This document shows positions 1 through 64,000 of a stretch of 64,000 bases of DNA, in pieces. Source of the DNA: Sulfodiicoccus acidiphilus. GTDB lineage: Archaea > Thermoproteota > Thermoprotei_A > Sulfolobales > Sulfolobaceae. The stretch spans positions 2,157,982 through 2,221,981 of the forward strand of contig NZ_AP018553.1 in NCBI RefSeq assembly GCF_003967175.1, given 5' to 3'. Both the position numbers and the translations under genes were made by a program. The notes below the pieces were generated by a model, which ran no database searches, was not told the DNA's origin, and saw only the letters and a list, made by a program, of their open reading frames with translations. Each line of letters begins with the position of its first letter. The stretch's first letter is position 1.

Positions 1-916
1 CTATCGCTTGGAACAGAGCGTTCGAAGTGGCTGAAGGAGCCACCACCACGTCTATACGTGCGTAGGGAGCCATGGAATGCACCGCCTCTACGTCTAGAGC
101 GGTCTCAACGTCCCACCCTGTTAATATGCCGTAGTACGGATCGTAAGGACCAGTTGGTATGACAGATAGATTTGCCGGAGGCAGATGGAAGAGTTTATCG
201 AACTGAGCGACGTCAGAATAGATGTTGGGATCTCCGTAAGCCTCAATCACCGCTACCGTGACGTTACTTTCGTTAGGGGAGATTATGGGTGTAACGTTGT
301 AGGCGCCTTGGAGATCTTGGGGATCGTAGTAAATGGCTGAGAGCACGGCCGGCTCATCCCCCTTCACCATCAATGTTCCATTGTGGAGTCCTCCCAGAAC
401 TATGAGGTTCTTCTTAACGTTACTAAAGTTTGTTAGCCCTAGGACAGCGAGCCCCTCCATAGGTCCTCTAAGTATAGGCAAGGAAGTGGGTGCATAGTAG
501 ATCTGTCCAGACTGATTGAAAAGGGCCAACTTTACGCTGAAGAGCCCCTCCACTTGCTGGACTGTTCCTGAAGCTGAAACCATGAACCCGTCGGGGCTCA
601 CGTAGTTCACGTCTAAACCCGCAGAGTGTAAGTAGGAGATCACGGATTCGAGCTCTCCTCTGGTTGGAGCGAAATACTTCTCCACCTCAGCCCTAGTAAG
701 TGGAGGAGACTGTCTGTTAGAGACCTCCTGGGCCGCCATGAAGACTCCAGAGATGTTCCTCGGAGGTATGAGCACCGTTACCCCGACCTGGGTGGAAGGA
801 GGTAGTTGCCCAACTTCTGTTCCAGACAGCACGGGACCTACGTAAACCGGCGTAGAAGCTAAGGTAGGAACTACGGATAACACGATGAGCGCGAGTAAAA
901 ATAGGAACAACCTCAT
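1..916 (-). CDS. S53 family (sedolisin/kumamolisin-like) serine protease, C-terminus off the window
   Basis: Not closed: the frame reads from an ATG at 916 to the window edge, giving about 305 residues. Residues 1-22 are a hydrophobic signal peptide, so the protein is exported. Residues ~30-180 match the S53 activation prodomain, which is removed at low pH. The catalytic domain then begins, and the GWDVETALDVE motif supplies the S53 Glu and Asp (Glu271 and Asp275, spacing E-x3-D). The Ser of the triad lies beyond the window. Acid-active extracellular endopeptidases of this type are common in Sulfolobales and feed peptides to uptake systems. The gene is divergent from the decayed MFS gene at 1072 and shares a 155-bp intergenic region with it. 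Confidence 0.85.
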   Translation of the reverse strand, partial: MRLFLFLLALIVLSVVPTLASTPVYVGPVLSGTEVGQLPPSTQVGVTVLIPPRNISGVFMAAQEVSNRQSPPLTRAEVEKYFAPTRGELESVISYLHSAGLDVNYVSPDGFMVSASGTVQQVEGLFSVKLALFNQSGQIYYAPTSLPILRGPMEGLAVLGLTNFSNVKKNLIVLGGLHNGTLMVKGDEPAVLSAIYYDPQDLQGAYNVTPIISPNESNVTVAVIEAYGDPNIYSDVAQFDKLFHLPPANLSVIPTGPYDPYYGILTGWDVETALDVEAVHSMAPYARIDVVVAPSATSNALFQAI

Positions 917-1071
917 TGTTGAAAAGTATTCGCGCTTCACCCGAAAATAAACCCTTAATTGATCTCTCGCGTTAGGGCTACCCGAGCAAAGGCCGTGGAA
1001 GGTGAAGAGAGTCTACATGAGAACTACAACTTTCGGTGGACACTCCCATACTGCTGTGCTGAGGTTGAGGC

Positions 1072-1978
1072 GTGAATAGATTACTTCCGCTCGTAATCTA
1101 CACGTCAGCAACCTACGTCCTGGTCTCCCCTACCTTCGGAGTTCGATACTTCTCGACTCACTTCCACTTACCACTCTGGATAGCATTCGCGCTGGTTACC
1201 GTACCTTTTTCAGGGAGAGCGCTCGGACTGTCACTCACGGTAAGGTGCCCTTCGGAAGCGGTTCTTCTCTTGGGGGGCCTGTTCCACACTCTCTTCCTTA
1301 GCAGCCGATCCGTGGTCGTTCCTAGCTCTCGGGGTGTTAGGGGGCCTCGCGTACGCACTGACTACTGCGTCTGCTGTGGACGCCTCAAAGAACCCTAGCC
1401 TCACTACTGGAGATTAGGCCCTAGGGTGGGCCCTGGCGTCTTTCCTCAGTCCGCTGGGGTGAAGGATAGAGTTGTTTCTTGGGAGGATCGGCCGCCTTCT
1501 TAGCTCTCTTTAAGTTGTCCACCCCTCGAGTCGGGAGGCCCTCGTTGAAGGGTTACACGCTCTTCTTAGCTGAACTCGCCCCTACCTTCCTCCTCGAAAT
1601 CAGCCCGGCGAGTTACTTACTCACCGCAGATCTACTTACTAGCGTTCGTCGCTTACTTGATCTTCCCGACGATGGGGAGGGCAGTTCTGTTTCTGGCCTG
1701 TTCTGTAGCAGCTCTGTCCTCCTTCTTTCTGTCTACCGCCATTGGACTCGCGCTGTTCGCGTTCGCAGGAGTCGGCATCATTTCGCTTCTCCCCGCTAAG
1801 GTCAAGGAGTTTGGATCCACGAACATCGGAGGAGATCTCAACCTGGGAGCAGTGGGCGGGTTGGTTTACCCCACCTTGGTCAGTGCCGTGGGTCACTGGC
1901 TCATCCCACTACTGGCCTCCGCGGCCATGTCATGTCTAGCCCTAGTTCTCACTATTCCTCTACTCCGTCCTAAGAAAA
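1072..1978 (+). pseudogene. Decayed MFS transporter
   Basis: The sequence starts at a GTG preceded by GAGGTTGAGG and reads as the first MFS helices (residues 1-52, hydrophobic, Phe/Ser-rich). It continues only by changing frame. A second frame around 1306-1440 encodes ALGVLGGLAYALTT and then hits an in-frame TAG. A third frame (1479-1640) and a fourth (1657-1978) encode helices ending in LLRPKK, typical of the last MFS helices. At least three frame changes and one stop mean no intact protein is made. Its tail overlaps the 3' end of the zinc-protein gene on the other strand. Confidence 0.7.
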
Positions 1979-2259
1979 GTCCTCAGGGAACCGTCGGAGT
2001 TCAAGGTGAAGAAGTAAACTCTCCTCTCTCCACCGCTCTCCACACTTCCTTTCCTCCCCCTGAAGTCTCCTACTATCCTCACTCTGTCGACCTTGCTCCA
2101 TCCGGCGTCCCTCTTTGCACGTTCTACGAAGTTGGTGAAACCGACTGCACACACTTCACAACAGAAGAATAGCCTAGTTCCCTCAACGTCCCTCCAGACG
2201 TTCCCCCAGCTAGCCCCACAGAGGGCGCAGCCACTACCTTCAACCAACAATCTTCTCAC
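1960..2259 (-). CDS. Ta0938-like zinc-binding protein
   Basis: A 99-residue protein with a treble-clef-like zinc site: CALC near residue 11, then FFCCEVC near residue 32. The GCALCGASWGNVW and GWSKVD stretches resemble the Ta0938 family of Thermoplasma and Sulfolobales, known from structure as a small zinc protein without an assigned reaction. It is the last gene of a three-gene minus-strand operon and overlaps the upstream gene by 20 bp, so the two are probably translationally coupled. Family assignment is from memory of the motif pattern; function is unknown. Confidence 0.7.
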   Translation of the reverse strand: MRRLLVEGSGCALCGASWGNVWRDVEGTRLFFCCEVCAVGFTNFVERAKRDAGWSKVDRVRIVGDFRGRKGSVESGGERRVYFFTLNSDGSLRTFLRTE

Positions 2260-3139
2260 CTAGAAGATAGGCCCTCTCAAGCCTAGAAGTCAGGTAGGTG
2301 TCGAAGGCTTCTAACGATTTCAAAACTGTAACTTGAGTTTGTTCCTCCACACCTTTCTCCCTCGCCCACTTAGATGCGACCTCTAGGGACTCTTCTGAGT
2401 GTTCCACGTCGGCCTCGTACCCCTCCCTCAGGAACTCTCTAACCTCTAAAGGGTACTTACTGTCACTTAGGATGGATGGGTCGAAGTAAGTCATTTTAGC
2501 GCCGTATTTCCTTATTTCCTTATGAGCCACCAGTTCTAGACAATGCATAGCTGCCATAATCTCTATCCAGCTCCTAGTCTCTGCTATTCTTCTCCAAGTA
2601 AATATGGCGTCCATCGTGCCTCTAAGAGGAGGTGTAGAGAGTATCCTTCCTCTGTCCCACCCGAGGGATTCTCCCATCTTGATTAGGAGCTCAAAGTGTG
2701 GTAGTCTACCATCGTAGCCGACGAACTCCTCGCTGACATTCTTCAGCTCCATTCTGTATACATCGTCGTCTTCTGTGCTAGCCATGACGTGGGCCAATGA
2801 CCTAGCCCACTGTCTAAGAAAGTGCTGATGCTCTAAGACGTAGCCAAGTAGAAGTTCCCTACTTGGCCTTTGCATGGCCGCAAGGAAAGGATGAGGACTG
2901 TCGCCGTAGAACCTCCTCACGAACCTGCGAATTATCCAGCTCTTCAGGTCTTTGAACTCGAAGAAACTTCTCAACTCCTCTTCCAGCTCTCCCTCTTCTA
3001 GCTTGATTTTCGTTATGTTCCTGTTAAGCCACATCACGTGTCCTACGTCACTTCTGTTTGCTTCTCCGCTGAAATGCGCCGCGGCCCCCCTGAAAGAGCC
3101 CAGCCTTACCTCACACACCGGACACAGCAATTGTCTCAC
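2240..3139 (-). CDS. PqqC/TenA-like (heme-oxygenase-fold) putative metal-dependent oxidase with N-terminal zinc motif
   Basis: This 299-residue protein starts at a GTG that directly follows the upstream gene's TAG. Residues 5-35 hold CPVC and a following H...H, like a C2H2 zinc finger. The rest is all-helical and carries acidic/His motifs spaced as in heme-oxygenase-like diiron oxidases and PqqC/TenA proteins: LEHQHF, PHFELL, ELVAHKE and VEHSEES. Such enzymes use two metals or a flavin-free pocket to oxidise a small molecule. Substrate cannot be read from sequence. Neighbours are a Cys-rich small protein upstream and a Ta0938-like zinc protein downstream, with an ECF transporter divergent; a cofactor-related job is an inference. 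Confidence 0.65.
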   Translation of the reverse strand: MRQLLCPVCEVRLGSFRGAAAHFSGEANRSDVGHVMWLNRNITKIKLEEGELEEELRSFFEFKDLKSWIIRRFVRRFYGDSPHPFLAAMQRPSRELLLGYVLEHQHFLRQWARSLAHVMASTEDDDVYRMELKNVSEEFVGYDGRLPHFELLIKMGESLGWDRGRILSTPPLRGTMDAIFTWRRIAETRSWIEIMAAMHCLELVAHKEIRKYGAKMTYFDPSILSDSKYPLEVREFLREGYEADVEHSEESLEVASKWAREKGVEEQTQVTVLKSLEAFDTYLTSRLERAYLLGEKIVG

Positions 3140-3445
3140 CTAAACGGGGAAGTCTGAAGGTAACCTCGACCTAAGTTCGATATATTCGGGGTCGTCTCTA
3201 TATTTCACCTTGAGGGAGGTCAGCAGCTCCTTAACTTCGTTTGGGTCTAGCCCACGAGCCTCTGAGATCATTCTAACGGTTTCCTCGAAGTTCTCCTTAC
3301 ACGCGTTGTAACAGTTGCAGGCAGCCCTCAGGAGTTCCCTCTCCTTTGGTGTCATAGGTATTTTAGAAGCGATCTCCAAAATAAACCAATCTAATGAAAG
3401 CTCAGAAAAGCTGAATTCAACCGACCCCTGGTCGAGTGGACTCAC
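3140..3445 (-). CDS. Small helical protein with CxCx3C motif, unknown
   Basis: I do not recognise this 101-residue protein. It starts at a GTG 36 bp from the divergent ECF gene and is first in the three-gene operon. It is predicted helical, with a conspicuous ACNCYNAC cluster near residue 44 that could bind metal, and a basic/acidic amphipathic helix after it. Its stop codon abuts the GTG of the PqqC/TenA-like enzyme, so the two are likely made together. It may be a metal carrier, a partner, or even the enzyme's peptide substrate; none of these is shown by the sequence. Confidence 0.6.
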   Translation of the reverse strand: MSPLDQGSVEFSFSELSLDWFILEIASKIPMTPKERELLRAACNCYNACKENFEETVRMISEARGLDPNEVKELLTSLKVKYRDDPEYIELRSRLPSDFPV

Positions 3446-3481
3446 GGAAAAGTTAAAGGTGTAATCGTAAAGCTGATAGGC

Positions 3482-4018
3482 ATGAAGAGGGAGACTAGGA
3501 GGCTCATCGTTTATGGAACCGTGTTCTCGGTCGCCTCGTTTGGAGTGGCCGCTGCAATGAGTCTCTCGGCTGGACTTTTCGCAGTTAGTGGACCGGTTGG
3601 GGTGTTCTTAGATCCGGTACTCAACCTAACGATACCGTTGCTCTTGGTCTCAATTGGGTTTCAGGTGATAAATGCTAGAGGTGGGCCTATAGTCATGGGT
3701 CTTGTGAGTGCCGCCCTGTTCGCGGTGGCCTTCCTTCCCTTTCTCTCTATAACTAACTTGGTGGTGGGCACTGCAGTGGAGGGATCCTCAAGGGTGTTGG
3801 GCTATAGAGGTAGGAGGGCCGTCGTTATAAACACGGCCTTAGCTGGAGGGCTGGAGGGCATATTAAGCGTGGTGTTAGGTGCACTATTCATTGGTTACGT
3901 TCTACAACCTGATCTTGCGCTCCTCTTCACCGCCGTTTACTTTGTGGAATCAACGGTGGTCGGGTTCGCAGGCAGCTCTCTCGGATCTTACTTGATCAAG
4001 AGCGGTGTCCTCAAGTGA
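3482..4018 (+). CDS. ECF transporter substrate-binding S component (YkoE-like)
   Basis: A 178-residue protein with five to six membrane helices and no soluble domain, the size of ECF S components. It is the first of three overlapping genes: the T component starts 4 bp before its stop (ATG within GTGAAG...), and a fused double ATPase follows. The S-T-AA' layout with one fused ATPase recalls the thiamine/HMP system YkoE-YkoC-YkoD, so a vitamin or vitamin precursor is a reasonable guess. The substrate is inferred only from layout and from the divergent TenA/PqqC-like gene. Confidence 0.6.
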   Translation: MKRETRRLIVYGTVFSVASFGVAAAMSLSAGLFAVSGPVGVFLDPVLNLTIPLLLVSIGFQVINARGGPIVMGLVSAALFAVAFLPFLSITNLVVGTAVEGSSRVLGYRGRRAVVINTALAGGLEGILSVVLGALFIGYVLQPDLALLFTAVYFVESTVVGFAGSSLGSYLIKSGVLK

Positions 4019-4587
4019 AGCTAAACTTCGCGACGCTCCTCGTCTCACTCTCTCTGCTATGTGGGACAGCGGCGTTCACAGATGGACTAGCTCAAGCGGC
4101 TTTCACTGCCCTGCTCCACAGGAGGTGGAGGGTGATAGGGGGAGAAGTGTTGATATTGGCGACGTCGTTTCTAGTGTTAACCTCCCTCCACAGAGAGCCT
4201 CTCTTCCCATTCGCTCCTAGGTTAGTGACCTACGTGAACTCCTACTTGGCGGCCTCAGATCTGGTTGACAGGTCTTCGATCCTAGACGTGCTCGGAGAGA
4301 GGGGAGTCCCTGTGGTAGTTGCGTTGACATACTACCCAACTTTTGCCTCGATCGCTAGGGAGGTGTTCTTAAACTTGAGGTACAGAGGTCTTAGGTTCTC
4401 TCCAACCAAATTAGTCCTTCCTCTTCTGGTATTCACGGTAAAGGTGGCTGAGGAGCTAGAGGCGGCCTACGCTGTCAAACTCTACGGCAATTTCAGGAGA
4501 GGACAGTTAAAGTTTGGTGAGTTCGACTTCGTCATAATAGTGCTCTCGGTGGGGATTTCGTGTTTGTCGTTGGTGGCGTTGAAATAG
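4015..4587 (+). CDS. ECF transporter T component (CbiQ family)
   Basis: This 190-residue membrane protein couples ATP hydrolysis to movement of the S component. It has N-terminal helices, then a cytoplasmic coupling region (KLYGNFRRGQLKFG near residues 152-165) and a final helix. It overlaps the S gene by 4 bp and the ATPase gene by 28 bp, so all three are one transcript. It is somewhat shorter than bacterial CbiQ/EcfT (about 250 residues). Assignment rests on position between S and A components and on the coupling-helix pattern. Confidence 0.7.
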   Translation: MKLNFATLLVSLSLLCGTAAFTDGLAQAAFTALLHRRWRVIGGEVLILATSFLVLTSLHREPLFPFAPRLVTYVNSYLAASDLVDRSSILDVLGERGVPVVVALTYYPTFASIAREVFLNLRYRGLRFSPTKLVLPLLVFTVKVAEELEAAYAVKLYGNFRRGQLKFGEFDFVIIVLSVGISCLSLVALK

Positions 4588-5669
4588 ACCAAGGAGAGAG
4601 GGTGGCCCTCTTAGGTAAGAGCGGCTCTGGTAAAACTAGTCTGATAAGGGCAGCCATATGTCTTAAGGAAGGACCGAGGCCGGTCCTAGACGGCCAGGAC
4701 TTCTGCTCCAGTCCAGACTACTCTAAAGTGTCTGCAGTCGGTCAGGAACCAGCGTGGCAGGTGTTAGCTGAGAGCAGCAAAGAGGAGCTCTCATTAATAT
4801 CCAGATATCATCCAGTAGACTTTAAGGTGGCTCAAAACCTGATGGGTCCTTACTTTGATACGCCCTTCAACAGGCTCTCCGATGGATACAAGAGGAGGTT
4901 CGTTCTATCGTCTGTGCTCGCTGGCGAACCTAAATACCTCCTCCTAGACGAACCTCTGTCCAACTTAGACGACGAAGCCGTCAAATTAGTGTCATCATCC
5001 TTTCCTTCGACCTCCCTCATAGCGGAACACAGGGTTAAGGACTTGAGAGCTTTAGTCCAGAGGGCATACGTAATTGAGGGGAAGGCCAAGGAAATAGAAT
5101 TAGATTTATTGTGGAGTGAACGCTTCCTTAAGTCTCACGGCCTCCGTGGCTTCAGGGTCTTCAGGGAGAAGAGGCCCCTAGGTGAGGTTCTATTAAGCGC
5201 AGAAGTGAAGGGAATCAAGTTAGAAGTCCGGAAAAGGGAGGTACTGTGTATAGTGGGCCCTAATGGAGCGGGCAAGACAACTACAATCAGAGAACTCTCC
5301 AGAAAGGGAGTGAGACCAGTCTTCCAAAGTCCAGACTTGCAATTCTTTTTCAGGACGGTCAAGGACGAAGTTGGATCTAGTGAAGCTATGCAGCTCTTTC
5401 AGCTTACCGACAAGGCCTCCAGGAGCCCTTATTCTCTTAGTTTCGGTGAGAAAATGAGAGTACTCATGGCCTCAGCGCTGGCGTCAGAGGCTAAAGTAGT
5501 GGCCTTCGACGAACCCTCAGCTGGAATGGACGGAGACGCTCTCGTCTCTTTTGTTAAGGCGCTGGAGCTAATGGTCGAGCAGGATAGAGGAGTTGTAGTG
5601 GCTACACACGACTCAGACGTAATTGACCTGTGCGATAGTACAATAAGGCTGAGCTGGAGTAGTTGGTAG
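4560..5669 (+). CDS. ECF transporter fused double ABC ATPase (A-A')
   Basis: One 369-residue chain carries two ABC domains. Domain 1 has Walker A GKSGSGKTS (residues ~18-26), signature LSDGYKRR and Walker B YLLLDEPLSNLDD. Domain 2 has Walker A GPNGAGKTT (~233), signature LSFGEKMRV and Walker B VVAFDEPSAGMDG followed by the H-loop THDSD. All ATPase motifs look intact. Each domain is compact, shorter than usual (~185 residues against ~230). The GTG start lies inside the T gene. It powers uptake by the two membrane proteins upstream. Confidence 0.85.
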   Translation: MFVVGGVEIDQGERVALLGKSGSGKTSLIRAAICLKEGPRPVLDGQDFCSSPDYSKVSAVGQEPAWQVLAESSKEELSLISRYHPVDFKVAQNLMGPYFDTPFNRLSDGYKRRFVLSSVLAGEPKYLLLDEPLSNLDDEAVKLVSSSFPSTSLIAEHRVKDLRALVQRAYVIEGKAKEIELDLLWSERFLKSHGLRGFRVFREKRPLGEVLLSAEVKGIKLEVRKREVLCIVGPNGAGKTTTIRELSRKGVRPVFQSPDLQFFFRTVKDEVGSSEAMQLFQLTDKASRSPYSLSFGEKMRVLMASALASEAKVVAFDEPSAGMDGDALVSFVKALELMVEQDRGVVVATHDSDVIDLCDSTIRLSWSSW

Positions 5670-6252
5670 AATTAAAAAGAAATAATGTTAAAAGGAGCAG
5701 AAAGGATGGCTTGCGGAGAGCAACACTCCCTGTAGATAAGGTTAAAAATTGGCCTTGGGTAACTGCTCGGTACTCGTGATAAGGGTAAGCCTCGCCGAGG
5801 GTCCTCAGCTAAAGGGAAGTTCGACTGCATGCTGCTCCATCTCAGCCATAGACGGTCAAGTCTCAAATATAAACTCCCTGTGGGGGCCACACTCTAGCGT
5901 GGAACCTTGCCCTCACACCCATCAAACAAGATATACTCATGGAGCACCAAGCTACGTCCTTCGGGATGGGATAGCTCGTGTTCTCCCGAATTCCTTATCG
6001 ATTGCCAGTTATGTATCTCTCCCAATCGGCCTTGAACCTCACTAGGCTAAGAGAGTCCTTCCGTAAGGGCCCCCACCGAATCGCAGTGCATTATGGAGGA
6101 CCTACCAAGAGTAGATCGACTAACGCGGGGCTGACCCTCCTGAGGTGAGGAAGATGTCGAGGGTGTGGAAAACACGCAGGCGCTGAGCGGTGATGAACGA
6201 TCCCTTTAACCGAACTCCCTTAGCAGATCTTTTAATCTATATCTAGGTATAG
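5670..6252 (+). other. 580-bp gene-free stretch with a long-range inverted pair
   Basis: No convincing gene. A perfect 9-bp complementary pair, GTGGGGGCC at 5880-5888 and GGCCCCCAC at 6068-6076, would close a loop of about 180 nt. A small UUCG-type hairpin lies near 5960. No RNase P, SRP or tRNA signature motifs were found. Short frames on both strands have no recognisable protein content. The last 30 bases hold the fixA promoter. Confidence 0.4.
6229..6242 (+). promoter_or_regulatory. TATA box of the fixABCX operon
   Basis: The T-rich element CTTTTAATCTATAT is centred about 26 bases before 6262, so transcription probably starts just before the TTG at 6268. This supports the TTG rather than the upstream GTG at 6253 as fixA start. 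Confidence 0.45.
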
Positions 6253-6267
6253 GTGGTCGAGGTAGGT

Positions 6268-6993
6268 TTGAACTTAGTTGTAGGGTTCAAGGTCGTCCCC
6301 GACGAGACCCTTATTAGGGTCTCTGGAGGGAAACTGGACTTGAACGTGGCCACGAAAATTAGCACCTATGACAAGAATGCCATAGAGGAGGCCGTTAGGA
6401 TCAAGGAGGCCACGGGAGGTAAGATCACCGGGGTCACCGTCGGTAATACAGACAGGAAGGTCATAAGAGAGGCACTCTCCATGGGAGTAGATGAGGTTGT
6501 GGCAGTATCGGCACAATACACGGACGTATTAGGTACAGCAACGGCCGTGACGGAGGAGGTGAGGTCCTTAAATCCCGATCTTGTGTTGTTCGGAGAGACC
6601 ACGACGGATGGCTCGACCTCAGGCCTAGGGCCCATGGTGGCGGAGCTCTGGGGAGTTCCAGTCGTCACTTTCGTCCGCTCGCTGAAGGTAGAGGGTAAAA
6701 CAGTCAGGGCGGAGAGGTCCCTCACTCCCGTCATAGAGGTGGTGGAGACCGAGTTGCCCGCGGTGATAACGGTGACTGGAGAGATAAACACGCCGAGGAT
6801 ACCCACCCTGAGGCAGATTATGGAGTCCTCCAAGAAGCCAGTGAGAAGTAAGGAGTTCAGAGGGACGCCAGTGGCCTCCTTGGATTCTGTGGAGCCTTAC
6901 ACCGTGCAGAGGAAGAGGGTTGTGATGGAAGGTAAGCTAGAAGAGGTGGTGCCCAAACTCATAGAAGCCCTCAGGAAGGAGGGAGTAATATGA
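6268..6993 (+). CDS. fixA: Electron transfer flavoprotein beta subunit FixA
   Basis: ETF beta subunit of about 241 residues. The N-terminus LNLVVGFKVVPDE is the family's usual start, which favours the TTG at 6268; GAGGTAGG lies just upstream. A GTG at 6253 would add five residues. The body shows the beta-subunit AMP/FAD-binding Rossmann-like fold (GVTVGN, VLFGETTTDGSTSGLGP) and the conserved EINTPRIPTLRQIM segment that contacts the alpha subunit. It pairs with FixB to accept electrons from a dehydrogenase and pass them to FixC. In bifurcating Fix systems, NADH-derived electrons are split between quinone and ferredoxin. It overlaps fixB by 4 bp. Confidence 0.9.
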   Translation: MNLVVGFKVVPDETLIRVSGGKLDLNVATKISTYDKNAIEEAVRIKEATGGKITGVTVGNTDRKVIREALSMGVDEVVAVSAQYTDVLGTATAVTEEVRSLNPDLVLFGETTTDGSTSGLGPMVAELWGVPVVTFVRSLKVEGKTVRAERSLTPVIEVVETELPAVITVTGEINTPRIPTLRQIMESSKKPVRSKEFRGTPVASLDSVEPYTVQRKRVVMEGKLEEVVPKLIEALRKEGVI

Positions 6994-7841
6994 TAGTGGT
7001 GTTCTCTGAGGACGCGGAGAACTTCAAGTCAGCTGCTGCCCTAGCACAATCGCTAAAAGACTCCATCGTTGGGATAGCAAAGCAGAACATGAAATACACC
7101 GATAAACTCTACGTGACTGACTACGACGAGGACTCGGTAGTTGAACTGGCAGTTCGGGAATCTCCAACACTAGTAATAGGAGGTGACACTAAGAGGGACA
7201 GGACGGTGGCGGCCAGGGTCGCCGCTAGGCTTAGGGCGGCCTACGCACCGTCTGTCTCCGAACTTTCACTCAAGGGGGACAAGTACGTAGTAAGACGAAT
7301 AGGTTACAGCGGAGTGGCGGTCGCGACCCTAACTCTCAGCAGGCCTGCAGTGATCACAGTGGGGAAAAGTGACAGGGTGCCTAAGGAAGTTGAGACTCAA
7401 TTCGTCGAGGTGCCCCAATCCAAGGGCAAGGTCAAGCTCCTAGAAAGGAGAGAGGGTAAGGGGACTGTGGACCTAGGCTCGGCCAAGCTAATAGTCTCGG
7501 TGGGGAGAGGAATAGGCTCAAAGGAAAACGTCAAGTACGCCCAGGAGCTTGCTGACGCCTTGGGGGCGGCCCTAGGAGGAAGCAGGCCAGTCACGGCCGA
7601 GATGGGGTGGCTCCCTGAGGATAGACAAATCGGCCTCTCCGGAACGAAGGTGAAGCCGAGGCTCTACCTAGCACTTGGCATTTCAGGTCAGCCTCAACAC
7701 CTGGCAGGAATGAAGGACTCTGGAGTGGTGGTGGCCGTAAACAAAGATAAGAACGCCCCTATCGCGGAGAACTGCGACTATCTGGTGGTAGCCGACGCTG
7801 TAGAGTTCTGCAAGGAGATGGTCAAGAGGTTGAAGGGATGA
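6990..7841 (+). CDS. fixB: Electron transfer flavoprotein alpha subunit FixB
   Basis: ETF alpha, 283 residues. The C-terminal FAD domain is clear: ISVGRGI-type segment (VSVGRGIGSKEN, ~172), GGSRPVTAEMGWLPEDRQIGLSG and LYLALGISGQPQH, ending in DAVEFCKEMVKRL. It holds the redox FAD and docks on FixA. The start ATG lies inside the fixA stop (ATGA), and its own stop overlaps fixC the same way, so the four fix genes are tightly coupled. The N-terminal part is shorter than in bacterial ETF alpha. Confidence 0.9.
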   Translation: MIVVFSEDAENFKSAAALAQSLKDSIVGIAKQNMKYTDKLYVTDYDEDSVVELAVRESPTLVIGGDTKRDRTVAARVAARLRAAYAPSVSELSLKGDKYVVRRIGYSGVAVATLTLSRPAVITVGKSDRVPKEVETQFVEVPQSKGKVKLLERREGKGTVDLGSAKLIVSVGRGIGSKENVKYAQELADALGAALGGSRPVTAEMGWLPEDRQIGLSGTKVKPRLYLALGISGQPQHLAGMKDSGVVVAVNKDKNAPIAENCDYLVVADAVEFCKEMVKRLKG

Positions 7842-9046
7842 GCTTCGATGCGGACCTTGCCGTAGTAGGGGGAGGTCTAGGGGGGCTTGCGGCCGCAATA
7901 TCGGCCGCAAAGGAAGGGCTTGCAGTCGTAGTGTTAGAGAGAGGTCCTTACTCAGGCTCTAAGAACGTGTCGGGAGGGAGGATCTACGTCCACTCCCTCT
8001 TAAAGCTGGTGCCAGACGCGCTAGAAAGAGCTCCACTAGAGAGGCCGATCACTAGGGAGACCTACGAGGTACACTGTGGAGAAAGGAAGGTCATCTTCAC
8101 CTTCCAGAGGAGGAATAGGGAAAGCTTCTCTGTTCTCAGGGTTAGGCTAGATCAGTGGCTCGCCAAGGAGGCCGAGGCCAATGGTGCTCTACTTTCTTAT
8201 GAGACACAGGTAACCGGCGCGAGGAGAGAGGGGGGTGGAATAACCTTGGAGACCAACAGGGGTGAATTCAAGGTTCCCCTAGTGGTCGAAGCTGATGGTG
8301 CCACGGCGCCCCTCTCTCGATACCTAGGGATCAGAAGACTCAGGGCTGACCACTTCATGGTAGGTGTTAAGGAGGTGGTGTCTTGGACACCCGACCTTCC
8401 GGAGGACGAGGGGGAAGCCAAGGTCGTGTTGGGGCTAACCCCCGGACTCAAGGGGGGAGGGTTCGTGTATACTAACAGGGACTCCCTCTCAATAGGGTTT
8501 ACGGTGAAGGTGGAGTCTATTCAGGAGAAGCTGGTGCGTACTAGTGAACTGATAGAAGACTTTAGGGAGGCCTTAGGAGTGGAGGGGGAGGTGCTCGAGT
8601 ATTCCGCTCACCTCATTCCATATGTAGGCTACGGAGGTATGCCTCCCCTGAGTTCTCCCAATCTAATGGTGGTGGGAGACGCAGCAGGAATGTTGCTCAG
8701 CGACGGCTTCGTGATAAGGGGAATGGACCTAGCGATAGGTGCAGGAACTATCGCAGGCAAGGTAGCTGCAAAGCTCAGGGAACTCAACGACTACTCTAGA
8801 ACATACCTTTATGATAAAGAACTGGAGGGAACCTTTGTGATGAGGGACTTGAAGTCCGCTTGGAGGTCGTTCAAGGGGCTCTCCAACCCTAGACTATACG
8901 ACAAGTACCCAAGTGTTATATGTGACGTTCTGGAAGCGATGTTCTCAGTAGGCGACAGGAGGCTTCTGAAGGTGACAGAGGAGAGACTGAGGGGGGAGGG
9001 AGTGGGGTTAACTGATGCGGTGAGGGACCTGCTTTGGTTCGTGTGA
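7838..9046 (+). CDS. fixC: FixC, ETF-quinone oxidoreductase-like flavoprotein
   Basis: A 402-residue FAD protein of the FixC/geranylgeranyl-reductase fold. The N-terminal dinucleotide motif VGGGLGGLAAA sits at residues ~9-19, followed by ERGPYSGSKNVSGG, and a second FAD motif PNLMVVGDAAGMLLSDGFVIRGMDLAIGAG (quoted in part) lies near residue 280. It takes electrons from FixAB and reduces quinone at the membrane, using FixX. Slightly shorter than bacterial FixC (~430). Overlaps fixB and fixX by 4 bp each. Confidence 0.9.
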   Translation: MSFDADLAVVGGGLGGLAAAISAAKEGLAVVVLERGPYSGSKNVSGGRIYVHSLLKLVPDALERAPLERPITRETYEVHCGERKVIFTFQRRNRESFSVLRVRLDQWLAKEAEANGALLSYETQVTGARREGGGITLETNRGEFKVPLVVEADGATAPLSRYLGIRRLRADHFMVGVKEVVSWTPDLPEDEGEAKVVLGLTPGLKGGGFVYTNRDSLSIGFTVKVESIQEKLVRTSELIEDFREALGVEGEVLEYSAHLIPYVGYGGMPPLSSPNLMVVGDAAGMLLSDGFVIRGMDLAIGAGTIAGKVAAKLRELNDYSRTYLYDKELEGTFVMRDLKSAWRSFKGLSNPRLYDKYPSVICDVLEAMFSVGDRRLLKVTEERLRGEGVGLTDAVRDLLWFV

Positions 9047-9306
9047 GTCTGCTCAAGAGACTCGGACTCAACAAGTACGATGTGGGTAGTCCACACATCC
9101 AGGTGAACACCGAGATCTGTAGAACGTGTAGGGACAAGCCATGCGTCTCAGTGTGTCCGGCAGGGACTTACGACCCTCAACCCGACGGCACCATAGTAGC
9201 TCACTACGAGAGGTGCCTGGAGTGTGGAGCGGCTCTGGTAGCCTGTCCCTACGGCGCCATAACCTTCAAGTGGCCAGAGCAGGGTGTGTCATACAGGTAC
9301 GGTTAA
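9043..9306 (+). CDS. fixX: FixX ferredoxin-like protein
   Basis: Small iron-sulfur protein (87 residues) that completes fixABCX. Cysteines sit in CRTCRDKPC..CPAGTY and CLECGAALVACPYGAI, as in FixX; the second set is a standard 4Fe-4S site. The GTG at 9043 overlaps the fixC stop (GTGA), which I prefer to a TTG nine bases upstream. It passes electrons between FixC and its partners. Nothing that follows in the same direction belongs to the operon; the next 360 bp are non-coding. Confidence 0.88.
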   Translation: MSLLKRLGLNKYDVGSPHIQVNTEICRTCRDKPCVSVCPAGTYDPQPDGTIVAHYERCLECGAALVACPYGAITFKWPEQGVSYRYG

Positions 9307-9381
9307 CAGTGACACTTCCTCCCCCGACGTCCTCGAAAGTACGTGGTGCCGCTCTCGGGCTGGGACTCAACCCATACCCAT

Positions 9382-9406
9382 CTTTCAATTCCTTCTAGGA
9401 TGCTTC
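9382..9406 (+). repeat. Solitary CRISPR-repeat-like 25-mer
   Basis: The 25 bases starting CTTTCAATTCCTTCTAGG resemble the well-known Sulfolobales repeat that begins CTTTCAATTCCTTTTGGG. Only one copy is visible, with no second unit 35-45 bases away on either side. It abuts a truncated family-A element. It may be a relic of an array or a chance match. Confidence 0.3.
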
Positions 9407-9545
9407 AGTTCCCCCAGTCCCGAGGGTACGACCCAGCTCTCACAGTAGAGGTCGTAGAAATAGTATTTTGATAACCATGAAAAGGTTTATATAAGGGGCT
9501 GTCCGTCCTCACCGAAGGGGACTTTCGCCCCCTTAACCCTCGTAA
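9406..9545 (-). mobile_element. Truncated family-A non-coding element (A4)
   Basis: About 135 bp match the inner and left-end part of family A found at 29323 and 49158: CCCAGTCCCGAGGGT, GCTCTCACAGTAGAGGTC, AAATAGTATTTTGAT, GGTTTATATAAGGGGCTG and a hairpin ending CGCCCCCTTAACC. The 32-bp hairpin end and half of the body are missing, so this is a broken copy. Confidence 0.7.
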
Positions 9546-9670
9546 AGATAAGTCATCCATCCCGTTTAGTTTGTTCCATAGTCCACCCAACTACATCTCA
9601 GGTGAGAGATATGTAAAGAACAGATGGGGGACAGGAACAGCATGGAAGGCCCTCTACAGTCGAGAGGAGG

Positions 9671-10465
9671 TCAAATAGGGAGTCCCAACTCCTTCATCTT
9701 GGACAGGACCTGATCCTGCGGCCTGTATACTCCAAGGAACGTCTTTCCCACCGGCCTCTCCATCATCTTCTCCCCATCCTCAACAGTCACCGTCAGTCCC
9801 TTCTGGACTCCCGAATAAAACTCGAACCTCGTGAACCACTTATTCGGCCTTATCATGGTTACCGTCCCTTCCTTCACCCGTTCACACGGCACTCTCACCA
9901 TGACCATTCTCCCGTCGACCTGTCTCACCTCAAGTGGGATTGAGTCCATCCTCAGCGCAGCTGCCAGTAAACATAGCCTGGTGTCGTAGGTTGGGAATAC
10001 GTCACAGTCAGGGCCGCATATCAGATCGTACTTAGGGCTTCTGGCTGTCCTAGGAGGGGCGTAGTCGGCCTTTCCTATCGGCTCTCGAGACATGACCCAG
10101 GAAAGCACAGTCACCCTGTTAGGCCTCTCAACTAGAACCCTTATCTCCGGCGCCACCTTTACCTTTCCTTCCCCCGATTCCTCGGCACTTGGCTCGCCGT
10201 GAAAGAGGACCGCAGCAGCTACACCATTCTCCCTCAGTGCACCCACAACCTCCATGGAGTCCCCGAGCCACGGGTAAGTGTATATCCATACCCTCTTGAA
10301 TTTCCTTCCAGCTATGTAGGCCTCCAAGAGCGAGTTCTCGTCTGCTATCACCATTCCCTCCTCCCCTTTAGGCATGAAGAACCCTCCGTACTTCAGGAAC
10401 TTAACATCCTTCATTGACTCTAGGATTCCGTCCACGACGTGGGACGGTACCGTTCCCAAGACCAC
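9671..10465 (-). CDS. Unknown protein, partner of the ParA-like ATPase
   Basis: I do not recognise this 264-residue soluble protein. It has no membrane segment and no signal peptide. Visible points are GPDCDVFPTYDTRLC near residue 155 and a C-terminal half rich in beta-type sequence (FEFYSGVQKGLTVTVEDG). Four bases separate it from the ParA/MinD-like gene upstream, so they form a two-gene operon and the proteins probably act together. A role as adaptor or cargo factor of the ATPase is inference. Confidence 0.65.
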   Translation of the reverse strand: MVLGTVPSHVVDGILESMKDVKFLKYGGFFMPKGEEGMVIADENSLLEAYIAGRKFKRVWIYTYPWLGDSMEVVGALRENGVAAAVLFHGEPSAEESGEGKVKVAPEIRVLVERPNRVTVLSWVMSREPIGKADYAPPRTARSPKYDLICGPDCDVFPTYDTRLCLLAAALRMDSIPLEVRQVDGRMVMVRVPCERVKEGTVTMIRPNKWFTRFEFYSGVQKGLTVTVEDGEKMMERPVGKTFLGVYRPQDQVLSKMKELGLPI

Positions 10466-10469
10466 AACC

Positions 10470-11243
10470 TTAACTGTCGTCCCACTCGGCCACTTGTGCT
10501 GCGAGATTGTTCACCTCCTCCGGATATTCCTCTGACCTGTCCCCATAGTCGAATAGAGAATCGTCGAAAGGTATGGTCCCACATAGGTCTGCCATTATCC
10601 TCTCACAAGCCTCCAAGGCTTTCCTCTGGGCCATAGCCTCTTCGTCTGGAAGTGGACGCACCATGTTGACGACGAGTCCTCTGTGAACTGGAGGAATCAG
10701 CTCTGGGTCGGACTGTACGTATTCGGCGTATCTGACCACGGCCTCAATCCCGAACTGCGTCGGGTCAGAAACGTAGAGGTGGGCCACGTCAGCCTTAGTC
10801 CACTTGTAGAAGGCCTGTACCTCTAACTTCACTACAGGATCTGAAGGAAGGACGTTAGGAGGATTGTCCACTATAAAGAGATCGTATCCTTCGTCTAAAA
10901 GAAGTTCCCCGTAGGCCTTAGAGACGGCCTCCATCAACTCAGGCTTCCTGAGAACGAAGTCCACGCTAGTCTTGAAAGTGTGAGAGACTGGGTAGAACCT
11001 CACGACCCCTAGTTTCCCTTTTCCTATGTGCGTGGAGGCGTAGTACCCGTCAGTTCTCCCTTCTAGGACTGAGTTCAACAGGCCCTCATCGTTTGTAACG
11101 CCTAGGACCTTCGAGGCCCAACCAATGAGGTCCCTGTCCACTATAAGGACCTTTCGTCCCCTCCTGGCCAGACTCCTTCCAAGTAGGAGCGTAAGCGTAG
11201 TCTTCCCCACACCTCCTTTTATTCCGCCCAGGAGGATCCTCAC
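10470..11243 (-). CDS. ParA/MinD family ATPase
   Basis: A 257-residue deviant-Walker P-loop ATPase. Residues 5-16 are GGIKGGVGKTTL, the ParA/MinD signature with the extra lysine; switch I is DRDLIGWAS (~37), and Walker B is DLFIVDNPPN (~121). Such ATPases place plasmids, chromosomes or protein machines, or load metal clusters. There is no parB or centromere-like repeat nearby, so plasmid partition is not supported. It is first in an operon with an unknown protein. The region behind its start is over 1.1 kb of non-coding DNA. Confidence 0.85.
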   Translation of the reverse strand: MRILLGGIKGGVGKTTLTLLLGRSLARRGRKVLIVDRDLIGWASKVLGVTNDEGLLNSVLEGRTDGYYASTHIGKGKLGVVRFYPVSHTFKTSVDFVLRKPELMEAVSKAYGELLLDEGYDLFIVDNPPNVLPSDPVVKLEVQAFYKWTKADVAHLYVSDPTQFGIEAVVRYAEYVQSDPELIPPVHRGLVVNMVRPLPDEEAMAQRKALEACERIMADLCGTIPFDDSLFDYGDRSEEYPEEVNNLAAQVAEWDDS

Positions 11244-11530
11244 AACTCTGTTTTGCTTTAAACGCTTATCAAATTTCCGGCTATTTTCTATAATCTTCGC
11301 CTCGGATCCGCTGCAATGTCATACGAAACTAGGGTTAAGAGCAAACTCCGGCATAGCGAATGAATAGCTTTACTAATTATGCTTAATTAAATTTAGTATT
11401 ACTAAAGAGTAGAAGAGTAGGCTAAGGTATCTCTTGTGTAGATCGCTTCACCTATATATTTCGAACCTTACAGGGCTATCCTTACATCGGTATTTAAGGA
11501 ATATACTCCGACCTACCCAACACTAAGAAC

Positions 11531-11841
11531 TTAACTCGACTGACTTTCTCCACGCCCTGAAGGGAGAGAGTCCCCTAATGGATTCCTCGTTTCGATCGGC
11601 GGTTCAGGGTTACATCTCCCATTCGGTGAACAGTCAGTGGTTCAAAGCACTCACTCGCCGAAAAGGGATCCGTCGTTGAACACCTTCGGACCCCAAGATT
11701 AAGAGTAGGAGGGAAAAGCATGTGGCTCCTCGCTCAATACCATTAAGCTCTCAATAGAGCTGGGGAGGGATGGAGTCGGGGTCACCGTATAATTTTCGAA
11801 AACCATTTAAATGAGAGGAACCTCAGCCCCTCAACCCCCAG
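11531..11841 (+). mobile_element. Degenerate family-C non-coding element (C1)
   Basis: It begins with a hairpin-like CCACGCCCTGAAGGG and contains GGTTCAGGGTTACATCTCCC, GGTGAACAGTCAGTGG, GAGCTGGGGAGGGATGG and GGTCAC, then ends CAGCCCCTCAACCCCC. The same series of blocks, better preserved, is at 29791-30118. No coding content. Confidence 0.55.
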
Positions 11842-12375
11842 ATTTCTAGACTTCGGTTCATCACTATACCAACCCCCTTGTCATGGAAGGTTTTCCTCCA
11901 CATTCTCATTACCACCGTCGTTCCGAACTCACATCCCAGACGGATAGTTAAATGGGCCAAAGAAAGATGGTCTGTCAATTTGGTTCCCAAGTATCTTTCA
12001 GTAAGGCTGTCGTCGAAGACAAACTGCTAAAGAGATAGAGAGTGGCGACCTCAATATACGAAATTGATCCATGAGTCCAGACCGAAGGACAGATAGAACC
12101 ACTAAAAGGTGAGCAAGGGGTACAGACTACAATTCGCTTAGAGAGGTAAGGGCTCTCTTTCTCTTATGATTTCCCCAGTCTATATTAGAAATCAAAACGG
12201 CAACATATCAACACATTTGAGGAACACCTGAAGCCGACTGTTCTTGACCTTTTTGGGAAATTGCTACGGATAATAACATAATATTATCCATAGAATCATA
12301 GACCCCATGATACTGTTCGCATTAGATCTTAAAGCAAATGTGCTGTCCTTTATTCCTACCTCTTCTTAATTAAAA

Positions 12376-12386
12376 CTTTAATTTAA
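12376..12386 (+). promoter_or_regulatory. TATA box of acs
   Basis: CTTTAATTTAA is centred 25-26 bases before the GTG at 12406, which fits a leaderless transcript starting at the initiation codon. Confidence 0.55.
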
Positions 12387-12405
12387 GTCTCTCCTTCTTT
12401 ACTCT

Positions 12406-14412
12406 GTGTCCGACACTATTTTGGGAGAACCTCTACCCTTCAATGAGAAAATTGTGTTGAAAAACTGGATCCACAGGAATGTGGACGAGAGGGAATACTT
12501 GGACTACCACAGGAAGGCCGTTAAAGAGTACCAGCAACACTGGGAGGTCATTGCTAGAGAATTGGAGTGGTTCAGCCCGTGGACGAAAGTAGTGGAGGAG
12601 ACGGATAAAGCACATGTTTTTAAGTGGTTTGTCGGAGGGACTACCAACATTTCCTACCTCGCCCTGGATAGACACGCAAAAACGTGGAGAAGGCACAAGC
12701 TAGCGTTCATCTGGGAGGGGGAACCGGTGGACGAACAGGGCAGACCTAAAGAGGTCAGGAAGTTCACCTATTACGACCTGTGGAGGGAAGTCAACAGAGT
12801 CGCCTACGCCATGAGGACGAAGTTGGGACTTAAGAGGGGCGACAGGATCGCGATTTACCTTCCAATGATACCAGAGCTCCCCATATTCATGTTAGCGGCG
12901 GCTAGACTGGGAGTGATATTCACTGTGATATTTAGCGGCTTTACGGCAGAGAACATAGCCAACAGGGTGAACGACCTCAACGCCAGCCTAATAGTGACTG
13001 CCGATGGGGTCTACAGAAGAGGAAAGATCCTCAGACTCAAGGAGATCGTGGACGAGTCGTTGAAGTTTACCCCGTCGGTCCAAAGGGTGGTAGTAGTAAG
13101 ACGTCTAGGTGGAGAGTTGTCCCTCACCCAGAGGGACGTAACGTTGGACGAACTGTTGAAAGGTGTTCCTCCCAATACCTATGTTGACCCCGAGAGAATG
13201 GAGAGCAACGAAGTCCTCTACGTGCTATACACCTCAGGCACCACCGGGAGACCGAAGGGCATGATCCACGACCACGGTGGGTACGCTACTCTGCTTCACG
13301 CTACTATGAAGTGGGTTTTCGACGCCAGGGACGACGATGTTTACTTCTGTACGGCGGACATAGGCTGGGTGACTGGGCACTCTTATATAGTATTCGGACC
13401 ACTCATAGAGGGACTCACCTCTGTCATGTACGAAGGGACGTTAGACTTCCCAGCCCCTGACAGGTGGTGGTCAATAGTCGAGAGATATGGCGTCACCATA
13501 CTTTACACCTCCCCCACGGCAGTCAGAACCTTGATGAAGTTCGGCGACGACTTGGTGAAGAAGCACGACCTGTCAACACTGAGGATAATACACTCGGTAG
13601 GTGAGCCCATAAATCCTTCGGCGTGGAGGTGGCTCTTCGAAGTCGTTGGGGGTAGTAGAGCCCCGGTGGGTTCAACTTGGTGGATGACAGAGACCGGAGG
13701 AATAATGATAAGTTACTTGCCTGGACTGATGTTGGTTCCCATGAAGCCGGGCTCAAACGGTTATCCTCTCCCAGGTATAGATGTGGACGTTTTAGACGAG
13801 TCTGGAAACCCTGTCAAGCCTGGGGAGAGAGGTTACCTCGTCATAAGGAACCCCTGGCCCGGGATGCCAGCAGCGCCCACTGGGGTGTGGGGAGATCATG
13901 AGAGGTACGTTAAGACTTACTGGTCCAAGTATAAGGACTTATTCTACGCTGGAGACTACGCTGTCAAGGACTCTGACGGTTACATATGGGTGGCCGGCAG
14001 GGCTGACGAGGTGATGAAAGTGTCGGGACATAGAATTGGGACGTATGAACTCGAGTCAGTCCTCGTTGCACACAGGGCAGTCTCGGAGGCCGCTGTAATA
14101 GGGGTACCAGACGAGGTCAAGGGTGAGGTTCCCATAGCTTACGTGGTTCTGAAAACAGGGAACCAGCCCAGCGAAGAGATGAGGAAGGAGTTGGTAGACT
14201 GGATAAGGAAGAATTACGGTCCAATAGCCACTCCGAGGGCCCTTTTCTTCGTCAATAAACTGCCAAAAACGAGGTCGGGGAAGATAATGCGGAGGTTGAT
14301 GAGGTCCGTAGCTACGAACTCACCTCTAGGGGACACTACAACCCTCGAGGACGCGAGCTCGGTGGAAGAAGTGAGGACAGCTTACGAGGAATTCGTGAAG
14401 TCAATAAGGTGA
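12406..14412 (+). CDS. acs: Acetyl-CoA synthetase-type acyl-CoA ligase
   Basis: This 668-residue AMP-forming ligase turns a short carboxylic acid, ATP and CoA into acyl-CoA. The ATP motif YTSGTTGRPKG is at residues ~275-285, the aryl/acyl motif WWMTETGG at ~425 and the C-terminal catalytic lysine in KTRSGKIMRR at ~620. Full length, GTG start 26 bases after a TATA box. In Sulfolobales, paralogues of this family activate acetate, propionate or 3-hydroxypropionate (the last in the 3-hydroxypropionate/4-hydroxybutyrate carbon cycle); sequence alone does not tell which. The symbol acs is used in the family sense. Confidence 0.85.
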   Translation: MSDTILGEPLPFNEKIVLKNWIHRNVDEREYLDYHRKAVKEYQQHWEVIARELEWFSPWTKVVEETDKAHVFKWFVGGTTNISYLALDRHAKTWRRHKLAFIWEGEPVDEQGRPKEVRKFTYYDLWREVNRVAYAMRTKLGLKRGDRIAIYLPMIPELPIFMLAAARLGVIFTVIFSGFTAENIANRVNDLNASLIVTADGVYRRGKILRLKEIVDESLKFTPSVQRVVVVRRLGGELSLTQRDVTLDELLKGVPPNTYVDPERMESNEVLYVLYTSGTTGRPKGMIHDHGGYATLLHATMKWVFDARDDDVYFCTADIGWVTGHSYIVFGPLIEGLTSVMYEGTLDFPAPDRWWSIVERYGVTILYTSPTAVRTLMKFGDDLVKKHDLSTLRIIHSVGEPINPSAWRWLFEVVGGSRAPVGSTWWMTETGGIMISYLPGLMLVPMKPGSNGYPLPGIDVDVLDESGNPVKPGERGYLVIRNPWPGMPAAPTGVWGDHERYVKTYWSKYKDLFYAGDYAVKDSDGYIWVAGRADEVMKVSGHRIGTYELESVLVAHRAVSEAAVIGVPDEVKGEVPIAYVVLKTGNQPSEEMRKELVDWIRKNYGPIATPRALFFVNKLPKTRSGKIMRRLMRSVATNSPLGDTTTLEDASSVEEVRTAYEEFVKSIR

Positions 14413-14549
14413 TAAAGCGAGATGCAAACTTACCTATTCGGGGCAGGGAGGAACAAATTTCCTAATATCCTAAGGCAAGGCTTTCACATCGCATTAACTC
14501 CTTTCTATAACCCCAAAAGTTAAAATGTTGTCCTAGAAAAACATGGTAG

Positions 14550-14990
14550 ATGGACATCGTTTGGCACGAAATAAAGAATAGCCACGATCCGGAAGTAGTC
14601 TACTCCATTGTCTCGGACCCAGAATTCTTCCTGACCAGAGTAATAGAGGTGGACGGACTTCAGAGAGTGGGTGAGGATACTTACTCAGGCAAAGTCACTG
14701 GAATGAAGGTTAGAATAACGGTTTACAGGGGGGCGGAGAACACAACCTTCATATTCTACATGGAGCCAACAGGCTTTGCCAGGTTTACGAAGGGGAAGGT
14801 TGTCAGGAAGTTCGTGGTGAGGAAAGGGGAATCCTCGGTGTTAGTCGAGTTTGAGAAGCAGCTTGCAGTGGATGCGGTCTGGGACCAAGACGCCGCGCTC
14901 TTGAAAACTACCCTAGATAGGGCGGTAGAGGAACTGCAGAGGAACGGCGACGAAATAATAAGAATGGAGAGAGTCAAGAGGAAGATCTGA
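14550..14990 (+). CDS. DUF3211/STK_08120-like SRPBCC protein
   Basis: This 146-residue protein has the SRPBCC (START-like) layout: N-terminal strand, two helices (SHDPEVVYSIVSDPEFF), a curved sheet and a long C-terminal helix (DAALLKTTLDRAVEEL). It resembles the DUF3211 family, nearly confined to Sulfolobales and structurally known from Sulfurisphaera STK_08120. Such proteins bind a lipophilic ligand in a deep pocket; the ligand is unknown. ATG is about 28 bases after a TATA-like AGTTAAAATG, so probably leaderless. It precedes the formate-dehydrogenase-like gene by 63 bp. Confidence 0.7.
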   Translation: MDIVWHEIKNSHDPEVVYSIVSDPEFFLTRVIEVDGLQRVGEDTYSGKVTGMKVRITVYRGAENTTFIFYMEPTGFARFTKGKVVRKFVVRKGESSVLVEFEKQLAVDAVWDQDAALLKTTLDRAVEELQRNGDEIIRMERVKRKI

Positions 14991-15053
14991 GTGTCCGCAA
15001 CACTGATGTAACTCCTACGTAAAACAATAAATCGCCCATTCAAGTTAACTCCC

Positions 15054-17966
15054 GTGAGGATAGTTGTCGATGGCCATACCCTAGACGTAGAGCAGGGGCC
15101 TAACCTCTTGGAGGTACTTCTGAGTGCAGGGTTCTACGTTCCCCACCTCTGCTATAACAAGTTCCTGGGTCCGTTGAAGACGTGCGATGCGTGCGTGGTA
15201 GAAGCTAACGGCAGGTTAGTGAGGAGTTGCTCTATACCTGTAGTAGAAGGAATGAAGATCGGCGTTAGATCCACAGAGTCCCTGAGGCTCAGAGCCTTGG
15301 ATCACTTGCTTCAACATCACCAACTCTATTGCACGGTGTGTGACAACAATCTGGACTGCGAACTCCACGAGGCATTTGTGAAGAGCCGCGTCACGAGGCA
15401 GAACTACGTAGACAGAGGTTACGAAGTGGACGATAGCAACCCCTTTTACATCTACGACCCGAATCAATGTATTCTATCGGGGAGGTGCGTTGAAGCATGC
15501 CAAGATGTCGTAGTGAACGAGGTAATAAAGATAGACTGGGATAAGAAAAGGGTTGTCTGGAGCGACGGTGCTCCTATTAACTTCTCGTCTTGCGTTTCTT
15601 GCGGCACCTGCGTTACGGTCTGCCCTGTGAACGCGCTTATGGAGAAGTCGATGTTAGGAAGGGCGGGATTCCTCACGGGAATGAAGGAAGAAGTGAAGAG
15701 GAAGTTGGTGACGTCGCTCAAGGGCGCCGAGTACACGTTCGAACCTATAATGTTCTTCAGCCAAGTCGACGCCAAGCTCAGGAACTCGATAGTTAAGAGA
15801 ACCAAGACCGTCTGTCCGTTCTGCGGGGTCGGGTGTTCATTCGAGGTGTGGACGAGAGGAAGAGAGATACTGAAGGTGGAACCTAAGCCTGAGTCTCCTG
15901 CCAACGGTGTGGCAACGTGTGTTAAGGGTAAGTTCGGACTGTCCTTCGTGAACAGCCGAGACAGGCTAACTAGACCGCTGATCAGGGACGGCGACCACTT
16001 CAGGGAGGCCAGCTGGCAGGAAGCAATATCCTTCATAGCTACAAAGCTCTCCCGTATAAAGGAGAAGTACGGACCAGATTCGATAGGCGTGATCGCCTCC
16101 TGCACCGGAACTAACGAGGAAGCTTATTTGGCGCAGAGGTTCGCCAGGGACGTGGTTGGGACCCACAACATCGACAACTGCGCTAGGTACTGTCAAGCTC
16201 CAGCCACCACTGGACTTTGGAGAACGGTTGGGTACGGTGGGGACTCAGGTTCCATCACGGACGTAGAGGAGGCTGATCTGGTTATCATAGTAGGCTCCAA
16301 CACCGCCGAGGCCCACCCAGTGTTAGCTGGAAGGATCAAGAGAGCAAAGAAGCTCAGAGGACAGAAGTTAATTGTCGTAGACGTCAGGAGACATGAGATG
16401 GCGGAGAGGGCAGACCTCTTCATCACGCCCAAAATAGGAACGGACCTAGTCCTGCTGAACGGTGTCATGAAGTACATTGTGGATCGGGGATGGCAGGACG
16501 AGAAGTTCATAAGGGAAAGGACGGTAGGTTACGACGCGTTCGTGGAGAGTTTGAAGCAGTACACTTTGGAGAACGTGGAGGCAGTGACTGGAGTTCCCAA
16601 GGAGACTGTGATTAAGGTGGCCACAATGATTCACGAGGCAAAGAGCGTGGTCGCGCTGTGGGCCATGGGAGTGACCCAACACCAGGACGGCAGTGAGACC
16701 TCCACTGCCATATCCAACTTGCTCCTACTCACTGGGAACTACGGAAGACCTAACACTGGAGGGTACCCACTGAGGGGACACGCCAACGTGCAGGGGGTGA
16801 GCGACTTCGGTGCTCTACCCACCATGATGCCTGGCTACCAACCTACGTCAGATGAAGAGGTGCTGACCAAATTCGAGAAAGCCTGGAACACTAAGCTCCC
16901 TCGATCGAAGGGCCTCACTAGCACCGAGATGGTTGACGCAGCTTTGCAAGGGAAGATGAAGGCGATGGTCGTTATGGGAGAGGACAAGCTCAACGCCGAC
17001 GCGGGTAGAGAGACTGTTAGGAGAGCGCTCTCGAACTTGGAACTGTTGGTGGTGACGGAGCTTTTTATGACGGAGACAGCGAAGCTGGCCACAGTAGTTC
17101 TACCGGCCGCTGCGAGTTTGGAGAAGGAAGGGACCTTCGTCAACACTGAGAGAAGGATACAAAGGCTCTACAAAGTCATGGAACCCTTGGGTGAAGCTAG
17201 GTCTGAGTTCCAGATATTACTCGACCTCGCCAAAGCCATGGGGAAGGAATTCCCTTACACGAATCCAGAGGACGTGATGGGAGAAGCGGCCCAACTCTGT
17301 CCAATATTCGCCGGAGTAGCTTACTCTAGGCTGGAGGGATTCAACAGCCTCCAGTGGCCAGTAAAACCAAGCGGGGAGGACAGTAGGTACTTGTACGCTG
17401 ACAAGTTCGCCTTTCCAGATGGAAAGGCCAGGTTCTATCGTACTACACACTACGAACCTAGGGTAGAAAACCCAACTTACGACCTAATGTTAGTGAACGG
17501 CAGGATGTTAGAGCACTTCCACTGGGCCAACCTCACCGGGAGGGTGAGTGGAATCAAGTACAAGGTGCCAGAGGTCTACTTGGAAGTCTCGCCTCAAGTA
17601 GCGGCAGAGAAGGGGCTTAAGGACGGAGACCTGGTGATGGTCAGTTCCTCCAACGGAAGGCTAAAAACTAGGGTGATGGTGACCAATAGGTTAGAGGGAA
17701 AGAAGGTGTTCCTTAGCCTTCACGACAGTAAGGAAATGAACGTCAACGAGCTGACAGACCCCATGACAAGGGACCCCACATCCAAGACACCTGCCTACAA
17801 GGAGACCCCCGTTTACGTAGAGAAACTTGAGGACTGTGTGTCCTGTGAGCCTCCACTCCCCAAGTGGAACCCGAGGTACGGAAAGAAGACTCCTCAGGTC
17901 GGGGTTAACGTGGAACTTAAATGGGGGAGACCAGACTACACGTACAGAGGTGAGTTAAACGAGTGA
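15054..17966 (+). CDS. fdhA: Formate dehydrogenase-like molybdopterin oxidoreductase, alpha subunit with N-terminal ferredoxin domains
   Basis: A 970-residue iron-sulfur molybdoenzyme. In order: a 2Fe-2S domain (Cys33, 44, 47, 59), a His/Cys3 cluster ([14 protein letters not shown]), two 4Fe-4S sites ([22 protein letters not shown]), then the molybdopterin core with its own 4Fe-4S site (CPFCGVGC). The metal ligand is Cys380 (NCARYCQAP), not selenocysteine. The residue after it is Gln381 where classical formate dehydrogenases have the catalytic His; the substrate Arg is kept ([11 protein letters not shown], Arg574). Followed by DUF1641 and fdhD genes, it should oxidise formate or a related small molecule, with electrons leaving through the fused clusters. 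Confidence 0.85.
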
Positions 17967-18000
17967 GGTAGAAGGTGACGCGTTAGAAAGACTCCTTAGA

Positions 18001-18312
18001 TTGGTCGAATTGATGAATCAGAAGGGAGTCCTCTCGTTCCTGGAGGCATTCGTGGAGAGGTGGGATGATGTCTTGGCAGTCGCAGCGGACTGGGTCGCTA
18101 CGTCCAAGGTCCCCTCAAATGCTCTGCTCCTGTACGAGGGCTTGAACAAGGCTGAGATAGACGGTTCCACTCCCACCCTCAGCCAGATCCTCAGGGAGCT
18201 GAACGACCCAGCGGTGAGGAGGGGTCTCATGTTCTTCCTTTCGTTCTTGAAGGCGATAGGGAGTGCAGCGGAGCACAAGGAGGGTAAGAGTCCTCAAACT
18301 GGAGGACACTGA
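18001..18312 (+). CDS. DUF1641 protein, formate dehydrogenase companion
   Basis: About 103 helical residues with the DUF1641 pattern (LVELMNQKGVLSFLEAFVERWDDVL). These small proteins sit beside formate dehydrogenase genes in many prokaryotes and may help assembly or membrane docking; no activity is proven. The start is uncertain: TTG at 18001 or 18010 or ATG at 18013. Coding-like sequence continues upstream to the fdhA stop without a usual start codon. The gene overlaps fdhD by 50 bp. Confidence 0.75.
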   Translation: MVELMNQKGVLSFLEAFVERWDDVLAVAADWVATSKVPSNALLLYEGLNKAEIDGSTPTLSQILRELNDPAVRRGLMFFLSFLKAIGSAAEHKEGKSPQTGGH

Positions 18313-19006
18313 TCGCTGGGACGATGAGGAGGTAGTTTCAGAGGAGCCGCTCAAGATAGTTGTGAACGGAAAGACGACCTACATGTTGAGCACGCCAGGT
18401 GAGGACGAGGAATTAGTAGTGGGGTTTCTTTTCACGTCAGGGACCATCAGTTCGATGGAAGATGTTCATAAAATAGAAAAAGGGAGGGGAGAGGTGAGAG
18501 TGGAAGTCAGGGGAACCCCGCCACCTCGGGACTTCGTTAACTCGGCGTGTGGTATGTGTGGCTCGCCAGGGATCTTAGGTTCCATGGTGGTGGAGGACGA
18601 GTTCAAGGTGGAGGCCAAGGTCCTCCTCTCCCTCCCGAACAAGATGAAGGAGCGACAAGAACTCTTCAGATCGACTGGAGGACTTCACGCCGCGGCACTT
18701 TTCGATAAGAAAGGGAAGCTGCTCTGGATATCAGAGGATGTGGGGAGGCACAATGCCGTCGACAAGTTGATCGGTCACTTTCTCATTCTAGGTGAAATCC
18801 CTAAGGGAATACTCCAAGTGAGCGGGAGGGCAGGGTACGAGATAATCCAGAAGGCCGGAGTTGCTGGATTTCCTGTGGTCTCAGCAATTTCGGCACCCTC
18901 CAGCATGGCAGTTGAAGTGGCAGAGCTATTGAACATCGCCCTGGTGGGATTCTCTAGAGGAAGTAGACTCAACGTTTACACCCATCCAGAAAGGATTGTA
19001 TACTAG
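18263..19006 (+). CDS. fdhD: Formate dehydrogenase accessory sulfurtransferase FdhD
   Basis: FdhD moves sulfur from a desulfurase to the molybdenum centre of formate dehydrogenase. The 247-residue chain carries the conserved ACGMCG pair of cysteines (~residue 95), RSTGGLHAAALF (~133) and EDVGRHNAVDKLIG (~157), all of the family's landmarks. Start is a GTG inside the DUF1641 gene, so it is coupled to the operon. Its presence argues that the upstream molybdoenzyme needs a sulfido ligand, as true formate dehydrogenases do. Confidence 0.9.
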   Translation: MQRSTRRVRVLKLEDTDRWDDEEVVSEEPLKIVVNGKTTYMLSTPGEDEELVVGFLFTSGTISSMEDVHKIEKGRGEVRVEVRGTPPPRDFVNSACGMCGSPGILGSMVVEDEFKVEAKVLLSLPNKMKERQELFRSTGGLHAAALFDKKGKLLWISEDVGRHNAVDKLIGHFLILGEIPKGILQVSGRAGYEIIQKAGVAGFPVVSAISAPSSMAVEVAELLNIALVGFSRGSRLNVYTHPERIVY

Positions 19007-19120
19007 TATGTACAACAGTTCACTTAAGCTAAAAACACCCCGTTGCCACACATCGTATGTCACTATATGAGTGGGGAGGCAAGGTGTAGGGAGGGTAGGG
19101 GAGAAATAAGGGCTAGGGTC

Positions 19121-19297
19121 ATGTTAGCTACGCTTACTTGTCCAATATGTGGACGCAAGTTCGATGAGAGGAGAGAGTTCCTCCTCCACCTGGCCCTCGA
19201 TGAAGGACTAAACAAATGTCCCGTCTGCGAATCTCCAACACGTGGGTTACTGCTGTTTCACCTTAGGAAAAGGCACGGAATCTCTGTTATTCCCTGA
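19121..19297 (+). CDS. Small tandem zinc-finger protein
   Basis: A 58-residue protein with CPICG...H and CPVC...H...H: two zinc knuckles, the second a C2H2-like finger (LLLFHLRKRHG). Small proteins of this type are frequent in Sulfolobales and their viruses, and usually bind DNA or RNA. The ATG at 19121 follows a purine-rich run (GGGAGGGTAGGGGAG) and a TATA-like CACTATATG at 19061. The frame is open upstream to 19043, which would add 26 residues of unlikely composition. Confidence 0.55.
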   Translation: MLATLTCPICGRKFDERREFLLHLALDEGLNKCPVCESPTRGLLLFHLRKRHGISVIP

Positions 19298-19440
19298 GCT
19301 GCAAGTGGTGCTCCGACGGACTTGGAAACGAAGGACGATGCGTGGACAATCATAGGAAGAGAGCTCTTAACGAGTAAACTACTCCCCCTCAAGGACGGGG
19401 ACTCTTGAGAAGATGTTAAGGATTAACGCTTAATTTTAAC

Positions 19441-19730
19441 CTTACTGGGGGTCGAGGGGCGGAAGACCCCCTCCGTGGGGGGTAGCCCCCTTATGGAAAA
19501 GTTTTGTAATGAAGCTCCAACGTCTTCTAGACATCGGCCGTGAGAGCTGGGTCGCACCCTCGGGACTGGGGGAACTCGCGCCCGTGGAGAGGAAACCCTC
19601 CGTGATCCCCCTTCCGTACTGTTCACAGGACGGTTCCACTGAACCTCCGCTACGGACGGGGATCTAGGTTCCTCAGAGGTGCGGGACTCACCGCGAGGAC
19701 GCCCCGTCCGTGAGGGCGGGGTAGTTCACC
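19441..19730 (+). mobile_element. Family-A non-coding element, full copy (A1)
   Basis: A 290-bp structured element. Left end: GGGGGTCGAGGGGCGGAAG with complementary CCCCCTCCGTGGGG. Middle: GTGAGAGCTGGGTCGCACCC, GACTGGGGGAACTC, CCGTACTGTTCACAGGACGG. Right end: the 32-bp hairpin ending GGCGGGGTAGTTCAC. It is closely similar to 29323-29614 and, in reverse, to 49158-49461. No protein frame is shared among copies. The right-end hairpin matches that of the tnpB remnant at 45702, so an IS200/IS605-type non-autonomous element is the best reading. Confidence 0.75.
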
Positions 19731-19771
19731 AACCAGTGATATGTACTAGAGTCTCCTTCGCTAGGTTAACC

Positions 19772-20425
19772 TCAGGCCCTTTCATCCCTTTCAGCTCGAA
19801 CTAGGATCTGTTTAGCTAACTCCGTGGGCACCAGAATGTCCCTTCCTTCCTGCATGAGATAAATGAGATCTCCCTCCCTCTTGACCGAGATCGCGCTCTC
19901 AGGCCTCAGTCCCAGCTTGTCGGCCCCACGAAGGATCCACTCTTCCTCCTTGAGGATTGCCGAGACGCGATAGGGCCCCGTAACTGCATTTGCAAGGAGT
20001 TCTCCATTCATCTTAGCCCTCCCAGAGATGGGATGTCCGTGTGGACAGGTCCTCGGCCTACCGAGGACTTCGTCTATCCTGTCGAGGACATCCTCAGGCC
20101 ATATGTGTTCCAACCTGTGAGCGAGCTCGTGAGATCTAACCCAGTCCACTCCGAGTACGTCGGTGAGCAGCCTCTCCGAAAGTCTGTGTGCCCTCACTAG
20201 CCTCTCTGCTACCCTCCTTCCATCCTCTGTTAATCTCATCCCTCCTTCCCCCCTATCTATCATTCCCATCTGTTCTAACCTAAAGAGCGCCTTACTTATG
20301 GTCCCTGGAGAGATGTTGAAAGAGGAGATGAGGTCCACTACCTTGGCCCTTCCCTTACTCTCCTCTAGTTCATATATTTCCTTCAAGTAGTTCTCTAAGG
20401 GCTCTGAGAGCTTCAATTTGGTCAC
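19772..20425 (-). CDS. DtxR/MntR family metal-dependent transcription repressor
   Basis: A 217-residue regulator. Residues 1-65 form the winged helix (LKEIYELEESKGRAKVVDLI, ISPGTISKALFRLEQMG). Residues 70-140 form the dimer and metal domain with the family's HRLSERLLTDVLG, ELAHRLEHIWPEDV and CPHGHPI. A C-terminal SH3/FeoA-like domain ends it. With Fe2+ or Mn2+ bound, such proteins repress metal uptake or storage genes. No transporter gene adjoins it here, so its targets lie elsewhere; upstream is a decayed acyl-CoA synthetase. Confidence 0.88.
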   Translation of the reverse strand: MTKLKLSEPLENYLKEIYELEESKGRAKVVDLISSFNISPGTISKALFRLEQMGMIDRGEGGMRLTEDGRRVAERLVRAHRLSERLLTDVLGVDWVRSHELAHRLEHIWPEDVLDRIDEVLGRPRTCPHGHPISGRAKMNGELLANAVTGPYRVSAILKEEEWILRGADKLGLRPESAISVKREGDLIYLMQEGRDILVPTELAKQILVRAERDERA

Positions 20426-20640
20426 TGACTTGAGTTTGGGAGTTAATAGTTTTCATATCTTCATGGTCCATTCAGCTCATCTTTCCTGGCAATCGATTCT
20501 GATTAGGCGATTACTTACAGGGTAGCCTAGCGGTTCCGAGGACCTGAAACTCTAAAGGTACCCAGCTTAAACACCTACCGCTCCATGGAAGAGGGAATGA
20601 GGACAGTCGCTCAGTGTCCGATCAACATCTTGAGCTAAGG
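20426..20640 (+). other. Intergenic region behind the DtxR-type gene
   Basis: Contains the presumed promoter of the minus-strand regulator (TTAATAGTTTTCATATC near 20443). The remainder may include the last eroded codons of the acyl-CoA synthetase pseudogene; nothing else seen. Confidence 0.35.
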
Positions 20641-22130
20641 TGCCATCTCTGCTAAGAAGAGTCTCGGGAATTTCGATTTCTGCTAGCCCGCTTCCTCTCT
20701 TCTGAATATGGTGTCCAGCTCTGACCTTGACGAAGGCCCACGGTCTCCCCCCTCCTTCTCATCCTTTCGTCACACTACAGCAGCTCCTTTAACGCTCGGT
20801 ACCTCAGGTGTGACACCCTCTACTACAGTGGACAGTACGTACTCCGCTCTTGATGAGGTCCTTCGCCCTGTCTAATATAGCCACTCCTCCCCCTCTCACT
20901 TCTCTCACGTTCTCGGGTCCGAACCAACCATCCACACAGGTCTTGGCGCTCTCATCAGGATTGTTGAATTACCCTCTAAGAAGCCAAGGCGCTTTAAAGC
21001 TCACCACCCTCGGTCTCCTTATCGAACCTGAACTCGCTAAGGCTGTGCGGGAGTTGCTGTCTCTACGCTATGCCTGTAGCTATCTAGCCCGTCACCGTTC
21101 CAACACCTGCTATGAGTCGGTCGGTGAAACCGTAGATGGACGCCAGTACTATTCCCCTGGCCATAGCTGCGCTCACTAAGCCCGAGAGAATCACCGAAAC
21201 TGCAGACCAGTACTTTGAGTCCCACCACATCTATACCGGTAGAGAGCAGGCCCTAAAGCATGGTGGGAACCATGGCCCTCCAAGAGACGTTGTACTTTCG
21301 GCTCAATAGTGCGTGCTTTCTCGGATCGAACTTACCTACAAGTACGTAGTCGGACCCTGTCATTGTGGCGTAGTAGGAGAGAGCCCAGGACCACAGGTAA
21401 ACTACCACGCCCTTACGGACGGGGTCTCAGGCAGGAAGATGAAAGAAGGGAATCATGGAGAAAACGACGTCGTTCGGCCTCAACCTAGAATTCCCAGGGT
21501 AGCCAGAGAGGAGAGTCAGTATGGACCAACGCGCCAAGACGACTTCCCTGTGCCTATAGGACACTCCCTTAGGTTTCCCTCGTTGCTGCTGAGGTGACGA
21601 GCACCGAGGCCTCGTCGTTCTGACTGACGTGTGGGTTGTAGTCCTAGGATCCAGGATCGAGCAGGGAGTTCAGCATCTCGGCAGTGAGCGGGTAGGTGGA
21701 CTTCCTAGATAAGGGGAGTCTCTGGGCGAGATGTGCGGATTCAGGGTCGTAGAGGAGGATGGAATCTCTAGCATCTTCCACGCTAGAGGCCTACTCCTTC
21801 CACGGGCTGCCTGACGTCTACAGGGTGGAGCACTCCACCTGAGATGGGAATTCACCAAGAGAAGTTCTAGGTACTCCAACGTGTTCCAGCCAGCTACCGC
21901 GATCCTTTTTGCTTTTAATCCCATTTTATCTAGAGCGTCTGCCGGTTCATCAGTCTCTCCCACGGTTCCCTGTACGTTAAACTCCTCTCCAACTCTAATG
22001 TCTTATCCTCATGCCTCCTCACTAGGGTCTGTAGGAACTGACGATCTATTTTGAGGGAGCCCCTTTCATCGAGTGCCATGTTTCTTAGGTACGGTAAGGG
22101 TAGTTTAATTCTTAAGTAAAGTCTATGCAT
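20641..22130 (-). pseudogene. Decayed acyl-CoA synthetase (fatty-acyl-CoA ligase type)
   Basis: The whole gene can be followed on the minus strand through several frames. Near 22070-21860: MALDERGSLK, LTYRE and DKMGLKAKRIAVAGWNTLEYLELLL, the usual N-terminus. Near 21600-21430: VLVTSAATRE (relic of the TSGTTG motif), KGVSYRHREVVLA, NDVVFSMIPFFHLPA. Near 21390-21240: YYATMTGSDYVLVGKFDP. Near 21200-21110: MARGIVLASIYGFTD. Near 20930-20850: ILDRAKDLIKSG. Near 20830-20750: PSVKGAAVV. Frameshifts, internal stops and a 32-bp hairpin insertion at 21397-21428 rule out function. A long-chain or branched acyl substrate is typical of the subfamily. Confidence 0.8.
21397..21428 (-). repeat. Solo 32-bp IS605-type hairpin unit inside the pseudogene
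   Basis: GTAAACTACCACGCCC and GGACGGGGTCTC flank a short loop. Twenty-five of 32 bases match the end hairpin of the tnpB remnant at 45702-45733, and the unit also matches the right ends of family-A elements. It lies alone between codons for FHLPA and SWALSYYATM of the acyl-CoA synthetase relic and brings an in-frame TGA. Confidence 0.6.
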
Positions 22131-22809
22131 TAATTTGCCTTAGCTCTTTGTTAGAGATACTCACTAATATGTCGCGATCGGGGTTCTCACAGTCCGATAA
22201 TTCCTTGGAGAACGGTTGAGAGGCGAACCCTCTTCCACGTAGACTGATTTTTTGGTTTACGCGTCTTCGTCGATCTTAGACGGCCTCACACGCGGACGTG
22301 GGTTTCCGCCCAGGAGGGAAGGCGCGTCCCTCGCCGTCGGTCTCCGAGAAGTCCCACCACCCGATCTGTCAGGACGACCGCCCGGCCGAGGGCTCGATCG
22401 CGAATCAAGGTGAATCGAAATGGGGGGATAAACGGTTTGAGAGTGTTGTCTCTAGAAATTTTTAGATGGATATATGAACCCCGTGAGAAGAGACCATTTT
22501 TAACGTTAGTTTGACTAGAAACAAATTCTCCAAGTAGAGTTTGGAAGTATAGTCGCCTCAATACGAGACTCATAGAAACAGTCTACCCTTTTCCTCAGGA
22601 ACCTCCTGACTGTGATCTTAATTAAGAAATTTTTAAAACTATACAATAGAGAATTTTAAAGACTTATGTATGCCCAGGAGAAGCTGGAAGGGAATTGTAG
22701 ATTTCACTGTCGCAGTACACCTTTAGGGATTACTAAGGTAGGAATTACTAGGCACATAACCCGAGGGAATCTCAAGTGAATTTATTAATAGACCAAGGGA
22801 GGTATTCTA
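22131..22809 (+). other. Gene-free stretch with a GC-rich segment
   Basis: 22240-22420 is much richer in GC than its surroundings and has coding-like minus-strand frames (LIRDRALGRAVVL; SLLGGNPRPRVRPSKIDEDA), which could be the tail of a decayed transposase; I cannot name it. 22620-22680 is very AT-rich. No intact gene. Confidence 0.35.
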
Positions 22810-24189
22810 TCAAAATGCCGTCCATTGAGTTATGGGGATGGGTTGAAACTGGGTAGAGCCGGGTGGTTGCCACTCAAGGTCCAACAGGACGTTATTTCCT
22901 TGATTGGAGAATGTGAAGACTATAGTAAAGTTGGCGGGTGAAGTTAGATCGTAGCTAAAGTAGTACTGAGAGGAACTGGACGAACCAGCAACCACGAGTT
23001 TTCCATCTACATAGACCTTAACGTACTCTGGATCGTATTTGAGGGAATTAATGTTAGGCCCTCCGTTTATGTTATATGGATAGTCCAGCTTCAAACCCAC
23101 GTAAAATTCGGTTTGGCCCGAGGCAAGCGGACTTAGGTAGCCAGAGTAGCTAACTGTTATATTTTTACCACTGTAGCCAGAGATTACAACTGGAACCGTG
23201 CCACCCCACATTATCGGTATAGGTGACTGGAAATTCGTGGGTGAACCTGCCCCTGATCCCCAGTACAGGTCGTATATAGCTGGATCCATCATGTTTGGTA
23301 TAGCGGGCTGGAGGACGTTTGTTTGCCCTGGAGGTGGCACTGGTCCTCCGGTAGCTCCTGGAGGAACGGGGGTTGGACCAGGAGGCGTGAGTTGGTTAGT
23401 CGTAAATAGCATGGAGGAATTGTAATAGAGGTTATTCTCGGTCCACATGATGACCAGTTGTCCTACGTCTGGGAGGTAGCCTTGATACAGTTGATTAACG
23501 AGTTGTGAGGTTAGGGGTTGAGAGTAGAGTAAGGTCATCGCGATCCATCCATTGAACGAATACTGACTAGCTCCAGCTCCGTTAGAACTTCCCTCCAATC
23601 CGGTGATGTTTGTTTGAAAGTTTGAAGAGGCCGACACGCTTCCTATATCTAGATAGGATTTCCAACTAGCCAAGGGTAAATTGATGTTAGTGAATCCTCC
23701 GCTTACCAACGAACCGTTGAGGTAAAGGCCTGCGAAGCCCGTGGAAGGGTTGTAGACGCCAGCCAGAAAGTTTATAGACGATGGTACCTGGTTTGGGCTC
23801 ACCACAGTCAACCAGCTTCCATTACTTAGTTGAACAGTGAAGGCGAAAGTGTAATCGTTGGGATTGTTTTGAGGAGGGGGATTGTTTTGAGGAGGGGGAG
23901 GTGGATTTCCCTTCATTGGGCCCTGGACTAGTTGAAGGCTTCCACTTCCTGCGATCAGGGCAGCGTCTCCGATCCACGCTATATAACCTCCTTGTGGGGC
24001 ATACTTCGACAGGTATATGTTCTGATAGATTTCTACTAACCCCAACGTGTTCAACGTGACTGGATATATACTACCTCCTTGGTTTGTCGGATAGGCGTAA
24101 GTGGATATAGTTAATCCTTCGTGTCCAGCTGGAGGTACGACCTCAGTTAAAGTACCTGCCCAATCGTTATCGGACAGGTACCCGGTCAA
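22810..24189 (-). CDS. Secreted LamG-like adhesin, last gene of a pilin-like operon
   Basis: 459 residues from a TTG at 24189. Residues ~100-235 look like a LamG/concanavalin-type sheet domain (GLYLNGSLVSGGF, FNGWIAMTLLYSQPL). Proline-rich linkers follow (NPPPPPQNNPPPQNN; TPPGPTPVPPGATGGPVPPP), then a C-terminal sheet domain resembling PA14-type binding modules. Composition is Ser/Asn/Tyr/Gly-rich as for cell-surface proteins of acidophiles. There is no signal peptide at this start. The frame stays open to 24366 and encodes a Ser/Gly repeat linker there, directly after the stop of the upstream pilin-like gene, so the real protein may be fused to it by frameshifting. Confidence 0.65.
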   Translation of the reverse strand: MTGYLSDNDWAGTLTEVVPPAGHEGLTISTYAYPTNQGGSIYPVTLNTLGLVEIYQNIYLSKYAPQGGYIAWIGDAALIAGSGSLQLVQGPMKGNPPPPPQNNPPPQNNPNDYTFAFTVQLSNGSWLTVVSPNQVPSSINFLAGVYNPSTGFAGLYLNGSLVSGGFTNINLPLASWKSYLDIGSVSASSNFQTNITGLEGSSNGAGASQYSFNGWIAMTLLYSQPLTSQLVNQLYQGYLPDVGQLVIMWTENNLYYNSSMLFTTNQLTPPGPTPVPPGATGGPVPPPGQTNVLQPAIPNMMDPAIYDLYWGSGAGSPTNFQSPIPIMWGGTVPVVISGYSGKNITVSYSGYLSPLASGQTEFYVGLKLDYPYNINGGPNINSLKYDPEYVKVYVDGKLVVAGSSSSSQYYFSYDLTSPANFTIVFTFSNQGNNVLLDLEWQPPGSTQFQPIPITQWTAF

Positions 24190-24243
24190 GAAGGTGGAGA
24201 AAGGAGGAAATCCGACTGGAACGTTAGGAGGTGTTATACTTCC

Positions 24244-24325
24244 ACCTCCAGAATTCCCACTGCTAGCTCCGGAGGACCCACCGTTTCCACTACCTCCAGA
24301 ATTCCCACTGCTAGCTCCGGAGGAC
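24244..24325 (-). repeat. Two exact 34-bp direct repeats encoding a Ser/Gly linker
   Basis: Identical 34-mers at 24244-24277 and 24292-24325 (48-bp period), each containing CAGAATTCCCACTGCTAGC. On the minus strand they read as SSGASSGNSGG units in the adhesin's frame, upstream of its first usual start codon. Confidence 0.75.
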
Positions 24326-24355
24326 GAACTTACAGCTATTGTTATGGGAGATCCG

Positions 24356-24955
24356 TTAGCCAGGAATTACAAGCTCTCCAGACAAAGGATAGTAGTAGTA
24401 CTTCACAGCGTAGTAGGTAGTCCCCACTTTCGATAGGACCCAAACTACTAGTGAGTAGGTGTGTGGATTGACGTTTAGCTCCGACATTTCTGTGTAGTTC
24501 AAGGTAAGAGTCACAGTAGTGTGCGGCTTAATGAGATAGGCTTTCTCAGGAATCGTATTTAGGATTTGACCTGACAACCCATAGACGCGACTCACCAACA
24601 CAGGAGATAGACCCAAAGCGATCCGTTCAGTTGAGTTGAGTCCTAGTTGAGCCAGATTAAGCGTCTTACCCAAATTCATTCCAGGGGACTGCAACTGATC
24701 GTCTGGAATTAGTTGGAAAACAGCATATTCGTTGGAGGGTAAGTTGAACGTGACGGTAACGTAGAAGGACTGAGTCTGCTCAGAAAGGACCGCTGGACTA
24801 GCTACTAAGTTGACGTAGTAAGACTCGGCCTGCGCCATCTGCAACGCCGACGTATTTACCGACGTTACACTTAAGATGCTTCCCGAGAGAGCCACGGCTG
24901 AAATAGCCATGGTTGCTGTTACAATTATAATTATTAATGTGCTTATAGAGTTCAT
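24356..24955 (-). CDS. Pilin-like secreted protein with N-terminal membrane anchor
   Basis: A 199-residue protein. Residues 6-30 are one long hydrophobic helix (ISTLIIIIVTATMAISAVALSG) close to the N-terminus, as in archaeal type IV pilin-like proteins. The rest is a Ser/Thr/Tyr-rich beta domain with N-glycosylation sites (NTSA, NSTE, NYTE). Its ATG follows the stop of the upstream gene at once (TAG-ATG), with CAGGTGAG as ribosome site. The end of its frame (GELVIPG then TAA) runs into a second frame encoding the adhesin. Confidence 0.7.
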   Translation of the reverse strand: MNSISTLIIIIVTATMAISAVALSGSILSVTSVNTSALQMAQAESYYVNLVASPAVLSEQTQSFYVTVTFNLPSNEYAVFQLIPDDQLQSPGMNLGKTLNLAQLGLNSTERIALGLSPVLVSRVYGLSGQILNTIPEKAYLIKPHTTVTLTLNYTEMSELNVNPHTYSLVVWVLSKVGTTYYAVKYYYYPLSGELVIPG

Positions 24956-25567
24956 CTAGCTCACCTGGATTAAACTGGAAGAGTTGGATTCCGCGTACGT
25001 ACCTATCAGGTAATAGTTGGCTCCAACTTCTGCCACGACCCAGAATACAACATAGTCCCCCGGGGTAGAGAAATGAAATGTAATAGGAACGCCTTTAGAT
25101 TGAGGAGAACTGGGCGAGTCCACATACGCCTTCACATCTTCGGAGTTCAATTGACGCCCAGACACACTATATATAGAAGACAGAAGTTTATAAGCAGATT
25201 GTTCATTAACGATATTCTCCCCTTGAACGTAGACTGAGGAGGGAGGGAGAGAGGAGGAGGGAGAGAGGAACAGAAGGACATAGGGTGAAACGTTTGTGAC
25301 GCCAGCCACGAGGTAAACTTGAGATGGGTACTGCTGAGAGTAGAAATACGGGAGGACTGTGACGTTATAACCAGTCGACGAAGTGCCAACTATGGGCCCT
25401 GCGAGTAGCTCTAATTCGGCCGTGAGCTGATCTGCTTCGTGTTGCTCCTGGACTAAGGATTCTTGATATCCCACTACTGCAGAAGTGAGGCCGAACGCCA
25501 TCACACCTATTACTACTACCGCCACAAGTAGAATTATAGCCGTTATGGGTGCATCCACTGGGATCAC
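24956..25567 (-). CDS. Pilin-like secreted protein
   Basis: 203 residues from a GTG that overlaps the upstream gene's TAG by one base. Residues 5-32 form a hydrophobic helix (PITAIILLVAVVVIGVMAFGL), followed by a coiled stretch (ESLVQEQHEADQLTAELELL) and a beta-rich outer domain. The C-terminal VVAEVGANYYLIGTYAES resembles VLSKVGTTYYAVKYYYY of the next gene, so the two are probably duplicates. Likely part of a surface filament or anchor complex, with no assembly ATPase nearby. Confidence 0.7.
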   Translation of the reverse strand: MIPVDAPITAIILLVAVVVIGVMAFGLTSAVVGYQESLVQEQHEADQLTAELELLAGPIVGTSSTGYNVTVLPYFYSQQYPSQVYLVAGVTNVSPYVLLFLSPSSSLPPSSVYVQGENIVNEQSAYKLLSSIYSVSGRQLNSEDVKAYVDSPSSPQSKGVPITFHFSTPGDYVVFWVVAEVGANYYLIGTYAESNSSSLIQVS

Positions 25568-26592
25568 TAAGTGATTGTAGTTGTATTTGCCACAACGTAG
25601 GTATAGTATGTCGTATAACCGCTATAATCGACTTGGAAATAAATCGCCAGGAACACTGTGGCATTTGTATTGGTCTTTACTCCACTTGTTGTTAGTGTAA
25701 AGATTTGCGTAATAGTGATATTAGTCGCACTAGAGGAGCCTGCTGAGACTGATAAACCCAATGGGGACTCGTTTATATCAGAAAGGAGAGTCCCGTGGGT
25801 ATTGCCAGTAGATTCGTATAAGGCTAGGAACAGGACGTAGTCGTAGTTAGGAATTTCTATGCTTTGGTTGGAAAAGTCCACCACCTTGAGGTTCTTTAGG
25901 TTCACCGTGACATTCAACTGTGACCTAGAAACTTCGCTTACGGAGACCTGCGGAGTTGCCTTTATCGCGAACGCCAAGAGAGGAACACTGGATCTGACTA
26001 CGTAGGAAGACTCGCTTAACTGTGCCAGTTGCGTGACTTCGCCTGACAGGAACGTATCTGGGTTGACAATGAACTCGTTACCTCTGGAGGTGGTGAAGAG
26101 CACCGGACCTCCTCCTTGACCCAAGTCGAGAACTATCACGGGGGTTCCTGCTGAGAGCTGAACGCCGTAGACGTTTCCCCCCGCTAGTTGAGACTGGTAA
26201 ATCTTACCGTCCACGTAAATCACTGGGCCACCGCTCACCGAGTTTCCCACGTTAACAGGAGAGGGCTTTGCCTGTTGTCCGGTGTCGACCCAGAGCAGGT
26301 TAGTCACGTTAAGAGCGGGGTCGAGGTAGTAGTTGCCGGGAGACGTGAAAGCTAATACCAGGTAGTTATTCCCACCAGTCTGATTCAGATAGACCAGCAT
26401 CTGGTCCTTCACCTCGTCTTGTTCCAACTGTTTCGCCAAAGTGAGCCCCTGGGCCGACTGTTGAGCCTGTTCCTGAACCGAGGGCGTCGACAGTAGAAGG
26501 TAAGAGAAAGGAATAAGCACCCCGAGCATTACTATGAGCAGAATGAGAAATCCCACTACCTCAGACAAAGCGGCCTTAGATCTTCTCTTCAT
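25567..26592 (-). CDS. Archaeal type IV pilin-like protein, large
   Basis: A 341-residue protein led by a class III-type signal: basic KRRSK, then ALSEVVGFLILLIVMLGVLIPF. The SEVVG-hydrophobic pattern matches archaeal prepilins (SPVVG). The region after it (PSVQEQAQQSAQGLTLAKQLEQDEV) could form the pilus-core helix. The long remaining part is beta-rich and Asn/Ser/Thr-rich. It is first in a four-gene operon with two smaller pilin-like proteins and a LamG-like adhesin. No secretion ATPase or PilC homologue is in the window, so assembly would need shared machinery. Confidence 0.72.
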   Translation of the reverse strand: MKRRSKAALSEVVGFLILLIVMLGVLIPFSYLLLSTPSVQEQAQQSAQGLTLAKQLEQDEVKDQMLVYLNQTGGNNYLVLAFTSPGNYYLDPALNVTNLLWVDTGQQAKPSPVNVGNSVSGGPVIYVDGKIYQSQLAGGNVYGVQLSAGTPVIVLDLGQGGGPVLFTTSRGNEFIVNPDTFLSGEVTQLAQLSESSYVVRSSVPLLAFAIKATPQVSVSEVSRSQLNVTVNLKNLKVVDFSNQSIEIPNYDYVLFLALYESTGNTHGTLLSDINESPLGLSVSAGSSSATNITITQIFTLTTSGVKTNTNATVFLAIYFQVDYSGYTTYYTYVVANTTTIT

Positions 26593-26673
26593 AACTAGTT
26601 TTGGCTGGCCTGAACATAGCTTTAAACTTTCGCCACAATTTATCTCGTTAATTCCCCCTCCTACGGAAGGCGG

Positions 26674-28345
26674 GTGAGACGGACGGAGCTCGTGCTATTG
26701 GTACTAGCGGCCTCAGTGACTTTGCTTATCACCAGGAGGGTGAGGTACGACGTTGTCGGCCTAATCACTATGCTTTCCTTGATTCTCCTTGGACTGGTAA
26801 ATCCGGAAAGGGCCTTGGAGAACTTCGGTTCCACCTCGGTGCTACTGTTGGTGGCCCTTATGATAGTGAGCGGCTTCCTGAGCGAGTCAGGCCTGCTCGA
26901 GGTGTTAGGCGAGTTCGTCACCTCGCGCGTGAGGAGCGAAAAGGTGGCCGTAGGTTTGATACTTGTGGCCACCGCCTTCATCTCTGGGTTCGTGAGTGAC
27001 GTGGCCCTTACGCTGAGTTTCCTTCCATTAGTAGTTTACATATCGTCTAAGCTCGGAAGGGCTAGGTCCAAGTACCTCATCCCGCTTTCCTACTCCGCCA
27101 TCCTGGGGGTAGGTACACGATGATAGGAACCTCTCCTAACGTCGTGCTGGACCAGTTCTGGATAGAGAAGTTCCACTCCGGTCTACCACTCTTTCAGTTC
27201 GCCCCGATAGGCCTGGCGGAGATGCTCGCCGGTCTGACAGTCGTAGTACTGGTCGTGGTGAGGCTGATGCCTTCGCTGTCTTCCACCTCCTTGGAGGAGG
27301 TTAAGGTAGGGGAATACTTGGTGGAGGTTGGTGTAGACCGAGAAAGCGACTTAGTGGGGAAGAGCCTATCGCAATTGGAGAGGGAACTGGGAGTGAAGGT
27401 GGACCACGTGGTCGGGGTGCCCAGGCTCTTCAGGAGCTACGTCTCCTCTGGCGACGTGTTGGTGTTGAGAGTACCCCCAGAGAAGCTACCAATCATCACT
27501 TCCCTCAAGGGGGTGAGACTCTCGCCGTCGGTGGAGGTGCCTCAGGGAGTTCCCACTTTCGAGGTCCTTGTTCCTAATGGTTCTAGACTTGTCGGAAGGA
27601 CGGTGGGTGAGCTCAAGCTAGCTGACACGTACAGGGTTTACGTACTGGGCACTTCAGTGAGAGGCACGGTATACAGGCTCTCCAGCTCGTCCATACAGCC
27701 TGGAACAGTCCTACTAGTGGCAGGGAAGGAGGAGGATGTGGCACGGCTAGCCAACGACACTTCCTTGGTCCCCTGACCAAGAGGGCGCCGAAGGTCTTCG
27801 ATCGGAGGTCCGCCATGTCCGCCTTAATTGCCCTGGTTGCTGGAGTGACAATGAGTCTGGTTGGGTTAAACGTGGCCGTAGCCTTCCTGATCCCAGCGGC
27901 CGCGCTAATGATCCTAACTCCGAAAAGGAGGAGGGTCTACGAGTACGTGGACTGGCCGGTGATCTTCTTCGTAGGGTCGTACCTCTCCTTAGGTGACGCG
28001 GTAACGTCGTTAGCACCTCAACTGGCGGGGTTCACAGGGGGCTCACTCCTGATCCTCTTTCTTATGGGGCTCGCCCTGGCCAACGTCGTTAACAACGTCG
28101 CCGCCGCCGTTATCCTGGGACCAGTGGCCCTCACTTTCCAGGACCCACTCCTGGCCACTACGGTGCTGGCTATGGCGTGCTCCTCGACGTTCCTCCTCCC
28201 GTTCTCACACCAGGCAAACATAACAGTTTACAACGCTGCAGGCTACAGAGTAAGGGACTACCTCCTAGGAGGAGCAGTCCTCGTGGTCACGGTCACTGTT
28301 CTCACCTTCACTTACGTTGCCCTAGTTCACGGCTCTCTTATCTAG
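26674..28345 (+). pseudogene. SLC13/DASS-type permease with TrkA-C domains, frameshifted in two places
   Basis: Three consecutive frames make one permease. 26674-27123 holds the first helices; 27120-27776 begins with IGTSPNVVL, the family's substrate loop, and carries two TrkA-C/RCK_C-like regulatory domains; 27815-28345 holds the last helices with NNVAAAVILGP and SHQANITVYNAAGYR. The first break is at CTGGGGGTAGG (~27107) and the second at GTCCCCTGACC (~27770). Coding-like sequence without a start (LTKRAPKVFDRRSA) joins the second and third parts. Both breaks lie in short G or C runs, so sequence error or recent decay are both possible. Intact relatives import dicarboxylates, sulfate or arsenite. 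Confidence 0.8.
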
Positions 28346-28443
28346 GTCGGAACTCCTAGAGCCCCATAGAGGCCTTCTTCGCAATAAGAAATGTTGAAGG
28401 GCTTTGTGAACATCAGCTGACCTCTTCAATGAGACCTTTAGAG

Positions 28444-29166
28444 TCAAGCTTTCTTGGCTCTGATGTACCTCACCTTTCCACCTTCCCTTACCTCCTGGAC
28501 GTACCCCAGCTTCACAAGCTTCCTGACCCTCCGGTAGGCAGTAGTCCGAGGCATTCCAGTGGCATCCATTATCTTGGATAAGGTGTCCGCACCCATCTCA
28601 ACAGCGTCTAAGACTGAGACATCTCGTGGATCCAAGTCCTCGTAGGGAGCGTTCTGCACTGGGGCCTTGCCGAAGAGTAGATAGGCCAAATAACCAGTAG
28701 CACCGAGACTGGCAGCTAGGGCCGGGACCAAGAAGAGCTCGAGGTTTAGGGGCGCTTCAGGCACCTGGTACAACACCTGCACATAGGAGCCGTAGAACTT
28801 GAGGAAGATACCACTTGAGTTGGCCGAGAAGCCCCTCAGGTCGCCGCTCACGTACTCTACGTTAGCACCTGGAGGGAGGATAAGTGTGATGTTGGCCTGA
28901 AAGGGTTCATTCAAGGTGAAGTTCGATGGCGGGAAAGGACCCCTATAGGTCAGGAAGTGAATTCCTGGGGCCTCGAAGGTTACTGTGTAGTTCCTAAACA
29001 CAAAAGTGGAGTTGGAAGTAATGGCTGTGGAGTTAGAAAAGGGTAGGTAGACTAGGGAGGAGTTGGTGACCAAGTTGAACTGTCCAGAGTAGCTCACGTA
29101 AACTGAGCTTGCGAAAGTCACAGAAGCAAAGAGGAACAGCGGTATCAACGCGACCTCGAGCCTCAT
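28444..29166 (-). CDS. Membrane-anchored winged-helix regulator with outer sensor domain
   Basis: 240 residues. Residues 1-19 form a signal/anchor, residues 20-140 an extracytoplasmic beta-rich domain with many N-glycosylation sites, residues ~145-167 a membrane helix (LFLVPALAASLGATGYLAYLLF), and residues 178-240 a winged HTH (VSVLDAVEMGADTLSKIMDATGMPRTTAYRRVRKLVKLGYV). The layout suggests a one-component system that senses something outside and binds DNA inside. No obvious target gene; the neighbour is the frameshifted permease, which is convergent. Confidence 0.7.
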   Translation of the reverse strand: MRLEVALIPLFLFASVTFASSVYVSYSGQFNLVTNSSLVYLPFSNSTAITSNSTFVFRNYTVTFEAPGIHFLTYRGPFPPSNFTLNEPFQANITLILPPGANVEYVSGDLRGFSANSSGIFLKFYGSYVQVLYQVPEAPLNLELFLVPALAASLGATGYLAYLLFGKAPVQNAPYEDLDPRDVSVLDAVEMGADTLSKIMDATGMPRTTAYRRVRKLVKLGYVQEVREGGKVRYIRAKKA

Positions 29167-29322
29167 CCGCGTGCAACTAGCTGTCTGGTTTAAAACCTGA
29201 GTTCCTGCTAGTTTGTGGGGTTCCTCAACCTCTTGCTCCTACCACAGCTCACGAGGGACTGAGACTAAACTTACGCAGGAATTTGTGTTCAAGCCGTGAG
29301 GACGAGGACCTAAATTTAACTT

Positions 29323-29614
29323 AACGGGGGTTGAGGGGACGGAAGTCCCCTTCCGTGGGGACGGACAGCCCCCTTATGTAAACCTCTTTACGGTCATCAA
29401 AATACTATTTCTACGACCTCTACTGTGAGAGCTGGGTCGCACCCTCTGGACTGGGGGAACTCACGCCCGTGGAGAGGAAACCCTCCGTGATCCCCCTTCC
29501 GTACTGTTCACAGGACGGTCCCCCGGAACCTCCGCTACGTAAGGAGATCGAGGTCCCTCCGAGGTGCGGGACTCACCGCGAGGACGCCCCGTCCGTTAGG
29601 GCAGGGTAGTTCAC
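29323..29614 (+). mobile_element. Family-A non-coding element, full copy (A2)
   Basis: 292 bp and the best-preserved copy. Left end GGGGGTTGAGGGGACGGAAG pairs with CCCCTTCCGTGGGGACGG; then AGCCCCCTTATGTAAACC, AAATACTATTTCTACGACC, GTGAGAGCTGGGTCGCACCC, GACTGGGGGAACTCACGCCC, CTCCGTGATCCCCCTTCCG, CTGTTCACAGGACGG, and the right-end hairpin ending GGCAGGGTAGTTCAC. No shared protein frame between copies. Confidence 0.75.
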
Positions 29615-29790
29615 GAATAACAAAGATGGAAGTCTTAGTTCTACTCTCAATTGTCTCACAGTGCAATCACATATCATTGAACCTGAAACGGTACCTACGA
29701 TGGGAGTCGTCCATATCCTGGCGACCTCTAACTCCCTTATTTAGTGCAGTGAGTTCATTTATCGAGGTTCTCATAGAATACCTCGCTAAC

Positions 29791-30118
29791 ACCTGACTTC
29801 CTCCCCGCCCTGGAAGGGACGAGGGTTCCCTCCCAGAGGGCTCGTCGTTCCCACCATCGGTTCGGGTTTACATCCCTCGTTTGGTGGGCAGTGGAGTGGA
29901 TCGGGGGGAACCCACTCGAAGGTGGGACTTTCTTCCGTGAAGTCCGGTCCCTCAAGGGAGATATTGGCTGCTCCTCCCTCATTTTCGTTAAGTCCTCGAT
30001 CGAGCTGGGGAGAGGAGCGTCGTTAGGGTCACAATGTATCCCCACAAAGAAGTGCTTGAATATGAGGGGGCTACACCCCAGTGAAAGGTGAGGCTTTCCA
30101 CCCCCTCAACCCCTTCTC
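29791..30118 (+). mobile_element. Family-C non-coding element (C2)
   Basis: About 330 bp, beginning with CTCCCCGCCCTGGAAGGGACG (hairpin-like), passing through CGGTTCGGGTTTACATCCC, GGTGGGCAGTGG, GAGCTGGGGAGAGG and GTTAGGGTCAC, and ending GGCTTTCCACCCCCTCAACCCC. The start recalls the right-end hairpin and the end recalls the left end (CCCCCTTAACC) of family A, so it is read as the same class of element with a different core. Confidence 0.65.
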
Positions 30119-30221
30119 TGTGCAATTGACAAGGTTTCCCAAGGACGTTCGAACCGTTACAAGGAAATCAGTCCCAAAAACCTAGGCCCTCCGTTCCCAC
30201 TTATCCTCACAGCTATGAAAT

Positions 30222-31682
30222 CTAGTGGGCTATAACAGCCCTCTCAGTCTCCTTGATCTCCTTGCTAGCCCTAGAAGAAAAGGTGTAGTTCTTGGTCCAT
30301 ATGTTCACTATCAACACCATAAACATAGACACTAACCCAACTACGAATATGTAGTTGAAAGCTGTGGGGGAAGGGAAGAAAGAGACTCCCACCACCTTAC
30401 CTCCCAACATCAGAACGTAGGGATCTTGGTATGAATCCATTAGGACGGTGGCGACCACGGGGCCCGCTGAACTACCCAGTGTCCTTATGAGCGTGTTCAT
30501 GCCCAAACCAGTGGTCATAACGTCTGGAGGTAGGGACGTGGCCACCATGTTTACCAGGGGCACTATCACGAAAATCAACCCAAGTGCGGACATTATGGAG
30601 TCCAACACTATGTCAAGGGAAGTTGCCCTGTTAACTATGAAAAGGAAAAATCCCAGCATGCCGAAGAGCGTTCCGGCCGTGAGTACTGGTTTGGGACCCA
30701 CGTTGGACACCATCCTTCCCACCAAGGGTCCCATAACTATCATGGTCAGGGAAACAGGGGCCATGAGGAGTCCACTGGAAACGATATCTAACCCCAGGCC
30801 ATAAGGGGGAGGGAGTTGCTCGTAATATGTGAGCCCCAAAAACATTAGGAACATCGAAACTCCAGATATGAGACCTGCCACGTTAGCAACCATGACGTTC
30901 CTTACCTTCAGGAGGTCAAGCCTCATAAGGGGCTCCTTCGCCCTCTTCTCGTAGGGCAGGAATATCCCAAAGGTAACTAAGGAGAGCGTCAGTAGGGCAA
31001 GCTGACTGGGAACTGCCCACCCCACCGATGGACCGTCGCTCAAGTATACCAGCAGCGATGCCATGCTGGCCATGAGGAGTGACGCTCCAACGTAATCTAC
31101 GCTCTCCTTCGTCCTCGTCCCACTTTCCTTCAACATCTTTGCCGACACTAGGAATAGAGCGAGGGAAAGGAGGAAGGCAGTGTGGAAGGCCCATTGCCAA
31201 CCTAGGTCCTGGACAACGTAGGCCCCCACTAGAAGTCCAAGAGCGGGGCCTATTCCGATAGCGCCGCTCAATATTCCCTGAGCCGTGGCTATCTCTTCCC
31301 TAGGGAAGACGTCAGTTACTATGGAAATCGCGATCGGGAACATAGCGTAGCCAAGTCCCTGAATGGCCCTAGCCCCTATGAGGAAATATATGGTGGGGGA
31401 GAGGCCTGCTAATCCGACCGCAAGAATGTAGAAGCCCACCGACACGAGGTACATCCTCTTCTTCCCGAAGCGGTCCCCCATTTTCCCGAAGAGGGGCGAT
31501 ACCACGGCGCCCACGATGAGATAAGCTGATGTTATCCACGCGGCCGTAGTGGCTGTAGTATTGAAGTCGCTCTCTATCTTCGGGAGGGCCGGAACGACCA
31601 TGGTCTCCACGTAATTTATTATTATTAACATTCCGGCAAGTACGGCCAAGGTAGTAGTCGCGTGAGGGCTCTTGGAGGACAT
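30222..31682 (-). CDS. MFS drug:H+ antiporter, DHA2 (14-helix) type
   Basis: A 486-residue permease with about 14 membrane helices. Motif A between helices 2 and 3 reads GKMGDRFGKKRMYL, and motif C-type ILSGAIGIGPALG lies in helix 5, the mark of antiporters. It probably exports toxic organics or metabolites by proton exchange. ATG start; no adjacent regulator. It stands alone between the family-C element and the divergent dienelactone hydrolase gene. Confidence 0.85.
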   Translation of the reverse strand: MSSKSPHATTTLAVLAGMLIIINYVETMVVPALPKIESDFNTTATTAAWITSAYLIVGAVVSPLFGKMGDRFGKKRMYLVSVGFYILAVGLAGLSPTIYFLIGARAIQGLGYAMFPIAISIVTDVFPREEIATAQGILSGAIGIGPALGLLVGAYVVQDLGWQWAFHTAFLLSLALFLVSAKMLKESGTRTKESVDYVGASLLMASMASLLVYLSDGPSVGWAVPSQLALLTLSLVTFGIFLPYEKRAKEPLMRLDLLKVRNVMVANVAGLISGVSMFLMFLGLTYYEQLPPPYGLGLDIVSSGLLMAPVSLTMIVMGPLVGRMVSNVGPKPVLTAGTLFGMLGFFLFIVNRATSLDIVLDSIMSALGLIFVIVPLVNMVATSLPPDVMTTGLGMNTLIRTLGSSAGPVVATVLMDSYQDPYVLMLGGKVVGVSFFPSPTAFNYIFVVGLVSMFMVLIVNIWTKNYTFSSRASKEIKETERAVIAH

Positions 31683-31810
31683 GAATCCAAGCTGAACCGC
31701 TCCGTCTTATAACTATTTCGATATATCTTTTTAATGTTAGACTAGACCTGTCCCCTACTCATCAGGACGATGAATCACTTGTTTTTAAGGGAAACAAGGA
31801 AGCGAAGATC

Positions 31811-32593
31811 ATGAGTTCGATTAACGAATCGGAAATTAGAATTCAGGGCGAAAGTGGAGAGGTAAAGGTGTACCAAGCTTCGCCGAGCTCTCCAAAGGCG
31901 GGGGTGATCGTCGTTCACGAAATTTGGGGCCTCGAGGACCACATAAGGGATGTGGCGAGGCGCTTCGCCAAGGAGGGCTACTTAGCCGTGGCCCCCAACC
32001 TCTACTCCAAGGAGGGTGAACTGCTCAACCCTAAGAACATAGAGTCGGCCATGAGCCTAGTATGGTCAGTGCCTCCAGAGAGGAGGAGGGACCCTAACAT
32101 GGTGCAAGAGATCCTGGGAAAGGCAAACGAAACCCAGAGAAAGGTGGTGGAGACGTTGGTAGTGAACAGGTCGTCCTTAGAGGAAAGGATGGTAAAGGAC
32201 TTGGCTAGGATCTACGACCACCTCCACAGGGAGGTCAAAAAGGTGGGGAGCGTGGGCTTCTGTATGGGAGGAGGACTCGTCTTTCAGTTAGCGACAGAGG
32301 TTCCGATAGATGCGACGGCAGTCTTCTACGGTGCCAACCCACGTCCAGTGGAAAAGGTTGAAAACATCAAGGGAAAGGTGATGGGGCTCTACGCTGGAGA
32401 GGACCTCTACATAAACTCCGGACTGCCAGAGCTCATGTCGGCGGTGGTGAAGTACAAGAAAGACTTCGAGCTCAAGCTCTATCCAGGGGCTGTGCACGCT
32501 TTCTTCAACGACACCCGACCAACTTATAACGAGGCTGCAGCTAGGGACGCCTGGGAGAGGACGTTGAGGCTGTTCAGAGGTGCTCTGGCTTGA
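31811..32593 (+). CDS. Dienelactone hydrolase family protein
   Basis: A 260-residue cytoplasmic alpha/beta hydrolase. The nucleophile is Cys151 in GFCMGGG; the acid is in GEDLYIN and the His in GAVHAFFND, the full Cys-Asp-His triad of dienelactone hydrolases. The region VHEIWGLEDHIRDVARRFAKEGY is the family's oxyanion segment. An extra helical insert (residues ~75-125) is longer than in the bacterial enzyme. It would open lactones or esters, but the true substrate in archaea is unknown. Confidence 0.85.
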   Translation: MSSINESEIRIQGESGEVKVYQASPSSPKAGVIVVHEIWGLEDHIRDVARRFAKEGYLAVAPNLYSKEGELLNPKNIESAMSLVWSVPPERRRDPNMVQEILGKANETQRKVVETLVVNRSSLEERMVKDLARIYDHLHREVKKVGSVGFCMGGGLVFQLATEVPIDATAVFYGANPRPVEKVENIKGKVMGLYAGEDLYINSGLPELMSAVVKYKKDFELKLYPGAVHAFFNDTRPTYNEAAARDAWERTLRLFRGALA

Positions 32594-32739
32594 CAGAGAC
32601 TGTCCTGGACTGCTTCGTGACGTGGGCCACCACGTTAGAGAAACTGAAGAAAGAGGGAAAGTTGAAGGACGTCGAGGAAGTCCTAGGATCTACTGCCGAG
32701 GGCCTCCCTCAGTCTCGCGACGAGAAGGGAAGTAAGTGA
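32590..32739 (+). CDS. Possible 49-residue protein coupled to the hydrolase
   Basis: A TTG overlaps the hydrolase stop (CTTGA), then runs 49 codons as an acidic/basic helical peptide (TETVLDCFVTWATTLEKLKKEGKLKDVEEVLGS in part). Codon use is like the neighbours. Its last 57 bases lie over the 3' end of the THEP1 gene on the other strand. No family recognised. Confidence 0.4.
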   Translation: MTETVLDCFVTWATTLEKLKKEGKLKDVEEVLGSTAEGLPQSRDEKGSK

Positions 32740-33192
32740 GGCCCTATTATTTTCCGTAACCACAATTCTCTCGTACTTAACGTCGAGCTGGACATTTCTG
32801 TGCACCGCACCTATCACAGGCATAGTGGAGGAGAGGGCCTCGACTATGGCCTCCCTGAGTTTGGGCACCTTCAGCTCCATCGGTCCGACCTCGTCTAGAA
32901 CTAGAACGTCGGCTTCTCTCAGGGCTCTCCTCACAGCGAAGAGGCCGAGTTCCCCAGCATCCTGGAACAGGGAGTACCTTCCGACGGAGTTTCCCCCCTC
33001 TCTGGCTAACCACACGCTCTCGCCTGTTAGAACGTCCACAATTCTGAACCCCACTCTCCTTCCCTTCTCCCTGACTTCAGGGGTTAGGAAACCTCCGAAC
33101 TTGGCCTCTCCCCTCATTGTCTGAACTACGTTCAAGATCACCGTGGTCTTTCCTACACCAGGCCTACCAGTTAGCAACGTCTTCAACTTCAA
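32683..33192 (-). CDS. THEP1-type nucleoside triphosphatase
   Basis: A 169-residue P-loop NTPase of the THEP1/NTPase_1 family. Walker A is GRPGVGKTT (residues 8-16), then GGFLTPEVREKGRRVGFRIVD, the family's hallmark, and Walker B is VLVLDEVGPMEL (~98). The family hydrolyses NTPs to NDPs in vitro; a repair or RNA role has been suggested but is not settled. It overlaps the SDR gene upstream by 4 bp. Confidence 0.88.
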   Translation of the reverse strand: MKLKTLLTGRPGVGKTTVILNVVQTMRGEAKFGGFLTPEVREKGRRVGFRIVDVLTGESVWLAREGGNSVGRYSLFQDAGELGLFAVRRALREADVLVLDEVGPMELKVPKLREAIVEALSSTMPVIGAVHRNVQLDVKYERIVVTENNRASLTSLLVARLREALGSRS

Positions 33193-33944
33193 GTACCCAC
33201 CAGGAGCTGGCCGCTGTCTATCACCAACGTCTCCCCAGTAATAGTGGGTATCTTAATCAAAGCCATCACGGCCTCGGCTACCTCTTCCGGCGTCACAACC
33301 CTTCCAAGGAGCGTATACTTCCTAGCGAACGTCTCTTCGTCTACACCAAGCAAAGTGATTAGGCTATCCCCCATCTTCGTCTTCACTACGCCGGGTGCGA
33401 CCGCGTTCACCCTGATGCTTGGTGCCAGTTCCCTCGCCATGGCCTTGGTGAGGGCTATGAGTCCCTCCTTGGCAATGCTATACACCGATAGTCCCCTGAA
33501 GGGTATCATGCCAGCTATTGAGGAAACGTTGATCACCACTCCTTCCTTCATTACCTTCGCAGCCTCTTGAGAACAGTAAATTGCGGAGTTCAGGCTAGTC
33601 CTCAGTACCTTGTCTATCAACTGGTCGTCGAGCTGAAGGAACTCCCTATATATGCCTAGGCCTGCGTTATTCACTAGGACATCGATGGTGCCGAAAGTCG
33701 CGACTGTCCTCTCCACAACCGACTTACATCCTTCCCTTGTCCCGACGTCGGCTAGGATCGATAATGCCTCGGCTCCCACTTCTCGAAGCGCCCTCTCTGT
33801 CTCCTCCACTTCCTTAACGCCCTTCTTGGCGTTGACCACCACCTTGGATCCCTCACGGCCCAAGGCCAAGGCTATCGCCCTCCCTATTCCCCTGCCAGAG
33901 CCCGTGACCACGGAGACTTTCCCTCGGACGGTGAAAAGAGTCAC
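33189..33944 (-). CDS. Short-chain dehydrogenase/reductase
   Basis: 251 residues with the classical SDR fold: cofactor loop TGSGRGIG (14-21), NNAG (~90), catalytic Ser in NVSSIAG (~140) and YSIAK (~154), and the PGVVKT loop. Closest in pattern to 3-oxoacyl-ACP reductase-like enzymes. The Asn at the end of strand 2 (VVVNAKKG) favours NADP(H). The substrate is not readable from sequence. It is in an operon with THEP1 (ATG overlap); the two functions are not obviously linked. Confidence 0.85.
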   Translation of the reverse strand: MTLFTVRGKVSVVTGSGRGIGRAIALALGREGSKVVVNAKKGVKEVEETERALREVGAEALSILADVGTREGCKSVVERTVATFGTIDVLVNNAGLGIYREFLQLDDQLIDKVLRTSLNSAIYCSQEAAKVMKEGVVINVSSIAGMIPFRGLSVYSIAKEGLIALTKAMARELAPSIRVNAVAPGVVKTKMGDSLITLLGVDEETFARKYTLLGRVVTPEEVAEAVMALIKIPTITGETLVIDSGQLLVGT

Positions 33945-33968
33945 GAGATGAACTACTTGCGGGGACTT

Positions 33969-34655
33969 TTAAGAGGCCATCAGGGAATTAACGTCCTTCA
34001 CCGACGAGTAGAGCCAGTACGCAAGGAAGAGGCCTGCGGTAATTACGGACAAAAGGACGTAAATGGCCAAGCTCCTCTCGGGGATTTCGGCTGCAGAACC
34101 CTTGAACTCCACCGAGCTCAAGTAGAGTTCTCTAGCGGAGGAGCTGACGTGATAGAGGACGTAGATGAGGAGGGCGAGGAAACCCAAAGACACAATTGTT
34201 CCGTACTGGTCTCCTAGCTCTATTGAGTATAGGGAGAGAAGTTGACTTGACAGGCCCAGGCCCACAAGAACCACTGACATCTCAAGCGGATCCCTAAGGG
34301 AAATCGAGTCTAGCTTGGCCTTAGCGGCCTCCGCGGCCAGTGGATCCTCCTTCTTCAATGAAGAAAGGAGGAGCGACTTCACCGAGCCTAGCGAACTGAG
34401 ACAGTAATAGGTGGAGAATCCCACAACGCCGAGGACCGAGGTCTCAATCGCGAACGAGGTAAAGAGGACTGGGAGGAGTTCAGGCAAAAGCTGGGCTTGG
34501 ACCTCGCTGGCAAGTGTGGCTGGATTAGTGGAGGAAATGGCCAGCGACTGAATAAGAGAGAGCTCCACTCGAACAGTAAACACTACGACGTAGATTTGGA
34601 CAGCCACCAGGGCGAGCCAAGCTGAGGCTGGAACTACTGGACTCAGCTTCTTCAC
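33969..34655 (-). CDS. Membrane protein of unknown function
   Basis: A 228-residue protein with about five hydrophobic helices (e.g. SAWLALVAVQIYVVVFTV, LAIYVLLSVITAGLFLAYWLY). A cytoplasmic loop around residues 95-115 is rich in Lys/Glu/Ala. I do not recognise a family. It ends 24 bp behind the SDR gene on the same strand and is divergent from the alpha/beta hydrolase gene, with only 35 bp between their starts. Confidence 0.7.
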   Translation of the reverse strand: MKKLSPVVPASAWLALVAVQIYVVVFTVRVELSLIQSLAISSTNPATLASEVQAQLLPELLPVLFTSFAIETSVLGVVGFSTYYCLSSLGSVKSLLLSSLKKEDPLAAEAAKAKLDSISLRDPLEMSVVLVGLGLSSQLLSLYSIELGDQYGTIVSLGFLALLIYVLYHVSSSARELYLSSVEFKGSAAEIPERSLAIYVLLSVITAGLFLAYWLYSSVKDVNSLMAS

Positions 34656-34690
34656 ATGGGTTAATTTCTCTGTTCAATGTATTAAAGGCA

Positions 34691-35566
34691 GTGTCCTCAA
34701 GCGGTAGGAGACTAGTGGAGGTGTGGGACAGTGCTTACCGAGCCCTGAGGGGTGGAAGATGGAGTGAGCTGAAAGAGCTCTCGATGAAGGGGGAGGAACT
34801 ATTTCCCTACCTCAGGTGGAGGTTTACCATGTGGAGGGCCGTGGCCCATCTCGAAATGGGAGAGGAGACTGAGGCGGCGCTAGCGCTCTGGGAAGGGGCG
34901 AAGAAAGGACTTTGGTGGAACCCAGAAGACCTAGCTAGAATTAAGGGGAGGATGAGCGACGGAAAGTTAAGGGCCCTTATGGAAAGGTTGGAGTCTACAA
35001 GTAGGAACTTCCTACTCAAGAGAGTCCCTCCCGTGGCAGTACTGAGGAGGGCCGGTTCGAGCGTCTGGTTAATGGTGCTACACGGGAGGGACGGCGGAAT
35101 AGACGAGGAGTACCCCAGGTGGGAAGCGGCGCCAGCCAACTTGGCCTTCGTTCAGTCCTCCCAACCATTCTCTTACGGAAGCTACTGCTGGGACGTGCTC
35201 CAAGAGGCAACAGCGGAAGTGTTGTGGTGGTGGAGGGCGCTTAAGGGACTCGGTCAGGTTGTTGTGGCAGGCTTCTCGCAGGGAGCCAGACTTGGACTTT
35301 CGCTGGCCTTGAAAGGGGAAATGGATACTGAAGCTTTCATAGCGGTGTCTCCAGCCGACAACGATCCGATTGCACCTAAGAGAAGGATGAGGGTCATAAT
35401 AATGGTTGGAAGGAACGACAAGAGAAGGCCCCGAGCTGAAGAACAGTGCAGCATCATAAACGAACAAAGAGGGACCTGTTGGCTAGTTCTGTTCGAGGGA
35501 GGACACCACTATCCTTCTGACTTCGAGGAGCTTCTGAGGATTGCACTGGACAGAGTACTAGAGTGA
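34691..35566 (+). CDS. Alpha/beta hydrolase (carboxylesterase/phospholipase-like) with N-terminal TPR-like helices
   Basis: 291 residues. The first ~110 residues are helical and Trp/Glu-rich (LKELSMKGEELFPYLRWRFTMWRAVAHLEMGEE), like a TPR-type pair. The hydrolase part has the nucleophile Ser196 in GFSQG, acid in MVGRNDKR and His in EGGHHYP. This matches the YpfH/phospholipase-carboxylesterase group. Known relatives of this two-part form exist in bacteria with unknown substrate. GTG start preceded by ATTAAAGG. Confidence 0.75.
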   Translation: MSSSGRRLVEVWDSAYRALRGGRWSELKELSMKGEELFPYLRWRFTMWRAVAHLEMGEETEAALALWEGAKKGLWWNPEDLARIKGRMSDGKLRALMERLESTSRNFLLKRVPPVAVLRRAGSSVWLMVLHGRDGGIDEEYPRWEAAPANLAFVQSSQPFSYGSYCWDVLQEATAEVLWWWRALKGLGQVVVAGFSQGARLGLSLALKGEMDTEAFIAVSPADNDPIAPKRRMRVIIMVGRNDKRRPRAEEQCSIINEQRGTCWLVLFEGGHHYPSDFEELLRIALDRVLE

Positions 35567-35620
35567 AGTGGGTAGAGTTTCACAGTGTATGCCCTAGCTC
35601 TCTGCTCGGAGAAAATGAGT

Positions 35621-35638
35621 TCCACGATTGATCGTGGA
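35621..35638. promoter_or_regulatory. Perfect 18-bp palindrome
   Basis: TCCACGATTGATCGTGGA reads as an 8-bp inverted repeat with a 2-bp centre. It lies 55 bp past the hydrolase stop and about 190 bp before the APC permease gene. With so short a centre it suits a dimeric regulator site better than a terminator, but no T-run follows and no regulator is adjacent. Confidence 0.35.
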
Positions 35639-35824
35639 GTCAAGGGTCCCTATTATTGGACATGTTCTAATTCTGACGAAAGGTTCAGGTCAAGAAGTAG
35701 TTTACAGATAGGCGGCACTTGGGAAGACTTGAATGTCATGTATAAGTAGTATTCCACAAGTACGATAGAGCTCCTCGAAAATTATTAAAGCCTAAACGTG
35801 TTGTAGGTAGCTTACGTAGGGTCT

Positions 35825-37234
35825 ATGGAAACCGCGACTGAGGAGTCACATCGAGACGCGCCGAGTCCGCTCAGGAGGGAACTGGATTTCAAGGACATTT
35901 TCTTCCTATCCCTAGGCGGACAGGCGCCATTCCTGAGCATGTTAACGTACGTCACGGCCGTGTTCACGTTTAGCGGGAGTTTCTCCCCCATAGTTATGGT
36001 TGTTGCGACCGGGATAGTGTTCGTTAACGGAGTAGTTGTCTACAAACTCTCCACGAAGTATTCTTCGGCAGGAGGGTACTACACCTACGCAGTCCACTCG
36101 CTCTCCAAGACCCTAGGACTGGAGACGGGATGGATATACCTCTTTTATTCCGTTCTCTATGGTGCAGCCTACGTCGCTGGGTCTGCCTTCATAGTAAACT
36201 TCGTTCTGGGGGTACCTACATGGATCGCCATATCGATTCCCCTGATCCCCTCAACGATCTTCCTAGTAATGGGGGTGAAACCGTCTACGAGGTACGCAAT
36301 AGTGGCAGCAGCCATGGAACTAGCCGTTTTGGTAGGAATAGCTATATTTGCCCTCAAATTGGCAAATTTCGCCTTCTACGTTCCAGACCATCCTCCCACT
36401 TCTCCCATGCTGTGGCTGGCCATCTTATTCGGAACTGGAGTTCCCACTGGTTACGGCTCAATAACCCCGGTCTCTGGGGAGGTTAAGAACGCAAAGAGGA
36501 CCGTGGGCAAGGCGGCCTTGGCTGTAATACTGACGGGTGGGCTACTTATGTCCCTAGACGCATACGGGATAGCGGACGTGGCAATGAGGACGGGCTCACT
36601 CTCGTCCATATTGGCCTCCAAGATCCCCATTTTCGAGGTATTGGGGAGGGTCTTGGGGCCTTTAACCATACCACTCCTCCTCTTCGTCGCAATAAACGAC
36701 GGAGTACTGGCAACTCTGGCCTTCATGACAGCGTCATCAAGGACCATGTTCGCAATGGGTTGGGATAGAACTCTCCCGTCCTTCCTGGGAAAGGTTAATG
36801 GAAACAAGCCGCTTAACGCGATCTTAGTGACAATAATGGTGTTCGCCGCCGTAGTAGTGCCCTCCGCCTTTCTACTCGGACCGTACGGAGCTTTCTTAGC
36901 TCTAGGTGCAGCGGCGGGTCTAGGAGGTCTCACCGTACACCTCTCCGCTAACTTCAGCCTACTGAGAATAAGTACGAAGAGGATTGAGAAGAGAAAAGTA
37001 GAAATGGCGGTAGCGTTGGCAGCGGTCGCGGTGACGGCAGTAACTCTGGGTTTCTCGCTGACGTCAACAGAGAGGGTGCTAGCTGACACCTTCCTCGGGT
37101 GGGTGATAGGAGGCTTCCTTTATGGAGAAACTCTAAGGATGAGGAGGAAAGAGGAGATAAAAGGGGAAGGAGGGGAAATCAGGCGTACCAACGTCTCCCG
37201 CAATAAGAATTTAGGATCAAAGCAACGTTTATAA
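35825..37234 (+). CDS. APC family amino acid permease
   Basis: A 469-residue transporter with about 12 helices. The N-terminal FKDIFFLSLGGQAPFLSMLTYV and SAGGYYTYA segments match the APC substrate region in helices 1 and 3. It imports amino acids or amines with protons. A TATA-like TTATTAAAG lies ~35 bases before the ATG. The C-terminal 40 residues are charged and cytoplasmic. Followed after 23 bp by the membrane 4Fe-4S protein gene, which has its own AT-rich promoter region. Confidence 0.85.
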   Translation: METATEESHRDAPSPLRRELDFKDIFFLSLGGQAPFLSMLTYVTAVFTFSGSFSPIVMVVATGIVFVNGVVVYKLSTKYSSAGGYYTYAVHSLSKTLGLETGWIYLFYSVLYGAAYVAGSAFIVNFVLGVPTWIAISIPLIPSTIFLVMGVKPSTRYAIVAAAMELAVLVGIAIFALKLANFAFYVPDHPPTSPMLWLAILFGTGVPTGYGSITPVSGEVKNAKRTVGKAALAVILTGGLLMSLDAYGIADVAMRTGSLSSILASKIPIFEVLGRVLGPLTIPLLLFVAINDGVLATLAFMTASSRTMFAMGWDRTLPSFLGKVNGNKPLNAILVTIMVFAAVVVPSAFLLGPYGAFLALGAAAGLGGLTVHLSANFSLLRISTKRIEKRKVEMAVALAAVAVTAVTLGFSLTSTERVLADTFLGWVIGGFLYGETLRMRRKEEIKGEGGEIRRTNVSRNKNLGSKQRL

Positions 37235-37257
37235 TTATTAATTGAGACGCACCTTTC

Positions 37258-39138
37258 ATGCTTGAACAGTTGGCCCTAGCCGCATCGATGGCTGCCTTTT
37301 CGTGCTACCTGATATGGGAGGTCAAGAGGGGTTACAGGCTAGATGTGGCCCTGTACTTGGCGGGCATGATGATTGCAATGAATTTAGGAGCCTACCTATA
37401 CCTATTGAACCCACAGTGGGTCACATACGTCCTGTTGGGTAACTCGGCCTATATGTTCTTCGGCCTAGCGCCAATAATTTACGGAAGGAGGATAAAGTAC
37501 TCAAAGGCCTCGGTAGCAACCTTCGTAGTACTCATGAACGCGGCGGAGCTCTCCATGGGTGCCCTGTTCTTCACTTGGACCACTGGTCAGCCATCCACTT
37601 TACTCAATGCAGTTGAAAACTATTGGTACATAGGTTCAATGGCAGTGGAGATGGCCTTCTCACTAACTCTCGTAGAAAGCACCCAATTGAGGAGATACTT
37701 ACTCTTCCTGCTGCCTATATCTGTCGTCTCCCCCGTGGCCTTCGTTCGGAGTCGAGAGTTCGTAGAACTTACGATCTGGTCCTCAACGGTCTTAATGCTC
37801 CTAGCTACGGTGGTGGTCTACGAGACGCTCTACAAGGAAAGACTAAGGGCCACACAGGACACTATGACAACGCTTGAGGTCATGACGATCTTCACGGCAA
37901 TGATGGTGGGCGAGTTCTACTACTACCTAACTAGTTCGTGGATAATCTACGACGCCTCTATGATGACTTCCATGGTTTGGTTTGTCTACAGATCTATTGT
38001 GGGGCCTAACGGGAAGAGGACTAACTACACGAGGGACGGGAGGTGGACCTTCACCTTCATTCTTCTCACGTTTGTCATGGAGTGGTTTATGGGAGGGGTA
38101 CTCGACTTTGCCAGCGGGGTCCTACAGCCGGGGTTAGCCGGTTTCACCAACTCCCTAGCGCTGGGGTGGGTCCCAAGCCTCTGGGGAGTTCCCCTAGACT
38201 TCCTATCCCTTGTCTCCACGGTTACTGGCTCGCAGTGGTTCCTGATAATGATGGGAACGGAGATGGGTCTCCTCGCCGCCTTCAGGCTGAAGGAACTGAA
38301 AAGGTTGGAGAACAAGGTCCGCGTCTCCCTAATGATCGCTGCCTACGCGATCTACACAATTTTCCTACCTTACTTCTCTCCAATATCTTCGAGACTAGCA
38401 TTCATTCCCTACATGTGGAGCATGGGGTTGGGAACCTTAGGACCAGTGACCAAGGACTACCTATTCGGCATAGTGGGGACATACGCGGTCTCCGCTCTGC
38501 TGTCCTTTCTGTTCGGATCCAGGCAGATATGTTCTGTCACCTGCACAGCGCCGCTGATGTATCAGGGGACGTTCTACGAGTCCCTCAAGACCTTCAATAG
38601 AACCTCTAGGCTAGGGAAGAAGACCCTAGGATCTAGGCTTAGACCGTGGTTCAAGTGGGTGGCCTCAGTTGTTTGGGTGACCCTCCTAGTTGCGGCCCTC
38701 ATGTCCTTTCTCAACCAGGCTGGGGTAATAGACTTCACTGTGGCTGGGACTGACATCACAGTCTTCCTCTATTCCTTCTACTTCAATTTCCTGTGGTACG
38801 TTGTGTTCGTGTCCATACCTTTCTTCGGTACCTACGCTTGCGCCACACAGGGGTGGTGTTCGTGGGGGACCTTCAACCAGTTAGTTGGAAGAGTGGGACT
38901 CTTCAGGCTAAGAGTGAGGGATCCACAGCAATGTATCACCTGCGAATCCAAAGCCTGCGCCAAAGCGTGCCCAGTGGGAAACACCGACATGGCAGGACAC
39001 TTCATAAGGGAGGGACGGTTCAGATCGATGAGGTGTGTAGGAGTGGGTGACTGCGTTGAGGCCTGTCCTTACGACAACATCTTATTCTACGATGCAAGAC
39101 ACTGGATTAAGGAAAAGATAAGTCGGTGGTTCAGATGA
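37258..39138 (+). CDS. Polytopic membrane protein with C-terminal 4Fe-4S ferredoxin domain
   Basis: 626 residues: about 14 membrane helices, a middle cysteine pair (SRQICSVTCTAP, ~422), a further pair near CATQGWCSWG, and a final two-cluster ferredoxin domain, CITCESKACAKACPVG and CVGVGDCVEACPYD (~560-605). It resembles NapH/CcoG-type membrane polyferredoxins but has many more helices. It should pass electrons at the membrane, perhaps between quinone and a soluble partner. The next gene starts within its stop codon, so they are coupled. Confidence 0.75.
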   Translation: MLEQLALAASMAAFSCYLIWEVKRGYRLDVALYLAGMMIAMNLGAYLYLLNPQWVTYVLLGNSAYMFFGLAPIIYGRRIKYSKASVATFVVLMNAAELSMGALFFTWTTGQPSTLLNAVENYWYIGSMAVEMAFSLTLVESTQLRRYLLFLLPISVVSPVAFVRSREFVELTIWSSTVLMLLATVVVYETLYKERLRATQDTMTTLEVMTIFTAMMVGEFYYYLTSSWIIYDASMMTSMVWFVYRSIVGPNGKRTNYTRDGRWTFTFILLTFVMEWFMGGVLDFASGVLQPGLAGFTNSLALGWVPSLWGVPLDFLSLVSTVTGSQWFLIMMGTEMGLLAAFRLKELKRLENKVRVSLMIAAYAIYTIFLPYFSPISSRLAFIPYMWSMGLGTLGPVTKDYLFGIVGTYAVSALLSFLFGSRQICSVTCTAPLMYQGTFYESLKTFNRTSRLGKKTLGSRLRPWFKWVASVVWVTLLVAALMSFLNQAGVIDFTVAGTDITVFLYSFYFNFLWYVVFVSIPFFGTYACATQGWCSWGTFNQLVGRVGLFRLRVRDPQQCITCESKACAKACPVGNTDMAGHFIREGRFRSMRCVGVGDCVEACPYDNILFYDARHWIKEKISRWFR

Positions 39139-39749
39139 AGGTGGTTCTACTAGGAGTGGACGGGTATAGTTACGGTGAGTTCCAGAGATGCAAGCCTCAA
39201 GCCACGCTGACGCTGTTCAACTCCGCTTTTCGAGGAGTGGTGGTGAACACGGGTAGCCTTCACCCATCTCCAAGCTGGGAGTCGATCCTGAGGATGAAGC
39301 CAGTTAACAGGGAGGGTTTCCTTAAACAGGTAGATTACTTGGAACTTCCAGCCATGTCCTCAGCCACGCTCGTTAACATCCCGATCACAGACCCCACTAC
39401 TGGAGAAGTGAGTGTCCCCTACGACGGTTCCGTCGGATACGACGAGGAGATCTCCAAGGTGAGGGAGGCCGTCTTGCGAAGCGACGGAGCAGTAATAGCT
39501 GGAGTGACGGCTCTAGGGAGGTTAAAGCCCAGCGATCCCTGCTCCATCTATCAAGCCATAGACAAGCTGGTTAAGGACATCGCTCTAAGGGCGGACGACT
39601 TCGTCCTGTTTTCGCCCTTTGGGGTCAGAGACGGAAAGGTGGAAAAGTACGGTGTGTACATCTCTACCAGGCCCAGACCCGAAGAGCACGATACAGTAAA
39701 GCTTTGGGAGATCGGTACGACTTTCCTCGAGGCTGTCCGCGGAGAGTAA
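39135..39749 (+). CDS. Short phosphodiesterase/alkaline-phosphatase-superfamily-like protein
   Basis: The N-terminus VVLLGVDGYSYGEFQRCKPQ resembles type I phosphodiesterases, where an Asp (here in GVDGYS) binds metal. Only about 204 residues are present instead of ~400, and the second metal set (D-x-x-x-H, HG) is not clear, so activity is doubtful. The ATG overlaps the stop of the membrane ferredoxin (ATGA); an upstream in-frame GTG at 39126 is the alternative. Coupling suggests a joint role. It ends 3 bp before the convergent tnpB gene. Confidence 0.55.
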   Translation: MKVVLLGVDGYSYGEFQRCKPQATLTLFNSAFRGVVVNTGSLHPSPSWESILRMKPVNREGFLKQVDYLELPAMSSATLVNIPITDPTTGEVSVPYDGSVGYDEEISKVREAVLRSDGAVIAGVTALGRLKPSDPCSIYQAIDKLVKDIALRADDFVLFSPFGVRDGKVEKYGVYISTRPRPEEHDTVKLWEIGTTFLEAVRGE

Positions 39750-39752
39750 AGG

Positions 39753-40586
39753 TTAGCAGGTATAGTAGCACTTCAAGGCTAGATTGAGGGCGGCGTTAAA
39801 GTCCCTGTCCGCTACGTACCCACAAACAGGACACTGGAAAAGGGAACCCGTCAGTTCACCTTTCCTGTAGCCACAGTTGGAACATATCCTTGACGTATTG
39901 AGCGGACTCATGCGCTTGTACTTCACCCCGTGGTTGTACATGACTCGCTCCAATGTCTCTTGTACTATCCTTAGCGACGTTCCCATCCTTCCGGTGGTCT
40001 CCCTTAAGTTCTCAAGGGCAACCGTCTTAGGGTTCCACGATGCAATATACACCACCACGTCCTCCAGCATCTTCTCAACCCTCTGCCTCAGACCTCCCAC
40101 CCTGGCGAGGCCCTGAGGTTCTCCAAGAAAGCGCATGAACTCCATGTTCAACTTCTCATCTCCCCACATCCTTGTCTTGACTGGCCTTCCATTGGTCACC
40201 GCCACTGCGGTAATAAGGTGTCGCAACCCTATGTCTATTCCCACTACGGTCTGAGGCCTCTCGAAAACGAGATAAACCTTGACACCCTGAGAAAGGTCGA
40301 TCACTGCACCCAATGGCTTGTCCTTCCTGTCTGTGCTCACCATGCACCCTAGGTCTTTCACTAAGTAAGGGTTGTTTCCCTCTATTGGGAGTGGACCGAG
40401 CCTAGGTGGCGCTCCATTAATGACCAAGGAGAAAAGCTGTTTAGGCATGCCGTCAGGGGGGCTGAGGCCAGACGGTGTTCCGCTCTTCCTCAGTACACCT
40501 AGGTAACTCCTCAGGTACTGCACGTCAGAATATATCTTCCTCAGCTTTCCTAACTCCACTATCTTGCTTTCAACCAGTTCCTCCAT
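39753..40586 (-). CDS. tnpB: Stand-alone, N-terminally short TnpB-like RNA-guided nuclease
   Basis: 277 residues from the ATG at 40586 (TTG at 40601 would add five). The RuvC parts are complete: Asp in GIDIGLRHLI, Glu in ALENLRETTG and Asp in ADRDFNAALNL, with zinc ribbon CSNCG/CPVCG. Before RuvC-I there are only ~113 residues, against ~170-190 in usual TnpB, so the WED/REC part is reduced. There is no transposon right end or omega-RNA space behind it: its stop is 3 bp from a convergent gene. A TATA-like AAATTTTTATG lies ~27 bases before the ATG. It may be domesticated, or a stranded relic. Confidence 0.8.
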   Translation of the reverse strand: MEELVESKIVELGKLRKIYSDVQYLRSYLGVLRKSGTPSGLSPPDGMPKQLFSLVINGAPPRLGPLPIEGNNPYLVKDLGCMVSTDRKDKPLGAVIDLSQGVKVYLVFERPQTVVGIDIGLRHLITAVAVTNGRPVKTRMWGDEKLNMEFMRFLGEPQGLARVGGLRQRVEKMLEDVVVYIASWNPKTVALENLRETTGRMGTSLRIVQETLERVMYNHGVKYKRMSPLNTSRICSNCGYRKGELTGSLFQCPVCGYVADRDFNAALNLALKCYYTC

Positions 40587-40588
40587 AT

Positions 40589-40792
40589 GTGAAGGTGACA
40601 AGAGAAGACATAAAAATTTGGGACCTACGCTCTCATAGTCTTAAAATCGAACTTGATTTTCCGAATTTGACGACACTGACTCTCCTATCAGTTAAGGACA
40701 TAAGAGTGAAAATACAGAAAAATGAAAAGCTTGTTAACATGTTCGACCTTAATAAGTTCGACTTTCTGTCGAAATCGGAACGGGGTAAGTGA
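40589..40792 (+). CDS. Possible 67-residue protein back-to-back with tnpB
   Basis: A GTG two bases from the tnpB ATG opens a 67-codon frame on the other strand: basic, beta/helix-like ([30 protein letters not shown]). No family recognised. It has no room for its own promoter other than within tnpB, which weakens the case. The following RHH gene has the same direction. Confidence 0.35.
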   Translation: MKVTREDIKIWDLRSHSLKIELDFPNLTTLTLLSVKDIRVKIQKNEKLVNMFDLNKFDFLSKSERGK

Positions 40793-40831
40793 GGGGAGAA
40801 ACGTAGTTAGGTGGGCTATTCATAGAGGAAG

Positions 40832-40839
40832 CCTTATAT
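40832..40839 (+). promoter_or_regulatory. TATA box of the RHH gene
   Basis: CCTTATAT is centred ~28 bases before the ATG at 40865, indicating a leaderless start there and not at the ATG at 40838. Confidence 0.45.
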
Positions 40840-40864
40840 GAAGCAGACCTCACCAGAGATTATT

Positions 40865-41170
40865 ATGGAGAGACCTAAATTCTCTAGCGAGACCAACGAT
40901 CGAGGCGGGGACAAACAGAAAGACGGAACCAACAACACAGTGAGTACAAGTGGTGGGAGGAAAGGACGGGAGGTCAGCAAGAGAGAAATAGTGATAGATA
41001 ACGATGGCACAACAACAGTCTCGTTCAAGTTTGACAAAAGCTACATCGAATACTTGGAGCAAGTGAAGGAGAGGTTGCACTTCACTAACATGAGCGAGTT
41101 TCTTAGGAACGCCATAGAGGAATACTTGGAATTCCTGAAAAACGATAAATCCGAAGACTCGGCGAAGTAA
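40865..41170 (+). CDS. Ribbon-helix-helix (CopG-type) DNA-binding protein
   Basis: 101 residues. Residues 1-45 are polar and disordered (GGDKQKDGTNN, SGGRKG). Residues ~50-95 give an RHH domain: strand TTTVSFKFD, helix SYIEYLEQVKERL and helix NMSEFLRNAIEEYLEFL. Such proteins act as dimers on operators, often their own. The ATG at 40865 is favoured by the TATA spacing; 40838 gives a nine-residue-longer protein. It sits 26 bp before the phosphate transporter gene, so control of phosphate uptake is possible. Confidence 0.75.
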   Translation: MERPKFSSETNDRGGDKQKDGTNNTVSTSGGRKGREVSKREIVIDNDGTTTVSFKFDKSYIEYLEQVKERLHFTNMSEFLRNAIEEYLEFLKNDKSEDSAK

Positions 41171-41196
41171 AAGTACGGGAACGTGGAGAAGGTCTA

Positions 41197-42063
41197 ATGT
41201 TACTTGAGTCACTGATCTTCGCGTTGGGTGCTATTGCCTCGTTCTTCGTAGGGGGAAACAACATCTCTCCCTCGCTAGGAATACTGGTATCAACGAACGT
41301 AGTTAAGAGGAAGGCCGCGTACTTTCTCGCGGCACTCTCAATATTTCTAGGAGCATCAGTGGGGGGCCTAACTATGAGCAAGAGTGTGAGGGGAATAATT
41401 GAAGGAAAGGAGGGTTACACCACATTCATTATACTTTCAGTATTACTCTCCTGCACTGCGGCGTTCTTCTACCTCAACAGAATCGGAGTACCTTCCTCCT
41501 TGACCCAGATGCTCTACCCATCCCTCGCTGTTCTCTCTCTACTCTCTCGAGAATACGTTTACTTCGACTGGAGGGCGTTCTTCATCGCCCTCATCCTCTG
41601 GATCCTAACGCCTGGGATAGCAATAGGCACCGTGCTTGGCCTCTATCTTTGGATGAGGAGAGCCATCCACTCGGAAGCGAGGCTCTTGAGGCAGCTAAGA
41701 CTCTACAAAGTCCTCATTTTAGGAGCTGGGTTACTGAACGCCTTTGTGCTGGGGGCCAACGCCATAGGACTCCTAGCTTCAGCTGGGAGCTTCTCCACTC
41801 CCATTTACGTTACGTTGCCCTCCTATGGAATGGCAGCGGCCTTGGGAGTCTACGTGGCCTCCAAGAAGGGAGTACTAACCATGGGGTTCAGGTTAACTAG
41901 ATTAGGATATTTGGGAGGAGTATCTGCTGTCATAGGAAGCTCAGCTGTAGCGGAAGTTCTCACGTTATTCGGTATACCAATTTCCGTCACCCAGACCATG
42001 GTGGGGGGGATAATAGGATTGGGGTTCAGGGGACTGGACAGGACGTCAAGAGACAGATCTTGA
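41197..42063 (+). CDS. PiT family phosphate permease with C-terminal frameshift
   Basis: The 288-residue frame has the two PiT signature repeats, GGNNISPSLG (~20) and GANAIGLLA (~187), and about nine helices, enough to mark an H+/Na+-coupled phosphate importer. After GLGFRG the frame shifts near AGGGGACTGG (~42030). The true ending continues in another frame to 42155 as VKRQILRLMRGWAVSPIFA and one more helix. The break is beside a G run, so it could be a sequencing slip. The DUF47/PhoU-like gene converges on it with overlapping ends. Confidence 0.8.
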   Translation: MLLESLIFALGAIASFFVGGNNISPSLGILVSTNVVKRKAAYFLAALSIFLGASVGGLTMSKSVRGIIEGKEGYTTFIILSVLLSCTAAFFYLNRIGVPSSLTQMLYPSLAVLSLLSREYVYFDWRAFFIALILWILTPGIAIGTVLGLYLWMRRAIHSEARLLRQLRLYKVLILGAGLLNAFVLGANAIGLLASAGSFSTPIYVTLPSYGMAAALGVYVASKKGVLTMGFRLTRLGYLGGVSAVIGSSAVAEVLTLFGIPISVTQTMVGGIIGLGFRGLDRTSRDRS

Positions 42064-42151
42064 GGTTGATGAGGGGCTGGGCAGTTTCACCAATATTCGC
42101 TATCATAGTCTCAATAGCCACCTTTGGTGTACTTAAGGCAGTACTGGGATT

Positions 42152-42832
42152 TTAGGACTTCAAGGTCGCGTAGAACACTTCTACACTCATTGTAGCCTCT
42201 TCCATGTAGTCCAATATGTCGTCCATGAAAAGGATCACGTCCTTCAGCTGGAGGATGCTTATGACATCTGTCTGGGACTCCAGCTCATATAACCTCGTCA
42301 GAAGGGAGTCCTTAATTTCGTCCCCTGATCTTTCGAGGATCTGTATCTCTCTACCAGTCTTTATGGCCTCACCTATGTCGCTCGACATCTGTGATACCAT
42401 TATGGAGAGCTTCGACGATGCTTCCTCAACTAAGGAAAGGTACGCGTCTATCTGCTCAGTGAGCATGGTGAGACACTTCTCCGAGACCTTCCTGAAGGTG
42501 AGTGCCCTAGCCGTGTCCTTTACAGCCTTAGAGGTGTCGTAAATGGCCTGGCTTAGCATGACCATGGATTCCTTAAAGTCGGGGAGAAAAGCCTCTCCGT
42601 AGAGGGAGGAGAGCACTTCTTCCCTTACCATGGCTATGTGTTCGTAAATTGTCTTGATCCTAACCATGTCACCTACGTAGGCGTCTCTATTGCCCTTCTT
42701 CACGTTGCTGTAGGTCTCCCTTAGTTTGGAAACCGCAGTTCTTACGTCCTGCGTCATCACTTGAAGCTTCTGAAACACAAGGTCCTCCTTACTGAACTTG
42801 AACAGCTGCATACGAACTACGTAGTTTGTCAT
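42152..42832 (-). CDS. DUF47/PhoU-like phosphate transport regulator
   Basis: A 226-residue all-helical protein with the PhoU-like/DUF47 pattern: EHIAMVREEVLSSLYGEAFLP near 65 and the acidic LKDVILFMDDILDYMEEAT motif near 195, which binds metal clusters in PhoU proteins. DUF47 genes go with PiT permeases across prokaryotes and are thought to gate them. Here the pair is convergent, not co-transcribed, with stop codons overlapping by 4 bp if the PiT frameshift is corrected. Confidence 0.85.
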   Translation of the reverse strand: MTNYVVRMQLFKFSKEDLVFQKLQVMTQDVRTAVSKLRETYSNVKKGNRDAYVGDMVRIKTIYEHIAMVREEVLSSLYGEAFLPDFKESMVMLSQAIYDTSKAVKDTARALTFRKVSEKCLTMLTEQIDAYLSLVEEASSKLSIMVSQMSSDIGEAIKTGREIQILERSGDEIKDSLLTRLYELESQTDVISILQLKDVILFMDDILDYMEEATMSVEVFYATLKS

Positions 42833-43571
42833 TTCAAGTTAAATAGTATTTCGCAAGAACTCACTGGTTAGTACATTATATTCTCACTCGATCTGTTGGA
42901 ACGATTTTCATCCGACTTCTTCTCCCATCATCGGGGATTTCCTTACCTGTGGGTTCCTCCTTCACACCTTCCTTTCTAGACTACCTCTCACTTGAGCAGT
43001 GGGTAGATCTCTGACCCACAGTTTGGGTTGTGAGTTACCTCACTGAACACCAGTGGACCTCGAGGGGGATGACTCACCGCTACTTCCTCAGCTCTTTCCT
43101 TAGTCGGACTAGGAAATTAGGTTGTTAACGTTAGCTAAACAATTAACTCAATTATTTAAATATAATAAAGATTTAAAGACAGTTAAACCACCAATCACTG
43201 CCTTTGAGGCTTTCCGCCCCCTTAACCTAAGTTCTGTAATGTTACGTTAGTTACATCTCAGTGAAGACTCTGTTCGTAAGGTAAGACAGTCTACTTTCTC
43301 TCCAACTGTTTCACTAGTAGCTTAGTCTTCCTCAAGGAAGGTCTCCAACTCACACACAACTCTCAGATTATGGCGTGTCGAAACGTAGTTTTCCTACAAT
43401 TGAAGCTGCTATCTACAATCCAGAAGATTCCTAGAGACCAAATTTCCGTCGAGGAATCTAGATCTTACGGATTTCGAGGGGTCCGACAGAGATCCGACGG
43501 AACCAACATTTTATCATGAGAGTTTGCACTATAGCCTCCAAAAATAAATAATAGCATTGTTGGAAATATAG
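42833..43571 (+). other. Gene-free region with relic of a family-C element
   Basis: 740 bp without a supported gene. 42990-43235 is a relic of the family-C element. 43140-43180 is strongly AT-rich. The rest (43260-43530) has short inverted repeats around TCCGTCGAGGAATC and TCCGACGGA, with no recognisable product. The promoter of the MFS gene lies at 43540-43550. Confidence 0.45.
42990..43235 (+). mobile_element. Degenerate family-C element (C3)
   Basis: Blocks in family-C order: GTTTGGGTTGTGAGTTACC, ACTGAACACCAGTGG, GATGACTCACCG and the terminal GAGGCTTTCCGCCCCCTTAACC. Similarity to 11531-11841 is weak in between, so boundaries are approximate. Confidence 0.4.
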
Positions 43572-43580
43572 GTGATAATC

Positions 43581-44966
43581 ATGACAGAAGAGAGAGAGTA
43601 TGTGGAGACAGACCTACTCCCTAGGTTGGATAGGCTTCCTTGGAGCAGGTGGCACTGGAAGGTCTTCCTCATTCTGAGTGGAGGGATGTTATTAGAGGGG
43701 CTGGTCCTGTCGCTTGGAGGAAGCACCCTTGGGACCGTAGAGAAACTCTTCTCTCTGACAAGTACAGAGGCCGTGGCTCTCACTCCTGCCTTCCTCGTGG
43801 GTGAACTCGTGGGTGGGGTAGTTCTAGGTACACTGGCCGACATTAAGGGGAGGAAATTACTATTCCTCACAACCATGATGTTCATCATCGTAGGATCTCT
43901 GCTCGCGGCAGTTTCTGTCGATTACGCAATGCTGTTAGCGTCCAGAGTGATCGCTGGTTTAGGAATAGGAGGTGAACTAGGGGCAGCCATAGCTGCTATG
44001 GAAGAGTTCTCTCCTCCCAGAAACAGAGGATTCGTCGTAGGTACAGGAAATGGAGTGATGTTCGACTTCGGAACTTTCATTGCGTCTTTCGTGGGTTACT
44101 TCGCGATCAGTAGCCTTCCTCTCTCTATTGGATGGAGAGTAGCTTTCCTCTCTGCTGTGGTCTTAGCCTTGGTGATATTAATAGCTAGACTCGATCTCCC
44201 CGAGTCAGTCAGATTCCTAGTGACCAAAGGAAGAATCGCTGAAGCGCAGGCTCTTGTCGAAAGGGTGGAGAAGGAAGTCGCTTCGACTAAGGGTCAGCTA
44301 CCTCCTCCTGGGGGAAAAGTGAGAGTCCGTGCCAGAGAAGAGAGGGCCACCCAGAGTTTCTCCCTTCTCTTTAAGAGGTACGGCAAGAGAGTTGCCCTAG
44401 CGTGGACCCTAAACTTCAGTGAGACATGGCCCTATTACGCTGCGTTCTCCGTCTTTCCTCTTATATTCATACACGACTATCACGTTCCTAGCGGAAGTGT
44501 AGGGCTTGTGCTAGGCGAGATCCTCGGGGCTGGTGTGTTGGGAGTCCTCACCATGGCTTATCTCTTAGACTCCTTGGGGAGGAGACCGGTCCTTATCCTT
44601 TCCTATGGGCTATCTGGTGCTTTGGCTGTGATCCTCGGACTAGTAGTGAGCAGGTTGTCCTTTACTGCATTCGTTGCCTTCCTAGCAGCACTTGAGTTTT
44701 TCACCTACGCAGCCGCAGCTCTGCTATACCCTCAGATTGGCGAAATGTTCCCGACCGAGGCCAGGGGCTCTGGACTTGGAACTGCAATTGGATTCGGAAG
44801 GTTGGGAGGTATAATAGGCCCATTCGTTCTACTCGCACTAGAACCCTTAGGGTTAGACTTAGTCTTTGCCGTAACTGGGGTGGTGCTGTTCGCAGGAGCG
44901 ATAGCTGAAGCCCTATTGGGGCCTGAACTGAAAAGGAAGCCCCTGGAAGAAGCCTCGAGGCTGTAA
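43581..44966 (+). CDS. MFS permease, sugar/metabolite:H+ symporter type
   Basis: 461 residues with 12 helices. Motif A GTLADIKGRKLL lies in loop 2-3 and its counterpart DSLGRRPVL in loop 8-9; the PESVRFLVTKGR segment after helix 6 is typical of sugar or aromatic-acid/metabolite symporters. The ATG at 43581 follows GGTGATAATC; an ATA-encoded upstream extension to 43572 is less likely. AT-rich AAAAATAAATAATAG is ~34 bases upstream. Function is uptake by proton symport, substrate unknown. Confidence 0.83.
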   Translation: MTEEREYVETDLLPRLDRLPWSRWHWKVFLILSGGMLLEGLVLSLGGSTLGTVEKLFSLTSTEAVALTPAFLVGELVGGVVLGTLADIKGRKLLFLTTMMFIIVGSLLAAVSVDYAMLLASRVIAGLGIGGELGAAIAAMEEFSPPRNRGFVVGTGNGVMFDFGTFIASFVGYFAISSLPLSIGWRVAFLSAVVLALVILIARLDLPESVRFLVTKGRIAEAQALVERVEKEVASTKGQLPPPGGKVRVRAREERATQSFSLLFKRYGKRVALAWTLNFSETWPYYAAFSVFPLIFIHDYHVPSGSVGLVLGEILGAGVLGVLTMAYLLDSLGRRPVLILSYGLSGALAVILGLVVSRLSFTAFVAFLAALEFFTYAAAALLYPQIGEMFPTEARGSGLGTAIGFGRLGGIIGPFVLLALEPLGLDLVFAVTGVVLFAGAIAEALLGPELKRKPLEEASRL

Positions 44967-45023
44967 ACCCTCACTAACTCAAGTTAAAAGTTAGTCTGGG
45001 CTTTTTATAGATGGGATCTATGA

Positions 45024-45617
45024 ATGATCATTTACTTCGTGAGACATGGAGAGTCGGAGGCAAACATTAAGGGGATTTACCCTACCGACTCCACCCCCCT
45101 TACTTCACGAGGAGTAGATCAAGCAAGGACTGTCGGCAAGGTCCTAAGGTCAATTAAGGTAGACTCTGTCATCTCCAGTCCCGCCCTGAGGGCGACACAG
45201 ACTGCTGAACAGATAGCTCAGGAGCTAGGGCTTAAAGTGGAAGTGGACGATAGATTTAGGGAAGTAGGTCTTGGTTCACTTCAAGGAAAGAGCCTGAGCG
45301 TTTCGCCAGAGAGGGACGTGGAGTTGATGGACGAATACTACGGCGATGGAGCGAAGTATGGAATAGAGAAACTGAACCAGCTCCAAGTGCGCATACTTTC
45401 TGGAGTGACGGAGATCCACTCTACGGGTAAGAAAATTGTGGTGATAGTCTCGCATCAGGCCCCGATAAGGGCCGCAATTGCCCTTGCGCTAGGAAGTGCT
45501 GGAAAGTGGCTTGCTAGAATTCCTGTAGAGAATGCCTCTATCTCCATCATGAAGTTCGACGGTGGAAGGTTCTCCTTGGCTTGTGTGAACTGGAAACCTG
45601 TTGAGATGTACTCGTGA
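45024..45617 (+). CDS. Histidine phosphatase (phosphoglycerate mutase-like)
   Basis: 197 residues of the branch-1 histidine phosphatase family. The phospho-accepting His is in FVRHGESEAN (His8); Arg in SPALRATQTA, acid in FREVGLGSLQGK, and the second His in VIVSHQAPIRAA, a complete active site. It may be a cobalamin-type phosphatase, phosphosugar phosphatase or mutase; the sequence does not decide. Cytoplasmic. Stands alone after the MFS gene. Confidence 0.85.
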   Translation: MIIYFVRHGESEANIKGIYPTDSTPLTSRGVDQARTVGKVLRSIKVDSVISSPALRATQTAEQIAQELGLKVEVDDRFREVGLGSLQGKSLSVSPERDVELMDEYYGDGAKYGIEKLNQLQVRILSGVTEIHSTGKKIVVIVSHQAPIRAAIALALGSAGKWLARIPVENASISIMKFDGGRFSLACVNWKPVEMYS

Positions 45618-45701
45618 TCTAGCGTTCAACTTAGCGAGGAGGTGAAGGTCGCTCGAGGTGCCCCCTCTGGAGCGTCGTTAGACGTTAAGGTGGATAAGTC
45701 T

Positions 45702-46093
45702 GTAAACCACCCCGTCCTCACGGGCGGGGCTTCGGGGTTTCCGGTACCCTTCGCGGTGCACCTTCATCCCCCCTTCGGGTTGTTTACCTACCCCCGACCC
45801 GTACCTCTCGTTGAGGCACGGGCTACGTTGATCGACGCGTTCAAGTCGCGGTTACGTACCACACCGCACTTACGTCTGTATTCCCTTCCGTCCGTGCGGG
45901 CAACGTGCCCGCATCTGTGACAAGTTCTTGATGTTCTAGGACTACGTTTAGTTCATGCCTCTTCTCTTCATTAGGGTTTAGGATTTTTCCTCGTATTGCT
46001 ATCTTTACTTCAGCTTTCAGGGAACGTCCCAGATCTTTTCATGTCTGTTTTGATATTTACACTTATACTCCCCGCCCGTAAGGGCGGGGTCTC
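45702..46093 (-). mobile_element. Internally deleted IS605/IS1341-type tnpB element
   Basis: About 390 bp with hairpin ends: 45702-45733 (32-bp unit beginning GTAAACCACCCC) and 46070-46089 (CCCCGCCC, GTAA loop, GGGCGGGG). Between them, on the minus strand, are the usual first residues of TnpB (KAEVKIAIRGKILNPNEEKR, ~46010-45945) and then directly the zinc-ribbon/RuvC-III end (CHRCGHVARTDG, RNRDLNASINVARA, ~45925-45810) in another frame. About 300 codons are missing, and one Cys of the ribbon is lost. It links the 32-bp hairpin units in this window to a tnpB transposon. Confidence 0.75.
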
Positions 46094-46178
46094 TGGTGAG
46101 TAAGATGAAAAACTAAGTTTGTCACATCATTAACTAGCCCGCCTAAGCTCTCATCTGATAACTCGCATGATCCCTTAC

Positions 46179-47543
46179 TCAGATGTAAAGGAGGGAAAGC
46201 GACCTCGATCTGAGAATTAGCCAGAGTATAGCGATTGCCAGCACCAAGCTCGCCACAACTATAGACAAACCAAAGGCGTAGATTAAGTACAGCACGACGA
46301 AGTCCGCGACAACCAAGGGGAGGTAGCGGAGGATGAAGTCGAAGGGTCTCATGAACAGGATTCCCTTGCCAGAGAGGAGCGAACGTATTGATGTAAAGAG
46401 GAGGAGAGCTGAAGAGGCCACGTAAAACGGCGCAAACTCCAGTTCTAGAACCTGAGACGCTGCTAATGACGCCAACGCGAACACCATGTAAACTAACGTG
46501 ATGAAGACGATCTTCCCGGCAAAGAGCTTCCTCAACCCATCATTAACAGAGACCATGAGAGGAAGACCCTTGACGTCAGTGAAGACAGTTAACCCAGGGA
46601 CGAAAGTGAATAGAGATATACCATAATAGATCCCGTAAACTGAAAATCCGCGTTCCAATACGAAGACCGATAACAGCCCTAGAACTGGAGCTGCGAGTAT
46701 TCCACTCGCTTGGGGAACCTTCACCGCTCCAATCATCTCTTTCTTTATTAACGCAACCAGCAACGATCTCTTCCTCAACCTTGTTTCGCTCATGGAAGAC
46801 TTCACCCTCTGGACCTCGTAGAACCCGTTTACTGACCTGTAGGCCAGGTAAACAAGAAGGGCCGCGTAGAGGAGAGAAAGGGGAAAGCCCTCACTGAAGA
46901 GGAAAGGGGCCACCGGGAGAAGAAACGGAGAGAGAGAGCTACTACTCAAGGTGAACTCGGGGATGAGGAAAGCCGATAGAAAGAGGACGACTGCAACCAA
47001 GGTCCTCACTACACCTAAGGAGCCGACTCTAGTTCCCAAGAAGAAGGAGAGAGTCACCGCGAGGGAAAGGAAGAAGATCGACTGCAGGAATGCCTGCAGC
47101 GTGAACAGTGATGGACCGGTGAGGAGGAACTCTATCAGTGTAGGCAACAAGAGTACAGCGCCGAAGGGAACGTCAAACATCCTTAAGACTGAAGTCAGAA
47201 GGGCCATGTTAACCTGCTCCCTACTCATGGGAAGCTGAACCAACACTTCCCTGAGGTTACTGTTCTTCAATCCGTAAACTACATTTATTCCATAATTCAT
47301 CAACATGGCGAACGTGAAGAAGGTGGCGACGTAAAGTTCCTTGATACCCTCACTCCTGCTCACACTTGCCAACAACAGACTGGGGAGAGAGAGTACTACA
47401 AAGACGAGGGTAGTGGTGAGCTTCATCATAACCTGCTGTCTATAGAGGTTTGACATCCTGAAGCTACGTCTAAGGCCGAAGCTGGAACTCGTATAGGCGG
47501 TGAAGAGTATCTGGCGCTGTATCGCATTGGTGAGCTTACTCAA
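46179..47543 (-). CDS. ABC-2 type transporter permease
   Basis: A 454-residue membrane protein with about 11-12 helices and basic loops. No signal peptide. It overlaps the ABC ATPase gene by 8 bp and must be its membrane partner. Such two-gene exporters in archaea move lipids, drugs or peptides outward, or help in surface-protein handling. The helices are Leu/Val/Ser-rich, and the N-terminal region (FRMSNLYRQQVMMKLTTTL) is typical of ABC-2 permeases. Confidence 0.75.
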   Translation of the reverse strand: MSKLTNAIQRQILFTAYTSSSFGLRRSFRMSNLYRQQVMMKLTTTLVFVVLSLPSLLLASVSRSEGIKELYVATFFTFAMLMNYGINVVYGLKNSNLREVLVQLPMSREQVNMALLTSVLRMFDVPFGAVLLLPTLIEFLLTGPSLFTLQAFLQSIFFLSLAVTLSFFLGTRVGSLGVVRTLVAVVLFLSAFLIPEFTLSSSSLSPFLLPVAPFLFSEGFPLSLLYAALLVYLAYRSVNGFYEVQRVKSSMSETRLRKRSLLVALIKKEMIGAVKVPQASGILAAPVLGLLSVFVLERGFSVYGIYYGISLFTFVPGLTVFTDVKGLPLMVSVNDGLRKLFAGKIVFITLVYMVFALASLAASQVLELEFAPFYVASSALLLFTSIRSLLSGKGILFMRPFDFILRYLPLVVADFVVLYLIYAFGLSIVVASLVLAIAILWLILRSRSLSLLYI

Positions 47544-48258
47544 GACCCTTGAGTACCTCCCTGAGGCTTTCGTCTAGGCCGGTAGTTGTTAGGAAGAAGT
47601 CCTCCAGGCTCTCTCCGTGTTCCCTTAAGGTGGAAGGAGTGGTTTCGCTCACTAACTTCCCCCTGTTTATTATGCCTATCCTTGTGCACATCTTCTCGGC
47701 TATCTCCATAACGTGTGTTGAGAACAGCACTGTCCCCCCTCCTCTAACCTGGTTGGTAACTATTTCCTTCAGAAGTTTAGCTGAGAAGACGTCGAGGCCG
47801 TTGAAAGCCTCATCGAGTATGAGAAGCTTCGGCGAGTGCATGAGAGCCAGAACTATGGCAACTTTCTGTCTAGTCCCCATAGAGAGTGTATAGAGAGGTT
47901 GGTCAACGTTGGAGAGATTGAAGGCCTCCACCAGTTTTTGAGCTGTACTAAGGTCGTTCAGACCCCTCAATGCTGCCATGAACTCTATCAACTCCTTGGG
48001 TTTCATGTACTCAAAGAACGCCACTTGTTCCGGCACATACCCTATGAGGTTCTTAACTACAGGTTCTTTGGCGTTGACGCCATAAACTTCTATATATCCC
48101 TCGTAAGGGACGGCATCCATTATGGCCTTCACAGTGCTCGTCTTCCCCGCACCGTTAGGGCCGAGTAGACAGTAGACCTCTCCCTTCGCCTGAAATGTCA
48201 ATCCGTCCACGGCAAGGACGTCACCGTATCTCACCTTAAGGGCCTCGACCTTAAGCAC
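47536..48258 (-). CDS. ABC transporter ATPase
   Basis: A 240-residue ATP-binding subunit: Walker A GPNGAGKTS (~33), Q-loop YVPEQ, signature LSMGTRQK (~126), Walker B LLILDEAFNGLD (~146) and H-loop STHVME. The signature has Met-Gly-Thr where LSGGQ is usual, common in ABC-2 exporters. First gene of a two-gene operon with the permease. GTG/ATG start region is close behind an AT-rich stretch (48270-48300). Confidence 0.87.
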   Translation of the reverse strand: MLKVEALKVRYGDVLAVDGLTFQAKGEVYCLLGPNGAGKTSTVKAIMDAVPYEGYIEVYGVNAKEPVVKNLIGYVPEQVAFFEYMKPKELIEFMAALRGLNDLSTAQKLVEAFNLSNVDQPLYTLSMGTRQKVAIVLALMHSPKLLILDEAFNGLDVFSAKLLKEIVTNQVRGGGTVLFSTHVMEIAEKMCTRIGIINRGKLVSETTPSTLREHGESLEDFFLTTTGLDESLREVLKGLE

Positions 48259-48329
48259 CTGTCACAATTACCTAGCTACCCTAATATTGTTTTGCGAAAG
48301 TTTAATACGAACCTTCCTTCACTGACCTA

Positions 48330-48821
48330 GTGAAACCTAGGACGTTGGGGTTGGTTGCCCTTATTGTCATAGTACTGGGGATCGTGCTGTTCGTTTATGC
48401 TGGCTATCTGACTACAACGTCCACAGTACTTCCTCACTCTCCTGCAGCGTCTCTCATCCTTAAACCGGGATCGGGGACTTACTTCCCTGCTACCTTCAAC
48501 TTTACCTACACCATAGTGAGCCTGATAAGCAACTCGAGCTCTCCCTTCAGTGTCTCGGTGGAAAACGTGAGCTCACTGGTAAGGGAAGAATTCGTCCAGA
48601 ACGCATATTTGCTAGTGTTAGGGAGAAATGCAGTAGGGCTAAAGGTGGAGGACAACCTGTCTTATCCTATAGAGCTCAACTACACCTACACTCCTCTGAC
48701 TAGTGCTGTCGAGGGCCAATTCACTGCCATAGCCGCGTCAGCTTTCTTATCCATTGCCGCGTTAATAGTAGGTGGCATAGTGGGCCTAGTGGCCCTCGCT
48801 CTATACTTAAGGAAAAGGTGA
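48330..48821 (+). CDS. Two-helix membrane protein with outer domain, unknown
   Basis: 163 residues: membrane helix at ~8-28, an exported Ser/Asn-rich domain of about 100 residues with N-glycosylation sites (NFTY, NSSS, NLSY, NYTY), and a C-terminal helix (~133-158) ended by LRKR. Divergent from the ABC exporter operon, 71 bp away. Starts at GTG. No family recognised; a surface or exporter-linked protein is plausible. Confidence 0.6.
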   Translation: MKPRTLGLVALIVIVLGIVLFVYAGYLTTTSTVLPHSPAASLILKPGSGTYFPATFNFTYTIVSLISNSSSPFSVSVENVSSLVREEFVQNAYLLVLGRNAVGLKVEDNLSYPIELNYTYTPLTSAVEGQFTAIAASAFLSIAALIVGGIVGLVALALYLRKR

Positions 48822-48931
48822 TGATCCCAGCGCTCCCTGATCGATGAGGAGGAGTTCGATCTCTGAGGGCTATCGATTAGTGAATTGGATAGAAATTGCA
48901 CCTATAAGGTGTATCCTTGAACTCCACACCT

Positions 48932-49157
48932 GCAAACTTACCCCGCCCTCACGGATGGGGTGTCCTCGTGGTAGGGATTTCCTACTTCTTTCCCTCACCT
49001 TGCCCAGTCCTGAACTTTGGATCGTCCCAGTCCGATCGGTCGGTACATATGACGTTGGATGGGCAGTGGTGTTCCTTGATGACGTTCGCTTGGAGGCGTC
49101 TCGGCGACTCACTCCGTCTATGACTGCCATCGAGATGTTGTCTTGCGGGCTGGTAAT
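48932..49157 (-). mobile_element. Family-B element, truncated by a family-A element (B1)
   Basis: Begins with the hairpin ACTTACCCCGCCCTCACGGATGGGG, then TGCCCAGTCCTGAACTTTGG, CCGATCGGTCGGTAC and GGAGGCGTCTCGGCGAC, as in 62733-63006. Its left end, expected at the high-coordinate side, is missing because the right-end hairpin of element A3 starts there. Confidence 0.6.
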
Positions 49158-49461
49158 GTGAACTACCCCGCCCTCGCGGACGGGGCATCTCCCGGTGGGG
49201 ATTTCCTGCTTCCCGGAGGAAGCTCGATCTCCTTACGTAGCGGAGGTTCAGTGGAACCTTTCTGTGAACAGTACGGAAGGGGGATCACGGAGGGTTTCCT
49301 CTCCACGGGCGTGAGTTCCCCCGGTCCCGAGGGTGCGACCCAGCTCTCACAGTAGAGGTCTTAGAAATAGTATTTTGATGACCGTAAAGAGGTTTACATA
49401 AGGGGGCTGTCCGTCCCCCACCTTATGGTAGAGGTCTTCCGCTTCCTTTGGACCCCCAATT
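49158..49461 (-). mobile_element. Family-A non-coding element (A3)
   Basis: Reverse copy of 29323-29614. It starts with the hairpin GTGAACTACCCCGCCCTCGC, includes CTTACGTAGCGGAGGTTC, CTGTGAACAGTACGGAAGG, GTGCGACCCAGCTCTCAC and AAATAGTATTTTGATGACCG, and ends near GGTTTACATAAGGGGGCTG and a C-rich tail. Its outer end is directly before the hel308 promoter. Confidence 0.72.
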
Positions 49462-49468
49462 ATAAAAC
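49458..49468 (+). promoter_or_regulatory. TATA box of hel308
   Basis: AATTATAAAAC is centred ~24 bases before the ATG at 49486, indicating leaderless transcription. It lies at the border of element A3. Confidence 0.6.
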
Positions 49469-49485
49469 CTTGAGAAGACAAGGAA

Positions 49486-51603
49486 ATGAAGGGATTGAGT
49501 TCGCTAAAGTGGACCACAGTAGACGAGTTGGAATTAGACGAAAAAGTGAAGGGCATCCTTAAGGAGAGAGGTGTGATTAGACTTAACCCTGTACAGACCG
49601 AGGCGATCAAGAAGGGATTACTAAAGGGTAAAAGGCTTCTAGTAGCTTCTCCCACAGCATCGGGTAAGACGCTAGTTGCAGAGCTCGGGATGATATCACA
49701 TGTAACTAACGGAGGAAAGGCGGTTTACGTAGTACCTCTGAGGGCATTGGCACAGGAGAAGTACGATACGTTAAAGAGTTGGGAGAAACTAGGAGTCAAG
49801 GTAGGGATCACGTCCGGAGACTATGATAGTGATGACGAGTGGCTCAGGTACTACGACATTGTGGTGTCCACATACGAGAAACTTGACTCTCTCTGGAGAA
49901 GGAGGGCAACGTGGCTGTCCCAAGTGAACTACTATGTCCTAGACGAGGTTCACTACATCAACGATGGAGAGAGGGGGCCCGTGATAGAGGGCATAACAAT
50001 AAGGTCTAAGAGAGCCGGAAACTTGCTGGCGCTCAGTGCCACCGTGAGTAACTACGTCGAGATTGCCGACTGGCTGGGGGCAGAACCGGTGGTCATTGAC
50101 TGGAGGCCTGTCAAGTTGAGGGAGGGGGTTCTTTTTCCAGAAGGGAGAAGATTTAGGGTCCAGTTCGATGATGGTTCGATCGAGACGGTAAAGGGGGTAG
50201 ACCCCATAGTAGCATTCACCCTGAGGTCGATCGAGGCCGGAGGGCAGGTGCTCATATTTAGGAACTCTAGGAGGAACGCTGAGGCAACTGCTAGAAGGGT
50301 GGCCGAGTTCTTAGACGAGACTGAGAACGACCTGACGTCGGCCCTAAATGAAGAGGACGTAGTGAACGAGGAACGGGAAGGGCTAGAACCACTGTTAAGG
50401 AGGGGGGTTGCATACCATCACGCTGGCCTAAGTAAAAGAACTAGGGACCTTATAGAATCGGCGTTCAGAACTAGGAGGCTTAAGGTGATAGCTGCTACTC
50501 CAACTCTAGCTGCTGGAGTCAACCTACCAGCCAGAACTGTGATAATAGGTGACTACCACAGATACAACAGGAAGGTGCTTGGTTTTCAGGAGGAGATACC
50601 AGTAATGGAGTACAAACAGATGAGTGGGAGAGCTGGTAGACCTGGCTTCGACGACAGTGGGGAGGCGGTGATAGTTGTGAGGAACGCTAGAGAGGCAGAG
50701 AGAGTGATGAAGAAGTACGTCCTTTCACAACCGGAGGAACTCAAGTCAAGGTTGGGGTCAGAATTAGCTTTCTTCTCCTTCGTATTGGGCGTGTTAGCGT
50801 CTGACGGCCCCCTGACAGAGATGGAGTTGAGGAAGTTCGCCTCGGAATCCCTGATGACGCGAGAGGTGTTAGAAAGGTACCTAGATAGGGCCATCAACTG
50901 GTTGACTGAGAGAGAGTTCGTGAAGTTGGGGAGAAAGCTTTCTCTAACTTCCTTCGGAAGGAGAGTAGCCGACCTCTACGTTAACCCGTTCACCGCGGAT
51001 CTAATAAAGGAAAAGTTGACGAAGAGCGAGTTGGGATGCAATTTGGCTTACCTTCAGTTGCTGGCGTCCACCCCTGATGCTCCAGTGGTATCGGTTGGAA
51101 GGTATGAGGAGGATCGTTTATACGACGAACTAGACTGTGAGCTCATGGTGGAGGAACCCGAGGACGAGACAGAGAGGTACGAATTTCTGTCCTCCTTGAA
51201 GGTAGGTCTAATAGTGAGGGATTGGATAAACGAGGAGCCGGAAGAGAAGATCTTGGAGACCTACAACGTGGGAAGCGGTGATCTAAATGCCGTGGTAGAA
51301 ACGATGGACTGGCTTACATACAGTGGTCATCACGTCTGTAACGTGCTCGGGCTAAGTGAACATGCGAAGAGACTGAGTCTACTAAACGCTAGAGTCAAGG
51401 ATGGAGTGTCGGAGGAACTTCTAGACCTTGTGAAAATAAGGGGGGTGGGGAGGAAAAGGGCTAGGCTCCTTTACGACAGTGGAGTGAGGAGTGTGTTGGA
51501 CGTTTTAGCTAACCCAGAGAAAGTGAAGTCGATACTGGGGGCTAGGCTGGGGGAGAGCGTGATTGAACAGGCTGCAAGAGCTCTTACTGGACTTCATAAG
51601 TAG
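49486..51603 (+). CDS. hel308: Hel308-type superfamily 2 DNA helicase
   Basis: A 705-residue ATP-dependent 3'-5' DNA helicase that acts at stalled replication forks. Motif Q-like LNPVQTEAIKKG, Walker A ASPTASGKT (~55), DEVH box (~153), SATVSN (~184), motif IV-VI with AGVNLPARTVI and QMSGRAGRPGFD (~380), then the winged helix, ratchet domain and C-terminal helix-hairpin-helix (IRGVGRKRARLLYDSG, ~645). Full length for archaeal Hel308. ATG at 49486 is supported by the TATA spacing. Confidence 0.92.
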   Translation: MKGLSSLKWTTVDELELDEKVKGILKERGVIRLNPVQTEAIKKGLLKGKRLLVASPTASGKTLVAELGMISHVTNGGKAVYVVPLRALAQEKYDTLKSWEKLGVKVGITSGDYDSDDEWLRYYDIVVSTYEKLDSLWRRRATWLSQVNYYVLDEVHYINDGERGPVIEGITIRSKRAGNLLALSATVSNYVEIADWLGAEPVVIDWRPVKLREGVLFPEGRRFRVQFDDGSIETVKGVDPIVAFTLRSIEAGGQVLIFRNSRRNAEATARRVAEFLDETENDLTSALNEEDVVNEEREGLEPLLRRGVAYHHAGLSKRTRDLIESAFRTRRLKVIAATPTLAAGVNLPARTVIIGDYHRYNRKVLGFQEEIPVMEYKQMSGRAGRPGFDDSGEAVIVVRNAREAERVMKKYVLSQPEELKSRLGSELAFFSFVLGVLASDGPLTEMELRKFASESLMTREVLERYLDRAINWLTEREFVKLGRKLSLTSFGRRVADLYVNPFTADLIKEKLTKSELGCNLAYLQLLASTPDAPVVSVGRYEEDRLYDELDCELMVEEPEDETERYEFLSSLKVGLIVRDWINEEPEEKILETYNVGSGDLNAVVETMDWLTYSGHHVCNVLGLSEHAKRLSLLNARVKDGVSEELLDLVKIRGVGRKRARLLYDSGVRSVLDVLANPEKVKSILGARLGESVIEQAARALTGLHK

Positions 51604-51742
51604 AAAAGAAGGAGAAGAAGTGAGAGTCTCCTCCGATGAACAGACGCTTAGGGAGTTCTCCCTTATTCTGAAGGCGTTGGGACAGGAAGTAGAGTTCAAG
51701 AAGGGGGAATTAAGGTACGTCAAGAAAACCAGGCTCTCATAG
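51563..51742 (+). CDS. Possible small protein overlapping the hel308 end
   Basis: A coding-like frame runs from a TTG inside hel308 to a TAG at 51742 (59 residues; EFSLILKALGQEVEFKKGELRYVKK). A shorter form from the GTG at 51620, after AAGGAGAAGAA, has 40 residues and a good ribosome site. Lys/Glu-rich, one helix and a beta hairpin. No family recognised. Confidence 0.4.
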   Translation: MNRLQELLLDFISRKEGEEVRVSSDEQTLREFSLILKALGQEVEFKKGELRYVKKTRLS

Positions 51743-52770
51743 ATACGACGATAAGCTACGCATCCTCGCGGAGGAGGCTATTAGTTTCGTACCATCACCT
51801 CGACATAAACGATATGACTGCTGAATGAGGTGAGGTACCTGGGTGGCTTCTAGCGTTTCTACTTTAGGATTCATCCGTTGCTCAGAGAGTGTCCATACAT
51901 GAACCATTACCTAGGCACGTCTAGACACTTCCTACTTGGCGTCGAGACGGATCGGCAGAGCCGGATTCGAGCTAGTAAAAGGGGACTACTATCTCCATGG
52001 GGTCTACTATCCGTTCCCTACTCCGTCCAACGTGAATTCACACCGCTCTGACGGACGGGGCTTCCCGCCTCGCGATGGGTTCCTGCTTCTTCGCCCTACC
52101 TCCCCCAACGGCTAGAGGGTTCCACAGGAGAGGGCCTTCCTGGCCCCGATCTCGATCGGTCGGTGCCCATGAAGGGCCGTCGAATGGGGCGGAGGCGTAC
52201 TTCGCGGACCCTCGCTTCGACGCCTCTCGGTGACCATCGTTAATGTGATCTCTACAAACGTTATTTAAATATGGGGGCTGTCCGTCCCCCACCTTATGGT
52301 AGGGGTTTCCCCAACCACCATTGAACATAAAGTGATTGTGCAGACACAAGACTAATGGGTTCTTAGGTAGGACTTTCTTTACTGATTGTGAAACCAGAGA
52401 TCTCCCTAGATGAGCCCTTCTTAGAAAAAGGAAGACCATAATTTGCGGTAGTCAACAGTTTCCGATAAGTCGTAAAATTTATATTATTGTTGGCAAACAG
52501 GACGACAACCCCACCAGATGGAGTGTAATTATCTCAACTAGGTATGGTGGAAAACTGAAGACATACGGTTCTATCTACAGCTGTGACGTACCACGGGTGT
52601 AGGTCTGGGTCATCCCGCTAAGGGGGCGGAGGATCATGAATGGGTTCCCCCCAAGACTCTGGTGAAGTTCAAGGGCCGAGGATCGACCTCGAATATCATG
52701 AAATCCTAAGAAGCCCAAACCTCCAGAATCCCCTTACTTTATAACCTAACAACCGGAAACTACCACCACA
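51743..52770 (+). other. Gene-free region with eroded coding sequence and a family-B element
   Basis: 51745-51815 and 51825-52030 contain protein-like frames (DDKLRILAEEAISFVPS; RIHPLLRECPYMNHYLGTSRHFLLG) broken by frame changes and stops, so an unidentified gene has decayed here. 52031-52318 is element B2. 52455-52469 carries a 15-mer repeated near 63405. The last 40 bases contain the TATA box (CTTTATAA) of the next gene. Confidence 0.4.
52031..52318 (-). mobile_element. Family-B non-coding element (B2)
   Basis: 288 bp. It starts GTGAATTCACACCGCTCTGACGG, holds GATCGGTCGGTGCCCATG, AAGGGCCGTCGAATGGGG, CGGAGGCGTACTTCGCGG and GACGCCTCTCGGTGACCATC, and ends with ATTTAAATATGGGGGCTG and a C-rich tail. 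About 150 bp in the middle are nearly identical to 62733-63006 in reverse, which suggests recent movement or conversion. Confidence 0.72.
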
Positions 52771-53148
52771 TTGCTTTCAGTGATTTTGGTTGTCATAGAA
52801 GCCCTCTTAGCTCTCTTTGTTTCGTGGTTGGTTGCCTCTATTCCAGTCTGGGTGGGAGCTAAGCTCTTCTCAGCTTCGGCTTCTATAGGAAAAGCCATGG
52901 TAGCGACTTTGGTGGCGTTGATAGTCTTCTTCCTGTTAGTTACGATAACATCCCCTCTTCTATCTACCTTCAGTCTGGTGGTGGGCTTTTTGGGCGTTTT
53001 ACTAGTATTCAAAGCCATTTTCAGTGTCGGATGGGGGGGAGCCCTAGGAATAGCGTTCTTTGCGACTTTGGTGGCGTTCGCCCTAGTTTTCCTTTTAGGA
53101 CTCATGAGTGTGTTTCTACATCCATCCATTATTCATCATATACCTTGA
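52771..53148 (+). CDS. Small membrane protein, unknown
   Basis: 125 residues with about four hydrophobic helices and hardly any loops (SVILVVIEALLALFVSWLV, LGIAFFATLVAFALVFLLG). Start is TTG about 30 bases after CTTTATAACC, so near-leaderless. Not recognised. It is followed by another small membrane protein gene in the same direction. Confidence 0.6.
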   Translation: MLSVILVVIEALLALFVSWLVASIPVWVGAKLFSASASIGKAMVATLVALIVFFLLVTITSPLLSTFSLVVGFLGVLLVFKAIFSVGWGGALGIAFFATLVAFALVFLLGLMSVFLHPSIIHHIP

Positions 53149-53265
53149 AATAGAAAGCCGTTTAGTTAGTCATATTTTAGGAGCTAAAGAACGAAAGGAA
53201 ACTGATGAAGTTGGCATTAGGAGGTGGGAGACCTGATTTTTAACCCACTTCTCGAGAAACATTGA

Positions 53266-53805
53266 GTGGAGTTTCAACTGAGAGCTCTTCGTAACGGCTT
53301 TCTAGCTGGTGTTTTCCTCTGGTGGTTTCCACTGGTGGGACCCTCGATAACCGGTCTAGTTATAGGTTTCACTTCAAGGCGCAATCCAACCTCTTGGCTC
53401 TCGGCAGCCTTGGTGTCGGTTACGCTTTCTATATTCACTACGTTGGTTTACGTTTATATTGTAAAGATACCTTTACTTGGGAACTTTCTACCCTTCGTGG
53501 TGGTTCTCTTCAACGCCTTAGGGTCCTCTATTTGTGTGAGCTTAGCCTACCTTATACCTAGAAGGGCCACTTTCAGTTCCATAACTCCCACTGGAGTGGT
53601 TACTGAGTTCTACGTGAGTAACCTGGAAGAGTTGGAGATGGTACTTTCCAACTACGTTGACTTGTCCACTTGCTCACAACCTCGCTATACTATGAAAGAA
53701 GATAGAATGGAGGTCAAGAGAAGCTGTCAGGGTTTCGAACTCTCTTACCAAGTAACGAGGGAGGGATCGGGATACAGAGTGAAACTTAGTGTGAGTCCGT
53801 CCTAA
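53266..53805 (+). CDS. Membrane protein with cytoplasmic tail, unknown
   Basis: 179 residues: three to four helices in residues 10-100 (FLAGVFLWWFPLVGPSITGLVIGF) and then a soluble C-terminal part of ~80 residues with two Cys (LSTCSQPRYT, KRSCQGFEL) that could pair. No family recognised. Start near 53266 is a GTG preceded by a weak AACATTGA. Companion of the gene upstream by direction only. Confidence 0.6.
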   Translation: MEFQLRALRNGFLAGVFLWWFPLVGPSITGLVIGFTSRRNPTSWLSAALVSVTLSIFTTLVYVYIVKIPLLGNFLPFVVVLFNALGSSICVSLAYLIPRRATFSSITPTGVVTEFYVSNLEELEMVLSNYVDLSTCSQPRYTMKEDRMEVKRSCQGFELSYQVTREGSGYRVKLSVSPS

Positions 53806-53867
53806 TTTTCACACTCGTATTTCTGAGCCAGATTCCCCTTATCTAGATTTATCTCCCCTAGGGTTTA

Positions 53868-54144
53868 AGGGGGAGGAAGCCCCTCCCGTGAGGACGGTCT
53901 CATTCGAATATCAACCTTGATGACACTACATCTGACACCGGCACGGACTAAGTGATCGGTTAGAGACCTCTGTCGAAGCTCGGGTAAATCAGGTGCACCT
54001 ACGCGCCAACTAACGGTCCCATGCGGGCCACAATCGAGTTCACACTGGGCCTGGACGGCCTTCCTGCCCTGAAGCTTTAGCCTCCACCGTTGGGCTAGGT
54101 GTTCGACGAGGCAAGAAGCCCCCGTCAGGATAAGGGTAGTCCAC
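53868..54144 (+). mobile_element. IS605-like non-coding element, family D
   Basis: Left end TTTAAGGGGGAGGAAGCCCCTCCCGTGAGGACGG (quoted in part) forms a hairpin. The right end CAAGAAGCCCCCGTCAGG..GGGTAGTCCAC is a worn version of the 32-bp unit. The core (GATCGGTTAGAGACCTCTG, CGCGCCAACTAACGG) does not match families A to C. No coding frame supported. Confidence 0.5.
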
Positions 54145-54293
54145 AGAAAGGCTATGAGTTGAAAAGTCTTTTTGCTCGTACCCAGAAGTCTGAGAGCTGA
54201 GTTACGGTAAGAGCAAAATACTATGGTGGTTTATGTAAAGTTTACAAGTTTTTTCCACCTCTCCTTAAATTTTAATGTGAATCAGTTTAGATT

Positions 54294-54557
54294 ATGAGGG
54301 GCACGTTAGCGGTCCGGTGTCCTGGTGCTGACTTAGTAAACAGGATATACGACAATTCAAAATCTCATTTAGAGGTAAAACATGTCCCCCTCAGATCTAT
54401 TTCCTCCCTCAGTAATCTCGTGAAGTTTCTCGTTAAGGGAGGGGAAAAGGTGTTGGTAGTGGTCCCGTCCGATTATGAATCAAACTTACATGTTGAGGCC
54501 ACAGTCCTATTATGCGATGAGTTGAAGGATGAGGCGGTGATCTTGATATGGAGGTGA
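54294..54557 (+). CDS. Small soluble protein, unknown
   Basis: 87 residues, alpha/beta in look (VKFLVKGGEKVLVVVPSDYE), with no metal or catalytic motif. The ATG is ~26 bases after a TTAAATTTTAATG element, so leaderless. It ends GGAGGTGA, which would serve as ribosome site for the next gene; the two are likely an operon. Not recognised. Confidence 0.55.
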   Translation: MRGTLAVRCPGADLVNRIYDNSKSHLEVKHVPLRSISSLSNLVKFLVKGGEKVLVVVPSDYESNLHVEATVLLCDELKDEAVILIWR

Positions 54558-54564
54558 CAAATTC

Positions 54565-55137
54565 ACGCTTCCTCTAACTCTCAGCCACACGCTCGTCTTT
54601 CTCCTTTCTCTCACCTTCTTACTGATATTTTGGTTAGGATATAACCAAGAGTCTAAGCGTCTTGCTCAATTGGAGAAGAAAGTAACATTAGCGAGGACAA
54701 GCGAGTTCCTCAAGTCAGTAATGGACCTCTTCACAGATAGCGAGACTTCAACCTTGCTCGAGGAAGCCGTGAACTACTACACGGTGGTGAAGTCCAAGGA
54801 TAGATCTGAGGTCGTAGTTGACGCCGTTTCGGAGAGGATTGGGAAGATAATAGCAGAGATTGATAGTGTGTTATCGAAGGCAAAGGCTGTGGACCAAGTA
54901 AACCAAGAAATGTACAAGTTCAGGTTAGTTGCCAAGTTCATGGGTGCCCTACTCATTTCGGGGGTGGTTCTAGGGGTGGTTTCTCTCCTAATCCCTCCCT
55001 ACTTAGCTCAGTTCAGCCTTTATCTCTACGGGTTGCTCACTTTTTATGTAGCCATGGCGCTGACGTTTCTAAGCTACTTGCTCTACAAACAACATCATAT
55101 CAGGGCCTTCTTGAGGAGGATCTCTTCTGGCACCTAA
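54565..55137 (+). CDS. Membrane protein with coiled coil, start codon unclear
   Basis: The coding frame clearly includes an N-terminal helix (TLVFLLSLTFLLIFWLGY), a charged coiled region (residues ~40-110) and two C-terminal helices. The first usual start is TTG at 54670, after the first helix. A strong GGAGGTGA lies at 54549-54557 and is followed at good distance by ACG (54565), which would give 190 residues. ACG initiation, a base change from ATG, or an annotation start at 54670 (155 residues) are the options. No family recognised. Confidence 0.55.
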   Translation, partial: TLPLTLSHTLVFLLSLTFLLIFWLGYNQESKRLAQLEKKVTLARTSEFLKSVMDLFTDSETSTLLEEAVNYYTVVKSKDRSEVVVDAVSERIGKIIAEIDSVLSKAKAVDQVNQEMYKFRLVAKFMGALLISGVVLGVVSLLIPPYLAQFSLYLYGLLTFYVAMALTFLSYLLYKQHHIRAFLRRISSGT

Positions 55138-55224
55138 AGGTTTGAAACCCTCATTCTTTTCGACACCGGTGGAAAAGTTGAATGGTAGCGTTACATAATT
55201 TAACCTATGTTCGGTATAGAGTAA

Positions 55225-55464
55225 GTGCTAGTCTACGTGGCCTTCGAGGACGGAGAATCGTTCTCAATATCTGATAATGGAGTGATTAAGAAAGCTAAGG
55301 GAAACCCCTCTGTTTTAGTCGTAAGAGAGTTGAAGCAAGAGATGTTTTCCTTTGCTATAACACAGAAGGTGAAACTGTTCCAGTGTCAAGATGAGAGAGA
55401 GCAATGCTTAGAGAAACTTGTGAGAGTTCTCTTTCCGTATTGTAAATCATGTAAATTCCAGTAA
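55225..55464 (+). CDS. Small Cys-containing protein, unknown
   Basis: 79 residues from a GTG. The N-terminal half is beta-like (LVYVAFEDGESFSISDNGV); the C-terminal half has CQDEREQC and YCKSCKFQ, four Cys that could hold zinc or form disulfides. Composition is like the neighbours. No family recognised. Confidence 0.5.
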   Translation: MLVYVAFEDGESFSISDNGVIKKAKGNPSVLVVRELKQEMFSFAITQKVKLFQCQDEREQCLEKLVRVLFPYCKSCKFQ

Positions 55465-56101
55465 ATACCTATGAATGTCCTGAGTTTCTCGTTCCAGAAC
55501 TCACCCTCGAATCATATATCTCGTTATCCTCAGCGAACCCAATAGTTTGTATCGTCCGTTCTAGTGGACTTAAACTGTGGAGCGTAAAAAGCAATGTTGG
55601 TAGGCTTACGAATGTATAAAAATTTTTAATAGTTTCTTATTAAACTTTTTAATTAACTTAATGGAACGTCACCTAGAACAGGGTTCAACGAGATAGGAGA
55701 TGAGAATCATTTGTCCCGCGAATTCTCAGATATTTCAAGGTGAACTCTTAAGAGCGTTCTTTGACCGGCAATGACCAATAAATATTGAAGACGGTCTCGT
55801 ACCAAACTCGTGCCTAACATTACGTAGAAAGCTATCAGTCTCCTAGCGAAGTTCTCCGTATTTCCATTCCTATGACCTCTGAGCCTCATTCTCAATTATG
55901 TAATTAGCGATAAGATGAAAGTTGAAAACGGTGGATCGCTGTATAGCTCAGAGCAAACTTCATGCCACTAGTTGTTCCTAACGTTTCTCTGGAGACCTTC
56001 AAACCTTTTCACCGTCCTCCTGTGAGTAGATGTTTTAGAGCCTAAATAGTTCGGAGGTAAAAATTTTAGTCTATAACTATTATTCTTCACTGTGGTCATG
56101 G
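55465..56101 (+). other. Gene-free region with a possible transposase relic
   Basis: 55707-55895, minus strand, reads RGHRNGNTENFARRLIAFYV and LQYLLVIAG, which recalls the C-terminus of archaeal IS transposases, but only ~60 codons are left and no ends are seen. 55615-55660 is AT-rich. The last 35 bases include TCTATAACT, the TATA box of the MFS gene. Confidence 0.35.
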
Positions 56102-57814
56102 TTGGTCGAGTATAAGTGGATTGCACTCTCCAACACCACGATTGGGGTGCTGATGGCCAGTATAAACGGGACGATAATCTTGATCTCCCTACCCGCGATC
56201 TTCAGGGGCATAGCAATAAATCCGCTTACGTCGTTTCAATATCTCCTCTGGCTTCTGTTCGGATATAACATAGTTACTGCAACACTCTTGGTCACCTTTG
56301 GCAGGCTGTCCGACATGTATGGCAGAGTGAGACTCTATAACCTAGGCTTTGCGATATTCACTGCGGGCTCGATCCTCCTATTTCTCACTCCTAACAGTGG
56401 CGATACTGGGGCCCTCGAACTGATAATCTTCAGAATAGTCCAGGGAATAGGCGGGGCCTTCCTTTTCGCTAACAGTGCGGCCATAATTACCGACGCTTTC
56501 CCATACAACCAGAGGGGGACCGCCCTAGGAATAAACCAAATAGCAGCCTTGGCAGGTTCTTTAGTCGGCCTGATCCTCGGGGGTATCTTAGCCACCATAT
56601 ACTGGAGGTATGTGTTCCTCGTAAGTGTCCCAGTTGGGATACTTGGAACTGTGTGGTCTTACCTAAAGCTAAAGGAGACCTCAACTAGAGTGAAGCAGAA
56701 GTTGGACGTCTGGGGAAACGTGACCTTCGCGGCTGGACTAACCTTCCTCCTCCTTGGAGTAACCTACGGACTCCTACCCTATGGGTCATCCATCATGGGC
56801 TGGGGAGATCCTTGGGTAATTGCATCCATGGTGGCCGGTGTGGGACTCCTAGTGGCTTTCCCCTTCGTGGAGTCACACGTGGAGCAACCCATGTTCAGGC
56901 TGGAGCTGTTCAAAATAAGGATGTTCGCCGCGGGAAACATAGCGGGTTTCCTTAGGTCCGTAGCTTACGGAGGAGTGATGATAATGTTGATCATTCTTTT
57001 GCAGGGAATATGGTTGCCGCTCCACGGTTACAGTTATCAATCCACTCCCTTCTGGGCCGGAGTCTATACTATACCACTCCTCGTCGGATTCGTAGTGATG
57101 GGCCCTATAAGTGGTAGACTGTCGGACAAGTACGGGGCGAGGGGTTTCGCCACCGCTGGGATGTTCATAGTGATGGTCTCGCTGCTGGCGCTCTCCACTC
57201 TCCCCTACGACTTTAACTATTTAGAGTTCGCAACCATACTATTCGTAATGGGATTGGGCAATGGGTTGTTTTCGTCTCCAAACACCGCGTCCATAATGAA
57301 TGCTGTCCCCCGGCAGCACAGGGGGGCTGCCTCCGGAATGAGGGCAACCCTCCAAAACTCAGGGCAAACGGTCAGTTTAGCCATTTTCTTTACGATCATA
57401 ATAACTTCACTGGCAGGCTCGCTACCGTCGGCTTTAGCTGCCGCTGTCAGTTCCTACCATCTTCCAGCATTGACATATGCGATGGAGCACATCTCTCCGA
57501 CTGGAGCTCTCTTCGCGGCCTTCCTAGGTTACAACCCAGTTGGTGCTATCCTCCAGTCCCTCCCATCATCTACGGTCTCCACCCTTTCTACCAACACGAT
57601 CGCATACCTGACAAGCAACACCTTCTTTCCTACAGCAATAGCACCGAGTTTCATGAACGCTCTGAGACTATCGTTCTACATCGCGTCGGCCATGGCAGTA
57701 GTGGCGGCCGTAGCTTCTCTACTCAGAGGGAAGAGGTTCGTTTACGAGGAAAGCCAGATGGAGGGAGCAGCGAGGACTGAAGGGAGAACGGGTGAAAGGA
57801 ATGGAAGGACTTGA
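56102..57814 (+). CDS. MFS drug exporter, DHA2 (14-helix) type
   Basis: A 570-residue permease. Helix 2-3 motif [35 protein letters not shown] as antiporter motif C, and about 14 helices; an outer loop of ~70 residues (450-520) is longer than usual. The start is TTG, ~25 bases after TCTATAACT; an ATG three bases upstream is out of frame. It overlaps the MarR gene downstream by 22 bp. Exporter-plus-MarR pairs in Sulfolobales respond to aromatic or drug-like compounds. Confidence 0.85.
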
Positions 57815-58259
57815 CGCGTTAAAGATATGGGACGATCTTTTCAGATCCTTCAAGAGGGTCTTGAGAGAGGCCGAGAAGAAAATATCTGCAGTAGGCCTAA
57901 CGTGGACAGAATTCAGGATTCTATCACTCATCTGTGGCGAACCTAAGTCAATGGCTACCTTGGCCAACGAAACTATGCTGAGCCCAGCCGCTATCACCAG
58001 TCTGATCGATAAACTGGAATCCCAAGGTTACGCTAAGAGGATTAGGTGTGCTACAGACAGGCGATTAGTGAAGGTGGAGTTAACGGAAGAGGGTTTGGCA
58101 CTCCTGTCCAAGGCGAGGGAAATTCAAAGGGCATACATCGAGTCAATCTTACCCTCGCTCGCTCAAGAACTACAGGACGTACTTATGGAAATAAACGAGT
58201 GGGAGAGAAAGCGGCCCGCTCAACAATTACAAGAAAAAGGATTAAAGCTATCTGAGTGA
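57792..58259 (+). CDS. MarR family transcription regulator
   Basis: 155 residues with the MarR winged helix: [48 protein letters not shown] (in part), then the wing [16 protein letters not shown]. Dimer helices lie at both ends. It is co-transcribed with the MFS exporter and most likely represses that operon until a ligand binds. Start is GTG at 57792 or ATG at 57801. It ends overlapping the convergent SSS symporter by 12 bp. Confidence 0.88.
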
Positions 58260-59824
58260 GAGTAGCTCTTCGTTCTTCACTTTGTCACTCGGCCTCCACC
58301 CGGCTCCGTACGCTATCCCGCTTCCGACCCCTGTCACTAAGAGGTTTATGGCAAGGGCCAATAGCGCTATATATATCGGTCCCAGCGGAGTGTTGTAAAC
58401 TGACGAAATCAGAGGGCCGAACTTATTCGCGTAGAGTTCCATCAGAATGCCCGAAAGCACTCCTAGGCCCCAACCCGCCAGAGCGGACTTCGGTTCTAAC
58501 TTGTTGGTGTACAAGGGCAAGAATACTGCCGGTAAAGTTTGCGTAACTAGGACACCTCCAAGTAGCTGCAGTTGTATTGCGTATGTGGCTGGGACAACGA
58601 ATACGAAGGCCAGAGCAACGAACTTGAAGACAGTGGATATTATCTTAGCCAAGGCAGTCTCTGTCTTAGGTTTGAGTTTGGCGAACTCCCCTATTACGTT
58701 CCTCACGAACAAGTTCGCCACCGCTATTGCCATTATAGCTGCAGGTACCAGACCTCCAACAAATATTCCCAAGAATGCTATGCCTACAAACCAATCAGGC
58801 ATGGTGTAGGCTATTAGAGCGGGAACAGTTAAGGCCCCGTTGTGGAAGTGAAGGACCAGATCTAAGGCTCCGGGAACCGAGTAAACTAGGATCCCGAAGA
58901 GAACTATTATCGCGAGCCCTATCCCGTAAATAGGTAAGAGGGAAGTTCCAAGCTTCAGTTTATCTCTGTCCTGTGAGCTCAACGCACCGTTTATAGCGTG
59001 AGGATACAGGTAGAGCGCCAAGGAGCTTCCTATAGCGAGAGAAAGGAACGCTGCGGCCAATTTGGAGTTGGGTATGTCTAGGTAAGGTATGGCTCCTGAC
59101 GCTTTATTGAGTGCCTTATTGACAGTCGGTGAGAGTAGGCTGGCCTGCTGGAAAGCGTGAGCGAATCCACCAGTAGTCAATGGCACTACCACTATTACGA
59201 CAACCACAGTGAGGAGGATTAGTACATCCTTAAACACCCCGTGAGCACCGCTCCCCTCAGTCCACTAGTTATGGTGTACGCCGCTAGGACTACGAATGCT
59301 ATGATTAACGCTATCTCAGTTATCTCCTTTGCAGATGCTGCAAGGTTGAGGCCCAGGAGAAGAACTGTGAGCACGGCCTCTAGTCCAACTATCTGTAACG
59401 CTATGTAAGGCAATTCTGCCACTATTCCCGTTAGTGCGACAGCTACAGCGAGGCTCCTACTGTTCATCCTCTCTTTAATGAAGTCTGACGCTGTGACGTA
59501 TCCCCTATTACGGGAGACCGTCCACAACCTAGGCATGGTGAGAAGCGCTACACCGAAGGACGTGCCCACGTAAGGGACAGCGAACCAGTAAAGGGAGCCC
59601 TTCGCTAAGTAGCCAGATGGCACAGCTATGAAGGTATAAGCGGTGAATAGGTCAGCTCCTAGGAGGAACCATACCAACAGAGCTCCGAACCTCCTCCCAC
59701 CTAGCCCCCACTCGTTGAGAGAGCTCAGGTCCCCTCTCCTGAACCTAGAAGCGAGGAACCCCAATAGCACAAAAACTACGAAGAGTCCTACGAATACCCC
59801 CAACGTAACTGAGTCCACGTTCAC
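58248..59824 (-). pseudogene. SSS family sodium/solute symporter, split by one frameshift
   Basis: Two overlapping frames make one symporter of ~525 residues. 59824-59219 holds helices 1-6 ([27 protein letters not shown] in part, the SSS substrate region). 59237-58248 holds helices 7-13 with [16 protein letters not shown] and [21 protein letters not shown]. The junction reads CTCACGGGGTGTTTAAGG; one more G would join LTG to VFKDVLILL in frame. A slip in a G run, real or from sequencing, is the likely cause. The upstream DUF3311 gene overlaps by 4 bp. With the FAD oxidase next door, organic acid uptake is plausible. Confidence 0.8.
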
Positions 59825-60018
59825 GGCCTACCCCTCGTGATGAGAGAAGCTATTACGTAAAGTACTCCAGCCACTACGAGGAGGACCATTTCGTACCAAT
59901 AGAAAAAAGGTAATCCTCCCAATGAGGGTTGAACACCGTCGTAGGTGCTTATGAGTCCATACAGTAAAAACGGTAATAGACATAGAACCACATATGCTAC
60001 GCTTCTACCGTTCATCAA
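59821..60018 (-). CDS. DUF3311 small membrane subunit of the symporter
   Basis: 65 residues, two helices ([34 protein letters not shown]) with the DUF3311 pattern LPFFYWYEM. Such small proteins are regularly encoded just before SSS symporters and are thought to be accessory subunits. Its stop overlaps the symporter ATG. Start ATG at 60018 or 60015. Confidence 0.8.
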
Positions 60019-60061
60019 TGTTTGGAGGAAGACTATCCTTAAATAACTTACTTTTTCAAAA

Positions 60062-60248
60062 GTGGGGGTTGAGGTGACCCGCCCACGGCGACCCTCATTT
60101 AAACGTCAGTTTTTGGACAATATATTAACGACAGTCACCGACGCGTTAAGCGTAACCTAACCCATGACGTAGGGCTCCGCCCCACTTACCGACCTCACCA
60201 TTTGTCAATCTCGGAACCTTCGCCCTTCAGGGTGGGGAGGAGGTTAGC
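60062..60248 (+). mobile_element. Degenerate, shortened family-B element (E)
   Basis: Left end GTGGGGGTTGAGGTGACCC; then CATTTAAACGTCAG, ATATTAACGACAGTCACCGA, similar to the left part of 62733-63006. The right end is CTTCGCCCTTCAGGGTGGGG, a worn hairpin. About 100 bp of the core is missing. Confidence 0.45.
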
Positions 60249-60266
60249 CATAACTGCTTTCTGTCC

Positions 60267-61598
60267 TCATGTAAGACGCCGACTTGCTGCTGCCGCCTCT
60301 ACGTACTTTCCAGGATTAAGGATTCCCTCTGGGTCGAAGAGCCTCTTAATCCCGAGCATTAGGGACAGGACCCTCTCCCCGTTACTTCTGAGGACTTGTT
60401 CCCTCATGACGTTCACCTTCTGCACTCCCACACCGTGTTCGCCGGTAACTGATCCGCCCATTTCCACGGCCATCCTCGCCACTTCCTCAAACAGTTGGGT
60501 GGCCGACGCATCTTCCCTTACCATTATGTTGGGATGGAGGTTCCCGTCTCCTATGTGAGCGATAACTGGCATTCTGACCCCATACTTAGTCTCCATCTGT
60601 TTCAGTTTCATCATGGCCTCAGGCAACTTAGATACGGGAACTACTACGTCCTCTGCCAAGAACTTGGCTCCGGCGGCCTCGGCCTTAAGAGCTATCGCAG
60701 CCTGAGCCCTCAATGAGTAGAGCTTCTCCGCTTCCTCACCCTCGGCCATCACTAACTCCTGCGAGTTTACCTTAACCACGTTTAACACGTCGTCTAGCTG
60801 ATCCTCTTCGACAGCTATCAGGAGGACTCCCCCCTCAGATTCCTTAAGTCCAGCTGACAGGTGTCTGTTCAGGGCCTTGATCACGTCTACGTCCATGTAC
60901 TCCGAGAATTCAGGGAGCACTCTAGCCTTCCTTAGCCCCAATATCACGTTGGCTGCGGCTTCGCTATCCCTTAGGAACGCCATCACGGTGATCACCTTTT
61001 TTCTAGGCAATGGAGTGATCCTAAGCCACGCCTCGGTCAACACTCCGAGAGTTCCCTCACTACCCACCATAAGATGGACTAGGTCGTAGCCGGCCCTGTT
61101 TTTCCTTAAAGGTTCCCCAAGCTTCACAGCAGTCCCGTCGGCCAACACCACTCTGACTGCAAGTACCCACTCCTTGAACGACCCATATTTCACGGCCCTC
61201 ATCCCACCAGAGCCCTCCACTACCGCACCTCCCACCGAGCATAGGAACGAACTCGCTGGGTCTGGAGGAAGAAAGAAACCCTTTCTCTCCAGTTCTTCGT
61301 TTAGCCTAGCTAAGTTCACTCCGGGTTGCACTCTCACGTACCAGTCCACATCGTTTATCTCGAGGATCTTGTCCATCTTCGAAAGGTCTAGTAAGATGCA
61401 CCCTTCACAACTCGTAGCACCGGTCAAACTTGTCCCCGCTCCCCAAGGCACTAGGGGGATTCTCCTCTCCCTGGCATACTTCACCACCCTTACCACGTCC
61501 TCTTCGCTCCTTGCGTAGACGATCAGGGTTGGACGGAGCTTGTAGCCTGCGAAGTCTTCCCTCTCCCTTTCCTCTACCTCAAGCCCCTCAAGATCCAT
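60267..61598 (-). CDS. FAD-linked oxidase, glycolate oxidase GlcD/D-lactate dehydrogenase type
   Basis: 443 residues. The FAD-binding PCMH domain has [12 protein letters not shown] (~51), [14 protein letters not shown] (~112) and [17 protein letters not shown] (~165). The C-terminal oxidase domain ends with [11 protein letters not shown] (~345), EHGVGVQK (~387) and the family's [14 protein letters not shown]. It oxidises a 2-hydroxy acid such as D-lactate or glycolate to the keto acid, passing electrons to an unknown carrier. Neighbouring symporter genes (same strand) suggest import and oxidation of the same acid. Confidence 0.87.
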
Positions 61599-61629
61599 AG
61601 TACTAACTAAATTGAGATATTAAAAACGT

Positions 61630-62607
61630 TCAGAGTTTCCATCTCTCCCTGAGGTGGTACTTTGTCTCTTCTAGAGATCTCGTGAACTTCATCTTCACTT
61701 CACTCTTCGACTCTTTGGGTCTCGGCTCCTCTGGCTTTCTCTCCACTCCCCTAACGAAAGCTGGTAGACCTCTACGTAACCCAACTGAATAGCCTCCCTC
61801 CAACACCGCGAACCACCTCCTCTTTTCCCTTAGTCCACCCAGAGCCTCAAAGGAGGCCTCGGTGAATTCAAGGGAAGCTAATCCGTCCCCAGAGAAGCCG
61901 TCGAAGCCAGCCGAGAACCCAACTACGTCTGGTTTGAACTGATCAAGGAGAGACTGGATGAACGGAATTACCTCTAGGACGAGATCGTCTCCTCCACCGG
62001 GCGGGAACAGGATGTTAACCTTGGTGCCTTTACCTTCTCCGTCTCCTGTCTCGAAGGGAAAACCAGTTCCAGGGTAGATCGTGCTAGGATCTTGATGCAG
62101 GTCAATGTGAAGGACCTTAGGGTCCAAATAGAAGATCTCTTGCGTTCCGTTACCGTGATGGACATCGAAGTCTATTATCGCAACTCTTCCTTCCGCTTTG
62201 GAGGCGGCGTAGGCTATATTGTTAAATATGCAGAAGCCCTGAGTTGGAGCTCCCATCGCCCTTCCATATCTTCCAGCGTGATGTCCGGGAGGCCTCACTA
62301 AAGCTATCCCCTCTACTTTATATGCGGTGAAAGCTCCCCCTAGAGCCATCAGGGCGGATTCGTAGGTGAACCTATTAGTGTAGGTGTCAATATCTATTTG
62401 CTCTTCAGCCTCAGAGGCCCTTCTCACCATTTCGACGTAAGTCCCGTCATGCACCTCTAGGGGATCTCCAGCTCCCTCCGGACTCAACACCTCCACCTCA
62501 CCTAAGGCATCTAAGGCCAGCTCTAACCTCGTGCTATTCTCTATGTGAGGAAAGTGGGGTGGATCGTGTTTGGAGTAGATCGAAGAGTAAACTACCTTCA
62601 TATTCAT
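61630..62607 (-). CDS. Histone deacetylase superfamily amidohydrolase
   Basis: 325 residues with the complete zinc-enzyme motif set: RPPGHHAGR (~104-112), IIDFDVHHGNGTQE (~144, zinc ligands Asp and His), SAGFDGFSGD (~230, third ligand) and LEGGYS (~270). In bacteria and archaea such proteins deacetylate acetylpolyamines, acetoin-related or protein lysines; the acs-type enzymes regulated by lysine acetylation are possible targets. The last 40 residues are charged. ATG at 62607, or the third codon ATG. Confidence 0.87.
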   Translation of the reverse strand: MNMKVVYSSIYSKHDPPHFPHIENSTRLELALDALGEVEVLSPEGAGDPLEVHDGTYVEMVRRASEAEEQIDIDTYTNRFTYESALMALGGAFTAYKVEGIALVRPPGHHAGRYGRAMGAPTQGFCIFNNIAYAASKAEGRVAIIDFDVHHGNGTQEIFYLDPKVLHIDLHQDPSTIYPGTGFPFETGDGEGKGTKVNILFPPGGGDDLVLEVIPFIQSLLDQFKPDVVGFSAGFDGFSGDGLASLEFTEASFEALGGLREKRRWFAVLEGGYSVGLRRGLPAFVRGVERKPEEPRPKESKSEVKMKFTRSLEETKYHLRERWKL

Positions 62608-63503
62608 CGGGCTGCCCTTGCGAGTTATAGGGATTTGGGCCTATGGTTCTGCTTGCTGTTCAGAAGCTCTCATTTAGTCACCTCTGGCTACGAAAGGCCT
62701 GCGTTTACTCACGGTCAACCCTTTATTTTATCGGGGGACGAGGGGAAGGGATACAACTTCCGTGAGGATGGATAGCCCCCATATTTAAATAACGTTTGTA
62801 GAGATCACATTAACGATGGTCACCGAGAGGCGTCGAAGCGAGGGTCCGCGAAGTACGCCTCCGCCCCATTCGACGGCCCTTCATGGGCACCGACAGATCG
62901 GACTGGGACGATCCAGAGTTTAGAACTGGGCAAGGTGAGTGAAAGGAGCAGGAAATCTCTATCGCTAGGTGAGAAGCCCCGTCCGTCAGAGCTGTGTGAG
63001 TTAACCAACCAGTGAGTAAGTAGGGGTCAGACTTTCCTAGGGTTTCATGGAATTTCGTATCGACCCTCGTCTTCATACTCCTTGTCCCGCTCCCCAAGCC
63101 TAGGTTAGGGAGTGTGGACTACCAGCCGCGATATAGGGAGTCTGATCTAACCCGTTTTCCTCAGGTTGCTCCTCGAGTCCATAGTAGAGTTCTCCTCTAC
63201 GTGATAATATTAACGTAAAAGTTTATAAAACTCAGATTATTGAAATCACTTAGGTTCTAACGTTATCCCAGTTAATCCCTAGGGTACTACGAACTCCGAG
63301 GAACACGAAAAAGTGGTGGGGGAAAGGCGCACGGCACCGGCTCGCTTGATAGCGTTAAAAGGACTAGGCTCGCTAAATCACATCAAATGACAAAAAATTT
63401 ACAGCTTATCGGAAACTGTCGGCAACGGCACTAGTTGCGGAGAATGAAACAGGAGTCTGAAGTTACTATTTTAATCAAGATTAAAGATAAAAAGCTATGT
63501 TGC
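62608..63503 (+). other. Gene-free region with a family-B element
   Basis: 896 bp without supported genes. 62733-63006 is element B3. 63405-63419 carries the 15-mer also seen at 52455. 63190-63250 and 63460-63503 are AT-rich. No other content recognised. Confidence 0.5.
62733..63006 (+). mobile_element. Family-B non-coding element, full copy (B3)
   Basis: 274 bp. Left end GGGGGACGAGGGGAAGGG, then CATATTTAAATAACGTTTG, CATTAACGATGGTCACCGAG, GAAGTACGCCTCCGCC, GGGCACCGACAGATCGG and TAGAACTGGGCAAGGTGAG; right end AAGCCCCGTCCGTCAGAGC..GAGTTAAC. The inner 150 bp match B2 almost base for base on the opposite strand. Palindromic blocks suggest a strongly folded transcript. Confidence 0.72.
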
Positions 63504-64000
63504 TTAAGCAAATTGTGTAAAGGACGGCAGGCTAGAGTTCATAAAGTGAACGTTCTCACTCAAGGTAAGCCCTAGCTTGTAGTTTTCACTGGAGTTACTA
63601 GGGGAGTGTTGAAAGCCGAGGAGGGCTAGGGCTATTGCGGCTGGGATCGGGACTAGACTAGCGTTAATATATTCTCGTTGCCTAGAGAGTATGATTACGG
63701 TTACTGGGGCTGAGCCTAACAACCTCTCCACCTTAGAGGCCTCACTTACGTTCCTAGGGAGACCTACAATAATGTAAGTGTGAGTTCCACTAGTTACCAA
63801 CACCTCGTGGCCAAACTCTTTAGGAATAGTGGCCATGGCCACCATAGGCTCTCCATCGACCACCACCCCGGTCACATTAATAGGTCCACCTCTGAGGGAA
63901 ACATTTACCTCCATCATCATTAACGGTACGGTCGAGTAGTTAGTTGGCACAAGCGAGACCCAGCCTACTCCCACTCCCACCATATGCTCCCTTGGAGTAT
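63504..64000 (-). CDS. Secreted or membrane protein, cut by the window edge
   Basis: The frame is open to the edge; an ATG at 63983 is preceded by AGGGAG but only three bases away, so the true start may lie outside. About 160 residues are visible: Val/Gly-rich start, N-glycosylation sites (NYST, NVSL, NVTG, NVSE), beta-type sequence and one hydrophobic run near LVPIPAAIALALLGF. No enzyme motif. It looks like an extracellular domain of an unknown protein. Confidence 0.5.
   Translation of the reverse strand, partial: TPREHMVGVGVGWVSLVPTNYSTVPLMMMEVNVSLRGGPINVTGVVVDGEPMVAMATIPKEFGHEVLVTSGTHTYIIVGLPRNVSEASKVERLLGSAPVTVIILSRQREYINASLVPIPAAIALALLGFQHSPSNSSENYKLGLTLSENVHFMNSSLPSFTQFA

Follow-up and report, generated by a model that had tools for sequence, protein, structure and literature searches.

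An operon of Sulfodiicoccus acidiphilus encoding pilin-like proteins and a LamG/PA14-bearing modular pilin

Results

Three genes, the third a fusion

On the minus strand of the genome of Sulfodiicoccus acidiphilus (a single contig of 2,353,189 bp) lies an operon that, corrected for a single-base difference, reads as three genes: A, a class III prepilin; B, a pilin-like protein; and C, a fusion of a pilin module, a linker, a LamG region, and a PA14-like domain. We consider it reasonably probable that these are accessory pilins presenting lectin modules on a type IV filament, which would be built by Aap- or Ups-type machinery from other loci. The operon was studied within a window, the whole stretch of 64,000 nucleotides analyzed here (NZ_AP018553.1, positions 2,157,982 to 2,221,981), and the DNA around it has 47–55% G+C. 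A reading of the open reading frames (ORFs) of the window shows the operon to be real and its genes to be tightly packed, with a 1-nt overlap between A and B. A chance arrangement is ruled out by the synteny and homology seen in relatives. The features are as follows, in window coordinates.

26593–26660, minus strand: candidate operon promoter, CGAAAGTTTAAA, BRE/TATA-like, read by eye
25567–26592, minus strand: gene A, 341 aa, predicted prepilin with class III motif ...RRSKA|ALSEVVGFLILLIVMLGVLIPF
24956–25567, minus strand: gene B, 203 aa, GTG start, pilin-like, with an uncharged ArlG-like N-terminus
24356–24955, minus strand: pilin module of gene C, 199 aa, a paralogue of B; its TAA stop results from a single-base difference
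24355–24358, minus strand: frameshift junction, TAAC versus TAC in the sister species; a +1 shift separates C from its lectin tail
24229–24354, minus strand: Gly/Ser-rich linker, holding two exact 34-nt repeats
22810–24366, minus strand: LamG/PA14-bearing C-terminal part of C, 518 open codons with neither a start nor a signal
23497–23862, minus strand: LamG (Laminin_G_3, concanavalin A-like) region, located by aligning the window sequence with the Pfam match of the sister protein
22858–23202, minus strand: C-terminal beta domain, PA14/CBM-like, its limits transferred by alignment from the sister protein's AlphaFold model

The candidate promoter CGAAAGTTTAAA is situated ∼30 nt before the ATG of A, within the gap to a divergent permease gene. 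The exact repeats of the linker occupy 24244–24277 and 24292–24325, 48 nt apart.

The initial annotation described a compact operon ending in a separate adhesin, a large Ser/Pro-rich protein at 22810–24189 with a TTG start. The operon and its lectin module hold, but the adhesin is the C-terminus of C: its frame is open from 24366, is +1 relative to C, carries neither its own start codon nor an export signal, and is fused to C in relatives. In the sister species (JAFMDM010000040.1, contig G001:C111), C and the LamG part form one continuous ORF of 682 aa, and the LamG homologue also lies inside a single ORF in genomes G006 (733 aa), G012 (793 aa), and G003 (822 aa); the homologue in G019 is incomplete, at the edge of a 4-kb contig in N-containing sequence. 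Because C and LamG are a single ORF in the sister species and these relatives, the operon is read as three genes with a fusion as the third, and an arrangement of four separate proteins is ruled out. Alignment of the junction with the sister sequence (CCTGGCTAACGG versus CCTGGCTACGG) reveals one extra base, which creates the TAA stop of C. Purifying selection relative to the sister species is similar in all four parts of the operon (dN of 0.34, 0.23, 0.28, and 0.31, with synonymous sites near or at saturation); the LamG half, free of internal stops, equals the pilin half in constraint (dN 0.31 vs 0.28).

An error in the sequence, or else a mutation or slippage of very recent date, is the simplest and the probable explanation for the split of C, because similar single-base shifts break neighbouring genes. 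The adjacent permease gene (26674–28345) is divided over three ORFs in the window, and comparison with the sister species places single-base deletions near 27.12 kb (in a G run) and 27.77 kb (in a C run), the exact base being read from the alignment. By reading, the frame of the Aap-type platform gene, which lies beside a pilus ATPase, changes at a short C run, so that the N-terminal part is encoded in a different frame from the rest; in S. acidiphilus, UpsX and the UpsA/B-like pilins likewise seem shifted or fused. Joining of C and LamG in vivo by programmed +1 frameshifting, or switching off of the gene by phase variation, would agree with the intactness and constraint of both halves and with the broken pilin genes that other loci of the family carry, but we regard either as highly improbable, given that the sister gene is unshifted, that the TAAC site has no slippery run, and that the permease, twice, and by reading also the platform gene of Aap type are hit by single-base shifts. 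Excess breakage, as phase variation would have it, is rejected, since genes of the pilin modules are broken about as often as flanking genes (∼6 of 113 vs ∼6 of 140; in the module count, two of six flags were artefacts in which one ORF had been matched twice, and two further cases were added). The breaks noted in Sulfolobus acidocaldarius, Metallosphaera sedula, M. cuprina, G005, and G026 fall at unrelated sites.

Two classes of pilin-like protein

A hydrophobic N-terminal helix is present in each of A, B, and C, so the pilin-type anchors initially assigned to all three proteins stand to that extent; the class III cleavage motif is confined to A. The signal tested was K/R followed by A/G/S directly before the hydrophobic N-terminal helix, and by this simple motif test the charged motif is found in A (in the sister species it reads RKA|LSEVIGFLILL) and in neither B nor C. 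The distinction extends to the families. Among the A-like (A'), p540, p480, and p155 sequences, 44 of 45 carry the motif, compared with 19 of 240 flanking ORFs; for the B/C families the count is 2 of 33, and all 33 have an N-terminal hydrophobic segment. As B and C are devoid of the charged −2 residue expected for PibD, they may stay anchored in the membrane.

B and C are homologous to each other (hhalign E 3.7e-22; C of the window also matches the B profile with E 7.5e-8), and AlphaFold predicts for both a pilin-like fold in which a long N-terminal helix is followed by a beta-rich head. The model of the C pilin module consists of a long helix and a beta-sandwich (pLDDT ∼82 over residues 1–190), that of B of a 45-residue helix and then a beta-sandwich (pLDDT 74), and the N-terminal helix spans 43–45 residues across the B and C models. 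The B profile matches the solved crenarchaeal pilins 6w8x and 8fjs, although weakly (E ∼0.002). A Foldseek search with the B model returned generic beta-sandwiches and no type IV pilin among the 50 matches listed, and a search of solved structures with the C alignment gave no match. An assignment of B as an ArlG homologue was considered and not adopted: the profile match is 22 residues long, with a probability of 15%.

A LamG/PA14 module carried on two types of pilin

The LamG- and PA14-like domains initially assigned to the C-terminal region are borne out in the sister species, the latter by structural match only. With 28.1 bits, the intact sister protein scores above the Pfam cut-off for Laminin_G_3 (27.6), and its C-terminal domain resembles PA14-containing GH31 enzymes, CBM35, and two PA14 lectins, Cea1A and KpFlo2; the PA14 match is purely structural, from a moderate-confidence model (E 8e-4). 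The LamG region is modelled at low confidence (pLDDT ∼30).

The module is rare, being found in S. acidiphilus (G000), the sister species (G001), G006, G003, G012, and G019. It is borne by a p540-type pilin in G006 and G003, whereas in G012, G019, and Sulfodiicoccus its carrier is a B/C-type pilin, as would be expected for exchangeable modules. In the sister species and three further complete relatives, a pilin module is fused to it via a linker, the architecture of a modular pilin. The common locus of the family encodes a ∼450-aa pilin whose C-terminal domain showed no homology to the LamG/PA14 module; this domain is itself only weakly LamG-like, with a match in one of the members scanned (E 4.5e-4).

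A pilin family across the Sulfolobaceae

A search of 398 Thermoproteota with the B profile identified strong homologues in most Sulfolobaceae genomes and, outside the family, one marginal match (G056, E 6e-4). The initial annotation had proposed synteny in relatives as a check. Related pilin genes are present in all 11 Sulfolobaceae genera sampled, with five to seven pilin-like genes of varied sizes per locus in relatives. The genes fall into two modules. In module I, the common locus, the ∼450-aa pilin, which bears a C-terminal module of its own, is divergent from a set of genes of ∼190, 540, 480, and 155 aa; B is homologous to the ∼190-aa protein (saci_1682). Module II consists of a ∼176-aa B-like gene and an A-like gene of 516–730 aa, and the N-terminal region of A matches these larger second genes, for example saci_1681. 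The modules adjoin in S. acidocaldarius and are separate in others; G014 has module II only, within the region fetched, and in Sulfodiicoccus only the window operon was detected by these pilin profiles. The loci that contain the related genes usually encode neither an ATPase nor a platform, and no such gene belongs to the core that the relatives conserve. A viral origin was discarded, as no relatives were found in viral contigs.

The S. acidocaldarius cluster saci_1676–1686 comprises seven pilin-like genes in two modules and four other genes. Its tags were assigned in this analysis by counting off, in order, the 11 genes enclosed by the primers of a published deletion strain once these had been mapped (see below).

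saci_1680: 176-aa B-like gene (B'), by gene order
saci_1681: 601-aa A-like gene (A'), by gene order
saci_1682: B homologue, by gene order
saci_1683: 460-aa pilin, homologue of the C-type pilin module with a different C-terminal module, by gene order
saci_1684–1686: p540, p480, and p155, by gene order

The window operon and this cluster have in common A (homologue saci_1681), B (homologues saci_1682 and saci_1680), and the pilin module of C (homologue saci_1683); the C-terminal module of saci_1683 differs from that of C. Searches of the literature with the locus tags led to a paper on the deletion strain, a BarR paper, and a table, and to no description of the pilin locus, although the pilin family is conserved across a well-studied archaeal family; no paper in the literature searched joins LamG, pilin, archaea, and adhesin.

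Assembly machinery and known filaments

The S. acidiphilus genome has an archaellum locus, an Aap-type locus with a 600-aa ATPase, and a Ups-type locus, and it encodes the prepilin peptidase PibD. Around the operon, the ORF list of the window holds no ATPase or platform gene, in agreement with the initial annotation, and the operon likewise proved distinct from the archaellum, Ups, and Aap systems, as had been claimed: an ATPase and a platform gene do not occur in the same locus, and comparison of A, B, and C with the genome's own archaellum, Aap, and Ups subunits gave best BLAST E values of at least 0.3, confined to the N-terminal helix region. As there is no detectable homology to these subunits, the refutation set by the initial annotation, homology of all its proteins to known Aap/Ups subunits, is not borne out.

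T4P-type ATPases occur in 31 of the 31 family genomes, and ArlG in 16. Because B-type genes also occur in genomes devoid of ArlG, the pilin locus is independent of the archaellum; two non-archaellar T4P ATPases (∼580 and ∼480 aa) are present in checked genomes of this kind, such as G003, G010, and G017. Many archaeal pilins stand alone, and it has been proposed that ATPase/TadC pairs serve different pilin sets (Makarova et al., PMC4858521), which fits borrowed machinery for A, B, and C.

The closest functional parallel is PilC of the type 4 pili of Streptococcus sanguinis, a pilin with a concanavalin A-like lectin module that has been modelled into a minor-pilin tip complex (PMC9934059). As in PilC and PilB, an N-terminal pilin module is joined to a bulky module of adhesive type (PMC9934059, PMC8179133). 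Unlike them, C has an archaeal pilin scaffold with no sequence homology detected, carries a second, PA14-like module, is devoid of a charged class III leader, and belongs to a gene set (A-B-C) that lies apart from the assembly machine. Modular pilins have been surveyed by the signature IPR012902 and described for bacteria (PMC8179133); in contrast to that earlier bacterial catalogue, the present genes offer an archaeal case in which lectin-type modules appear to be exchanged between pilin scaffolds.

Resemblance to other systems in these cells is partial. Aap likewise involves PibD-processed pilins in the same cells, but an ATPase and a platform are encoded among its genes. Beyond the N-terminal helix, no similarity was detected between A, B, and C and the S. 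acidiphilus pilin of Aap type. B and C share with ArlG an uncharged N-terminus and one transmembrane helix, although the profile match of B to ArlG is weak and B-type genes extend to genomes without ArlG. Threads (Saci_0406) use a signal peptidase I signal and a donor-strand subunit, and the class III motif of A argues against such an identity.

Discussion

A model for the role of A, B, and C

The PilC parallel, together with the proposal that ATPase/TadC pairs serve different pilin sets (PMC4858521), leads us to propose an accessory pilin complex that presents lectin modules. In this model, A would be inserted by Sec and cleaved by PibD. C would be a modular pilin whose Gly/Ser linker carries the LamG and PA14-like lectin-type module, and A, B, and the C fusion would form an accessory (minor) pilin complex. 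Assembly could be carried out by the Aap-type (∼580–600 aa) or the Ups-type (∼480 aa) ATPase with its platform, so that a type IV filament would display the lectin modules at its tip or base, where they might mediate adhesion to glycans or S-layer glycoproteins. Incorporation into a filament, the machine used, the tip position, and glycan binding or the ligand are the parts that we infer. Several observations weigh against this model: the uncharged N-termini of B and C, the low-confidence model of the LamG region and the moderate one behind the PA14 match, and the generic beta-sandwiches returned by Foldseek for B. In addition, no direct link to a specific ATPase was found, the hyperarchaellation of the S. 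acidocaldarius deletion described below involves non-pilin genes as well, and the C–LamG gene is broken in the S. acidiphilus genome as sequenced.

Alternatively, the A-type pilins might polymerize into a thin pilus of their own through a shared ATPase, with the C fusion as tip adhesin. The five to seven pilin-like genes of the relatives' loci, several of which have canonical class III motifs, and the independence of the locus from the archaellum are consistent with such a filament. We nonetheless judge it unlikely: the passages of PMC11607397 on the filaments of S. acidocaldarius list only four (archaella, Aap, Ups, and threads), pilins of 480–730 aa would be unusually large for a major subunit, and the locus lacks an ATPase or platform dedicated to it. 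Accessory or tip pilins that use machinery encoded elsewhere are favoured over a separate filament by the distribution across the family, the non-archaellar pilus ATPases of the genomes checked, and the PilC parallel.

Of comparably low probability is a non-polymerizing complex anchored in the membrane or S-layer and stator-like, as ArlF/ArlG, in which uncleaved N-terminal helices would hold B and C while the lectin modules reach through the S-layer. The N-termini of B and C are uncharged like that of ArlG (MASEVISESIM...), and their families almost never have the class III motif; against this stand the canonical cleavage motifs of A and most of its partners, and an ArlG profile match limited to 22 residues. 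Bindosome-like scavenging of glycans, with surface sugar-binding pilin-like proteins serving nutrient uptake, would account for the lectin-type modules on C but is very improbable, as no transporter or bas-type ATPase or platform genes are linked to the operon and lectin modules are not solute-binding proteins.

A deletion of the S. acidocaldarius cluster

A strain that lacks homologues of the accessory pilins favoured here already exists. MW2106, a deletion of saci_1676–1686, is hyperarchaellated and has been used to prepare archaella and threads (PMC11607397). The published primers map to 2709–2738 and 15703–15732 of the S. acidocaldarius region L095, and these positions imply that the deletion removes both pilin modules together with the four genes upstream, of which one encodes an S9 peptidase. 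The passages of that paper on the strain describe neither the pilins nor their function, nor do they attribute the effect to any particular one of the 11 genes; they name archaella and threads in the preparation and leave Aap unmentioned, which is not evidence that Aap is absent (PMC11607397).

It is conceivable, if unlikely, that the Sulfolobaceae possess an undescribed, conserved type IV pilin system without an ATPase of its own, comprising two pilin classes and lectin-bearing modular pilins. Such a system would sense contact with surfaces or mediate it and would hold the archaellum in check, such that its loss leads to hyperarchaellation. Because the hyperarchaellated deletion is at hand, a role of the cluster in adhesion and in switching from sticking to swimming or back is open to immediate test in a tractable model organism.

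The hyperarchaellation itself belongs to the deletion of 11 genes, the four non-pilin genes included. Hyperarchaellated cells have also been reported after deletion of aapF (PMC6396743).

Split and apparently split genes

26674-28345, plus strand: CitMHS/TrkA_C permease gene, adjoining the pilin operon
58248-59824, minus strand: two overlapping ORFs of 329 and 201 aa
L095 (S. acidocaldarius DSM 639) 12155-13839: pilin gene in the cluster (560 aa), which our own count makes saci_1684
L100 10841-12639; L101 5317-7424 and 10307-11044 (pilus loci of the same genome as the window): platform gene, UpsX and UpsA/B-like pilins

The permease gene is broken into three ORFs and, relative to the sister Sulfodiicoccus species, has single-base deletions in a G run near 27.12 kb and a C run near 27.77 kb, which suggests that sequence errors account for its split. 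By eye, the 329- and 201-aa ORFs, for which Pfam returned no match, look like halves of one transporter and possibly mark one more frameshift. A single-base shift also splits the S. acidocaldarius pilin ORF, as judged against a relative (L063). In the genome of the window, an apparent frameshift affects the platform gene adjoining the Aap-type ATPase. UpsX and the UpsA/B-like pilins there have the look of shifted or fused genes.

Accompanying genes

L045 7451-8959, L046 10617-12122, L047 11122-12636 (relatives): ~500-aa secreted protein
L103 9592-10524, L064 4490-5350, L095 3419-4297: ~290-310-aa protein of unknown function
28444-29166, minus strand: winged-helix protein; sister counterpart at L009 1360-2151

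In three relatives, the LamG pilin is followed by the secreted protein, which has a C-terminal membrane segment and, in one copy, a near-threshold PEGA domain; at the sister locus the LamG pilin lacks this protein after it. In three genera, the ~290-310-aa protein is encoded no more than a few kb from the pilin modules. The winged-helix protein near the operon, retained in the sister species, combines a signal-like N-terminal region and one membrane segment with a C-terminal winged-helix domain and is possibly a membrane-bound regulator.
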